The notes beneath the pieces are model-generated. The model worked only from the letters and a program-made list of their open reading frames with translations. It was not told the origin of the DNA and did no database searches. DNA of 39,633 nucleotides from an uncultured Methylococcaceae bacterium. GTDB lineage: Bacteria > Pseudomonadota > Gammaproteobacteria > Methylococcales > Methylomonadaceae. Of the stretch, positions 1 to 39,633 are shown in pieces. The stretch covers positions 1 to 39,633 of the forward strand of contig CAIOMN010000144.1 of the NCBI GenBank assembly GCA_903859415.1, written 5' to 3'. The translations under genes and the position numbers were made by a program. How positions within the stretch are numbered: the first letter of the stretch is position 1; every line of letters starts with the position of its first letter.

Positions 1-141
1 CAGGGTCTTACCTATTTCCTCTGCCGTAAAATCCGACGTTGTGCCAGATGCTTGGGCAGACTCCTCTAATAGCGCCATGATCTCACTAGGATCAGTGATA
101 CCTTGCTGAACAAGTCCAGCAATCGCTTCATCCCTCGACGA
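1..141. repeat. Terminal direct repeat, left copy
   Basis: Identical to 39493-39633. It lies inside a coding sequence that stays in frame across the join, so it reflects closure of a circular assembly or a circularly permuted phage genome rather than a special repeat. The length equals a common maximum k-mer of de Bruijn assemblers (141), which suggests an assembly overlap. The unique genome length is then 39,492 bp. Confidence 0.97.
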
Positions 142-945
142 CTGTATTTGTTTGTCTCTTATTAGTTTATTCTGTGCTGCCATATCATCTGCAATTTTTC
201 CAGCAAACGCAATCTTTTCTCCACGTAGTTTCTCAAGTGCGTTCATCTTAGATTCCATAAGCTGGAAATTGCCCTCCCGCTGTGCTTGAAGAACGGATGC
301 TTTTGCCGCTTCTTCAGCCGCATGAAGTTCATTCAGTGTTTGCATATCGTAGCGATTTTTTGCCTCCATAACGCCCATAGACGATAGTGGCGCATAACGT
401 GCGCTACCACCTAGGTTAAGCACGTTCTCTGCACCCTTAGTTGATGCCTTCTGGGATTCGATAAGAAGTCCCTCCTTTGCGGCATACTGCTGTTGGATTG
501 ATGATAGGGCGGCGGCTGTTTGTGCATCAATGTTCCCCTGCATCATTGTGTAAAGTTGCTGTTGTTCTGGTGAAATGTTGAACTTACCAGACGCTTCCGT
601 ATCACTCATTGCCTTATCAAAAATACTGGAATAGGAAGTATCCTCTAGCCGATTTTCTTTGTTCGCCGCATCAGTAGCCTTAGTATTTGCTACACCACCA
701 GCAATACCTTGTGCGATTGTATTGCCCTTCTGGTTGAGTGTTGGGATAGTTGTATCAAGTTTCGTAGTGTTGGTGAGAACTGTTGGAAAATACTTTTCCA
801 TGTCTGCTTTTTGCTGTGCGGCAGCTGCCTCTGGAGATCCCGGAGGGACTCTTGGCGCGTCTGTTGCAGTAGGCGAATAACCATACTGCGGATTTTGCAT
901 CATGAAGTTGTTATTCGTCTCTGCCATTGTTGGGAGGGTAGGCAT
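1..945 (-). CDS. Ejection-type virion protein, N-terminal 315 codons of a 504-aa gene crossing the join
   Basis: The ATG is at 945 and the frame is open to base 1, where it continues without interruption at 39492 and ends at 38923 (505 codons including stop, an exact multiple of three). The N-terminus is low complexity (MPTLPTMAETNNNF, then Pro/Ala/Gln-rich). Residues about 160-290 are Ala/Glu/Lys/Gln-rich and likely coiled coil, and the rest is helical and acidic. No enzyme motif is seen. It lies 6 nt after the Gly-rich adhesin and directly upstream of the 1397-aa protein. In podoviruses this place, between tail hub/fibre genes and lysis, usually holds internal or ejection proteins; that role is inferred from position and helical composition only. 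The leader before ATG is TTAAACTACC, with no Shine-Dalgarno. Confidence 0.85.
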   Translation of the reverse strand, partial: MPTLPTMAETNNNFMMQNPQYGYSPTATDAPRVPPGSPEAAAAQQKADMEKYFPTVLTNTTKLDTTIPTLNQKGNTIAQGIAGGVANTKATDAANKENRLEDTSYSSIFDKAMSDTEASGKFNISPEQQQLYTMMQGNIDAQTAAALSSIQQQYAAKEGLLIESQKASTKGAENVLNLGGSARYAPLSSMGVMEAKNRYDMQTLNELHAAEEAAKASVLQAQREGNFQLMESKMNALEKLRGEKIAFAGKIADDMAAQNKLIRDKQIQSSRDEAIAGLVQQGITDPSEIMALLEESAQASGTTSDFTAEEIGKTL

Positions 946-951
946 GGTAGT

Positions 952-2382
952 TTAAGCAAATTCCGTATTAAGTGCGACTAGAGAGTAACCTGCGCCACCT
1001 GCGCCACCACCAACTTGATAAGAGCCAAAGCCATTGCCCCCTGCTCCACCAGAAATTGTTATGGTGCCAGTGTTTCCTGTTATAGTATTAGCTAGAATAA
1101 CAACAGAACCCGCTCCTCCCCCACCACCTCCAGATGAGTTTCCTGATGTCGCATTACCGCCTACCGCTCCAGCACATGAAATTCCTGATGCAGTTGTAAA
1201 ATTAAGTGCACCTCCACATTCTATGTATAAAGCCCCACCTCCACGACCTCCTCCTCCTGCTGAACCATTGTAAACACCTCCCACGCCTCCTAATGAACCT
1301 ATTACAAATGGAATGACTTTGGAACCAATTGTTGTATACACAGAACTTGCTACGCCTCCTGTTCCTGGAGTTCCATAAATAGGATTACCCCCACCATTAC
1401 CACCAGCACTACCTGACTGATATCCTGCACCACCACCACCCCCACCTCCTGCGTAGTTGTTTCCTGAACCGCCATTCTGACCATTGCCTCCAATTGTAGA
1501 AACATTAAATAACGAAAAACCTGCACCAGTTGAACCAAGAGATGCTACACTAATCATCGGTGTGGCACTCGATGTCAGTGTTACATTTCCCTGCGACTTC
1601 AAAATAATCATCGTCCCATTTGCATGAGGATTTGAAAATGCTAATACCCCATCGCCCGTTATAGAAATAGAGGTATAATTCTTTACGACAACTGCTGCTG
1701 ATCCAAGATTGATCGTAGTCGTCCCCGTTGTAATTGCCAGCGCCCCATCTGCACCTGTGCCACCGAATTTAATACCCGCCTTTAATGCAAGTCTGGCAGT
1801 AGCGTCATCGTTTGTTACATATTTATTTGTTGATGAAGGTGTACCTGATGTACCAGCAAGAGCGTCGTTTTCTCCTTGGGCTGGAATTCTAGTATCGCTA
1901 TTCTCAACAGCAATAGGATGTAGTGCATCTACTGGAGCAGTTGATAATTTTGATAGACCAATCAATGAAGTGGTCGCAGGTACTCCACCCGCGATCGCCG
2001 CCGCATCAATATATGTATATATATCATTGTAAATCTGCGGTGAATTAGACATCACAAAGATTGATTGACCACTGTGTGTCTGCTTGAAAGTTGTTGAAGT
2101 GGTGTATGGGTATGACCTAGAGAGTCCACGCGTAACACCCGTAAGTGTTGCTGTCCCATCTGCATACTGTGTGATACCTGTAAAGGAGATGAACTCGGAA
2201 CGATCTGGGGTTTGCGGATCGAGAGTCCCATACGCCTTCGATGTGTTTATTATCGCCATCGTATATGGAGTTCCAGATACTGGTTCGAGGAACGACGAAA
2301 GTTTGATTGTCGTGTTAGTTGTACCTATTGATGACTGAAGGCGATATGTCCCGCCACCCGTCATGTATGAAATTGCACACAT
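952..2382 (-). CDS. Tail adhesin with Gly-rich tip domain (476 aa)
   Basis: Residues about 1-110 form a beta-rich module (YRLQSSIG..., SEFISFTGITQ, TLTGVTRGLSRSY) of the kind found at the start of phage fibre proteins that mention cell attachment or sequence-independent tail joining. A linker around 130-210 follows. From about residue 295 the chain is dominated by glycine runs (GGNGQNGGSGNNYAGGGG, GGGGGGAG, GGAGGNGFG), resembling polyglycine-II sandwich tips such as T4-like gp38 adhesins. The likely role is host-surface recognition. The likeness to gp38-type tips is compositional and not a homology claim. The ATG follows TAACATAAAAATAACAAC, AT-rich and without Shine-Dalgarno. It follows a 27-codon ORF by 10 nt and probably shares its promoter at 2483-2491. 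Confidence 0.75.
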   Translation of the reverse strand: MCAISYMTGGGTYRLQSSIGTTNTTIKLSSFLEPVSGTPYTMAIINTSKAYGTLDPQTPDRSEFISFTGITQYADGTATLTGVTRGLSRSYPYTTSTTFKQTHSGQSIFVMSNSPQIYNDIYTYIDAAAIAGGVPATTSLIGLSKLSTAPVDALHPIAVENSDTRIPAQGENDALAGTSGTPSSTNKYVTNDDATARLALKAGIKFGGTGADGALAITTGTTTINLGSAAVVVKNYTSISITGDGVLAFSNPHANGTMIILKSQGNVTLTSSATPMISVASLGSTGAGFSLFNVSTIGGNGQNGGSGNNYAGGGGGGGAGYQSGSAGGNGGGNPIYGTPGTGGVASSVYTTIGSKVIPFVIGSLGGVGGVYNGSAGGGGRGGGALYIECGGALNFTTASGISCAGAVGGNATSGNSSGGGGGGAGSVVILANTITGNTGTITISGGAGGNGFGSYQVGGGAGGAGYSLVALNTEFA

Positions 2383-2392
2383 GTTGTTATTT

Positions 2393-2476
2393 TTATGTTG
2401 TTAATGCTTGCTCAAGTGACCAACTTGGGTTTAATAATCGCCACCTTAATAATGTTTGATTAGCAATATTTTTCAT
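2393..2476 (-). CDS. 27-aa ORF at a leaderless start
   Basis: The ORF begins MKNIANQTLLRWRLL and ends with TAA. Its ATG stands exactly six bases downstream of a TATAAT hexamer (2488-2483), so a transcript from that promoter would start at or next to the A of the ATG. It ends 10 nt before the adhesin start. It may be a real micro-protein or a leader ORF that loads ribosomes for the adhesin. No homology is recognised. Support comes from the same TATAAT-N6-ATG geometry at six other places in this genome. Confidence 0.5.
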   Translation of the reverse strand: MKNIANQTLLRWRLLNPSWSLEQALTT

Positions 2477-2482
2477 ATATTT

Positions 2483-2491
2483 ATTATACCA
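2483..2491 (-). promoter_or_regulatory. Extended -10 promoter (TGGTATAAT)
   Basis: TGGTATAAT on the minus strand lies in the gap after the tail hub gene (stop at 2500). No TTGACA-like -35 stands at 16-18 bp. The same 9-mer precedes genes at 8.2, 12.4, 14.1, 16.2 and 28.5 kb. It is predicted to drive the 27-aa ORF, the adhesin and downstream genes. Confidence 0.7.
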
Positions 2492-2499
2492 TATTTTCA

Positions 2500-4395
2500 T
2501 CATTTACGGATAAAGGTTGCACTAAATTCTTGTTCCACTACGTTTACACCGAGTGCCAAAATTTCCCATCGACTATTGACCTCTGTCGTGTAAACTTCTA
2601 GTGAGTATTCAAAACAATCTGCTGGGTTAACGCCACAAATTGCTCTAAACTTAGGCAACAATTCCTGACTAACATCACTTGTCTGCACCCCGTCTCCCAG
2701 TGGATTAGTTCCGAATGGCACAGTTCCAAATCCTAACGGAGAACTACTTATAAAAAGTTTTGTTGGTGACTCTATGCTATTTATATTAACATTCTGTGAT
2801 GATGTTGATCCTTGATAATCAATATAAATATTCGCATTCAAATCCACTCCAGGAGATACATACCCTTCAAAATACGCCATGTTAAATGCAATAAGTCCCT
2901 GTCGTCTAACACCATTCTTTGTAACGCCCTGCTTATACGCCATACGCATAATACAATCATATGGCAACGATTCGTCGGACGGCCCATCATCATGCCACTG
3001 CTCTGTGTCCCATACCTGATATATCTGTGGATTGGCATTTGAGTGACCATAAACGACACCATCAATAACTGCAAACCTGCTGACGTTTCGTATCTGTGGT
3101 GGATGCCACAATCTCTCTGCCGTGATGTTTCCGTTAGCATCAACACTCTCCCTTGTCTGGTGCATCCAGTCCCTACCGTTATTCGGAGCTGTTATGTAAA
3201 TGAAATCCCCTATAGCTCTCAATGCACCACCAGTAAAATCTTCTTGCGCAAGTTCATCGTACACTGCCTGTGATAGACACGGGTACTTAGCTTGGAATAG
3301 GTTACGGAAAGTTCCCAGCACCCTTAGTTGCTGATCCTGTGAAAGGTACACAATATCGTTTCCAACAGTGTCAATAAACTCATGTGCATAAGCGGCTTGC
3401 AATACTGCCGATGGCTTCTTGTCTACTTTGGTCTGTTCGGTAAGAGTCGTTGACACAGTCATCTGTGAATAACTTATCTCATACCAGTCGGATGTACCTG
3501 CAGATATGTGAGCATTACCATTTCGTACGGTGATACCTTTGGCTGTGTTATCGAGAGTCAAAAGCTCTGGATCACCAGGCGCGCGTCCGCCACCAGGGAC
3601 AGTGAAATCTGTATAGTCACTGTCATCTGAAATATAGATAAGCCTTGAAGTATATGAACCAACGTGCAACCTATTACCTATCACCTTTATAAAATCATTT
3701 TTGTTACCTGCCGCTGGTTTGTCCGCGTCTAGGAATACTGCTTGAACAACAACATCGTCCGCAACAAGACCAGAAGCATCTGGCGTGACACCAGTTAGCG
3801 TTGTAGTAGACTCACCGCCGGTATATGTGTACTCAACGCCACCTATCATAATTTTCTTCTTACCTGCTGTGTTAGTGAAACCGTCCATTCCCCATGTGTT
3901 CGTGCCATCTTTTGTAATGGTATTAGTAGTTGCACTCGCAACTTTTGTAATACCGCCTGACCAAGTAAGCAAATTAGCGTCACCACGAACCATGACGAGC
4001 AAGTCCTTCTTTTCTGTATTATCCCACCACGGATCCATGACAAATCGTGTGAGTGTTGCCGCAGGACTAGCTTTTGAACTAGTAATCAGCAAGTCATACC
4101 AAACGTAATCACCAGAAACATCAGATTCCACTTGTAGCTTATTATTCGCTACGCGCAAAGGAAGTGTTGCGCCTAACGAGGTGTACCACTCATAAGAAGC
4201 AAGAACACCTGCCGCTGTAGCATCTGCTGTACCACGCCTCAATAGTCCTGGACGGGATGCGATAGTACCCGATAATTTCTTATAGACATTCTGACTTCCA
4301 CGAACTAGAAAACCATCGGCAAGATTGGTCTTGTCACGAGAGCTGTTGTAGCCCTTGAAGTCACTCACCAATAAAAATTCGAAATTGTCTGGCAT
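2500..4395 (-). CDS. Tail hub / head-tail adaptor-like protein (631 aa)
   Basis: The N-terminus (DFKGYNSSRDKTNLADGF, QNVYKK..GTIASRPGLLRRG) has the 'needle-to-propeller' opening seen in podovirus hub proteins related to P22 gp10 and similar packaged-DNA stabilising proteins: a list of 'genes with names, rejecting...' type metadata is absent, but the motif 'xxRPGL' near residue 45 is typical. The body is beta-rich with recurrent W/Y-containing strands (WYDLL, YTYTGGESTTTLTGVTPDASG, LIYISDDSDYTDF), consistent with a beta-propeller. The likely role is closing the portal channel and forming the tail hub. Family assignment is by pattern only. The start is ATG preceded by GATGAATAAAAAT. It follows the 386-aa protein gene by 6 nt. 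Confidence 0.6.
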   Translation of the reverse strand: MPDNFEFLLVSDFKGYNSSRDKTNLADGFLVRGSQNVYKKLSGTIASRPGLLRRGTADATAAGVLASYEWYTSLGATLPLRVANNKLQVESDVSGDYVWYDLLITSSKASPAATLTRFVMDPWWDNTEKKDLLVMVRGDANLLTWSGGITKVASATTNTITKDGTNTWGMDGFTNTAGKKKIMIGGVEYTYTGGESTTTLTGVTPDASGLVADDVVVQAVFLDADKPAAGNKNDFIKVIGNRLHVGSYTSRLIYISDDSDYTDFTVPGGGRAPGDPELLTLDNTAKGITVRNGNAHISAGTSDWYEISYSQMTVSTTLTEQTKVDKKPSAVLQAAYAHEFIDTVGNDIVYLSQDQQLRVLGTFRNLFQAKYPCLSQAVYDELAQEDFTGGALRAIGDFIYITAPNNGRDWMHQTRESVDANGNITAERLWHPPQIRNVSRFAVIDGVVYGHSNANPQIYQVWDTEQWHDDGPSDESLPYDCIMRMAYKQGVTKNGVRRQGLIAFNMAYFEGYVSPGVDLNANIYIDYQGSTSSQNVNINSIESPTKLFISSSPLGFGTVPFGTNPLGDGVQTSDVSQELLPKFRAICGVNPADCFEYSLEVYTTEVNSRWEILALGVNVVEQEFSATFIRK

Positions 4396-4401
4396 ATATT
4401 T

Positions 4402-5562
4402 TTATTCATCGTACCAATTACCAACCTGCCTCACTTGCTCCGATGGATTGTTTGCCCTATATCGTGGCAAGAGACCAGTGTTCGGATCAAAGAGTACTGT
4501 ACGCATTATCTGTACTAGCCCACTTGCTAATGTCCCCCCAGATTGAATAGCAATAGTCATAGCTGTGTAATATTCCATAAGGACATAGGCGGCATCATTA
4601 AGGACAAGTTCATCGTTGTCGTCTGTTATAGCGTCTGAAAGCGTATCAGAGACCTTGAATATAGCCGCTGTACCGTAAATCAGCTCATAAGGAGCTGGCA
4701 TTGAGAGGAAAAATGCCCCAAAACGCACATTTGTGAGCGCTGTACCATCGTAATTGACCGTTATCCTGGCGTAGTCTACAGCTGTCAAGGACACTGTTCC
4801 TGTTTGTGTAGCTGTTGCTAAATCTAATGCTAGAATTGTCCACTCTCCAGCTTTCCATGCGCCAAGCATTCCTGAAGTCGCTGTTATTTCAAAGTAAACA
4901 CTCGACGAGTTACCAAACCTAACCTTGATAGAAGTGATCGCCGTAGCTGATGGCAACATAACTGCTAAGAAAACTACACCTACGCCATTATAATCAGTCA
5001 AGTCTAAGTTGGGGATAGTCTTTTCTATGTATCCATTCGAGCCTCCCGCTGGAAGATTGAAGCGAATTGATGCCGGACTCTGATAATAGACTGCTAGATC
5101 CTGCGCCAAACTAGTTGCGGTCGTTGCGGTCCAGCCTGTAGTTGCTGTCATTGCATCTAGTATTGCCTTCCCACGTGAAGTGTTCTCTACAACACGCATA
5201 ATCTGTACACCTTTATTGTTTTCAAAAGTTACATGTGTACCATTTGCTAGCAGTAGTTTCGTTCTATCAAACTGTTGTATCGGTTTCTTATAAGTAAAGT
5301 TCCAATTTGATCTGGTTATCCCTTGTGGCCTCAAGTCTATGAAGTACCCGCCGAAGATTGATGTCGGTGCTAGATAATCGTATACCCCATTGTAGAGCGT
5401 ATAGTTCTGTCTACCCGTAGCCTCTGGAAGATCCGCTTGAGTTACAAGCTCTTTAGCCGCACGCTCAATAGCACCATTTAAGTTGGTGATATTGTTCAAG
5501 TTTATTCCCTGTAGCAAACCTGCTACTGAATCCTTAAGTTTTCCAACATTTTTTAGTGCCAT
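4402..5562 (-). CDS. Structural protein with central beta-sandwich (386 aa)
   Basis: Three parts can be seen. Residues 1-110 carry YNGVYDYLAPTSIFGGYFID and a basic strand. The central part, about 130-300, alternates strands (SIRFNLPAGGSNGYIEKTI, VRFGNSSSVYFEI, WTILALDLA) like a carbohydrate-binding or jelly-roll module. The C-terminal part, about 310-386, is helical and ends LLPRYRANNPSEQVRQVGNWYDE. The last part resembles adaptor or completion proteins that contact the portal. It sits between the membrane-anchored proteins and the hub gene, so a head-tail adaptor or tail component is the best guess. The family is not recognised. The start ATG follows AATCAAAAACTACA. Confidence 0.6.
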   Translation of the reverse strand: MALKNVGKLKDSVAGLLQGINLNNITNLNGAIERAAKELVTQADLPEATGRQNYTLYNGVYDYLAPTSIFGGYFIDLRPQGITRSNWNFTYKKPIQQFDRTKLLLANGTHVTFENNKGVQIMRVVENTSRGKAILDAMTATTGWTATTATSLAQDLAVYYQSPASIRFNLPAGGSNGYIEKTIPNLDLTDYNGVGVVFLAVMLPSATAITSIKVRFGNSSSVYFEITATSGMLGAWKAGEWTILALDLATATQTGTVSLTAVDYARITVNYDGTALTNVRFGAFFLSMPAPYELIYGTAAIFKVSDTLSDAITDDNDELVLNDAAYVLMEYYTAMTIAIQSGGTLASGLVQIMRTVLFDPNTGLLPRYRANNPSEQVRQVGNWYDE

Positions 5563-5574
5563 TGTAGTTTTTGA

Positions 5575-6081
5575 TTATTGTGTCATCTCACGAATAGGAA
5601 CCCACTGCATCCAAAGTGTTGAGCTTGCAACAGTATTTGCTGCTGATATTCTTACATATCTTGTAGGAGTAGGAATTGATACTACCACTCTTGTAGTTGA
5701 AGATACCGCATTACCTGTTATTGAGAATGTTCTACTTGTCCCCAACACAATATTGCTTGCCGTGGTAGTTGTTGAAAGATTATCTACAAACCAATCAATA
5801 CCATCTTGAGAATACTGCGGCGTGAACGTGACAACTGATGTTGATGTTGTTGAAACAACTTGAATCAATAGTGTCGCAGAATTTAACGCCGTTGGAGCAT
5901 AGGTATAAGCATCTAGATCTAAAGTAACCCTAGTTGCCGCCGTTGGAAACGTAGACGTTGTTGATGTTGCTATACTGGTCGTAACTGATGGTACGAAGTA
6001 TGACCTGTTAGCCTTTACTGTAGCAAAACCTGCTACTGATATGACCAATGCGATTGCTGATATAACTAATATTTTTTTCAT
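5575..6081 (-). CDS. Secreted or membrane-anchored Ser/Thr-rich protein (168 aa)
   Basis: Residues 1-21 form a clear signal peptide or anchor (MKKILVISAIALVISVAGFA) followed by a Thr/Ser/Val-rich beta domain (SIATSTTSTFPTAATRVTLD, VVSTTSTSVVTFTPQYSQDG). The pattern 'FTPQYSQDGIDWFVD ... RYVRISAAN' is typical of small phage and Patescibacteria surface proteins. It lies inside the head-tail module, where cytoplasmic virion parts are expected. It may be displayed on the infected cell or become a virion part assembled at the membrane; function is unknown. The neighbouring gene (6151-6675) has the same architecture. The start ATG follows TTAATCAA. Confidence 0.75.
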   Translation of the reverse strand: MKKILVISAIALVISVAGFATVKANRSYFVPSVTTSIATSTTSTFPTAATRVTLDLDAYTYAPTALNSATLLIQVVSTTSTSVVTFTPQYSQDGIDWFVDNLSTTTTASNIVLGTSRTFSITGNAVSSTTRVVVSIPTPTRYVRISAANTVASSTLWMQWVPIREMTQ

Positions 6082-6123
6082 TTGATTAAGATTACTTTTA
6101 ATAAGTGGCTAACCCACTCATCC

Positions 6124-6140
6124 CAGCCCGTAATGGGCTG
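6124..6140 (-). other. Intercistronic hairpin
   Basis: CAGCCC-GTAAT-GGGCTG, a perfect 6-bp GC-rich stem in the 69-nt gap between the two membrane-anchored protein genes. No U-run follows on either strand, so it is more likely an mRNA processing or stability hairpin, or a weak attenuator, than an intrinsic terminator. Confidence 0.5.
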
Positions 6141-6150
6141 AGGGAATGGG

Positions 6151-6675
6151 CTAGATTGTAATGAATTCTGCCTGACATTGACCAGTTACATTTGCGAGTT
6201 GAGCGCTAGTTGAAGCTAGAACCCAGACGTTAATGTAGCTATTTGCAGGTAGGTAAGTTGTTACAGGAGCAACCGCATAATCAAATGCTGTTGACGCTGT
6301 CTTTGCTGTACCAATAGTTGCAATAGTTGTTGTCGTTGCCGTAGCAGATGCTGCCCAACTTAATACCCAAGTGGTAGTTGTTGCAACACTTGTTGAATCC
6401 ATTTTAACACTAGCGAAAACCAATGATGATGTAGCAGCTGGAGTTTGGATAGAACATGGTATCTGTGAAGATACTGTCATGTTCACGTTTCGTCCTACAG
6501 TGTACAAGTAACGATCATTGATACCCAAACCTAGCGCATCATAGTTTGTAGCGCCTGATGGTGCTGCACCTACGATTGTCGGAACCGATTGATTACCACC
6601 AACCGAATTTCCAACTGAGATAAGGAGCGCAGCTAATGCAACTACTCCGATAACCCACGTAATGATTTTATTCAT
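6151..6675 (-). CDS. Membrane-anchored Ser/Thr-rich protein (174 aa)
   Basis: The start is placed at 6675 (MNKIITWVIGVVALAALLI) because the upstream frame would overlap the capsid gene, and because this ATG is preceded by the usual AT-rich leader (TATAACCAAAACAAA). Residues 5-22 form one membrane segment. The outside domain is Thr/Ala/Ser-rich and beta-like (SSLVFASVKMDSTSVATTTT, YLPANSYINVWVLASTS) and has two cysteines (SQIPCSIQ and GQCQAEF) that could form a disulfide outside the cell. It is the first gene after the major capsid protein and pairs with the similar gene at 5575-6081. Function is unknown. Confidence 0.75.
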   Translation of the reverse strand: MNKIITWVIGVVALAALLISVGNSVGGNQSVPTIVGAAPSGATNYDALGLGINDRYLYTVGRNVNMTVSSQIPCSIQTPAATSSLVFASVKMDSTSVATTTTWVLSWAASATATTTTIATIGTAKTASTAFDYAVAPVTTYLPANSYINVWVLASTSAQLANVTGQCQAEFITI

Positions 6676-6700
6676 TTTGTTTTGGTTATAGTGTGGTAAT

Positions 6701-7636
6701 CTACACAGCGCCTGTTGAACCAACTAGACCACTGTATTCTATACTGTCAACTTCCTCACGAGCGCGCATCTTGTAGATGTACTGGTCGTTAGCTTGTGTC
6801 TTCCAATCGACTAGATCAGTGAAGAAGCCCTCTCGCTCGAAGCGGTAGACTCCATGCTGACTAGAACCTACGAAGTAGGCTGTTGTTGATGTGCCATCCA
6901 AGAAAGGAGAGTAAACAACCTTCATTCCTGGATACATTTCTGACCAGTAGTTAAGGTCGTTGTTTCCTGTCCCTGCACGCAACACTGACTTAGCGACTGA
7001 CATACCAGTCTTGTGTAGTACTGAAGGTGTGAGCAAGAACTTTGGCTCATATCCTAGTATTACACCAGTCTGTGACAACTGAAGACGGAGAGAGCTGATA
7101 ACAACATTCAAGTTATCATCATTCAATACTCCTGTTTCGAGGTTGTCTACTGTGTCACCATTCTCATTTGTGTGAGAGTTGGAGAACAAGTATGCACTAT
7201 CGATTGTCTGATAAGTTGCGAAACCTCCAGAGTAGACACCGAAAGCATTACGATCTCGTGATGCCATCCAAGTCTTTGTCTGTTGATTGACTGCCTTTGA
7301 AACTGCTGACTGTTGCTGATCGGCCATGAAAGTACGAGCGATAGGAAGATTCTTCTTAAAGTTCGCAATTAAAGTCGTCTTAGCAGCTGCAGCTTTCAAA
7401 GAGGCATCCTTGTTCCAAGAAAGGTCATCCGTTGTCTTTTCAAAGTAGCCTCCACCGCCAATTACCGAAGTAACTACGGCAGCGTTTGAAGCTGTATCCT
7501 GTGTAAACACAACAGGATCTGTGGCCTCAGCCTTACCAGTAACAGCATTTTCCATTTGAGATTGATCTACAAGCTTATCTAGGGCTGTCTTGACTAGTAT
7601 TAAGGATGGGCCTGTGTTTTGTGTTAATCCTTGCAC
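6701..7636 (-). CDS. Major capsid protein, Mu gpT-like (311 aa)
   Basis: The sequence around residues 95-185 (FKKNLPIARTFMADQQ, RDRNAFGVYSGGFATYQT, SHTNENGDTVDNLETGVL) and FLLTPSVLHKTG matches the pattern of the Mu gpT-type HK97-fold capsid family. The C-terminus (REEVDSIEYSGLVGSTGAV) is also typical. It follows scaffold and decoration genes, as expected. The start is GTG at 7636, one base after the stop of an HNH endonuclease gene; no in-frame ATG exists before residue 28. The leader TATAAAATACTAAA is formed by the 3' end of the HNH gene. The HNH insertion therefore sits exactly at the capsid start, and the original leader may have been replaced. Confidence 0.85.
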   Translation of the reverse strand: MQGLTQNTGPSLILVKTALDKLVDQSQMENAVTGKAEATDPVVFTQDTASNAAVVTSVIGGGGYFEKTTDDLSWNKDASLKAAAAKTTLIANFKKNLPIARTFMADQQQSAVSKAVNQQTKTWMASRDRNAFGVYSGGFATYQTIDSAYLFSNSHTNENGDTVDNLETGVLNDDNLNVVISSLRLQLSQTGVILGYEPKFLLTPSVLHKTGMSVAKSVLRAGTGNNDLNYWSEMYPGMKVVYSPFLDGTSTTAYFVGSSQHGVYRFEREGFFTDLVDWKTQANDQYIYKMRAREEVDSIEYSGLVGSTGAV

Positions 7637-7637
7637 T

Positions 7638-8198
7638 TTAGTATTTTATAGTTTTCGTATGTTTTTTGACATTACAACTTAGACATAACGGTTGTATATT
7701 TTCTATGTTGTTACTGCCACCTTTTGAAAGGGGTATAATATGGTCCTCTGTGAGCTTTATGACTGGCTCATTCCTTTTACAACAAGGGCATATCCAGTTG
7801 TATTGAGCCTTTAGATTTTCCCATTCTTCCCATGAATGAGTACCATCTGCAAGCCTTTTTCTCGTATGCCACTTATTTCTAACAAATGAGATATACTCTT
7901 TATCTTTACATAATCCATGTTTATATAAATTTGAGTTCTCCCCACTTATTTGAATGACTCTTTTCTGTATATGATCTAACGATTGTTTCTTCCCAAGCTT
8001 TACCTGTCTAAACTTCTCCCTGGTTGCCAATGAGTAAGTCCTATTCTTAGCATTTTTACTCATCTTTTTTCTAGTTTCGATGCTAAACGGTTTTCTCTTT
8101 TTACCGATTTTACCATTATCGGCACATCGCCTAGAACAAAACTTACGTTTTTTCTTATCCGGGACAAATTCTTTGAAACAATAATCACAGAATTTCAT
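7638..8198 (-). CDS. HNH homing endonuclease with N-terminal zinc ribbon (186 aa)
   Basis: The start at 8198 is chosen because TATAAT (8210-8205) stands six bases before this ATG; a GTG two codons earlier is possible. C4, C7, C21 and C25 (CDYC...CSRRC) form a zinc knuckle. NUMOD3-like segments follow (KPFSIETRKKMSKNAKNR, YSLATREKFRQVKLGKK). The C-terminal HNH has CPCC at about 137-140, DHIIPLSKGGSNNIENIQP with catalytic His around 153, and CLSCN. The last part is nearly identical to the endonuclease at 21277-22101 (NIQPLCxSCNxxKHTKxIKY), so the two are paralogues. It separates decoration and capsid genes and carries its own promoter, typical of a free-standing homing gene. Confidence 0.92.
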   Translation of the reverse strand: MKFCDYCFKEFVPDKKKRKFCSRRCADNGKIGKKRKPFSIETRKKMSKNAKNRTYSLATREKFRQVKLGKKQSLDHIQKRVIQISGENSNLYKHGLCKDKEYISFVRNKWHTRKRLADGTHSWEEWENLKAQYNWICPCCKRNEPVIKLTEDHIIPLSKGGSNNIENIQPLCLSCNVKKHTKTIKY

Positions 8199-8204
8199 AA
8201 CCAC

Positions 8205-8213
8205 ATTATACCA
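8205..8213 (-). promoter_or_regulatory. Extended -10 promoter of the HNH gene
   Basis: TGGTATAAT on the minus strand, six bases (GTGGTT) before the HNH ATG. It predicts a leaderless mRNA covering HNH, capsid and downstream genes. No good -35 is visible. Confidence 0.7.
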
Positions 8214-8254
8214 CTTTCAAAGGACAAACTTCAAACTATAAATTAGTTCGGCTA

Positions 8255-8761
8255 TTAAGCGGTCACATTGAAGATGGTTACACCAGAAGATACCATGAAG
8301 AACACAGTATCAGTCTGATATTCACCTCCAACAATAACGATGCCGTTTGCAGCAGCATCTGTAGCAGCAGTGTCGACCGACCACGTTGTGCTAGTTAAAT
8401 CGAATATCACACGCTTGTACATCAATACATCAAGCTTAGCTTGTGTATTACATGATGCAGCGGTCTTTGGCTTGCCCAAGTAAATTATACCTGGTAATGG
8501 AAGCCATGTCGTAACAACACCGGCAGCCGCAGCTGTATCGGTTGAATCACTCTTAGCAATACCTGCGAATCTCTTTGCGTCGGCTGTTGTAGGTTCTGCA
8601 TCAGACATAATTTCAACACCAGTACCAGCTGCACCTGTAGCTGAAGCTACACGAGTTGGTTCACCGGCATTGATTGAATTTGCTGTACCTGCAGGGACAA
8701 TAGCTGTGATTGAGTATTCATCAGCGAGTTGTGAGCGAAGTCTAAAATCTCCTCTTGCCAT
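8255..8761 (-). CDS. Head decoration protein (168 aa)
   Basis: Small Ala/Thr/Gly-rich beta protein (AGEPTRVASATGAAGTGVEI, KRFAGIAKSDSTDTAAAA, WLPLPGIIYLGKPKT) with the 'F.GIa..' and 'G..y.G' patterns of decoration proteins that cap HK97-type capsids (DUF2190-like). It lies between scaffold and capsid genes, the usual decoration slot. It starts MARGDFRLRSQLADEYS; the ATG follows TAATCCAAAACTAAA. Confidence 0.7.
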   Translation of the reverse strand: MARGDFRLRSQLADEYSITAIVPAGTANSINAGEPTRVASATGAAGTGVEIMSDAEPTTADAKRFAGIAKSDSTDTAAAAGVVTTWLPLPGIIYLGKPKTAASCNTQAKLDVLMYKRVIFDLTSTTWSVDTAATDAAANGIVIVGGEYQTDTVFFMVSSGVTIFNVTA

Positions 8762-8799
8762 TTTAGTTTTGGATTAAGTTATATAATCCTTCACTAAAG

Positions 8800-9459
8800 T
8801 TATTTTTGTAACTTTCGAGCTTTTACGATGTCCTCCTTCGATAGTAGGGGTTTTCCATCATATCCTTTGAAACGCATCATAGTAAGTTCCTCAGTTGTTG
8901 GCTCAAAGTGGTCTTCTAGTTTGCCAGGGGCGCTACTTCCAGCGCTTGTGCGCTTTGCGGTAGTTTTCCTTTGGGCTTCTTCAGTGATCTGTTTATTCTT
9001 AACAGCATTGACGATAGCTCTAGCATTCCTGAAATCCTCTTGAGCGTTGCCTGAAGGCTTAATTGTATTTGAGAGATGATGCTTCGTTAATTCAAGCTCA
9101 TGCTCATCAGTTATCTGTTCTTCTGCTAGTGATAATGCTGATTGAACAACCTGTTCTTTCTGCATTTTCTTTAGCATTCCTACAGTAACTGGTGCGCTAT
9201 CATCCTCATCGGGAGTACCTTCCTCGCCGGTGTCACCTTTCAATTCAGCAATTCGTTTTTCGATTTGCCTCTTTGTAAAGATAGCCTTTTCGAGTTCAGT
9301 CTTACCCTTGCCTTTCTTCTGGATCTTATCTAGCTCGCCCTTTACAGGGTCTTGTGAAGGTTCATCCTTTGGTTGATCTCCACCCTCGACAGGTGTTTCT
9401 ACAACCTCAGGTGTTTCGTCCGTTGAAACTATTATATCGGACTTTGTATCATCGTTCAT
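8800..9459 (-). CDS. Capsid scaffolding protein (219 aa)
   Basis: Strongly charged helical protein: an acidic Pro/Glu N-terminus (TPEVVETPVEGGDQPKDEPS), coiled-coil centre (KTELEKAIFTKRQIEKRIAEL; QKEQVVQSALSLAEEQI) and a basic C-terminus (LLSKEDIVKARKLQK) of the type that binds capsid protein. The position before decoration and capsid genes fits internal scaffolds. No protease is encoded nearby, so the scaffold probably leaves intact. The ATG follows TTTTAATTAAG. Confidence 0.8.
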   Translation of the reverse strand: MNDDTKSDIIVSTDETPEVVETPVEGGDQPKDEPSQDPVKGELDKIQKKGKGKTELEKAIFTKRQIEKRIAELKGDTGEEGTPDEDDSAPVTVGMLKKMQKEQVVQSALSLAEEQITDEHELELTKHHLSNTIKPSGNAQEDFRNARAIVNAVKNKQITEEAQRKTTAKRTSAGSSAPGKLEDHFEPTTEELTMMRFKGYDGKPLLSKEDIVKARKLQK

Positions 9460-9480
9460 CTTAATTAAAAGCTTAAGTTG

Positions 9481-9885
9481 CTAATCATCCTTCGGGGATG
9501 TTCCGTCGTCTCCAGCAAGGAGTCTCAGCTGTATCAACTGCTGTTGTCCCCACCAGATTGCAGCTCTCGAAAATACCATCTGTTCAGGTCTCTCAACTTT
9601 GTGAACACCCATTGTTACGGCGTTGAATGCGACCTGATCATTGATAAACTTAAGGGCTACTGACTGGAGGGCAGCACGACTGCTTTCACGCAGTTGCATA
9701 CCTGACTCGTTGTCTAAAGGACGACCGTTCACAAGGAGGATGCCTTGTTCATTTACCGAGATAATATCTCTGAATGGTAATGCCTGTAGGTTATCTAAGA
9801 TTGAAGTCACGAGCTTCGATCTCAATTCTTGAGGCAAATTCTGCTTCAAGAGCTTCATTGCTAACCATACGGCGAACTTCTTCAT
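9481..9885 (-). CDS. Unknown virion-region protein (134 aa)
   Basis: An alpha-helical protein, beginning MKKFAVWLAMKLLKQNLPQEL with an amphipathic N-terminal helix, then a short beta part (ISVNEQGILLVNGRPLD) and a second helical part with WWGQQQLIQLRLLAG. The C-terminus is acidic. It is not recognised. Between portal and scaffold it may be a head completion or assembly factor. The gene begins 3 nt after its neighbour's stop; the leader is GAAATAACA. Confidence 0.6.
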   Translation of the reverse strand: MKKFAVWLAMKLLKQNLPQELRSKLVTSILDNLQALPFRDIISVNEQGILLVNGRPLDNESGMQLRESSRAALQSVALKFINDQVAFNAVTMGVHKVERPEQMVFSRAAIWWGQQQLIQLRLLAGDDGTSPKDD

Positions 9886-9887
9886 TG

Positions 9888-10115
9888 TTATTTCTTCGAT
9901 ACTCTGCGTCTAACTACTGGAGCCACCTCGACTTTTGGCTCACCCACTACTTCTACATCACCCACTACTTCTACACTTGTATCGTACACAAGTCCCGCAC
10001 GCTTCACATAAGCGGCCTTAACGTTTTCCTCAGTTAAGGGAAGGCTCAACGCCTTACAATCAGCTTGTGCTAGGATACATTTCATTTCATTCGCTGCCCA
10101 ATCGTATTTGACCAT
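9888..10115 (-). CDS. Small unknown protein with VEVVG repeat (75 aa)
   Basis: N-terminal half: WAANEMKCILAQADCKALSL with two Cys, then LTEENVKAAYVKRAGLVYDT. The C-terminal half repeats VEVVGD/VEVVGE and ends in basic RRRVSKK. The DNA has a matching 16-base tandem repeat (CCCACTACTTCTACA units, 9940-9975). Not recognised. It is probably a small head or adaptor protein; the leader is ATAATAATACAAAC. Confidence 0.5.
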   Translation of the reverse strand: MVKYDWAANEMKCILAQADCKALSLPLTEENVKAAYVKRAGLVYDTSVEVVGDVEVVGEPKVEVAPVVRRRVSKK

Positions 10116-10138
10116 GTTTGTATTATTATGTTAATAAT

Positions 10139-10252
10139 CTATTTCGACTTTTTTACTTTGATCACACCCTTTGAACCCTTATAGTCTTTCGGTTTTCCAC
10201 CGACCGCTATAAACTGGTGCAATGGCATTCCTTGTTTTGGTTTTGCTTTCAT
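10139..10252 (-). CDS. 37-aa basic protein
   Basis: Lys-rich (MKAKPKQGMPLHQFIAVGGK...KVKKSK), in the 147-nt gap after the portal gene. Its start (leader ATAATAATAAACAC) is 10 nt after the portal stop, in the same spacing style as the other genes. Not recognised. It could bind nucleic acid or the capsid interior. Confidence 0.55.
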   Translation of the reverse strand: MKAKPKQGMPLHQFIAVGGKPKDYKGSKGVIKVKKSK

Positions 10253-10262
10253 GTGTTTATTA

Positions 10263-12329
10263 TTATTGAGTAACCATTGGCGCTGCGGTTGGCGGTACGA
10301 CCGGACCACCACCTAACTTGAACTGTCCACCATTCGGATTCTGCCCTTGCTGTCCACCCATTATAGCATTCAACATCTCATTTGGGTTACCTTTAGCCTT
10401 ATACTTATCAGGATCATCACCACCAAACTCCTCAATAACGAAATCATTTGCCACGGCCTTCTGGTCTGTAAATGGAGCAACGCGCGGATCTGTCATCATG
10501 TTGAACGCCAACACTCTTTCCTGTCTATCAGCTCCCATAGATTTGAGAACAATCTTATCAGCATCCACCCACATCGTGTACTGATACCTAGCAAACTTAT
10601 ATGGGTTGACCTCATACAATCGTATATCCGATTCGTGTCCACCATTCTTTTCAACCATATCCCATTCGTATTCGTTGACTTCCTCTTTAGACATCTCCTT
10701 GCCAATCATCTTATCACTGAACACAACGCGGTTAGTGACATTCTTACCTTTTTCCTTTCCTTGCGTAAGGAACGTCTTATACTTCATCTTCAATGCCTCT
10801 GGTAATGAAGCATCAATCTCGCCAACAGTCTCATGCTGAATGATGCAATCTATCACGAGTTCACCAAGTTGCTTTATAAGATCAGCGACCATTACACCAA
10901 AGACTCCTAAGAATATGCGGGCATTCTGTTCTGCCTTTGCTGTAGCATATGCCGTGACACCTTTTTCTACTTGTCCACCCATTATCTTATCCTGTGTAGA
11001 CTCAGACATGTCTTCCTTATTCACGTTCATCATGTTGAGTGCGGCCGCCAAGTTTGGTCCAAGTTGGTAAGGCGTAACTGACGCCCCTACTGGCATTCCA
11101 ACAGTTGCACCGGGAGCCATCACAATGCTATCGGTTTTAGCCACGCCGCTCATAAAAAGGGGCTTGATAACATCAAGATAGGTCCCGTCGTGTGCAAGTT
11201 GGTACATCCTGTTCTGTGAAGCATCATCCCAGTATTCTTTGAATGCTCCTGATTTGTAATAGAAGAATCGTCCTGTAACATCTATTGGTTCAAAGCCAGA
11301 CTTTGCAAACGGATAGATTGGAATTGTCATCCACTCACTACCGATAAGAGAAAATCTCCTGTGTGAGAACGGATTATTGTTATACACATCTTTTTCATTA
11401 CCCATAAAAGTTCCACCTACCCATGTAACTTCGAGGTCTTCATCTCTGTAGTAAGCGGTTATCTCTTGTACAAATCCTTTGTCGGCTTCTGTCCACTCGA
11501 CATCAAAGAGTGTTTGGTTCTCCTGTCCTGCTAGTACAACACGGGTCTTGCCTGCTTCCACATAATCAAATAAATCCTTACCTGAGGCATCGTAGTGCTT
11601 CCCAGAGTATATCTTACGGGCTGTATCATATGAGAGACGGCGTACTTTAATTATGTATGGTTGTCTCTGAAGGTCTCCTGTATAGAAATCACCGATAAGT
11701 ATTTCATCCACTGGAATTATGTTCATTTGCATACCAGAGAGTAATTCGTCTACTGCCTCGGTTATCTTAATCTTGCCGTCCTTAGTTTTCTGCTTAATCA
11801 TCTGTATGGCTTCCAAGTATTCAATGCCTACAAATACCGCAGGATTAACTAGAGCGGAGAGACACATAAATAGGAACTTCACTTCATAGTCCGCTTTCCT
11901 TAGGTGCTCCTCAACCAGAATACGCATAACTTTTGCCGTAGTCTTATCTTCTTCATTCTGCTCATTCTTAGCATAGACAAATGGATACAGGATACCCGCG
12001 AGCATGTGTGCAAGTATGCCAATCAATTTGTTACGAGCAGTATTCTTACGACCGCGCCATCGCCACCTTTTGTGTTCTGCAATGAAATCAGCACCCACAT
12101 AGGCACCGAAAGTCTGTTGGTCCATTCGTGCACGCTGTAATAATGAATACCCATCGAACTCTTGGAATGAGCGGTGTTGTAATGCCCACGCAATCTGATA
12201 GTCCCTCTGGACTTTAGCCCACAACTTTTTTACTTCATCTGATGGTTGATACGAAGAGCGAGAAAGACGATTGCCGTTTTGGTCTAATGGCTCTCCTGTT
12301 TTCGAATCAGTAATTATATTTCCTATCAC
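10263..12329 (-). CDS. Portal protein, P22-type (688 aa)
   Basis: Long protein starting with GTG (MIGNIITDSKTGEPLD), close to the length of P22 gp1 (725 aa). An N-terminal helical region (AWALQHRSFQEFDGYSLLQR) is followed by a wing/stem-like region with IPVDEILIGDFYTGDLQRQPYI, a pattern of P22-like portals. The clip and crown are suggested by LGPNLAAALNMMNVNKEDMSESTQDKI and the C-terminal Gly/Pro/Gln-rich tail (QQGQNPNGGQFKLGGGPVVPP). It is downstream of the terminase genes and upstream of the scaffold. The leader is AATAAAAAAATC before GTG, without Shine-Dalgarno; the next in-frame ATG is much further in. An extended -10 promoter lies 31 bases upstream. Confidence 0.85.
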   Translation of the reverse strand: MIGNIITDSKTGEPLDQNGNRLSRSSYQPSDEVKKLWAKVQRDYQIAWALQHRSFQEFDGYSLLQRARMDQQTFGAYVGADFIAEHKRWRWRGRKNTARNKLIGILAHMLAGILYPFVYAKNEQNEEDKTTAKVMRILVEEHLRKADYEVKFLFMCLSALVNPAVFVGIEYLEAIQMIKQKTKDGKIKITEAVDELLSGMQMNIIPVDEILIGDFYTGDLQRQPYIIKVRRLSYDTARKIYSGKHYDASGKDLFDYVEAGKTRVVLAGQENQTLFDVEWTEADKGFVQEITAYYRDEDLEVTWVGGTFMGNEKDVYNNNPFSHRRFSLIGSEWMTIPIYPFAKSGFEPIDVTGRFFYYKSGAFKEYWDDASQNRMYQLAHDGTYLDVIKPLFMSGVAKTDSIVMAPGATVGMPVGASVTPYQLGPNLAAALNMMNVNKEDMSESTQDKIMGGQVEKGVTAYATAKAEQNARIFLGVFGVMVADLIKQLGELVIDCIIQHETVGEIDASLPEALKMKYKTFLTQGKEKGKNVTNRVVFSDKMIGKEMSKEEVNEYEWDMVEKNGGHESDIRLYEVNPYKFARYQYTMWVDADKIVLKSMGADRQERVLAFNMMTDPRVAPFTDQKAVANDFVIEEFGGDDPDKYKAKGNPNEMLNAIMGGQQGQNPNGGQFKLGGGPVVPPTAAPMVTQ

Positions 12330-12359
12330 GATTTTTTTATTAGTTTAGTAAGTGAGTAC

Positions 12360-12368
12360 ATTATACCA
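12360..12368 (-). promoter_or_regulatory. Extended -10 promoter of the portal gene
   Basis: TGGTATAAT on the minus strand in the 47-bp gap before the portal gene. The predicted start lies about 24 nt upstream of the GTG. A weak -35 (TGTCAT) stands 17 bp upstream. It gives the head genes transcription independent of the upstream adhesin gene. Confidence 0.65.
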
Positions 12369-12376
12369 TTTTTTAA

Positions 12377-14089
12377 TTATTTATGACAGTCTTCATTTAT
12401 ACATTCCCATGTTTTGAAGGCTACTGTATGTTTATGATAATTTGGATTGCGTTCTTTTAGTTGTTGTACAGTGGGAGATGGTTTCATTATATATAACTCT
12501 TTAGGTATTTTGTTTAATAGTATTTTCGGGTCTGCTAGTTTAGGCATTCCACACTTTGTCTTTGAACAGAAGCGATAACCCCAGACATTTTCTTTGATTG
12601 GTCTATGACATACCTGACAGGTCTTTATTGTAAAAGGTGTTATTTTGTTTTCCCAAGCTACAATCTTTGCAAGACGAGAAGGATAAATTGGATGAATCCT
12701 ACCTCCAAATATGCCTTGTAAACTAGGGTCGACTTCTCCATCTGCTGTGGCGGGTCCGTTAGAGGATAGGTAAATGCTATTAGCACCTACTGTAAGTGTG
12801 AGAGGTGTTATACCGTAAGTACCGTCTGAGGTGTCTATTACAGTTCCATTAGCCCAACCATCTGTAGTAGGAGCTGTGACTGATACTGTTTCTGTGCCTG
12901 TAGAGACTGTGAAGTTATCGGTGTTTTTAGAGTAGAGGGTTTTGAAGTACATATCATTAGTTTCTGCTGTCCAAGTTGTAAAATCTGGACTTCTTGAAAA
13001 GACTCCACCTGAATAGGGGTTAGCAGTTGAAGATACGACAAATCTTGTGAAATTAGAGTCATCTGCAGTTGAAGATGTGGCTACAAAATGATATATGGTT
13101 GAACCATCTATTGTTAGATTTATTTTAGGGAATGTTATCGTTATATCAGTATTTATTGAATATCCATTCCAAGTTGCATTTGAAATAACTTGGGGTGTTA
13201 TTAAGTCTACTCCATTTGGCTTTCCTGCTGAATCCCCCTGAATTGAAACTGTAACAGCACCAGCATATGTTCCTGCATTAACCCCTCTTTGAAAAACATA
13301 TCCTGTCAAATTTTTCTTTGTTGGTAAAAATGATTGGAAACGATATTTTGAGCCTACTAAACCTAGCCCTAAGGTATTAGCACTTACCACCTGACTCTGG
13401 TCTATATTATCTGTACTCGTTACGGCTGTTACTTTAGGATAGAAGAGAGCGGGGACTGATGAGGTGTTGGTGATGGTGGAGACGGTGTTTAAGGTTATAC
13501 CCATAACATCCAAACTAAGATTTATATTGTCAGAATCTGCTGGCGAACCGTGTCCTATAACTAAATAAGTTGTTGTAGCACTTGTTGTAAATGTTTTTGA
13601 ATAGTTAGTATAGTCAGCCACTGATGTAACTCCAGCTCCTTTTATTACTGTATTTAAAACAACTCTTGAACCAGCACTATTTATTTCATCAATTTGAACA
13701 ATAGCACCAGAAGCACTAGGGAAATTTGAATACAAAAGTGGAGCTGTATAAATATAAGTTGTGTTAGGTAGAACAGGAATAGCATATTTAGTTAGAGCTG
13801 GTACTGCTTGGGTAGCTTGTGTTCCACCATTCATACCAAGTATAAATCTTGCTCGTGATGTTGTGCCACAAACAACATTTGCTACTTTTCTACCCAAAGT
13901 TCCATCAGTAGTAAATTGTCCAGTTGCTGTTCCTGTATCTTTTACTTGATAAACTGCAAATTTTTCATTTTCAATAAATCCAGAACCTGTTTGAGTTATC
14001 CCTCCTGTAGCAGAGTCAATAACACGGGTGACACCGCCTTTGACTGTGAGGGGAGTTACAATTTGATCTGTTATACTTGTATCAGCCAT
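12377..14089 (-). CDS. Adhesin-like beta-sandwich protein with C-terminal zinc ribbons (570 aa)
   Basis: Residues 1-475 are Thr/Ser/Val-rich and beta-like. A CBM/discoidin-like sandwich spans about 35-215 (ARFILGMNGGTQATQ, YIYTAPLLYSNFPSASGAIV), followed by a 'choice-of-anchor'-like module around 250-370 (KYRFQSFLPTKKNLTGYVFQRGV). After residue 490 the style changes sharply: CQVCHRPIKENVWGYRFCSKTKCG and WECINEDCHK give at least seven Cys/His ligands of zinc ribbons, and the sequence is Lys/Pro-rich like a cytosolic protein. It sits between large terminase and portal, where most phages have nothing, and has its own promoter. It may be a virion decoration or fibre protein; a later insertion (moron) is likely. 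Start MADTSITD follows ACTAATACATTATT. Confidence 0.65.
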   Translation of the reverse strand: MADTSITDQIVTPLTVKGGVTRVIDSATGGITQTGSGFIENEKFAVYQVKDTGTATGQFTTDGTLGRKVANVVCGTTSRARFILGMNGGTQATQAVPALTKYAIPVLPNTTYIYTAPLLYSNFPSASGAIVQIDEINSAGSRVVLNTVIKGAGVTSVADYTNYSKTFTTSATTTYLVIGHGSPADSDNINLSLDVMGITLNTVSTITNTSSVPALFYPKVTAVTSTDNIDQSQVVSANTLGLGLVGSKYRFQSFLPTKKNLTGYVFQRGVNAGTYAGAVTVSIQGDSAGKPNGVDLITPQVISNATWNGYSINTDITITFPKINLTIDGSTIYHFVATSSTADDSNFTRFVVSSTANPYSGGVFSRSPDFTTWTAETNDMYFKTLYSKNTDNFTVSTGTETVSVTAPTTDGWANGTVIDTSDGTYGITPLTLTVGANSIYLSSNGPATADGEVDPSLQGIFGGRIHPIYPSRLAKIVAWENKITPFTIKTCQVCHRPIKENVWGYRFCSKTKCGMPKLADPKILLNKIPKELYIMKPSPTVQQLKERNPNYHKHTVAFKTWECINEDCHK

Positions 14090-14117
14090 AATAATGTATT
14101 AGTTTATAATTTTCTTT

Positions 14118-14126
14118 ATTATACCA
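14118..14126 (-). promoter_or_regulatory. Extended -10 promoter of the 570-aa gene
   Basis: TGGTATAAT on the minus strand, directly after the large terminase stop codon (14128), about 29 bases before the ATG at 14089. No clear -35. Confidence 0.65.
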
Positions 14127-14127
14127 C

Positions 14128-15426
14128 TTAATAACCATCAATGGAATAGTCCATGTGTGATACTGAGACATCATTTCTGGATGTTCCTCCCATTTCATCA
14201 ATAATAACCGCTGCGTACCTCCACATGTCCGCTCCATGCGATGTCCAATTATGTAATGGTGTCGGTTTGAATATCTTTTTGTCCTCATCATATTCCTTTG
14301 TATATTGCGGAATCATGTTGATCCACTCATGACACTTTGTCTTGTCTGCCCATAAACGATTGAATAACATTCTACCAGCATCAATGCCATTCTGCACACC
14401 AATCTCTGGTACAACTTCAAACTTTATTCCTAATGCTTCAGCCACCTCAAGTCTGGTTTTGCCAGTTGTTAACTCTCTGGCTTTTATGTCATGTGGCGCA
14501 AAGTGTTTACCATAAATATATCCTTTCTCTTGTAACATTCTTGCGAAGTGTGGAAAGCCCTCGTTCGCCTTTTCATAATAATCAATCATGTGGACCTCCT
14601 TACTAACTATCTGAAAGAAACCTATCGCCATCGAGTCACTTACTCCTAGATCCCAAACAGTGTAAACAGGAACAGCTTGGTCATACGGCACATTACAAAA
14701 TCGTCCGTCCTTTTCTGCCTTATCATATTCCTTCCAATAATAAGCACCTTGAATTGCGGCAGTAAACGAACAGTAATATTCCTGTTGAATAAGATCTTCT
14801 GTCATACCCGATAGTCTCTCCTCATTGATTTCTTCTGGTGAAAGAATATGCGTATCATCAACTGTCAACTTAGAGACATACCACTTCGGATTATTCTTTG
14901 CCATTTCGTACAACTCATATCCATGATTCTTTCCTCTGGACGTGTAATTGAATATCGCCCATCCATTATTTTCCGCAAGAATAGGTCTAATAAAGTTCCA
15001 GCCCTTTGGATTCTGCAATGAGTATTCACTAAACACACAACCTCTTGGATTTGTACCAACGATGCGGTCCACATCATCTGTGCCAATCACTTGAAATAAT
15101 GATCCATTACGATATTTCAATTTCATTTCCGTATCGTTCGGCTTGCCATCAACCAATCCTTTCGGGAAATGATCTATGTATTTGAAACCATCTTTACCAA
15201 TACCGTCCCATAGTGCCTTACGCCCCTGTGTATATGTCGGATAAAGATAATAATAAATACCAACATTTTGTTGCATCTCTCTAGCAATCAAATTTATATC
15301 TGTCTTATCTTTTCCAGATCTTCGATGCCATAACTGCACAATGCGCCTATACCCATTATCAAATGCCCTTAAGATAGGCAACTGATACGGGCGTGGATCA
15401 AAGTGTAAGGGCAGAGTTATCTCCAT
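14128..15426 (-). CDS. terL: Terminase large subunit (432 aa)
   Basis: ATP-driven packaging motor and nuclease. Walker A-like HRRSGKDKT at 34-42, Walker B VFSEY at 131-135, coupling motif YTSRGKNHG at 161-169. The RNase-H-like nuclease has D259 (VWDLGVSDS), D313 (PHDIKARE) and D400 (HGADMWRYA). Length is normal for the family. The first 29 bases overlap the small subunit gene, so the two are translationally coupled. With circular map and P22-type portal, headful packaging is plausible. Confidence 0.95.
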   Translation of the reverse strand: MEITLPLHFDPRPYQLPILRAFDNGYRRIVQLWHRRSGKDKTDINLIAREMQQNVGIYYYLYPTYTQGRKALWDGIGKDGFKYIDHFPKGLVDGKPNDTEMKLKYRNGSLFQVIGTDDVDRIVGTNPRGCVFSEYSLQNPKGWNFIRPILAENNGWAIFNYTSRGKNHGYELYEMAKNNPKWYVSKLTVDDTHILSPEEINEERLSGMTEDLIQQEYYCSFTAAIQGAYYWKEYDKAEKDGRFCNVPYDQAVPVYTVWDLGVSDSMAIGFFQIVSKEVHMIDYYEKANEGFPHFARMLQEKGYIYGKHFAPHDIKARELTTGKTRLEVAEALGIKFEVVPEIGVQNGIDAGRMLFNRLWADKTKCHEWINMIPQYTKEYDEDKKIFKPTPLHNWTSHGADMWRYAAVIIDEMGGTSRNDVSVSHMDYSIDGY

Positions 15427-15703
15427 ATGTAATTATTCTAACCTTTATATCACCACCGTCGCCCCCCGTCATTGGTTGTGCTGCCTTATTGTAAACACGA
15501 TCGTGCAATTCTTTTATCGCTTGCATGTCGCCATATTTTGCTTTTCGTAATAATGCCTCATTTATAGGAATAATATTCTCAAGATACATTTTAATAAGCA
15601 ACGCTTTTCCAGCTGCTGCATCAATAGTCTTCTGGGCCAACTTACCTTTTGGCCTTCCGCCTTTTCTCCCATTTGCACGGGCTATTTCTGGTGGTGCTGC
15701 CAT
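15398..15703 (-). CDS. terS: Terminase small subunit (101 aa)
   Basis: The start is placed at 15703 (MAAPPEIARANGRKGGRPKG) because this ATG opens the conserved part; a longer frame would run into the zinc-ribbon gene. The N-terminus is basic and DNA-binding-like (GRKGGRPKGK). The helical centre has ALLRKAKYGDMQAIKELHDRVYNKAAQP, the typical 'A.kel.DR.yGk..Q' ending of small terminases. It overlaps terL by 29 bases. It recognises the packaging site in cis. Confidence 0.8.
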   Translation of the reverse strand: MAAPPEIARANGRKGGRPKGKLAQKTIDAAAGKALLIKMYLENIIPINEALLRKAKYGDMQAIKELHDRVYNKAAQPMTGGDGGDIKVRIITYGDNSALTL

Positions 15704-15723
15704 TGGATAAAAACCGATTAAAC

Positions 15724-15828
15724 TTAGACGTACATAAAATAACAACGATCACAAACCCACTTTTTTAACTTATCGTACCAACGAATACATTTCGCTTTCT
15801 TATTACACTGTTCGCATACATAAATCAT
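15724..15828 (-). CDS. 34-aa zinc-ribbon micro-protein
   Basis: Two CxxC pairs (CEQC near residue 5 and CDRC near 26) separated by a basic loop with WYDKLKKWV make a minimal zinc ribbon. Its ATG overlaps the previous stop as ATGA (15825-15828), so it is coupled to the 72-aa protein. Position directly before terS suggests a role in packaging or late control; this is inferred only. Confidence 0.7.
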   Translation of the reverse strand: MIYVCEQCNKKAKCIRWYDKLKKWVCDRCYFMYV

Positions 15829-16043
15829 TTTTGTCCTCGCATTGCTCTACCTAGTTGGGCAACAGCTTCTTTCTTATAATCTCTAACCTTTGGAAACTTC
15901 CCACCATTATTTCTCAACAACAACTTCTGTTTTGGCGACAATTTGTTCTGGCTAGTCTTGCCTAGTGTACCTTCCGACTGTGCACTTGATTTCAATGTTG
16001 ATGCCCACGCGGCCTTACCTTGAGCAAATGGTTGTTTTTTCAT
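15825..16043 (-). CDS. Basic 72-aa protein
   Basis: Lys/Gln/Ser-rich, no Cys (MKKQPFAQGKAAWASTLKSS, KLSPKQKLLLRNNGGKFPKV). It has a likely C-terminal helix (YKKEAVAQLGRAMRGQK). It follows a small membrane protein gene by 1 nt and is coupled to the zinc ribbon by ATGA. Not recognised; a nucleic-acid-binding role fits the charge. Confidence 0.6.
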   Translation of the reverse strand: MKKQPFAQGKAAWASTLKSSAQSEGTLGKTSQNKLSPKQKLLLRNNGGKFPKVRDYKKEAVAQLGRAMRGQK

Positions 16044-16044
16044 A

Positions 16045-16206
16045 TCAGTCTTTATTACTATTATTCGGATAAAACGGAACAGTCTCCGTTACAATAGGCG
16101 TTTCATCTGGTGGCAATGTACCATATTTCTCACGGTCCAATCGTGCAACCAACACAAATATAACTAAAATGATAATCGCAACCAGTGTATAAAATACTTT
16201 TTTCAT
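16045..16206 (-). CDS. 53-aa single-span membrane protein at a leaderless start
   Basis: N-terminal MKK followed by one hydrophobic segment (about residues 5-21, FYTLVAIIILVIFVLVA) and a hydrophilic Pro/Thr/Glu tail ending PNNSNKD. ATG is exactly six bases after TATAAT (16218-16213). It is first in the terminase transcript and is followed 1 nt later by the 72-aa gene. It resembles small phage membrane proteins (holin or spanin subunit, or superinfection factors), but no family is recognised. Confidence 0.65.
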   Translation of the reverse strand: MKKVFYTLVAIIILVIFVLVARLDREKYGTLPPDETPIVTETVPFYPNNSNKD

Positions 16207-16212
16207 AATTGT

Positions 16213-16221
16213 ATTATACCA
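16213..16221 (-). promoter_or_regulatory. Extended -10 promoter of the terminase cluster
   Basis: TGGTATAAT on the minus strand in the 17-bp gap after groEL, six bases (ACAATT) before the 53-aa ORF. No -35 matches; the upstream bases are groEL coding sequence. Confidence 0.7.
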
Positions 16222-16223
16222 CA

Positions 16224-17738
16224 TTATTCTTCATCCTGCTTATCCACCTCCTGCATGTACTTAGGTTTTGGATTCTCAGATGCTATAGCAATGAGTGTAG
16301 TAGCAAATGTACCAGAAACGCTACATGCTTTCTCAAGAGCTATTCGTAATACCTTAACTGGATCTCGAACCCAATCCTCAATCATAAATCCTGATGGGGC
16401 TGTAGACATTATCTGTTCATATATAGCAAGCAATGGCTTCTTAAGTATATAAGTATCTGGCAACGATTCACTAATCTCTTTGAACGCAACACCAGCGCCT
16501 TTCACTACGCCCTCTTGTAGTGCTGCACGAACAGCATTCACCGCATCATCACACTTATCCTTCTTATATTTCCTCTCAACTTCTGAAGTTGCACCAACTT
16601 TTACAATAGCAAAGCCGGATGATAATTGTGCCAAACGCTCTCTCAGTTGCCTCTTTTCAAAATCTGACATAGATCCTTTAATAGCTTGATTGATCTCTGT
16701 AGTACGCTTTTCAACTCTTTCTTTAGCTTTCTCATCATTTTTGCCAGTCAAAACTGCGCTATAACGCTTCGCAACAATTCGCTCGGCATATCCTACGTCC
16801 GAAAGTTGTAGCGAATCCAATTCTCTAGTCTCAGTATTTATATACGTTCCACCAAGCACAACCGCAAGGTCCTTCATCACTTCATTCTGGTCTGTGTACG
16901 GAGCGTTGATAGGGAATATATTATACCCACGCTTTGTATTTTCCATACAATCCCGGATAGCCTGTTCAGTAAATGCTCTGGCAATAATCGCTACTTTATT
17001 CACACCTATCTTTTGCAACTGTTCAAGTATAGATACTAATGGATTCAAATTTGTAACAGTATGGTTAGTCAATATAGTTCTAACTTCATTGACCTCAAGC
17101 GCCTGCTTCTCAACATTATTAATTGCAACAGATGTACCAAAACCATTATCAATACGAACACCATAAACCTTCTCAACTGAACACTCACGTTCAGCAGATT
17201 CCTCTGCAATCAGCATTCCGTTCTCACCAAGTTCCCATTGAGCTGTACCAATAAGATCGGCAAGTTCCTTATTCTCAACAGAGACTAGAGCAGATTCTAT
17301 CAACTGTTCTTTACTATCAATTTTAACAGCCATAGCTTGTAACTTTTCAGTAACTTCTTTCCTCTCTTTTTCAATAGTACGAATAATCTCCGCAGGTGTA
17401 GCACCACCAATTATATTCTTTCCACTAGGTAACCTATTCACAGCTTCTTTCAAAATAGCTTGTGCAAGTGTTATGGCAGTTGTAGTACCATCTCCAGCTT
17501 CGTCGTTAGTCTTTATGGCTGCTTCACGCAGAATACAAATACCACGGTTCTCTATCTCATCTTTCAACCATATCTCACGAGCGATAGTTACCCCATCATT
17601 GGTAATCCTGTTCCCTTTCTCCATTGCTGCATTGGCACCATACGGACCAAGGGTACTTTTTACTGCATCTGCTAGATAGTTAGCACCTTTAATAAGATTG
17701 TTACGAGCCTCTACACCTACTTGTACTATTTTATTCAT
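16224..17738 (-). CDS. groEL: Phage-encoded chaperonin GroEL (504 aa)
   Basis: Type I chaperonin. ATP-site motifs are present: TLGPYGANAAM at 29-39, NDGVTIARE at 47-55 and AGDGTTTA at 81-88 with the key Asp (D83). The intermediate-domain motif YKKDKCDDAVNAVRAALQEG includes the catalytic Asp equivalent to E. coli D398, followed by GAGVAF where GroEL has GGGVA. The apical domain is present. The length is shorter than E. coli GroEL (548 aa) and the GGM tail is missing; the tail here is acidic (EVDKQDEE). No groES is found in the window, so it must use host GroES or work alone as some phage GroELs do. The ATG overlaps the stop of a 58-aa zinc-type ORF (ATGA). It probably helps fold capsid or fibre proteins. 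Confidence 0.95.
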   Translation of the reverse strand: MNKIVQVGVEARNNLIKGANYLADAVKSTLGPYGANAAMEKGNRITNDGVTIAREIWLKDEIENRGICILREAAIKTNDEAGDGTTTAITLAQAILKEAVNRLPSGKNIIGGATPAEIIRTIEKERKEVTEKLQAMAVKIDSKEQLIESALVSVENKELADLIGTAQWELGENGMLIAEESAERECSVEKVYGVRIDNGFGTSVAINNVEKQALEVNEVRTILTNHTVTNLNPLVSILEQLQKIGVNKVAIIARAFTEQAIRDCMENTKRGYNIFPINAPYTDQNEVMKDLAVVLGGTYINTETRELDSLQLSDVGYAERIVAKRYSAVLTGKNDEKAKERVEKRTTEINQAIKGSMSDFEKRQLRERLAQLSSGFAIVKVGATSEVERKYKKDKCDDAVNAVRAALQEGVVKGAGVAFKEISESLPDTYILKKPLLAIYEQIMSTAPSGFMIEDWVRDPVKVLRIALEKACSVSGTFATTLIAIASENPKPKYMQEVDKQDEE

Positions 17739-17911
17739 TTTGTTAAATATGTTATATCACGATCTGCTAATTTAATAATATGTCTAGTCCTTGTCTCTGT
17801 TTGTAAACTAAAAAGTTCATGCTCAAGTTCTTTATAACAATGAGTATGAACATTCTCGACCACTCGTTTTAATTTTGATAACCTCTTTTTGCATAGGAGA
17901 CAATCGGCCAT
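17735..17911 (-). CDS. 58-aa Cys-rich protein coupled to groEL
   Basis: Starts MADCLLCKKRLSKLK; the CLLC pair plus a later THC suggests a zinc site, and the C-terminal half is helical and charged. The ATG is six bases after TATAAT (17923-17918), giving a leaderless mRNA, and its stop overlaps the groEL start as ATGA. It is too short for GroES (about 95 aa) and has none of its features. It may be a regulator or accessory factor for the chaperonin, or mainly a translational feeder. Confidence 0.7.
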   Translation of the reverse strand: MADCLLCKKRLSKLKRVVENVHTHCYKELEHELFSLQTETRTRHIIKLADRDITYLTK

Positions 17912-17917
17912 GTAGAT

Positions 17918-17944
17918 ATTATATCATATATTTTTATATCGCAA
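17918..17944 (-). promoter_or_regulatory. Promoter of the chaperonin operon
   Basis: TGATATAAT (extended -10) with TATAAT at 17923-17918 and a possible -35 TTGCGA at 17944-17939, spacer 15 bp, which is short. Six bases (ATCTAC) separate the hexamer from the ATG. A DnaA-type box lies just upstream. Confidence 0.65.
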
Positions 17945-17951
17945 GTATAGG

Positions 17952-17960
17952 TTATCCACA
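17952..17960 (+). promoter_or_regulatory. DnaA-box-like site (TTATCCACA)
   Basis: Perfect match to the classical bacterial DnaA box, between the transglycosylase terminator and the chaperonin promoter. A second perfect copy is at 25608-25616. It may bind host DnaA for replication or regulation; a 9-mer can also occur by chance. Confidence 0.4.
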
Positions 17961-17964
17961 TACT

Positions 17965-17992
17965 AAAAACCGCCTGGCTTTACGAGGCGGTT
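17965..17992 (-). terminator. Intrinsic terminator after the transglycosylase gene
   Basis: On the minus strand an 8-bp stem AACCGCCT / AGGCGGTT with a 9-nt loop is followed by TTTTT. It lies 18 nt past the stop codon at 18010 and separates that gene from the chaperonin operon. Confidence 0.85.
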
Positions 17993-18009
17993 CGTAGTGT
18001 ATTATAACA

Positions 18010-18546
18010 TTACTTGTTGCAGTATCCCAATCCTCTACCCCACCCAGTTGCTGTACAAGCGCTTGCCATCCACGGTTGCACACCACGCTCATTGAACAGG
18101 TACTGTGCGAATTCCAAATTACCCTTCTCAGTATAGATGTCAAACCCAAGCTTGCGTGCCAAGTCATTGTTTATAGGCTCATTTATTTGGCAAATTCCAA
18201 TATCTGATGGATTGACCATACCACGCACAACAGTACCATTCTTATTGAACTGCTTAAATCCACTCTCCGCCGTACATATCCTCTTAAGCATCGACGGCAT
18301 CGTACTCGTAGCCTGAACGGTCACAATAACCTCCCTATCAGCATATACCGTTACAGGGGACAGATAGTTATATACCCTAGCTGATCCGTAACCTGTTATT
18401 ACGAACAGTGCCAATATACTCACATTACGCACACAACGCCCTAGCTTCCACTTGAACACCTTGAATCCTGTTGCATGAGGATAATAGTTCAACATCGGTT
18501 GAAAGTTATAGATCACCCTCAAAGTTCTCTTTATAAAGTTTTTCAT
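18010..18546 (-). CDS. Membrane-anchored lytic transglycosylase, SLT-like (178 aa)
   Basis: Basic N-terminus, one membrane span at about 42-56 (NVSILALFVITGYGS), then an SLT-type domain: RICTAESGFKQF with catalytic E94, PSDIGICQIN at about 113-122 and the helical ending ARKLGFDIYTEKGNLEFAQYLFNERGVQPW. This short domain is typical of Patescibacteria and their phages. It cleaves peptidoglycan glycan strands from the outer face. It may act at lysis or at DNA entry if packaged. It stands alone between its own promoter (18607-18653) and a terminator, apart from the lysis cassette at 28-30 kb, so timing may differ from that of the holins. The operator shared with the early promoters suggests early or tightly repressed expression. 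Confidence 0.85.
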   Translation of the reverse strand: MKNFIKRTLRVIYNFQPMLNYYPHATGFKVFKWKLGRCVRNVSILALFVITGYGSARVYNYLSPVTVYADREVIVTVQATSTMPSMLKRICTAESGFKQFNKNGTVVRGMVNPSDIGICQINEPINNDLARKLGFDIYTEKGNLEFAQYLFNERGVQPWMASACTATGWGRGLGYCNK

Positions 18547-18606
18547 TTGTTTTTAGTTAACTTGTAATGCCCGATGGTAGGTCGGACAACCTCGCTTCAC
18601 CCATAC

Positions 18607-18653
18607 ATTATATACATACGATAGAAAGAGTGCAAGGGGTCGGGTGGGGATAA
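18607..18653 (-). promoter_or_regulatory. Promoter with spacer operator, for the transglycosylase
   Basis: On the minus strand: TTATCCCC (from 18653), -35 TTGCAC (18635-18630), 17-bp spacer and -10 TATAAT (18612-18607). The spacer holds the complement of TACATACGATAGA (18613-18625), found also at 22349 and 25636. The distance from TTATCC to -10 is 41 bases, against 42 in the two plus promoters. Predicted leader about 50 nt. Confidence 0.75.
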
Positions 18654-18897
18654 CTCCTGACGATTGTTAGCCGTATTTTACGCAATACCGATAATACCCA
18701 ATTTTCCAACAAGTGTTCTGGGTAATTCAAGGGGTCTACGTGGTTAAGCCATATTTTATATTTTCTACACAATAGTAGTAAAATATGAGTATTATGAGTA
18801 TTGTTTTTGTCTTATTTGTTTTTTTATGGCGTAATGTACGGCTTTATACAGCCATATTTTTAACATGGTTTTATAAAACGGCTCAACCAATATTGTT
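18654..18897. other. AT-rich non-coding region with inverted repeats, possible origin
   Basis: The 350-bp gap between transglycosylase and helicase genes has no convincing gene. It contains an interrupted palindrome (CGTATT..AATACCG, about 18673-18690), TACCCA...TGGGTA arms around 18697-18726, repeated GAGTATTAT/GAGTATTG near 18786-18802 and a perfect 12-bp palindrome GTTTTATAAAAC (18869-18880). CCATATTTT occurs twice. AT-richness and repeats next to the replicative helicase gene make a replication origin possible; nothing proves it. It may also contain the 3' end of the helicase mRNA. Confidence 0.35.
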
Positions 18898-20535
18898 TCA
18901 CAGCTTTTTTGTTGCTTCCTCTACAAAATCATTGTACTCTTTGTCAGATTCGTCAATTTTTACAACTTTAACATTTCTCCATCCTTTTGCCTGTTTTCCA
19001 GTAGAAATAGTGATCAAACCATCCGTTGCATATTTAACATAAGATAGGAATTTAGTACCAAACATTTTAATAGTCTCTTGGGCCAATCCATTAGAGATAC
19101 AGAATTTTGAATATGCTTCATACATATCTTCTTTACTTATTTCATTACTAGTTTCTTCCATAATTCCCTCGCTACAGAACATGGCAATAGATGATCCACT
19201 CCTCATCATTTCAGTCTTAATTTCCATAGGACTAAGCCTATAAGAGAATGAGCGTTGGGCTAATAATCTTTGTAACCCCTCCATAGCAAAGTTAAACAGT
19301 CCCGATCGTTCATCTTCAGTCGTCAAATTCTGTATAAAATTAGGTATTTTGACTTCAATCTTCTTACCAAAGCGCACAATCATCCATCGTCCAAAATACG
19401 CATCGTCATCAAAGTCCTCAACGTCCGGTACCTTATTACATGCAAAAGTGAACTTACTAAAGTTTATGAAAGAGAATTGATTGCCATATTTATATTCCCC
19501 GCTAATCGAACCTCCGCCGGTGGCGATCTTAAAGTTGCCGGTATCCGATATATCTCTGGCCGATAATTCATCAACAATATTGCCATGTTTACCATGTAGA
19601 TGAGCGGCGGCGAACTTATCCGACGACATTTTATGAAGCGGCACAGATGATATATTATTCTTTCCCAATAAATTAGTGATTGTCTCCAGTAGTGTTGTTT
19701 TGCCTGTGTCACCTTCTCCGACCATGATAATAGCTTTCTTGAACATATAGTTACGGTAAAAGTAATATCCCATCCATTCTTGTATGATTAAGAATTGCTC
19801 ATCAGAAAGGACTTGATGGAGGAATGCTTTAGTCTTCGGACAATCCATATCGGGTTTATAAATGACAGGGAATTGATATGTAAACTTATAACACGGCGAT
19901 TGTGGTAACAATTCCTTTGTCCCCATGTTATACACCCCATTGGCAAGCGGAATAAACTTCAAATCAGCCGAGGTGAATATTGACCTGTTCTTAGATGTCA
20001 TGTCGGCGATCTTATGGAAGGTCTCTGACTTGGCCCCACCGGTGATATATTTTCCCAGCACTCGTTGTATCTCAGGATATATAATCTCATTCTCCGAGCG
20101 GAAATAGATGCCATTCTGATATACATACATCTCACGCTCCTTCTCGCCGACGGTGATGATGTCATATTTTCGTGTCAGGTATCCAGCGAGATCATATGTC
20201 CCTTCGGTCTTTTTGGCGACAAACCCTTTCTGCAACGCTTCCTCCTCTTTCTGCGCCACCGACTTAACCGCTTCAGGACGTGCTTCACCACTCATAGTAA
20301 TCCACCACATATCAATATCGTTTTCAGGTAATGGCGATATGGTGAGTTTGTTAGTAGCCTTGATAGTCACGACGGCCGTCGCCCATTTTGCTTCCCAATC
20401 CGGTTCCTTGTCCATAGTAAGGATGCTGTGGATGATACTCTTAATACGCTCTACCCATCCTTCAATGGTCAAGTTGCGGGCGTATTCTAATTTCGCCTGT
20501 TCCTCCGATTTTATTTTTTCTTCCCAAGTTTGCAT
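18898..20535 (-). CDS. D5-type SF3 replicative helicase (545 aa)
   Basis: Poxvirus D5 / P4-primase C-terminal type ATPase. D5_N-like region about 165-265 (IFTSADLKFIPLANGVYNM, LIIQEWMGYYFYRN), Walker A GEGDTGKT at 273-280, Walker B NIVDE at 319-323, motif C FACNKVP at 364-370 with N367, then DDDAYFGRWMIVRFGKKI with the arginine finger. The C-terminal region (EDMYEAYSKFCISNG) looks like a winged helix. An N-terminal primase domain is not recognisable in residues 1-150. No DNA polymerase is encoded, so this protein likely loads host replication enzymes. It follows a 33-aa ORF by 6 nt; leader AAAAAT. Confidence 0.9.
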   Translation of the reverse strand: MQTWEEKIKSEEQAKLEYARNLTIEGWVERIKSIIHSILTMDKEPDWEAKWATAVVTIKATNKLTISPLPENDIDMWWITMSGEARPEAVKSVAQKEEEALQKGFVAKKTEGTYDLAGYLTRKYDIITVGEKEREMYVYQNGIYFRSENEIIYPEIQRVLGKYITGGAKSETFHKIADMTSKNRSIFTSADLKFIPLANGVYNMGTKELLPQSPCYKFTYQFPVIYKPDMDCPKTKAFLHQVLSDEQFLIIQEWMGYYFYRNYMFKKAIIMVGEGDTGKTTLLETITNLLGKNNISSVPLHKMSSDKFAAAHLHGKHGNIVDELSARDISDTGNFKIATGGGSISGEYKYGNQFSFINFSKFTFACNKVPDVEDFDDDAYFGRWMIVRFGKKIEVKIPNFIQNLTTEDERSGLFNFAMEGLQRLLAQRSFSYRLSPMEIKTEMMRSGSSIAMFCSEGIMEETSNEISKEDMYEAYSKFCISNGLAQETIKMFGTKFLSYVKYATDGLITISTGKQAKGWRNVKVVKIDESDKEYNDFVEEATKKL

Positions 20536-20541
20536 ATATTT

Positions 20542-20643
20542 TTACAAGCAAAATCTCACAGACGACTGCTCCGGCGGATTAGTGCCGATCATCTGTGAGA
20601 TGTTGCCTACAAAAATTAAATTGTAACCTAATCCTTTGAGCAT
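20542..20643 (-). CDS. 33-aa ORF at a leaderless start
   Basis: Begins MLKGLGYNLIFVGNISQMI and contains one Cys near the end. ATG stands six bases (AGTTTA) after TATAAT (20655-20650). The stop is 6 nt before the helicase start. Same arrangement as the ORFs at 2476, 16206 and 17911. It may serve to feed ribosomes to the helicase gene. Confidence 0.5.
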   Translation of the reverse strand: MLKGLGYNLIFVGNISQMIGTNPPEQSSVRFCL

Positions 20644-20649
20644 TAAACT

Positions 20650-20655
20650 ATTATA
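20650..20655 (-). promoter_or_regulatory. TATAAT promoter of the helicase transcript
   Basis: TATAAT in the short gap after the Cas4-like gene. Upstream, inside that gene's last codons, are TTATCCCC (41 bases before the hexamer) and TACATGCCATAGAG, which matches the operator TACATACGATAGAG at 12 of 14 positions. The two elements are also coding, so the match could be partly chance. Confidence 0.5.
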
Positions 20656-20660
20656 CTCCT

Positions 20661-21284
20661 CTATGGCATGTATTGCACAGGTGCAACTGGGGATAACTCT
20701 TTAGACCGAGCAAAAGCTTCCATCTCCGCACGAGCAGAGTTAATTCTCGCCCCCATTTGCAAAATATCTTTCATCGAGCGTTTTGTTTCAAAAGTATAAA
20801 CCTTGATCGGTTTAACAAAATCCAAACTGAAGTCGCCATTTTCTTTAGTCAATATATTTTGTAACTGGATGTGTAAACTCTCCGGTTTAACCTTGTGTTG
20901 TATATACAGCAATAGGGCATAAAATGTGAGTTGTCCGTGCGAGTCAACTTTTTCTCTAGTCCAGGGCTTCTTACTTGTTTTGAACTCGCCAAGTTTTGTA
21001 TGCGGTTCGTAAGTATCGCAGTATCCGACAAGTGGAATGTTATTGAACATTACCTTTAGTTTGTACTCAACCTTAGAATACAAAGTTACCGGCGCAAGCG
21101 GTTTACCTTTCTCACATGACTCTGCAAAAAGTCGCCCCAACGCCATTTCTTTATTATCCTCTTCTTTTTCGTTTAATATATACTTTGCGAACCATTTTTC
21201 TTTATCATACTCCCAGCTAGAAAGTTGGCTCCACGAAAAACTGCGCTGCTGCCATGTCTTGATTTTTTCTTCTATGTTAGACAT
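20661..21284 (-). CDS. Cas4/RecB-like PD-(D/E)XK exonuclease (207 aa)
   Basis: FSWSQLSSWEYDKEKWFAKYIL at the start is the typical opening of this superfamily. Catalytic residues: D90 (VGYCDTYEP), E100 and K102 (GEFKTSKKPW), then QLTFYALL at 118-125 (QxxxY motif). The usual N-terminal His is not clear; ALGRLFAE replaces GxxxH. No Fe-S cysteine cluster is seen, so it differs from true Cas4. No CRISPR genes are near; a role in phage recombination or DNA end processing is likely. Its first 8 bases overlap the end of the HNH gene; AAAATATA from that gene is its leader. Confidence 0.85.
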   Translation of the reverse strand: MSNIEEKIKTWQQRSFSWSQLSSWEYDKEKWFAKYILNEKEEDNKEMALGRLFAESCEKGKPLAPVTLYSKVEYKLKVMFNNIPLVGYCDTYEPHTKLGEFKTSKKPWTREKVDSHGQLTFYALLLYIQHKVKPESLHIQLQNILTKENGDFSLDFVKPIKVYTFETKRSMKDILQMGARINSARAEMEAFARSKELSPVAPVQYMP

Positions 21285-22101
21285 TATATTTTATAATTTT
21301 AGTATGTTTTCGGCTGTTACATGATTGGCATAAGGGTTGTATATTATCAATATTATCACTTCCTAAACAATGAATTGGAATAATATGGTCTCTATGCAGT
21401 TTGATCTCTGGTTCAAATCTCTTGCAACATAGACACATATAATTACATTTTTTCTTTAATTCTTCCCACTCTTCTTCAGTATGGAAACCCCCGACCTTAA
21501 GTTTGATATTTTTTCTTTTCCTATGAGAAGCACAATAGATTTTGTTCAGATGTTTTTTATCTTTAGATATTCCACCTTTCCAATTATGATGTAATGATCC
21601 ACACCTTTTCTTATTCATAGAAACAAATCTGTCAACGTTTTCTTTAGAATTAGGTTGAAATTTATGGTGTTCACTTATTTTTCGCCTATGTTCTGGCGAG
21701 ACTATCTGTCCTTTATGAATTTTACTCATTTTTGCCCGTGTCTCTGGAGAATAATATCTTCCAACGAGTCCCAAACTTATTTTTCTTTTATGTTCAGAGG
21801 TGAAGATTCTTTTCTTCATAGCGATTCTAATTTTCTCTTTCGTTTCTTCTGAAAGTCGTTTACCTTTTTGCGATTCGCTCATTCGCTTTTTGTGTTCTTT
21901 CGAGAAAACTCTTCCCTTTAGAGCATTTCTTAACTTCTCCCTTGTTTCTGGTGTTTTTATTCTTCCTATACCAGCTTGTCTAATCTTCTCAAGAGATTCT
22001 GGAGTATGTCTTTTACCGTAAAAAGGATTTTTGTTACCTATTTTCTGTTCTCGCAATTTTCTGCTTGTCTCTATTGGATTTTTTGAAATTCCTTTTGGCA
22101 T
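21277..22101 (-). CDS. HNH homing endonuclease with NUMOD3 repeats (274 aa)
   Basis: The N-terminal two-thirds has about six NUMOD3-type DNA-binding repeats (NPFYGKRHTPESLEKIRQAG, KKRMSESQKGKRLSEETKEK, LGLVGRYYSPETRAKMSKIH). The C-terminal HNH domain has CLCC near 223-226, DHIIPIH at 238-244, NIDNIQPLCQSCN and the end KHTKIIKYNV. This end is shared with the HNH protein at 7638-8198. The frame closes 8 bases inside the Cas4-like gene start. A -10-like TGTTATCAT stands seven bases before the ATG. A free-standing homing endonuclease that likely cuts intronless relatives near this site. Confidence 0.92.
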   Translation of the reverse strand: MPKGISKNPIETSRKLREQKIGNKNPFYGKRHTPESLEKIRQAGIGRIKTPETREKLRNALKGRVFSKEHKKRMSESQKGKRLSEETKEKIRIAMKKRIFTSEHKRKISLGLVGRYYSPETRAKMSKIHKGQIVSPEHRRKISEHHKFQPNSKENVDRFVSMNKKRCGSLHHNWKGGISKDKKHLNKIYCASHRKRKNIKLKVGGFHTEEEWEELKKKCNYMCLCCKRFEPEIKLHRDHIIPIHCLGSDNIDNIQPLCQSCNSRKHTKIIKYNV

Positions 22102-22134
22102 ACCTATAATGATAACATAGGTTAGTCCAACAAA

Positions 22135-22278
22135 TCAAGTTTTCTTCCATCTCTTTTCCAACATCTTAATAGCATAAGCGCTTCGATCAGCAGTTTTAAT
22201 ACCCGCCCACCTCTTCTTAGCAAGCTCTGACATCATTTTAGATCGCTCTTCTTTTGTGAGCTGTTTATGTAGGTTCAT
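22135..22278 (-). CDS. 47-aa basic helical protein, first leftward gene
   Basis: Start at 22278 (MNLHKQLTKEERSKMMSELA) chosen because TATAAT is six bases upstream; a longer frame would begin before the promoter's predicted start site. Strongly basic with repeated KKRW / EKRW motifs, likely DNA-binding. It is the first gene of the leftward strand next to the divergent promoters, a place typical for a regulator, and might bind the spacer operator. That role is a guess. Confidence 0.6.
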   Translation of the reverse strand: MNLHKQLTKEERSKMMSELAKKRWAGIKTADRSAYAIKMLEKRWKKT

Positions 22279-22284
22279 GGGGAT

Positions 22285-22314
22285 ATTATACACTACATAC
22301 GATACATTTGTAAA
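22285..22314 (-). promoter_or_regulatory. Leftward promoter with operator
   Basis: Minus-strand TATAAT (22290-22285) with possible -35 TTTACA (22314-22309), spacer 18. The spacer contains the complement of TACATACGATA (22294-22304). ATG follows after six bases (ATCCCC). It is divergent from the rightward promoter, and the two operators lie 44 bp apart. Confidence 0.65.
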
Positions 22315-22320
22315 CAAAAG

Positions 22321-22368
22321 TTATCCCCCTTTCGCATGTATTGACATTTACATACGATAGAGTAAGAT
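22321..22368 (+). promoter_or_regulatory. Main rightward promoter with operator
   Basis: TTATCCCCC (22321), -35 TTGACA (22341-22346), 16-bp spacer with TACATACGATAGA (22349-22361), -10 TAAGAT (22363-22368). TTATCC begins 20 bases before the -35, exactly as at 25608. Predicted leader about 26 nt to the ATG at 22401. It drives the recombination/replication genes. Confidence 0.8.
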
Positions 22369-22400
22369 GTAGGTATTATTAAAGTTATAAGATAAATTAT

Positions 22401-22997
22401 ATGATAAAAAATACAAAGAGTTTGGTTCCGCTACAGAGAAAAGTGTCAGTGATCGCCGAGCAGGTTGAAGCCTTAAAAATAGTAGACGCCACATCGATGA
22501 AAAGAGGTGTGGTTATGTTGTCTACAATAAATGTCTATGGCGACAGTGTGGTGGCTCAAAAGAAGAAACTTACGTCCACGATCAACGAATCGTTGAAGAA
22601 CATCAGAGAAATGTTCCGCCCCCTTGAACAATCTTATGAAGGTGCCGTAGAAATGCTACGCACCAAGATGCAGGTTTATCAGACTCAAGAAGTCGCTCGT
22701 GTCCGTGAAGAGGAAGCGAAGATTGCGGCAAGGGTAAAGGAAGGCCGTGGCAACCTCACTATAGATACCGCAGTAAAAAAAATGGAAGCTATAGCAACAC
22801 CAGAGAAGGAGGTAGCCACCGATCAAGGCCTTGTACAATTCCGTGAGACAAAGATACTGAAAGTGCTAGACATCAATCTGATCCCTAAAGAATACTTCAA
22901 CCTCGATGAAGGACGATTACTAAAGGCGTTGAAATCAGGTATAGAAGTTGCTGGTGCAACGACAGAGACGATTCAGGTTCCGGTCAACTATCGCTAG
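22401..22997 (+). CDS. Coiled-coil early protein (198 aa)
   Basis: Central coiled coil (about 60-115: KKKLTSTINESLKNIREMFR, QTQEVARVREEEAKIAARVK) and a C-terminal domain with VQFRETKILKVLDINLIPKEYF..DEGRLLKALKSGIEVAGAT. This end is common in phage proteins encoded beside single-strand annealing or ssDNA-binding proteins. First gene of the rightward transcript. Probable recombination accessory protein; activity unknown. Confidence 0.65.
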   Translation: MIKNTKSLVPLQRKVSVIAEQVEALKIVDATSMKRGVVMLSTINVYGDSVVAQKKKLTSTINESLKNIREMFRPLEQSYEGAVEMLRTKMQVYQTQEVARVREEEAKIAARVKEGRGNLTIDTAVKKMEAIATPEKEVATDQGLVQFRETKILKVLDINLIPKEYFNLDEGRLLKALKSGIEVAGATTETIQVPVNYR

Positions 22998-22998
22998 T

Positions 22999-23030
22999 CT
23001 TATCCCGCTTGCGGCCGATCAAGCAATAAG
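22999..23030 (+). other. Intercistronic hairpin and 141-nt gap
   Basis: Nested stems CTTAT/ATAAG and GCTTG/CAAGC directly after the stop codon at 22997. No U-run follows. The gap to 23138 holds no gene that can be supported and ends in the AT-rich leader TAAATAAACCTAAAAAAA of the next gene. Confidence 0.45.
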
Positions 23031-23138
23031 AGATATTATTAGATAATTAGTAAAGATTTTCTGTAGATAACGGACGAACATTGTGCATTGATTGTCATAG
23101 AAAAACTATTACTTACGGCGTAAATAAACCTAAAAAAA

Positions 23139-23966
23139 ATGAAAAAAATAAATAATGAGATAACAACCGAACAAATAAATGAGCTAAATTTAGCGTATCC
23201 AATATCGGAAGATTCTAACCGCCTTCAACTTCCACGCTTCGGATGTATTTCAAAAGATATTGTTGAGGAAACGGGATCGGGCAAGAATAAGAAGATTACA
23301 ATAATCCAACCAAGTGGCACATTCTTCACGGAGAAAGACGAAGGAGAAGTAAACGAAGACGGTAAGAAAGTGTGGACCAAAACTTACCTAGAGGGGGAGA
23401 TGCAAGATGTACAGATCGTATATCATCGCCGACAGTTGAGAAAGTTCGACTCATCCCTAGAGAAGTTTATCAGTTCGCCAATCTTCGATAATGGAGAGCA
23501 AATAATTCCGTTGTATCTTGATAAGCAAATCATACAGCGTGGCACACAAGCGCAGTTGCAGAAACTTTACCCAGCCCTGACACAGAAAGGCAAGCCGACA
23601 TCAGATCTTCGTGAAGAGACGATCCTTTACGTCATCTACAACGGCGAGTTGCACCAGATGAATCTTAGCCAGTCCTCGAAATGGGAATTCAAGTTGTACG
23701 CAAAATCCATTAACCCTTCAACAGTTGTTACAACACTAGGTAGCGTTGAAGAGACTTTTGGAAAGAACACTTATAGGAAGGTCACCTTTAAGAGTGCCGG
23801 TCTTATCAACCGCGATCAGTTTGAAGTGGTCAAAGAGAATCAGACGATTCTCAAGGCCACCGTCGAATCCGATCAGAAGTTCTTCTTAGCGGCTGGAACA
23901 CCTGATAAGGACTTCGATAAAGAAGCCGCCGAAATAGAAGCAAGCGCTACCAAAGCATTAAATTAG
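23139..23966 (+). CDS. Putative ssDNA-binding protein (275 aa)
   Basis: Beta-rich protein: LQLPRFGCISKDIVEETGSG, TIIQPSGTFFTEKDEGE, YLEGEMQDVQIVYHRRQLR, then ETILYVIYNGELHQMNLS and a charged C-terminal tail (EAAEIEASATKALN). The layout resembles phage OB-fold ssDNA-binding proteins encoded with annealing proteins and nucleases. The tail is less acidic than in T7 gp2.5. Placed between a coiled-coil accessory protein and a helicase, DNA recombination or replication is likely. Confidence 0.55.
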   Translation: MKKINNEITTEQINELNLAYPISEDSNRLQLPRFGCISKDIVEETGSGKNKKITIIQPSGTFFTEKDEGEVNEDGKKVWTKTYLEGEMQDVQIVYHRRQLRKFDSSLEKFISSPIFDNGEQIIPLYLDKQIIQRGTQAQLQKLYPALTQKGKPTSDLREETILYVIYNGELHQMNLSQSSKWEFKLYAKSINPSTVVTTLGSVEETFGKNTYRKVTFKSAGLINRDQFEVVKENQTILKATVESDQKFFLAAGTPDKDFDKEAAEIEASATKALN

Positions 23967-23982
23967 TCACACATTCTCTCTG

Positions 23983-24001
23983 CCCATGATCGCCTCATGG
24001 G
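23983..24001 (+). other. Perfect intercistronic hairpin
   Basis: CCCATGA-TCGCC-TCATGGG, 7-bp stem 17 nt after the stop at 23966, without a U-run. Similar in place to the hairpin at 22999; possibly an RNA processing or stability element separating the first genes. Confidence 0.5.
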
Positions 24002-24024
24002 TGGAATAGAGCGTATGAAAAGTT

Positions 24025-24141
24025 ATGCACCACAAAAAGAAAACTAAATTTTTAGAAAATCTTGGGTGGAATATTTATAGATTCAAGAATGAGGAAATTA
24101 TGAAGGACATAACTAAAATATTAAATGCCATCGCTCTATAA
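24025..24141 (+). pseudogene. 38-aa fragment like the C-terminus of DUF559 / Vsr-type nucleases
   Basis: KTKFLENLGWNIYRFKNEEI matches the end of DUF559 domains (pattern 'R..yLe..Gw.v.RF.n.ev..n...vl..I'). The catalytic part that should precede it is absent; upstream is a hairpin and the previous gene. It overlaps the helicase start by 17 bases. It is either a decayed nuclease remnant or a small gene that reuses this helix-strand-helix piece. Confidence 0.55.
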
Positions 24142-25261
24142 ACACCAACAGTCCTTCCTCGATAAACATTTAGACAAAGCATTGGTTTGTTTCGATGCCG
24201 GCACTGGGAAAACTTTGACCGCCGTCGAATGGCTCCGTCCACGACAAGGCAACGCCATCGTGGTTGTACCAAAAAGGATCGAGGATAAGTGGAAAAAAGA
24301 ACTGGGAGACGTGAAGGCCACAGTGATTACAAAAGAACAGTGGAAGAAGACTGACTTTATTGATCCAACAGCACTTGTTATAGATGAGGCGCAGTTTCAT
24401 TCGTCTGGGTTGTTTACTAAAGGGCGTAGTCAACTTGCGACGAAGACTTACAACTTTATCAAGAAGTATCCGAATATGCCGGTATTATTGCTCACAGCCA
24501 CGCCAGTTTCTTCAACGCCTGCAAACTTACATACACTTTTATGTTACATCGGAGTATATGTTCCATGGAATAAATGGAGAGAAGAATTTTACAACTTGAT
24601 GAGGTTACCATATTTACCACGTCCCGCGTGGATTCCTAAGCCAGACTGGCGTACTAGGATACGCCCATGGCTCTTGAAATACGCTCACATAGCTCTTATG
24701 GGAGATTGTGTGGAGTATTTACCGCCTATCACTGAAGAAGTGCTTAAAACGCCGTATAAACCGTTACAACAGTTGTCAGAATTGACTCCAATGGGGCGTT
24801 TTGTTGAAGAACACCGAAATGAACAACTAGAGAAAGGAAAGGTAATACGAGAGATCGGCGCAGAATATAGAAAAGTTATGGTTGTAGCACATTTTCGTGA
24901 ACAAATAGCCCAATTAGAAAAGGAACTGTCAAAGGACAAAAAAGTATATGTCCTACATGGAGGGGTAAAGGATCAGGAAGCCGTTATCGAACAGGCACAA
25001 GAAGATGATGAGTGTTTTTTCTTATGTCAAAATCAAGTTGGCGTTGGATTCGATGCCGACACTTTTAATGTAATGATCTTTGCTTCGCAGTCATATAGTT
25101 ATGTGTCGATGGTTCAGATGAAAGCCCGCATAAGACGTATACACGCTTTGAAACCAGTTAAATATATTTATCTACAATCAGGTCGATGTGATAAAGCAGT
25201 TTATAAACAACTTCAATTAGGAAAAGACTTCGATGTTGCCGAATTTACCAAAACAAAATAA
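24125..25261 (+). CDS. SF2 DNA helicase / SNF2-like ATPase (378 aa)
   Basis: Motif I DAGTGKT at 24-30, motif II IDEAQ at 86-90, motif III TATP at 124-127 and motif VI QMKARIRRIH at 331-340. Compact length (SNF2 cores are usually larger). Final segment has VYVLHGGVKD (motif IV) and NQVGVGFDADT (motif V). Likely remodels replication or recombination intermediates together with the overlapping nuclease gene. Start leader AACTAAAATATTAA. Confidence 0.9.
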   Translation: MPSLYKHQQSFLDKHLDKALVCFDAGTGKTLTAVEWLRPRQGNAIVVVPKRIEDKWKKELGDVKATVITKEQWKKTDFIDPTALVIDEAQFHSSGLFTKGRSQLATKTYNFIKKYPNMPVLLLTATPVSSTPANLHTLLCYIGVYVPWNKWREEFYNLMRLPYLPRPAWIPKPDWRTRIRPWLLKYAHIALMGDCVEYLPPITEEVLKTPYKPLQQLSELTPMGRFVEEHRNEQLEKGKVIREIGAEYRKVMVVAHFREQIAQLEKELSKDKKVYVLHGGVKDQEAVIEQAQEDDECFFLCQNQVGVGFDADTFNVMIFASQSYSYVSMVQMKARIRRIHALKPVKYIYLQSGRCDKAVYKQLQLGKDFDVAEFTKTK

Positions 25262-25631
25262 AAGGAAGGAAGCCTCCTTCTCCTTGAAATTCCGAGAATG
25301 GCTTATGAAGAATCCTCGCATATCCTGTTCATTCGAGATGAAGGATACTAGAGGTAAGAACTCTTTGAAGTTTAGCGAGGTCACAGATGTCCAACGCAAC
25401 TACGGCATGTCTATAAAGAGTGACAAAGGAACACTGATCCGTGTGCAAGGTTTGGCAGGTGAACCTGATTATGTGTACTTTAGAAATGCACCGTCATATT
25501 TGGTAATCAACTATCCGCAGGGATGGGTTATATTAGATATCGAAACATTCATCATGGAGGACAAACGATCAAAAGTCCGTAGTTTGTCATGGAATAGAGC
25601 CAGAGAGTTATCCACAGTTGTGGTTGCTTGA
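25233..25631 (+). CDS. PD-(D/E)XK endonuclease, resolvase-like (132 aa)
   Basis: E35-M-K37 in SFEMKDTRGKNSLKF, followed by SEVTDVQRNYG with Q54 and GEPDYVYF with D79. The order ExK, Q, then (P)D, with a final strand SYLVINYPQGWVILDI, resembles small phage Holliday-junction-resolvase-like nucleases. The first 29 bases overlap the helicase gene, so the two work together, perhaps branch migration plus cleavage. Exact substrate is unknown. Confidence 0.7.
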   Translation: MLPNLPKQNKRKEASFSLKFREWLMKNPRISCSFEMKDTRGKNSLKFSEVTDVQRNYGMSIKSDKGTLIRVQGLAGEPDYVYFRNAPSYLVINYPQGWVILDIETFIMEDKRSKVRSLSWNRARELSTVVVA

Positions 25632-25655
25632 CTTATACATACGATAGACTACAAT
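25608..25655 (+). promoter_or_regulatory. Second rightward promoter with operator and DnaA-box-like site
   Basis: TTATCCACA (25608-25616), -35 TTGACT (25628-25633), 16-bp spacer containing TACATACGATAGA (25636-25648), -10 TACAAT (25650-25655). Geometry is the same as at 22321-22368 to the base. Leader about 25 nt to the ATG at 25687. Confidence 0.8.
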
Positions 25656-25686
25656 ATCTATATATTAGTAATTAAGATAAAAATAT

Positions 25687-25830
25687 ATGTCAAAAGAAGA
25701 TAATAAACTATCGTACGAAGAAGCAGTAGATGAAGTGTTTTGTTACGGTGAAGAGCGTAGCATGATCGAGGAAGCGTTTGATGATCTAAAGGTCGAACAA
25801 CTAGCACACCTAACCGAAACACTGGCATGA
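25687..25830 (+). CDS. 47-aa acidic protein
   Basis: Begins MSKEDNKLSYEEAVDEVFCY; strongly acidic and helical. First gene after the second rightward promoter; its stop overlaps the next start as ATGA. Short acidic first-expressed proteins in phages are often host-takeover or anti-defence factors, but nothing specific can be seen. Confidence 0.65.
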   Translation: MSKEDNKLSYEEAVDEVFCYGEERSMIEEAFDDLKVEQLAHLTETLA

Positions 25831-25919
25831 CTCCAAGAGAACAAATACTATGGTTCGTCGGTTTCACCTCATTATCAATCGTCGTACTGGTCTCGTACAT
25901 AATCCTAAAAGTATCATGA
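25827..25919 (+). CDS. 30-aa single-span membrane peptide
   Basis: MTPREQILWFVG then a hydrophobic stretch ending LVSYIILKVS. Start and stop both overlap neighbours as ATGA (25827-25830 and 25916-25919), strong support for translation. Function unknown. Confidence 0.65.
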   Translation: MTPREQILWFVGFTSLSIVVLVSYIILKVS

Positions 25920-26089
25920 ACAAACTCACCAAAGACGACATTATAAATGCGTGTACGCACCTACAAACAGCCCTTTTAGAAGAATTAGAAGCTAACGAAA
26001 TGGAAGTAGAATCAAAGACTAAGAAGATAGCGGCACATTATAATGTTATGAAGGCGAAGGATAAGTTGAGAGACATTAGTAATTATTAG
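25916..26089 (+). CDS. 57-aa helical protein
   Basis: The start is placed at 25916 (MNKLTKDDIINACTHLQTAL) by ATGA overlap; the longer frame would begin inside the previous gene. Glu/Lys-rich coiled coil (LLEELEANEMEVESKTKKIA). Not recognised. Confidence 0.6.
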   Translation: MNKLTKDDIINACTHLQTALLEELEANEMEVESKTKKIAAHYNVMKAKDKLRDISNY

Positions 26090-26096
26090 CCACACC

Positions 26097-26480
26097 ATGA
26101 AAAATAATCTAACAAAGCATGTGCTGAATATCGGTAAGGAGTTTGATGAGAACTTAGTACAGATGAGTCCTCTTCGTGGACAGGATATGCACAACCGACC
26201 AGTTTTGTACGATGTCGAATATGACAGAATTGATGAAATCAAATCCCACCTTCTCCTCTCCAAGTTGAAGACTATTGAGCTGGTTAAAGAGGAGTTGGAG
26301 GTAAAGAAACTCGAATTGAAACATCAAGATACGTGCTTGGCAGTCGGCGAAAATGGCAAAATCAACGAACACTATTGCGATTGTAGATACCAAGAAATTG
26401 TGGCGTACAATAATGGTATTGTCCAAGCCATCACCCTCCTAGACACTATTATTCAAGAGATTAAATTGCAAATGAAATGA
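26097..26480 (+). CDS. 127-aa protein with a CxC site
   Basis: Helical (LLLSKLKTIELVKEELEVKK) then HQDTCLAVGENGKINEHYCDCRY with Cys/His that may bind zinc, and a C-terminal helix AITLLDTIIQEIKLQMK. The last helix is coded by a 30-bp sequence repeated exactly at 26802. Coupled to the next gene by ATGA. Not recognised. Confidence 0.6.
   Translation: MKNNLTKHVLNIGKEFDENLVQMSPLRGQDMHNRPVLYDVEYDRIDEIKSHLLLSKLKTIELVKEELEVKKLELKHQDTCLAVGENGKINEHYCDCRYQEIVAYNNGIVQAITLLDTIIQEIKLQMK
26437..26466 (+). repeat. 30-bp direct repeat, copy 1
   Basis: Identical to 26802-26831, 365 bp downstream. Here it codes LDTIIQEIK near the C-terminus of the 127-aa protein. Confidence 0.9.
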
Positions 26481-26686
26481 AAGAGATAGATATAAACAAA
26501 ATCAGAGGAAAATGGGAAGAAGTTGTTGGCATCGGAGGTACATTTAGAATAGCTGGTGGCGATGACACGATTGAGTCAGTCAAAATGGTTGCAGAAAAAG
26601 TCAACGAGATTATTAAATTTATAAATAGTTACAAAATACTTTATGAAGAAATTACAGAGACAGAAACTACAAAAAACAATGGATAG
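26477..26686 (+). CDS. 69-aa unknown protein
   Basis: Starts MKEIDINKIRGKWEEVVGIG; mixed alpha/beta, with a helix EIIKFINSYKILYEEITETE. ATGA overlap with the previous gene and 8-base overlap with the next. Not recognised. Confidence 0.55.
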   Translation: MKEIDINKIRGKWEEVVGIGGTFRIAGGDDTIESVKMVAEKVNEIIKFINSYKILYEEITETETTKNNG

Positions 26687-26792
26687 GAAGTGGTCGAACC
26701 TACAAAAACTAGGACTTCCGTATGGTATGGCATGGATTGCCAAGCATGATGAGCTAATGCAGTGGTATGAGAAAGAATTAAAAAAGATATGA
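26679..26792 (+). CDS. 37-aa protein
   Basis: MDRKWSNLQKLGLPYGMAWI, Trp-rich and basic at the end. It overlaps both neighbours (8 bases before, ATGA after). This tight packing supports translation. Not recognised. Confidence 0.5.
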   Translation: MDRKWSNLQKLGLPYGMAWIAKHDELMQWYEKELKKI

Positions 26793-27016
26793 CCTCAAAC
26801 TTCCTAGACACTATTATTCAAGAGATTAAATCAACAAATATGAAACACATATATCCACCAATCAAAGGATTGCAAGATTTAATAGACATGGTTAACAAGC
26901 AAGATGACACAGACATATCTGCACTATTTAACACAGCCTATATTCGTGGGTATGGACAAGGTTGTGAAGATACAAAGAAACATATTACTCTTATAATAAA
27001 TGCCAATAACAACTAA
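26789..27016 (+). CDS. 75-aa protein with a duplicated N-terminus
   Basis: MTSNFLDTIIQEIKSTNMKH: the first residues repeat the end of the 127-aa protein through the 30-bp direct repeat. The rest (YPPIKGLQDLIDMVNKQDDT, AYIRGYGQGCEDTKKHI) is helical. It looks like a chimera formed by recombination. Unknown function. Confidence 0.55.
   Translation: MTSNFLDTIIQEIKSTNMKHIYPPIKGLQDLIDMVNKQDDTDISALFNTAYIRGYGQGCEDTKKHITLIINANNN
26802..26831 (+). repeat. 30-bp direct repeat, copy 2
   Basis: Exact copy of 26437-26466 at the start of the 75-aa gene. Recombination between the copies would delete 365 bp and fuse the two genes in frame. Confidence 0.9.
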
Positions 27017-27017
27017 C

Positions 27018-27482
27018 ATGTTCAAAGATACAAAAGACGGCGAAACACACTCATTTGACCTACAGTTCTGTAGTCGTTGCTTAACGATGACTAATCACTT
27101 GAAAGGATTATGTCAACAGTGTTCTTATAAAATGGATACCACAAAAACAACTATGAACAAACTTAGACAGAAGATAGGACTTAGTGACTTTAAGCACGAA
27201 TGTTGCGATGGTGAGTGTAGGCATGACGACTGCTGTGGTAAAGTATCAGAGAATTGTCCTAAACCCCATGAGTGTACTGCTGGAAAGACATGTACTGATA
27301 CTGACTTCAAACTAACTGGATATAAAGGTTGCCCACACCTCCACTTAGGAGATATGCAAGCGTTCATACCTTATTTTATAAGTGATGAGTTTCCAAAGGG
27401 GAAAAGTAAGGCTAGAGGTCAGGCGATATTACATGTAGCATTATTTCTCGATTGGATGAAAAAACACACTTCAACAACATGA
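27018..27482 (+). CDS. Cys-rich zinc protein (154 aa)
   Basis: Start at 27018 is taken because it follows the previous stop by 1 nt; 27000 is an alternative. An N-terminal ribbon CSRC..CQQC, then a Cys/His-dense centre (HECCDGECRHDDCCGKVSENC, CTAGKTC) and a C-terminal folded part (GDMQAFIPYFISDEFPKGKS, ILHVALFLDWMKK). At least 13 Cys suggest several zinc sites. Coupled to the next gene by ATGA. Not recognised. Confidence 0.6.
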   Translation: MFKDTKDGETHSFDLQFCSRCLTMTNHLKGLCQQCSYKMDTTKTTMNKLRQKIGLSDFKHECCDGECRHDDCCGKVSENCPKPHECTAGKTCTDTDFKLTGYKGCPHLHLGDMQAFIPYFISDEFPKGKSKARGQAILHVALFLDWMKKHTSTT

Positions 27483-27784
27483 AAACACTACACAACGAAA
27501 AATCACCTGATGAATGTCCAGCATGTAAAGAAAGTGTCTGGGTAAATGCTGATAGACTTATGACTAGAGATGAGACTATACTTGAGGTGTTAGAATACAT
27601 CCGTACTAAGTTAGTAGGTAAATCTTACACAGACGCAAAGTATGTAGCAGATGATATAGAGGAGTATTTTGCATTAGGTACGAGAAAACTAGAAGGTTGT
27701 GAGCATGTCTGGGAAGCTGTTATAGAGGGATTTTATAGAATCGAAACATGCCGATTTTGTAAGTTGACAAGGAGTAGGGGTTAG
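27479..27784 (+). CDS. Zinc-finger protein (101 aa)
   Basis: Start 27479 by ATGA overlap; a longer in-frame start at 27452 is less likely. N-terminal CPAC, then helices (ETILEVLEYIRTKLVGKSYT), then GCEHVWEAVIEGFYRIETCRFC forming the second half of a zinc site. The last protein gene before the structured RNA. Possibly RNA- or DNA-binding. Confidence 0.6.
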   Translation: MKTLHNEKSPDECPACKESVWVNADRLMTRDETILEVLEYIRTKLVGKSYTDAKYVADDIEEYFALGTRKLEGCEHVWEAVIEGFYRIETCRFCKLTRSRG

Positions 27785-27796
27785 CTCTTTACAAAC

Positions 27797-28185
27797 GAAT
27801 GTGCATCTATTTCCCCGCCAGTTAAGGCCGAAACACAAAACTATTTCGGGTCAAACTTGGGAATGCAACCTTAAACGGGGGAACGGATGCACATTCAATC
27901 TGGTGAGCAGTCAGCAGGAGGTAGGTCGCTATAGCATATCAACGCTTGCCACCTTCTGCCGTTTGCTCATCATACATTGGAGGATAGAAATCTGCGGTTG
28001 GTGTAATCTCGCTTAATTACACTACAGGAATAGCTTACCTTACCATTTGCAATGGAGGTCGTGATTCCGCCGCAGTTTCCTGTCCTTCAATTGAACCCTA
28101 GACCGATGCTCGTGGATGGGGAATGCAATCGAAAGATTGTTTCTCGTCCCGTCCCGCATCCGTGAGCATCATTCTGGGGTTGCAA
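27797..28185 (+). ncRNA. Structured non-coding RNA of about 390 nt, class not recognised
   Basis: The 400-nt gap before the tRNA folds into consecutive helices seen directly. P1 27797-27807/27886-27896 (11 bp perfect) encloses P2 27811-27817/27876-27883 (one bulged G), P3 27822-27827/27869-27874 and P4 27828-27833/27844-27849. A second hairpin is 27901-27909/27964-27972 with 27914-27922/27951-27959 (9 bp each). A multibranch domain is closed by 27982-27987/28080-28085 and 27992-27997/28070-28075, holding hairpins 28001-28007/28016-28022 and 28027-28031/28064-28068 with 28043-28047/28051-28055. A last domain is 28094-28102/28173-28181, 28105-28111/28164-28170, 28114-28118/28157-28161 and a GAAA-capped 28126-28130/28135-28139. 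Four helices contain G.U pairs that would be A.C on the other strand, so the plus strand is the RNA. No RNase P or tmRNA signature is seen. ROOL and GOLLD RNAs are known large phage RNAs near tRNAs, but similarity to them was not recognised. A weak promoter (TTGACA at 27764) could start near P1. Confidence 0.8.
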
Positions 28186-28257
28186 TCAGGGGTAGAGTAA
28201 CGGTGACTCGTTTGCCTCATAAGCAAAAGATAGGTGGTTCGACTCCACCCTCCTGAA
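28186..28257 (+). tRNA. tRNA with CAT anticodon (Met, possibly Ile2)
   Basis: Complete cloverleaf: acceptor TCAGGGG/CTCCTGA (7 bp, one G.U), D arm GAGT/ACTC with GG in the loop, anticodon stem TTTGC/GCAAA around CTCATAA (CAT at 28218-28220), 5-nt variable loop, T arm GGTGG-TTCGACT-CCACC, discriminator A. CCA is not encoded. The first pair U1-A72 excludes the usual bacterial initiator (C1xA72 mismatch). Elongator Met and lysidine-modified Ile2 share this anticodon and cannot be separated here. Confidence 0.93.
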
Positions 28258-28258
28258 C

Positions 28259-28292
28259 AAAAAGAGCGGAAGTTCATAAAACCGCTCTTTTT
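28259..28292. terminator. Bidirectional intrinsic terminator
   Basis: AAAAAGAGCGG - 12-nt loop - CCGCTCTTTTT. The stem ends in U5 on both strands. It stops the rightward transcript after the tRNA and the long leftward transcript after the gene ending at 28313. Confidence 0.93.
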
Positions 28293-28312
28293 GCGTGTAC
28301 CCGCATAGGGCA

Positions 28313-28504
28313 CTATCTAATCCTAGCACCTGCAATAGTTACTCCGCCAGCCTTTACACGCCTATACCATATCCATAGACCTGCAACAATAGTTACAATA
28401 GTCTGAATGGCAGTAGTAACAGACGCATTATCTACTTGTACTCCGATCATTGGTAGGATTTGAACGAGTAAGATGGCGACGACCGAAGTGATTGTTTGAC
28501 TCAT
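28313..28504 (-). CDS. Holin-like two-span membrane protein (63 aa)
   Basis: Start at 28504 (MSQTITSVVAILLVQILPMI) because the upstream frame would begin before the promoter's start site. Two membrane segments (about 5-22 and 33-48, IQTIVTIVAGLWIWY) then a basic tail (RRVKAGGVTIAGARIR). This pattern is frequent in Patescibacteria and their phages and looks like a small holin. Last leftward gene, with its own extended -10 promoter. Confidence 0.7.
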   Translation of the reverse strand: MSQTITSVVAILLVQILPMIGVQVDNASVTTAIQTIVTIVAGLWIWYRRVKAGGVTIAGARIR

Positions 28505-28534
28505 AGTAGTTTGGTTACTGATAATATGTTCTAT

Positions 28535-28543
28535 ATTATACCA
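28535..28543 (-). promoter_or_regulatory. Extended -10 promoter of the holin-like gene
   Basis: TGGTATAAT on the minus strand, about 30 bases before the ATG at 28504. Leadered, unlike the TATAAT-N6-ATG cases. Confidence 0.65.
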
Positions 28544-28591
28544 TAGAAAAGAGCACAACCGTAGTTATGCTCCATGAACCCGTGTCACGAA

Positions 28592-28780
28592 CTAATCGTG
28601 ATATTGAGACGGGGGTGGAGGATAGCGAGGAGGATTATGCCTCACCCATTCCTCATGTTGCACACGACACATGGCGTCGAAGCATGAATACTTGCCATAA
28701 GAGGCGAAGAAGATAACAACCTTCTTGCCACAGAAACTACATTTCTGGAGTTCTGCTTTCATCGGTAGGTCTAACTGCAT
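28592..28780 (-). CDS. Small zinc-ribbon protein (62 aa)
   Basis: CSFCGKK and a second Cys pair in YSCFDAMCRVQHEEW form a zinc ribbon. The C-terminus is Pro-rich (HNPPRYPPPPSQYHD). The start overlaps the previous gene by 10 bases; an internal Met at residue 7 is an alternative. Unknown role. Confidence 0.55.
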   Translation of the reverse strand: MQLDLPMKAELQKCSFCGKKVVIFFASYGKYSCFDAMCRVQHEEWVRHNPPRYPPPPSQYHD

Positions 28781-29076
28781 ACTATCTGTCCTTCCTTGAT
28801 GGGGATTTTCTCAACGCAGATAAATTCCCAGCGTTGGTCAATCCATTTTTTATTGATGATTTCTGCAATGACTGGCGGGAGATGGTTTGAAAATAAGGAA
28901 TGCCAACTGTCATGTTGTCGCTTCTCGACAATACTGATGTTGCACTTTCCTTCGTCTGTGAGAACTTGTCCTCCGTTCGATTGGCACCTTAAATGATGTC
29001 GTGACTCGCCTTGACGCATTTTAAGACGCAGGCGACGATAAGCTTTCTTGCCATTACGCTTTTGTGTTCGTGTCAT
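28771..29076 (-). CDS. Small HNH-like endonuclease (101 aa)
   Basis: Basic N-terminus (MTRTQKRNGKKAYRRLRLKM) then SRHHLRCQSNGG, N of CNISIVEKRQHDSWHSLFSN and a C-terminal helix. The order HH...GG...N...H..WH.LF.N is seen in small HNH-type proteins of phages and Patescibacteria. It is unrelated to the two NUMOD/HNH proteins. No zinc knuckle is seen. It may act in packaging or recombination. Confidence 0.6.
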   Translation of the reverse strand: MTRTQKRNGKKAYRRLRLKMRQGESRHHLRCQSNGGQVLTDEGKCNISIVEKRQHDSWHSLFSNHLPPVIAEIINKKWIDQRWEFICVEKIPIKEGQIVCS

Positions 29077-29114
29077 AGGTTTTGAAAGAACATTCCCAAC
29101 TTCATGCTGAGAGT

Positions 29115-29166
29115 GAGAGGTCTAGAAGTGAATATGGCTTAAGATATTGTAGACTTTAGACCCCTC
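29115..29166 (-). other. Imperfect hairpin between peptidase and HNH-like genes
   Basis: Arms 29115-29129 and 29153-29166 (GGTCTA/TAGACC core, then AAGT/ACTT and GAG/CTC). On the minus strand a G.U pair and one bulge are tolerated; no U-run follows. The rest of the 100-nt gap holds nothing convincing. Confidence 0.35.
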
Positions 29167-29176
29167 GCCCTTAGCA

Positions 29177-30064
29177 CTAAATTGCCAAGGATTTTGCTAA
29201 TCCCCATTGCTGACGGAACCATAATGCCAATGCCTGCCATCTAGTAGGTTGTGCAGTTGGTATTGGGACTATCTGACTGTCGTGGATAAAGGTAAACGCA
29301 TCAATAATTCCTTTAGTTCTGAACCACTCCTCTCCGAAGTATTGTTCACCTTTATTTCCACACTGTTCTCCCCATGAGTTGAGTGCGACGAGCTTCTTTT
29401 CAGAGCCAAACTGTTTAGCCCCTATTACACACATATAATGATACCAATAGTCTCCGAACTTAACCACTGAAGGAGTTGGAGAAAGCCAAGTTAGATTATT
29501 ATTCCCACGAATTTCAATAAGGACTGCTCCATAGTTTTGTACAGTCTGAGCTATAGTCTCAATATCTTCTGCGATGTCGTAAGGTGTGTAACCTGCTCTA
29601 GTTGTAGCGTCATATAAAAGTGCTGGAGTCTCCCATGATGAATCATGTATCATGGACTCACTTAAAGGATTACCATAAGTGTCGTAAGATGGCACTGTGA
29701 CCTCCAAAACTGCCCCATGAGCCCCTATTTGAGTGTTAAGCTCCGTAACTGTCATTCCGCCTCCTATATTGTCCCACGGGCTGTATATTGACTTGGCTGA
29801 AATAGCACCTTCTCTAATGTTCTGAAGTCTCCTTTGTATCTCAAGGAAGTAAGCTCCTGCTTGTCCTCCACACGAATATGATGAACCTTGGTTTTTGATT
29901 TGAATTGAACCGACGGTATCTCGAACATCGTACCCTCGTTCCCAATTGAACGGAGTCGTTGACTTACCAATCCTCTGACCTTTCAATTGTCGTGAAAGTT
30001 TCTGTACCTTCTTAACGATAGGATTGCGACGAACAACACCATGACCCATGTTTTTTTCGTTCAT
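29177..30064 (-). CDS. Papain-like C1 cysteine peptidase (295 aa)
   Basis: Papain family order Gln-Cys-His-Asn: Q59 and C65 in KNQGSSYSCGGQAGAYF, H209 in YWYHYMCVIG, N229 in NSWG. The mature-enzyme part starts near residue 40 (FNWERGYDVRDTVGSIQ). The N-terminus is basic and no signal peptide is seen; the C-terminus has a hydrophobic helix (WQALALWFRQQWG). It lies directly after the XhlA-like holin gene, the usual endolysin slot. It could cut cross-bridge peptides or host surface proteins during lysis, or process virion proteins. A C1 peptidase as endolysin is unusual. Confidence 0.85.
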   Translation of the reverse strand: MNEKNMGHGVVRRNPIVKKVQKLSRQLKGQRIGKSTTPFNWERGYDVRDTVGSIQIKNQGSSYSCGGQAGAYFLEIQRRLQNIREGAISAKSIYSPWDNIGGGMTVTELNTQIGAHGAVLEVTVPSYDTYGNPLSESMIHDSSWETPALLYDATTRAGYTPYDIAEDIETIAQTVQNYGAVLIEIRGNNNLTWLSPTPSVVKFGDYWYHYMCVIGAKQFGSEKKLVALNSWGEQCGNKGEQYFGEEWFRTKGIIDAFTFIHDSQIVPIPTAQPTRWQALALWFRQQWGLAKSLAI

Positions 30065-30065
30065 A

Positions 30066-30287
30066 TTATTTTTGTATATGATTTAATAATGTAAGGGCAA
30101 GATAACCCAATGTTGGTAATACTAATAGAGTAATTGCTGTCAAAGCCCCCGTAATATATGCTTTCCAAGATTTAAGATTCGCAACAGTCCCATTTGTTTT
30201 CACGGTCTGTAACTCAATCCTGTTCAACTGGTCCTTTATCTCCTGAAAGAGAACATCTAAAGTTTTGTCTGAGTAATTTTGTGTCAT
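30066..30287 (-). CDS. XhlA-like holin or membrane lysis protein (73 aa)
   Basis: N-terminal coiled coil (LFQEIKDQLNRIELQTVKTN), basic KSWKAY, and one C-terminal membrane span (ITGALTAITLLVLPTLGYLA), the layout of hemolysin XhlA-type lysis proteins. Its ATG overlaps the stop of the 52-aa membrane protein (ATGA), and the peptidase starts 1 nt downstream. Confidence 0.7.
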   Translation of the reverse strand: MTQNYSDKTLDVLFQEIKDQLNRIELQTVKTNGTVANLKSWKAYITGALTAITLLVLPTLGYLALTLLNHIQK

Positions 30288-30442
30288 ACATTAAATAATA
30301 AAGCGCTAGTACAGGCGGGTAGTGTCTCGTTTAACGCCTTCTTTAATAATCGATTCTCCCTAATCTCAAACATAGACAATGCACACAACATCAGGATAAT
30401 GACAGATATTAAGATGGGGTGGGAGTAGGGCATGTCATTCAT
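30284..30442 (-). CDS. 52-aa membrane protein of the lysis cassette
   Basis: Membrane segment about 9-24 (PILISVIILMLCALSMF) then a charged helix (EIRENRLLKKALNETL). It fills the gap between 30287 and 30445, and its stop overlaps the next start as ATGA. Possible second holin, antiholin or spanin subunit. Confidence 0.65.
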   Translation of the reverse strand: MNDMPYSHPILISVIILMLCALSMFEIRENRLLKKALNETLPACTSALLFNV

Positions 30443-30444
30443 AA

Positions 30445-30732
30445 TTACGGATTGATTATTTCTTCGTTAATAATTTCTTTCACAGGCTTTGTGTCTATCT
30501 TGACTGCCTGCATCACTGTTTCAAGTTCAGCCTGCTTTTGAACCTTCTGGTCTTGTAGGTCGGCTATCTTGGCATCTATTTCGTCTTGCTCTGCCTGAAT
30601 GGCGGCAGCTGGGTCTTTTGCTTTTTGCCAATCAAGAGCCATTACATTAAGTTGCACGCTCCAAGGTCCTGCCATGATTTGGTCTACTACGCCATCTGCT
30701 TGTAAGTATTTTTTTATAAGTTCATTGTTCAT
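30445..30732 (-). CDS. Coiled-coil protein after the fibre gene (95 aa)
   Basis: Helical (EQDEIDAKIADLQDQKVQKQ) with an N-terminal domain MNNELIKKYLQADGVVDQIM and acidic tail. Directly after the tail-fibre gene, a place where fibre-assembly chaperones are often found; this role is inferred. Leader TAACTAAAAATCAC. Confidence 0.55.
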   Translation of the reverse strand: MNNELIKKYLQADGVVDQIMAGPWSVQLNVMALDWQKAKDPAAAIQAEQDEIDAKIADLQDQKVQKQAELETVMQAVKIDTKPVKEIINEEIINP

Positions 30733-30739
30733 GTGATTT

Positions 30740-33724
30740 TTAGTTAGGTAAACACGGTCCGCTTAATAATAATGATGCGATTGTGATGTGTCCTAAGGCA
30801 TTGTTCGTGAGGTAACAGACGATATTACCAGAGTAGTTCCCGTTAGCGGCTTGAAGTGTAGTCGTTCCTACTACATCAAGGTTTCCTCCGAGGACGGGTT
30901 TAATACTGACGTTTGTATATCCTATCCCACAGTTAACGTTTGTCGCCCCACAACCACTAAGTGGAAGCGTAAGTGAAGATGTGTTGTTGACTGCTTTGAA
31001 AATCTTTATATAAGTTCCCTTAACGTATAGGGGGTCTAGTGTAACCCCAGCTACGGTAGGAGTAACTGTAGGGTACTGTGTGGCCGAAGGGGACGTGGTG
31101 GAAATTGTTAAACTGAATTGATAGTAATTTCCAGCAACCATTGCCGTAGCAAAGTTTGCAGCAGTTTCCGTTGGGGTTCCTACTGAACTTGAACCCACGT
31201 TTTTAGTTATTGAACCAGAGACATATTGGTATCCAGCACCCATTGTCCAAGGAGAAGTAGTACCAGTCCATGAACCATTATTCACTACTTCAGTTCCAAG
31301 ACTAGCATTGTTAGCAATGATGTGGTCTCCATAATCAGTAACGAGGTGAGAAGACACAACCTGTCCGATACTACTAATACCAGATACTACAGCATTAGGG
31401 ATATACGAGGTATAACTTGCGCCTAATACTGCAGAGGTTTGTCCATTATTAATCACAGCATTTCCTATTGCCGTTGAACCAAAGATTCCATTAGCTTGCG
31501 GAGATAATCCTATAGCTACGTTACCCCCCGTAACGGTATTGATTGAAGTTCCTGCTCCTATGGCAACATTATTTATTCCTGCACCAGCCATTACGATAGA
31601 TGTTCCAATACACGTTGAGTAGTTAGTCGCACACACTTGTGAAGGAGAAGAAATGTAAGGTTGTAAGTCAACTGAATACTGTCCTCTAGCATTAGCTGTT
31701 GTGCTTCCTATAACTGTTGCACCACTAGAATCAATAAGGTTAAGCCTCCCCGCAATTTGAGGATTGCCTAAAATGTACGGATTGCCCGACACTGTTAAAG
31801 CAGTAAACGGAGTCGTCGTCCCGATCCCCACATTCGTCCCTGAATTGTTATAGAGGTTAGAACCTGAAAGTGTCCAGTAGTTACTGGGCGTGGTGGTCGC
31901 AATAAGTTTATGGTTATTGTCTACTGCTAAAGTAGTACCCGTTAGACCTGAAAAATATGTATCTGTTCCTACGGTTAGGTTTGTCGTGGAAGCATCAACC
32001 ACAGTAAGTTCACCAGTCTGTGTGAGACTCATCATTGGGGAGATGGCGCTATTTAAGAAACGAAGAACACCATCATTCAGGTCTACTAGTCCCCAGCTCG
32101 GCACTCCTCCACGAGAAAGAGATAGAGCAACGGGTGTACTTGAGTCTGTAGAGTCAATAGCGAGTTGTCCGTAATCAGTTGGTGCACCAGAGACGGTGAG
32201 TAGAGATAGGGGAGTTGATGTTCCTATCCCAACACCCCCTGCATCAAAGTAAATGTCTGAACCACTATCAAGCCATTGGGAGGAGCTACCTGACGTTGTT
32301 GCTATTACGTTTCCTGCAGAATCAGTCGCTAATAGCGAGTCAGTTATTCCTGTGATAGCTAGAGCAGTTGTGGTCGCACCCGTAGACCTGAGACATGTTG
32401 TACAAGAGAGTCGTGAGGCAGCTGTTCCTGCACCAGACAATGGTGCATTCACAAGAACCCCTGTAAGGTATGCACTTGAATCAACTGTTCCATCAGCTTT
32501 TAAGAATTGCGACGCTGTGCCACTATTCTTCTTGAAAGAGCCTGCAGCTATTGCACCTGTAGTTAAATCAAGTGTGTATAATGCACTACTACTACTTGGC
32601 ATACGAATCACAGTCGACCGTGGAAGTGTTATGCGACCAACTTGAACAGGTAATGATATTGCATTCCATGTTGTGAAGAATAGTCGTTGCCCATCTGAAA
32701 CCAATTCATTAGGCTGTGTAGTTGTTATAGGAAGAGTTATTGTATCAACTATCATTGTTGTTGGGTCAATACGGTAGATTTCCTTATTTTGCCTTCCCAT
32801 ATTATATAGATACTTTCCGTCAAAATACATTCCATAAGAATAGTCGTTCACATAATACTCATTATGTGCCAATGTACTCTTTGTTATTTTCTCAAAATAC
32901 AGTTGGTCTTCACAACCAATATAAAGATAATCTCCAAGCAACGCCATATCGTCTGTGGCAGTTGAACAAAACATACTTGCTGATGTGAAAGCAAGAGTCG
33001 ATGGGTTAATCTTTGCGACCCATGCACCCGTAGTGCTTCCTGTGGCATAGAGATTAGTTCCGTCGAACTTTATGTTATGTCCAGTTGCCAATCCTGTAAG
33101 AGTTGATGAAGCAACGAGTGAATAGGTTGATATGTCGTATTTGTAAACTACCGTAGGAGAAGTGAATGAGATGGCGTAAAGATATGAACCATCGTTCGTT
33201 ATCGAATGAAGGTTGTCAGTCCAAGCATTTGTGATGACTTTGGATACTGCTACACTATCTGGATTTACTGTGTAAATACTTCCGTTGCCCATGATTGCAT
33301 AAAGTAGTTTTGTGGTGGTAGCAAAGGTGATTTCAGCAGCATTGGTTTCTGTGCCAAATGCTGTAGTGACTTGCACTGATAAGTCGTTAGGGTTGAATCG
33401 TGTAACTTGAGCACTTGCTCCCACTGTCGTCCCGTAGAAATAACCGTTCGTATAGATAGTTCCCTGTATTAGTTTTGAATATGAGACCAGTTGAGTATTG
33501 TCGTCATTGAAAGGCACACTGGTATTTTGAGCATTGCTGTAATTAGTTAGCGGAACAACTTTGGCGCCACAACTTGTAGTTGCGACAGGAAGTCCTTTAC
33601 TGTTAGAAACCCAACAATACTCTGATGATGGAGCAGTAGGAACAGAAACTGGTATACCCGCCGTTGCATAAGCAAATGTGGTGACTCCTAATATGATTGT
33701 AATTATTGTAATTAGTTTTTTCAT
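30740..33724 (-). CDS. Secreted multi-domain fibre with propeller and trimeric head repeats (994 aa)
   Basis: N-terminal signal peptide (MKKLITIITIILGVTTFAYA). Residues about 60-385 form a beta-propeller-like region with repeated blades (LLYAIMGNGSIYTVNPD, YLYAISFTSPTVVYKYDIS, LYATGSTTGAWVAKINPS). Then YVGIG-type elements VGIGTSTPLSLLTVSGAP and VGIGTTTPFTALTVSGNP, YadA/Hia-like head repeats (NNVAIGAG, GNVAIGLSP, STAIGNAV) and a C-terminal beta-sandwich (SSPWTMGAGYQYVSGSITK). GIGTTTP repeats are typical of Patescibacteria surface proteins. A signal peptide on a fibre suggests export to the cell surface or envelope-side assembly. Start overlaps the previous stop as ATGA. Confidence 0.75.
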   Translation of the reverse strand: MKKLITIITIILGVTTFAYATAGIPVSVPTAPSSEYCWVSNSKGLPVATTSCGAKVVPLTNYSNAQNTSVPFNDDNTQLVSYSKLIQGTIYTNGYFYGTTVGASAQVTRFNPNDLSVQVTTAFGTETNAAEITFATTTKLLYAIMGNGSIYTVNPDSVAVSKVITNAWTDNLHSITNDGSYLYAISFTSPTVVYKYDISTYSLVASSTLTGLATGHNIKFDGTNLYATGSTTGAWVAKINPSTLAFTSASMFCSTATDDMALLGDYLYIGCEDQLYFEKITKSTLAHNEYYVNDYSYGMYFDGKYLYNMGRQNKEIYRIDPTTMIVDTITLPITTTQPNELVSDGQRLFFTTWNAISLPVQVGRITLPRSTVIRMPSSSSALYTLDLTTGAIAAGSFKKNSGTASQFLKADGTVDSSAYLTGVLVNAPLSGAGTAASRLSCTTCLRSTGATTTALAITGITDSLLATDSAGNVIATTSGSSSQWLDSGSDIYFDAGGVGIGTSTPLSLLTVSGAPTDYGQLAIDSTDSSTPVALSLSRGGVPSWGLVDLNDGVLRFLNSAISPMMSLTQTGELTVVDASTTNLTVGTDTYFSGLTGTTLAVDNNHKLIATTTPSNYWTLSGSNLYNNSGTNVGIGTTTPFTALTVSGNPYILGNPQIAGRLNLIDSSGATVIGSTTANARGQYSVDLQPYISSPSQVCATNYSTCIGTSIVMAGAGINNVAIGAGTSINTVTGGNVAIGLSPQANGIFGSTAIGNAVINNGQTSAVLGASYTSYIPNAVVSGISSIGQVVSSHLVTDYGDHIIANNASLGTEVVNNGSWTGTTSPWTMGAGYQYVSGSITKNVGSSSVGTPTETAANFATAMVAGNYYQFSLTISTTSPSATQYPTVTPTVAGVTLDPLYVKGTYIKIFKAVNNTSSLTLPLSGCGATNVNCGIGYTNVSIKPVLGGNLDVVGTTTLQAANGNYSGNIVCYLTNNALGHITIASLLLSGPCLPN

Positions 33725-34644
33725 CTGTAGTGTACGCTAAATGTTGGTGGGTTAATAAAAGTAATTTGACCTCCTGCATAGGTATAATATGCAGGGCTAA
33801 ACTGAAGTAGTCCGTCTGCCTCTACATCCGTTGGCTCTGCTGATACGGAGAAGATAAGGTTTGAACCATCGGGTGACTCTGGGGGAGTTGACCAAGCACC
33901 GACACCGCCTGAGGAGGTAGACGCGATCGTCTTAGTACCATCTGAGTTGGTCGTGATCGTGACATTCGTTCCGGCTTTCACTGTATCGCCACCACCATGT
34001 AAGTAACCACGACCCAGCTGACTGCTAAAGGCGGACAATGTTTGTTCAAGCCCATCAATGTGCTTGACCGATAGCTTCTTTTCTCCCTTTGTAAATAAGT
34101 GTAATAGGTCATCGGCGGTCACGTCTTTATGTTGCGGTAACGTAATGCTATTACGTACTTTCTCTGTAATTGTTGAAATATCTTCTTCTGTGAGATAATC
34201 TACACCCCTTATTGGGGTTGCGCCGTCCTTTGCCTGCGGTATTAGTGGCGTGATCAACGCAATCAATTCTTCGTTCGTGGGTGTGTGGCCATCCTTTGCT
34301 ACTGGCATAAGTGGCCGGATAAGGGATAGGAGTTCTTCTTCTGTTGGGGTATGACCATCGACACCGTCTATACCGTCTATACCGTCATAAACCTCTGGGA
34401 TAAGCGGCTTTATGAGTGCAAGGAGTTCTTCGCGCGTAGGGGAATCCCCCTTTGGTCCAATCTTACTATCAATAGTTGCGTACAGTTCGTCAACCTTATC
34501 AATGAACTTTACATGGATACGCAAAAGATTCGCCATGATTTTCATGATCATTGGCGAGGAGTCTTTTAGCGGAGTATGAAGTAATTTGTCGGCGATATCA
34601 AGCGTCGAGGTAAATTTTTTGAGCTTTGATATATCCTGATTCAT
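33721..34644 (-). CDS. Collagen-like fibre protein (307 aa)
   Basis: N-terminal helical domain, residues 1-65; GPKGD at about 68; then three to four repeats of the type GxDGxTPTxEELLALIxPLIP (GIDGIDGVDGHTPTEEELLS, AKDGHTPTNEELIALITPL). The C-terminal half has a beta part (GTNVTITTNSDGTKTIAS) like the tip of tail fibres. The collagen-like repeats favour a trimer. ATG is six bases after TATAAT (34656-34651): leaderless. Its stop overlaps the next gene as ATGA, so the two fibre parts are coupled. Confidence 0.75.
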   Translation of the reverse strand: MNQDISKLKKFTSTLDIADKLLHTPLKDSSPMIMKIMANLLRIHVKFIDKVDELYATIDSKIGPKGDSPTREELLALIKPLIPEVYDGIDGIDGVDGHTPTEEELLSLIRPLMPVAKDGHTPTNEELIALITPLIPQAKDGATPIRGVDYLTEEDISTITEKVRNSITLPQHKDVTADDLLHLFTKGEKKLSVKHIDGLEQTLSAFSSQLGRGYLHGGGDTVKAGTNVTITTNSDGTKTIASTSSGGVGAWSTPPESPDGSNLIFSVSAEPTDVEADGLLQFSPAYYTYAGGQITFINPPTFSVHYR

Positions 34645-34650
34645 GCGTAT

Positions 34651-34659
34651 ATTATAACA
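34651..34659 (-). promoter_or_regulatory. Extended -10 promoter of the fibre genes
   Basis: TGTTATAAT on the minus strand, six bases (ATACGC) before the ATG at 34644. Confidence 0.65.
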
Positions 34660-34728
34660 TTATTTTACTAAGTAGTATATGATGCAGAATATTACAAACA
34701 CTTCTAGGGCATGAATTATTAGAGTCAT
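34660..34728 (-). CDS. 22-aa membrane peptide
   Basis: Starts MTLIIHALEVFVIFC and ends YYLVK; wholly hydrophobic with a basic end. Its ATG overlaps the stop of the 1397-aa gene as ATGA, which is the best evidence for translation. It ends one base before the fibre promoter. Unknown role. Confidence 0.5.
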   Translation of the reverse strand: MTLIIHALEVFVIFCIIYYLVK

Positions 34729-37700
34729 AGTTTTGGTAGTTTAGGTAGCCCTTTTGGTGTTGGTAATTTAAGTTTAGTAGATGGAAGTTTAGGTAACCCA
34801 GCAGGAGTTTTTACTGTCTTCGTTGTTTTCTTTGGAGCAGTCGCCTCGCCTGGAACTAGGTTTGATACTGTCCTAATTATAGATGGTGTAGCAAGTGTTT
34901 TCAATTCACTTATCCCCTTCAAATTACCGGTCGTCTTGTAAGTTTGTAGGAATAAAAGATCATCAATCGCAGTAGTCAAATCAACAATGAATGCTGACAG
35001 GCGTGGTGCCGCAAACGAACCGATGAACTTTGGATCAAGCGCACCAATTAGTGACAAGGCATCGCGTGACGATTTGAAGATTAGATCCTCTACAAAGTTA
35101 CGCTTCTTGGTACTGAGTTCGTTGTAATACCCCATGATTCCTAGACCGAGGGCGGAACCAAGCACTACTGAATAGAACAGTTGCGACCCTTCCTTTGATG
35201 ATAGTGCTTCTTTTACTCCTTTCTTTGCCAGTAGAGATAAGAACTTTGTGGCGTTGTCCTTAGTTGAAACAAGTATTGGTATAGCCCATTTCTTGTATTG
35301 ACCAGCAACAGCACCTTCAACGGACTTACCGAATATAGACTCCGCACCAGAGACCCCGCGGTAGGCACCCATCTCATTTCGCAATTCCGCTAGCCTTGAT
35401 GTTGATATTACACCACTTGCGAACTCCTCTTTTGTCATTGAACCTAGTAGGAATATTTGGTTAGCCTTTCTTGAAGACGCTGAGAATAGCCCGAATATCC
35501 CACCCATAAGAGTGTCTCCGATATTATTGGAAGCCTCCGTTAGCGTCTCAAATAGTGGCTTACCAACGAACTCAGCATACTTAGAAGTGATCTCTCGTCC
35601 CTTGCTAGTAACTAGCCTACCCATACCCTTGGCATAATCTTTCGCACCAAGCATCGTTAAGTTGCCAGCCTGCTCACCAAAGAAACTTGTTAGACCTACT
35701 GGACTCAATCCTAGATCACGGATACGAGTAATTGCAACGCCAGTCCTTAGCGCCCAGTCCATCTTGCCCCCCGGCTTCAGTATCTGCTTTTCAACACGCC
35801 CCTTCTTCGCATTGATCCACGACTGTACGAACCTCTTTATGGAGTCATCCATTTCAACGCCCCTTCCAGTTAGATTCCTTGGAGTCAGCGAATGCACGTA
35901 TATCATAATCTCCGGAATAAACTCATCAAACTGCTTTGCCTTCTCAAGTGACGTAACGTACGCCTTGAATGCCATAGACGCATTCTTGGTAGGGACTAAT
36001 CCGCCCGAACGGAACTGTGAGAACTTCACCCACTTCTGGTACGGCAAGATCGAACCAGTCTTCTGGTCAAGAATGGTAAGCATCTTCTCGTCATTTAGGA
36101 ACTGATCCTTCGCCTCTTTTACAGCCTTAAGGAATCCGTCCTCTTTGAACGCCTCTAAGAATCCGCGCCTCACGTGTGGGAAGTATTTGTCCTCAAACCT
36201 GCTGGTAAACTTCTTCTCGACCTCCCTCTTTGAGAGCCAGTCGTAGTAGTCCTTGTATACGCTATCCATGTACTCAGCAGCATCAAGTTGTTCTGGTGTC
36301 ATTCCGTTAGCGGCCGCGGCACGATCTTCTGCCTCAAGCCATTGGGTAACCTTCTCGTCTGTAGGCACAGCACGTTCACCAAGTGAACGATCTGTTGACT
36401 TTCTAGCCTTCGTAATAAGATCGTCTGCCTTTCGCTCCACCTCAATACTGTGGCTTGCCGCCTTCAGATATGACTCATTGTACTTGGTCGTAAGTAACTT
36501 ATATAACGGGTGCTGTCTAGCAAGCTGGGTATCGTACATCCATGGGTGGGGCTTGATGCCGGGGAGTTGTTCTGGCTTCAGGTTATACATTTTAGCCAAG
36601 TGGTCCTGTACTTCTCTGGTGGTCTTGAGTCCGCTTAGTTCCGTTCGGTCAATAGTCTCAAGCTGTCTAACAGTTAGGAACTCATCACCAGTCTTGTACT
36701 GAGACAGAACGTCGTCGAGTTGTTTCAGCTGGGCCTCATTCATGTCAGAAATGGCGGGGAATTTCATTGCGTCCTTCACGTTCTCCCAGTTCTTCAGCTC
36801 CTTATTTTGGATAGTCCCCTCCAGTTGGATTCGCGCCTCACGCACTTTAATTATTTCCTCAGCTTTGTCTTCTGCCTTTCGTAAGAATGACTCAAACTCC
36901 TTTGGCTCCATTGCCATAATATCTTTCCCGTGTCTGATTTTTGCTAACTCGGCATCAGTCAAGTTGAAGTAGTCTGCCATGTTTCGGTAAGCAGAACGAC
37001 GATCGCCCTTTGCTAATTGCATAAGTCGTTCACCTTTTCTAACCGCCGATCGTTCGACACGCAATTCCCTAGCACGATCCTTGAGTTCTTCTAGCCTTGT
37101 GCGAGTGGTCCGGTATTCTTCTAGTCCCTTCTGTGCTTCGTCAAGATCATTGAATCCCATCTCTGAAATGAGTTGGTCTCCTTCTTTTCGGAACTTACTG
37201 CCTTTGACTGTAGCGCCACTACCTGTTAGAGACTTCATCCTTGTTTGTCCTGTAACCTCTGGAAGTTTCCCAGTAGTCTTTGATACATACTTCATCAACT
37301 GTTTACCTGGGAGCTGGTCGATAGCGTCCTTAGTTATCTCAATCTCCGTTTTGATCTGTTCAATCTCTTGTCCTGTCAAATCCGTTCGTCGCATCTTCTC
37401 AGCGATACTAGAAAGGTCGTCATACAGGATGGCCGGAATGTTTTTTTCCTCTTGAATCGCCGCCTTTTTACCTATACTTGGTAACTTTGCAAAGCCACCC
37501 TGCTTGTTTGGAAGAGATTTCCATGTATCTTTTGCTTTTTGGAGGATTGATTTGAACTCCGCCCAAATTCCATCTTTACCCTTAACTAACCTATCTACAG
37601 TCTGTGCTGAAATTCCTTTTGCACCTGCCATTCCACCATCCTGTACAAAACCAAGATCACTATTAGTTTTCTGTGCTATACTATCCTCTATGATCCGACT

Positions 37701-38918
37701 AGATGTCTTACTAATAGGTGCAGGAATATTGGCTTTGGTTGTGATACTCGTCTGAGGCTTCACATCAAATCTGCCAACGGTATCCCTAGGTTGTGGTGCC
37801 ACAACTATTTTACCCATGACCGTAACCTTTGGAAGTTTTCCAATAGTTGTACCTTCAACACCGGGGACTGTCTCGGAGCCATACTTTCTGAGTAGCTTAA
37901 CGGCATCAGAAACCTCTTGATCTGTAAGATTCTCATGGACTTTCACCTTTGCTTTTAGATCATCTATTGCGATCATATCTGGTACATTCCCGTAATCTAT
38001 TTTCCCATTAACGACCATTGGCTTCGTAGAAAACTCTTTTAACGCCTGATAGACGTTATCTTTCACTTGGCCACGAAAGTCGGCGCTAGTGAGAGCTGCC
38101 TGTTTTGGTACACCCTTTGGCAAGAAATCAAAAGTCTTCATAAAATTCAATGCTTCCTTCGTTGATTCTATCGGCTGAGCCGCCTTAACAAAACTTGGTA
38201 TTACATCAGGATGAACACGAATACGTTTTGCAATCATGGTTAATTCTTCAGGATCACTTGTCTCAGCAATTAGTTTAAGAAGTTTGTATGGTATATTCTT
38301 CTCAGCAATCTTGGCGGCGTTCAATTCTCCGCCACCAAAAGGTGTAAGATCAAGTGCTGTCATACCAGCGAACCCTGCTAAAACTAGTGGACTAAACTTT
38401 TGGCCACCTATGGTAACTTCACCACCAAGTGCATTGAAATAGTCAGATTCCTGTATTGCTTTCTCTGCTTTAATATATTGCGTTGATAGGTCTGATATAG
38501 GCTCAGTACCTAGAATACCGCGAGCCAACGAGACACCTGTCTCAGGTGGTTGATACGATGTTGTGATGTCTGCACCACGAGCCTTATTGATAACATTAGC
38601 TAAACCCATACCAACAGAAAATCCCTCTCTAGCGATTCCTCTTGCCATTCCACCCGCTACTTCTGTAATTGCTTTAGGGATTCCTATTGCGGTATTCAAG
38701 GCAATGCCAGGACCAGTATTAGCAAACGGCTGATGTTCTTTGAACATCGGCGTACTCTGTGCCATTCCACCAGATTGTATACCAGAAAAGTCTAACAGTG
38801 ATGGGTCTACTGGCTCTCGCGGCTCCACTGGTTGCCTTTGGGCGACTGGAACATAACCCGTCTTTGGTACAACGGGCGTAGTTGTTGTCCCACGTTGTGC
38901 TATTGGTGTGTACGCCAT
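34725..38918 (-). CDS. Large ejection-type virion protein (1397 aa)
   Basis: N-terminus Pro/Thr-rich with a short repeat (YTPIAQR / YVPVAQR), then Gly-rich amphipathic segments (GMARGIAREGFSVGMGLANV, SPLVLAGFAGMTALDL). The long middle (about 450-900) is charged and helical (DEAQKGLEEYRTTRTRLEEL, FESFLRKAEDKAEEIIK). The C-terminal third has several hydrophobic helices (DLGLSPVGLTSFFGEQAG, GGIFGLFSASSRKANQ, FYSVVLGSALGLGIMGYYNE) and ends in LPKLP repeats. No catalytic motif found. Size, amphipathic parts and position fit an internal protein that forms a channel through the envelope. The 504-aa helical protein upstream may be its partner. Confidence 0.7.
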   Translation of the reverse strand: MAYTPIAQRGTTTTPVVPKTGYVPVAQRQPVEPREPVDPSLLDFSGIQSGGMAQSTPMFKEHQPFANTGPGIALNTAIGIPKAITEVAGGMARGIAREGFSVGMGLANVINKARGADITTSYQPPETGVSLARGILGTEPISDLSTQYIKAEKAIQESDYFNALGGEVTIGGQKFSPLVLAGFAGMTALDLTPFGGGELNAAKIAEKNIPYKLLKLIAETSDPEELTMIAKRIRVHPDVIPSFVKAAQPIESTKEALNFMKTFDFLPKGVPKQAALTSADFRGQVKDNVYQALKEFSTKPMVVNGKIDYGNVPDMIAIDDLKAKVKVHENLTDQEVSDAVKLLRKYGSETVPGVEGTTIGKLPKVTVMGKIVVAPQPRDTVGRFDVKPQTSITTKANIPAPISKTSSRIIEDSIAQKTNSDLGFVQDGGMAGAKGISAQTVDRLVKGKDGIWAEFKSILQKAKDTWKSLPNKQGGFAKLPSIGKKAAIQEEKNIPAILYDDLSSIAEKMRRTDLTGQEIEQIKTEIEITKDAIDQLPGKQLMKYVSKTTGKLPEVTGQTRMKSLTGSGATVKGSKFRKEGDQLISEMGFNDLDEAQKGLEEYRTTRTRLEELKDRARELRVERSAVRKGERLMQLAKGDRRSAYRNMADYFNLTDAELAKIRHGKDIMAMEPKEFESFLRKAEDKAEEIIKVREARIQLEGTIQNKELKNWENVKDAMKFPAISDMNEAQLKQLDDVLSQYKTGDEFLTVRQLETIDRTELSGLKTTREVQDHLAKMYNLKPEQLPGIKPHPWMYDTQLARQHPLYKLLTTKYNESYLKAASHSIEVERKADDLITKARKSTDRSLGERAVPTDEKVTQWLEAEDRAAAANGMTPEQLDAAEYMDSVYKDYYDWLSKREVEKKFTSRFEDKYFPHVRRGFLEAFKEDGFLKAVKEAKDQFLNDEKMLTILDQKTGSILPYQKWVKFSQFRSGGLVPTKNASMAFKAYVTSLEKAKQFDEFIPEIMIYVHSLTPRNLTGRGVEMDDSIKRFVQSWINAKKGRVEKQILKPGGKMDWALRTGVAITRIRDLGLSPVGLTSFFGEQAGNLTMLGAKDYAKGMGRLVTSKGREITSKYAEFVGKPLFETLTEASNNIGDTLMGGIFGLFSASSRKANQIFLLGSMTKEEFASGVISTSRLAELRNEMGAYRGVSGAESIFGKSVEGAVAGQYKKWAIPILVSTKDNATKFLSLLAKKGVKEALSSKEGSQLFYSVVLGSALGLGIMGYYNELSTKKRNFVEDLIFKSSRDALSLIGALDPKFIGSFAAPRLSAFIVDLTTAIDDLLFLQTYKTTGNLKGISELKTLATPSIIRTVSNLVPGEATAPKKTTKTVKTPAGLPKLPSTKLKLPTPKGLPKLPKL

Positions 38919-38922
38919 ATTT

Positions 38923-39633
38923 TTATTCCGTCATTCCCGCTGCCTTATACTGTTCCCACAATAGGTCTGCATATATCTTCTTAGCCGCTGGGTCGTTCAG
39001 GAATCGTTCAACGTCACTTTCTTTGCCAGTCCACATACTAGATAGTCCTGCCTCATCTGCTAGAACCTTAAGTTCCTGATCGGTATACGCCTCTTTGAGA
39101 CCGTCATATGCCGCCTTCTGGGTAACTGTCGTGTCTACTTGTTCTCGTGTAACTTTCTCCGTAACACCATAAGCGTCTTTGATCGCCTTTTGTTGCGTTG
39201 GATCAGTAATACCTTCAAGAACCGCATCAACACCGTGTGCCTGTATATCGTCCTCGATATTCTTTATATCGTTTTGACTAAAGCCAGCACCAAGTAGTTC
39301 CGTTTTCTTTGCGGTCGTGAGACTTATGTCTCCTTCACTTGCTTTCGGCGCTCTTGTAGCATTAGCCACTGCACCTTTGTAATCTAAATATGAAAGTCCT
39401 TTCACTGCTGGATCACCGATAGTTTTCAAATAGTTGTATGTCTTAAAGTCGGCATCCAGTCCGGCGAGTGCTGAGTCTGGGGTCAAGACCTTCAGGGTCT
39501 TACCTATTTCCTCTGCCGTAAAATCCGACGTTGTGCCAGATGCTTGGGCAGACTCCTCTAATAGCGCCATGATCTCACTAGGATCAGTGATACCTTGCTG
39601 AACAAGTCCAGCAATCGCTTCATCCCTCGACGA
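38923..39633 (-). CDS. C-terminal part of the 504-aa ejection-type protein
   Basis: Continuation of the gene that starts at 945 and crosses the circular join. The internal Met at 39570 is not the start, because the frame stays open through 39633 and matches bases 1-141 and beyond. The C-terminal part has GISDP/EGITDPTQQKAIKDAYGV-type helices and ends KIYADLLWEQYKAAGMTE. The stop is 5 nt before the 1397-aa gene start. Confidence 0.85.
   Translation of the reverse strand, partial: SSRDEAIAGLVQQGITDPSEIMALLEESAQASGTTSDFTAEEIGKTLKVLTPDSALAGLDADFKTYNYLKTIGDPAVKGLSYLDYKGAVANATRAPKASEGDISLTTAKKTELLGAGFSQNDIKNIEDDIQAHGVDAVLEGITDPTQQKAIKDAYGVTEKVTREQVDTTVTQKAAYDGLKEAYTDQELKVLADEAGLSSMWTGKESDVERFLNDPAAKKIYADLLWEQYKAAGMTE
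39493..39633. repeat. Terminal direct repeat, right copy
   Basis: Exact copy of 1-141. Removing it closes the circle. Confidence 0.97.

Follow-up and report, generated by a model that had tools for sequence, protein, structure and literature searches.

A large predicted structured RNA joined to a CAT-anticodon tRNA at the end of a phage operon

The locus and its gene order

The window, by which we mean the whole 39,633-nt stretch of DNA analysed, is one contig of a 3.7-Mb assembly (280 contigs). It is phage-like, encoding a terminase, a capsid-like protein, a D5/P4-type primase-helicase, a helicase and a GroEL-like chaperonin; the last of these (16224–17738) is conserved across a group of environmental phages. 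A rightward operon on the plus strand (22401–27784) holds the genes of a Gp157-like protein (below the Pfam cut-off), a helicase and small unknown proteins, and is presumed from its gene content to be early. Twelve nucleotides after the operon, a structured stretch of 389 nt begins (27797–28185, plus strand), followed by a tRNA with a CAT anticodon (28186–28258, plus strand) and an intrinsic terminator (28259–28292, plus strand). The G+C content is about 48% in the structured stretch and about 37% in the preceding operon. The minimum of the cumulative GC skew lies away from it, at about 21–23 kb.

Leftward genes start from 28313 onward. The nearest is a convergent holin-like gene (28313–28558, minus strand), whose match to the SPP1 holin scored 23.6 bits and did not reach the Pfam cut-off of 27. 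It is followed by a small convergent gene (28771–29076, minus strand) with a homologue in the relative G101 and a weak one in the relative G488. The protein of this gene presents the pattern RHH...GG...N...H..W, has no Pfam match above the cut-off and is possibly HNH-like. Elsewhere in the window, 21277–22101 encodes a NUMOD3/HNH homing-type endonuclease, and its C-terminal HNH part and the end of ORF 7638–8204 both match the same segment of G101 (L008, 9627–9779).

The tRNA is complete, as the sequence-only reading of this locus had claimed. ARAGORN assigned it as tRNA-Met(CAT), and both the cloverleaf and the score of the Rfam tRNA model (28186–28257, 60.4 bits) place it among tRNAs. It has no encoded CCA. 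Since AUA is frequent, accounting for 284 of the 767 isoleucine codons in the ORFs taken as genes, the tRNA could be a lysidine-modified Ile2 rather than Met. No second match to it was found in its own assembly, and a search of 192 genomes of the phylum of G476 returned one genome with a partial match (81%).

The strong terminator that had been claimed after the tRNA is also present, with an 11-bp stem (28259–28269/28282–28292) and A and T tracts, as read from the sequence. It is missing from the automated scan because its loop is 12 nt, while the scan allows 3–8. Having both tracts, the terminator could be bidirectional, in which case the convergent transcript would be stopped before the structured stretch. 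The element has no conspicuous promoter of its own: 27400–28400 holds 2 promoter-like sites, with 1.6 expected.

Coding potential and predicted fold

Each of the six frames of the element had coding log-odds below zero (−0.39 to −0.87 per codon); 11 ORFs nearby, themselves part of the training set of the codon table, scored 0.02 to 0.33. The earlier claim that no gene is supported here was thereby borne out. Two chance ORFs in the element scored −0.25 and −0.19 and have no Pfam match, and a coding role was rejected; tblastn of the first against phages returned no match.

Folding strength was compared with that of shuffled sequences. The plus strand of 27785–28190 (406 nt) folded at −171 kcal/mol, while the mean of its shuffles was −113.6 (z −10.40), and none of 100 shuffles folded as well. 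Folding was thus more stable than composition predicts, as is looked for in a functional structured RNA. The minus strand of the same stretch folded at −156.9 (z −8.21). The contig was then scanned in 390-nt windows with 12 dinucleotide shuffles each, comprising 302 window-strands on a grid and two placed purposely on the element. The latter two (27797 plus, z −11.7; 27797 minus, z −9.1) were at the top of all 304. When only the grid was considered, the best three all overlapped the element (28081 minus, z −6.8; 27821 plus, z −6.5; 27821 minus, z −6.1), and the best grid window outside it had a z of −5.1. When 200-nt windows were judged by their G+C, the element reached −4.3 and single windows in phage relatives reached up to −5.5. 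Hence the individual hairpins are unremarkable, and it is the length and continuity of the structure that are extraordinary.

The element is predicted to form four tandem long-hairpin domains. Domain I (27797–27896), delineated from the helix list of the predicted fold and as an inverted repeat, has at its base a 12-bp stem (11 Watson–Crick pairs and a U.G), an A.C mismatch and an 8-bp stem; the perfect 11-bp stem reported earlier is its basal part (27797–27807/27886–27896). Above the 8-bp stem, either the CCA/UGG and GUU/AAC helices or a competing UUAAGG/CCUUAA helix may form, with nearly equal energies (−39.5 vs −39.4). Domain I also contains a CCGAAA/UUUCGG hairpin and a large loop with most of one copy of the decamer GGGAATGCAA. 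Domain II (27901–27972) comprises a 10-bp stem, U-U and A-C mismatches, a 9-bp stem and small apical stems. In domain III (27976–28091) a long stem leads to a three-way junction carrying two hairpins, in agreement with the multibranch domain described before. Domain IV (28092–28185) has a short closing helix, 9-bp and 14+4-bp stems, the expected GAAA-capped hairpin (loop 28131–28134) and the second decamer. The 9-bp stems of the sequence-only reading are present at 27914–27922/27951–27959, 27999–28007/28016–28024 and 28094–28102/28173–28181; they are not perfect, as each holds one G.U pair. The two copies of GGGAATGCAA lie where they had been reported, at 27859–27868 in domain I, of which 27861–27868 is unpaired in the minimum-energy fold, and at 28119–28128 in domain IV; this 10-nt sequence is the sole direct-repeat family at the repeat-scan setting used.

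The ensemble diversity of the RNA and tRNA folded together was 47.6. The whole fold is therefore loosely defined, and individual pairs should not be over-read. By domain, the diversity was lowest in domain IV (3.5) and was 5.2, 6.3 and 11.2 in the other three. Pseudoknots were looked for as Watson–Crick runs of at least 5 that would link segments left unpaired in the minimum-energy fold, and no such loop–loop contact was found. Domain IV is closed by the pairs 28092–28093/28183–28184 when folded with the tRNA and by 28090–28093/28183–28186 when folded alone. In the former fold the last pair, at 28184, is one base short of the tRNA, whose first nucleotide is 28186. RNase P prefers an open leader, and a stem that reaches the tRNA or ends one base before it differs from that; release of the tRNA by RNase P is nonetheless plausible.

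The strand on which the structure acts was assessed by building stems from Watson–Crick pairs only and tallying the symmetric mismatches within them. The tally comprised 7 G.U, 2 A.C, 1 U.U and 1 C.U, none of them contributed by domain I, in which inspection by hand added one further A.C (27809/27884) and one further G.U (27808/27885). The excess of G.U over A.C (7 vs 2; one-sided sign test by hand, approximately 0.09) weakly favours an RNA of the plus strand, and the hairpins fold on the minus strand too. The earlier claim of G.U pairs valid only on the plus strand thus held in that G.U pairs occur in all four domains, while the strand preference that they convey is weak.

Searches for relatives and known families

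Nucleotide searches, which may miss diverged structured RNA, returned no relative of the element. With the RNA alone as the query, blastn in its distant setting gave zero matches in plasmids (E up to 1) and in phages (E up to 10). A query extended by the tRNA matched 258 phage records, and the 20 matches listed all lie at query position 490 or later, in the tRNA and terminator. In genomes, matches were found in 2 of 101 kindred genomes, 4 of 369 of the same class and 1 of 379 of the Patescibacteria phylum, with at most two candidates scored per genome in the latter two sets. Two of these seven matches are the window itself and the other five are only 22–36 nt long. The match in L002 was rejected, as it lies where a reading frame with GGDEF-like sequence ends. 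L047 and L117 both match the same part of domain II, and their surroundings, compared by eye, are alike in nothing; L048 and L049 were examined by tRNA scan. The element is present as a single copy in its own assembly (E up to 0.001).

Phage relatives were collected through the GroEL-like protein (25 viral loci) and the capsid protein (32 viral loci). Relatives of the capsid protein also occur in two MAGs that bear the titles of candidate phyla radiation bacteria, Candidatus Falkowbacteria (39%) and Candidatus Microgenomatus (38%). At E up to 10, the RNA matched 1 of 3, 1 of 6 and 6 of 29 phage-relative records, with a best E of 0.0123 and all matches 11–28 nt long. The surroundings of three matching records presented no such RNA, and none of the 38 records yielded a relative of it, many of them being fragments that possibly lack this region. 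Two early-gene queries found no match in viral_contigs. A scan of viral_contigs for TKGGGAATGCAAYCKWAA gave three matches, none with a tRNA and all coding by eye (in L045, inside a 186-aa ORF); a scan for two copies of the decamer gave five, again none with a tRNA, of which, by eye, four lie in tandem repeats and one in other sequence. Both sets were rejected. Strongly folded stretches in relatives were listed as well, including one at 11461 of L051, and the structured stretches of L041, L039, L033, L106 and L109 showed no likeness to the element by eye.

A covariance model, R1, was built from domain IV only, with one sequence entered twice. Among 65 sources it matched the window alone, on both strands; among 274 genomes of the same class it matched the window's own genome and a hairpin in L119; and among 286 genomes of the phylum of G475, a set with no positive control, it matched none. 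The L119 hairpin, which we take to resemble a common REP-like repeat, scored 45.7 bits. The window's own reverse strand scored 45.6 bits, and the equality of the two indicates a generic hairpin shape.

The site itself varies between relatives. G101 is syntenic, with the homologue of 28771–29076 at 6614–6880 and the preceding rightward gene ending at 6260; between 6260 and 6614 there are a convergent 69-aa ORF and, by eye, a short hairpin, and neither such an RNA nor a tRNA. G101 also encodes a predicted protein (L007:3076–3672) in which a short sequence of the type LSGNVTG is repeated in tandem. At L106:5084–5498, G488 has a cluster of five tRNAs (His, Pro, Leu, Arg, Gln), which 172 nt holding a possible 52-aa ORF separate from a small convergent gene. 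The latter matched the G101 homologue at E 2.5e-5, while the window's own 28771–29076 protein did not reach E 0.01 against it, so that the five-tRNA cluster is only probably at the equivalent site. The stretch that follows the rightward genes of G490 shows no unusual folding (z −0.86). G484 has homologues of the helicase and of the gene after it, and directly behind these comes a gene on the opposite strand, with no such RNA seen. Beside another homologue of 28771–29076, an intergenic stretch (L121:4220–4500) is more stably folded than 200 shuffles of it (z −4.61); its sequence likeness to the window RNA is limited to chance matches of 10–21 nt. The place of the RNA and tRNA thus appears to behave as a variable cargo slot, empty in G101 and probably filled with tRNAs in G488.

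All 4227 models of Rfam 15 were compared with the whole window, and only tRNA reached its gathering score. At E up to 10, 27780–28330 gave 11 other matches (miRNA, snoRNA, CRISPR repeat and others), all far below gathering, the best being mir-7950 on the minus strand (E 0.0038, 26.5 bits vs a gathering score of 82). The covariance models of GOLLD and ROOL, whose motifs the sequence-only reading had likewise failed to recognise, matched neither at gathering in the whole window nor, with filters set permissively, at E up to 10 in 27780–28330. By this measure the element is not a member of either family. As described in PMC12286853, GOLLD and ROOL are Rfam families of phage- or prophage-encoded RNAs, often near tRNA islands and with no known function. 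Like GOLLD, the element is phage-borne and near a tRNA. One studied GOLLD sits downstream of a Met-tRNA, and many GOLLD RNAs exceed 800 nt (PMC12286853); here the RNA precedes the tRNA and is about 390 nt long, and the loop–loop contacts looked for were not found. According to the same source, ROOL shares the setting of a phage or prophage RNA near tRNA islands and has no known protein partner, and its 659-nt example has multiple predicted pseudoknots; the element has four tandem hairpin domains. ROOL is also marked by assembly into a homo-oligomeric RNA cage; in the minimum-energy fold of the element, Watson–Crick runs of 5 or more that might join unpaired segments were not found. Titles and abstract openings in the literature, including those of the surveys PMC8040213 and PMC2864571, contain no report of this RNA, and the available parts of PMC12911398 and PMC13059738 contain nothing bearing directly on it.

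The tRNA cluster of phage T4 reportedly includes two stable RNAs, C and D, which are co-transcribed with the tRNAs, have no known function and are much shorter than the element; a literature search by titles and abstract openings gave no confirmation of this.

Possible role of the element and competing explanations

The core of the earlier interpretation, namely that the rightward transcript ends in a large structured non-coding element with a tRNA joined to it, is supported by the fold and the gene order. As a structured RNA matching no catalogued Rfam family it looks real, albeit as a single example and by predicted structure. We favour a phage non-coding RNA of about 390 nt that would form, together with the tRNA, the 3' part of the operon transcript (probability roughly 0.55). 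It would be co-transcribed with the tRNA and probably processed from the tRNA precursor, in a context like that of GOLLD and ROOL. Transcription of the operon would run through to the terminator at 28259–28292. The four hairpin domains would fold into a compact, probably nuclease-resistant body. RNase P would cut between 28185 and 28186 and the host would add CCA, freeing the tRNA and leaving the RNA body. During infection the latter might then work in trans, as a scaffold or decoy, a speculation by analogy with GOLLD and ROOL. This reading is favoured by folding far beyond that of shuffles, six non-coding frames and the elevated G+C, by the orientation common to operon and tRNA with the terminator directly after, by the likewise phage-encoded GOLLD and ROOL as an analogy, by the prevalence of G.U over A.C, and by a site that is empty in G101 and has five tRNAs in G488. 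It is weakened by the single sequence, the minus-strand z of −9.1, the ensemble diversity, the lack of a standout promoter and of loop–loop runs, and the equally strong folding, for their G+C, of single 200-nt windows in relatives.

Chief among the alternatives is a tail acting in cis. As a structured spacer or 3' UTR, the hairpins would protect the operon mRNA against 3' exonucleases or adjust the maturation of the tRNA, and no free-standing RNA would act in trans. The position of the element at the operon end, ahead of the tRNA and terminator, suits such a tail, as do domain IV ending at or one base before the tRNA and a structure of mostly elongated hairpins in which loop–loop contact was not found. 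However, the intrinsic terminator already supplies a 3' hairpin, and in our judgement 389 nt with a three-way junction seem beyond what protection needs; we consider this reading rather unlikely. A smaller chance is given to an element acting as DNA, whose hairpins or cruciforms would be used in replication, packaging or recombination with no role as RNA. Folding on both strands, the D5/P4-type primase-helicase of the phage and intergenic hairpin stretches in relatives (e.g., L041, approximately 4900–5400) are consistent with it, whereas the better folding of the plus strand and the excess of G.U mismatches (both modest), the distant skew minimum, the absence of the element from the same place in G101 and its junction with a tRNA count against it.

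Insertion of mobile hairpin repeats of the REP or MITE type beside the tRNA would account for a site that differs between relatives, and the domain IV model did match the L119 hairpin, which looks REP-like. Yet the element is single-copy in its own assembly, its internal direct repeat is only 10 nt, and the L119 score is that of the window's reverse strand, which leaves this explanation very improbable. Slighter still is the prospect that the element belongs to GOLLD, ROOL or another known family and has diverged past the reach of the models: the phage and tRNA context would fit, but GOLLD and ROOL were unmatched even with permissive settings, and the element is shorter than the GOLLD RNAs and the ROOL example described in PMC12286853.

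Within the favoured reading, we tentatively suggest, with more doubt than confidence, that the element is the first representative of a novel class of 'ornate' phage RNAs, smaller than GOLLD and ROOL, which would share a single precursor transcript with a tRNA and act in trans during infection. Why large phage RNAs of the GOLLD and ROOL kind adjoin tRNAs is an open question. If the suggestion is true, the element would offer a small system for studying the role of such RNAs and for telling whether the tRNA belongs to the mechanism or is a mere neighbour. The case is distinctive in being compact, unrelated to GOLLD and ROOL, directly joined to a tRNA and located at a variable site.
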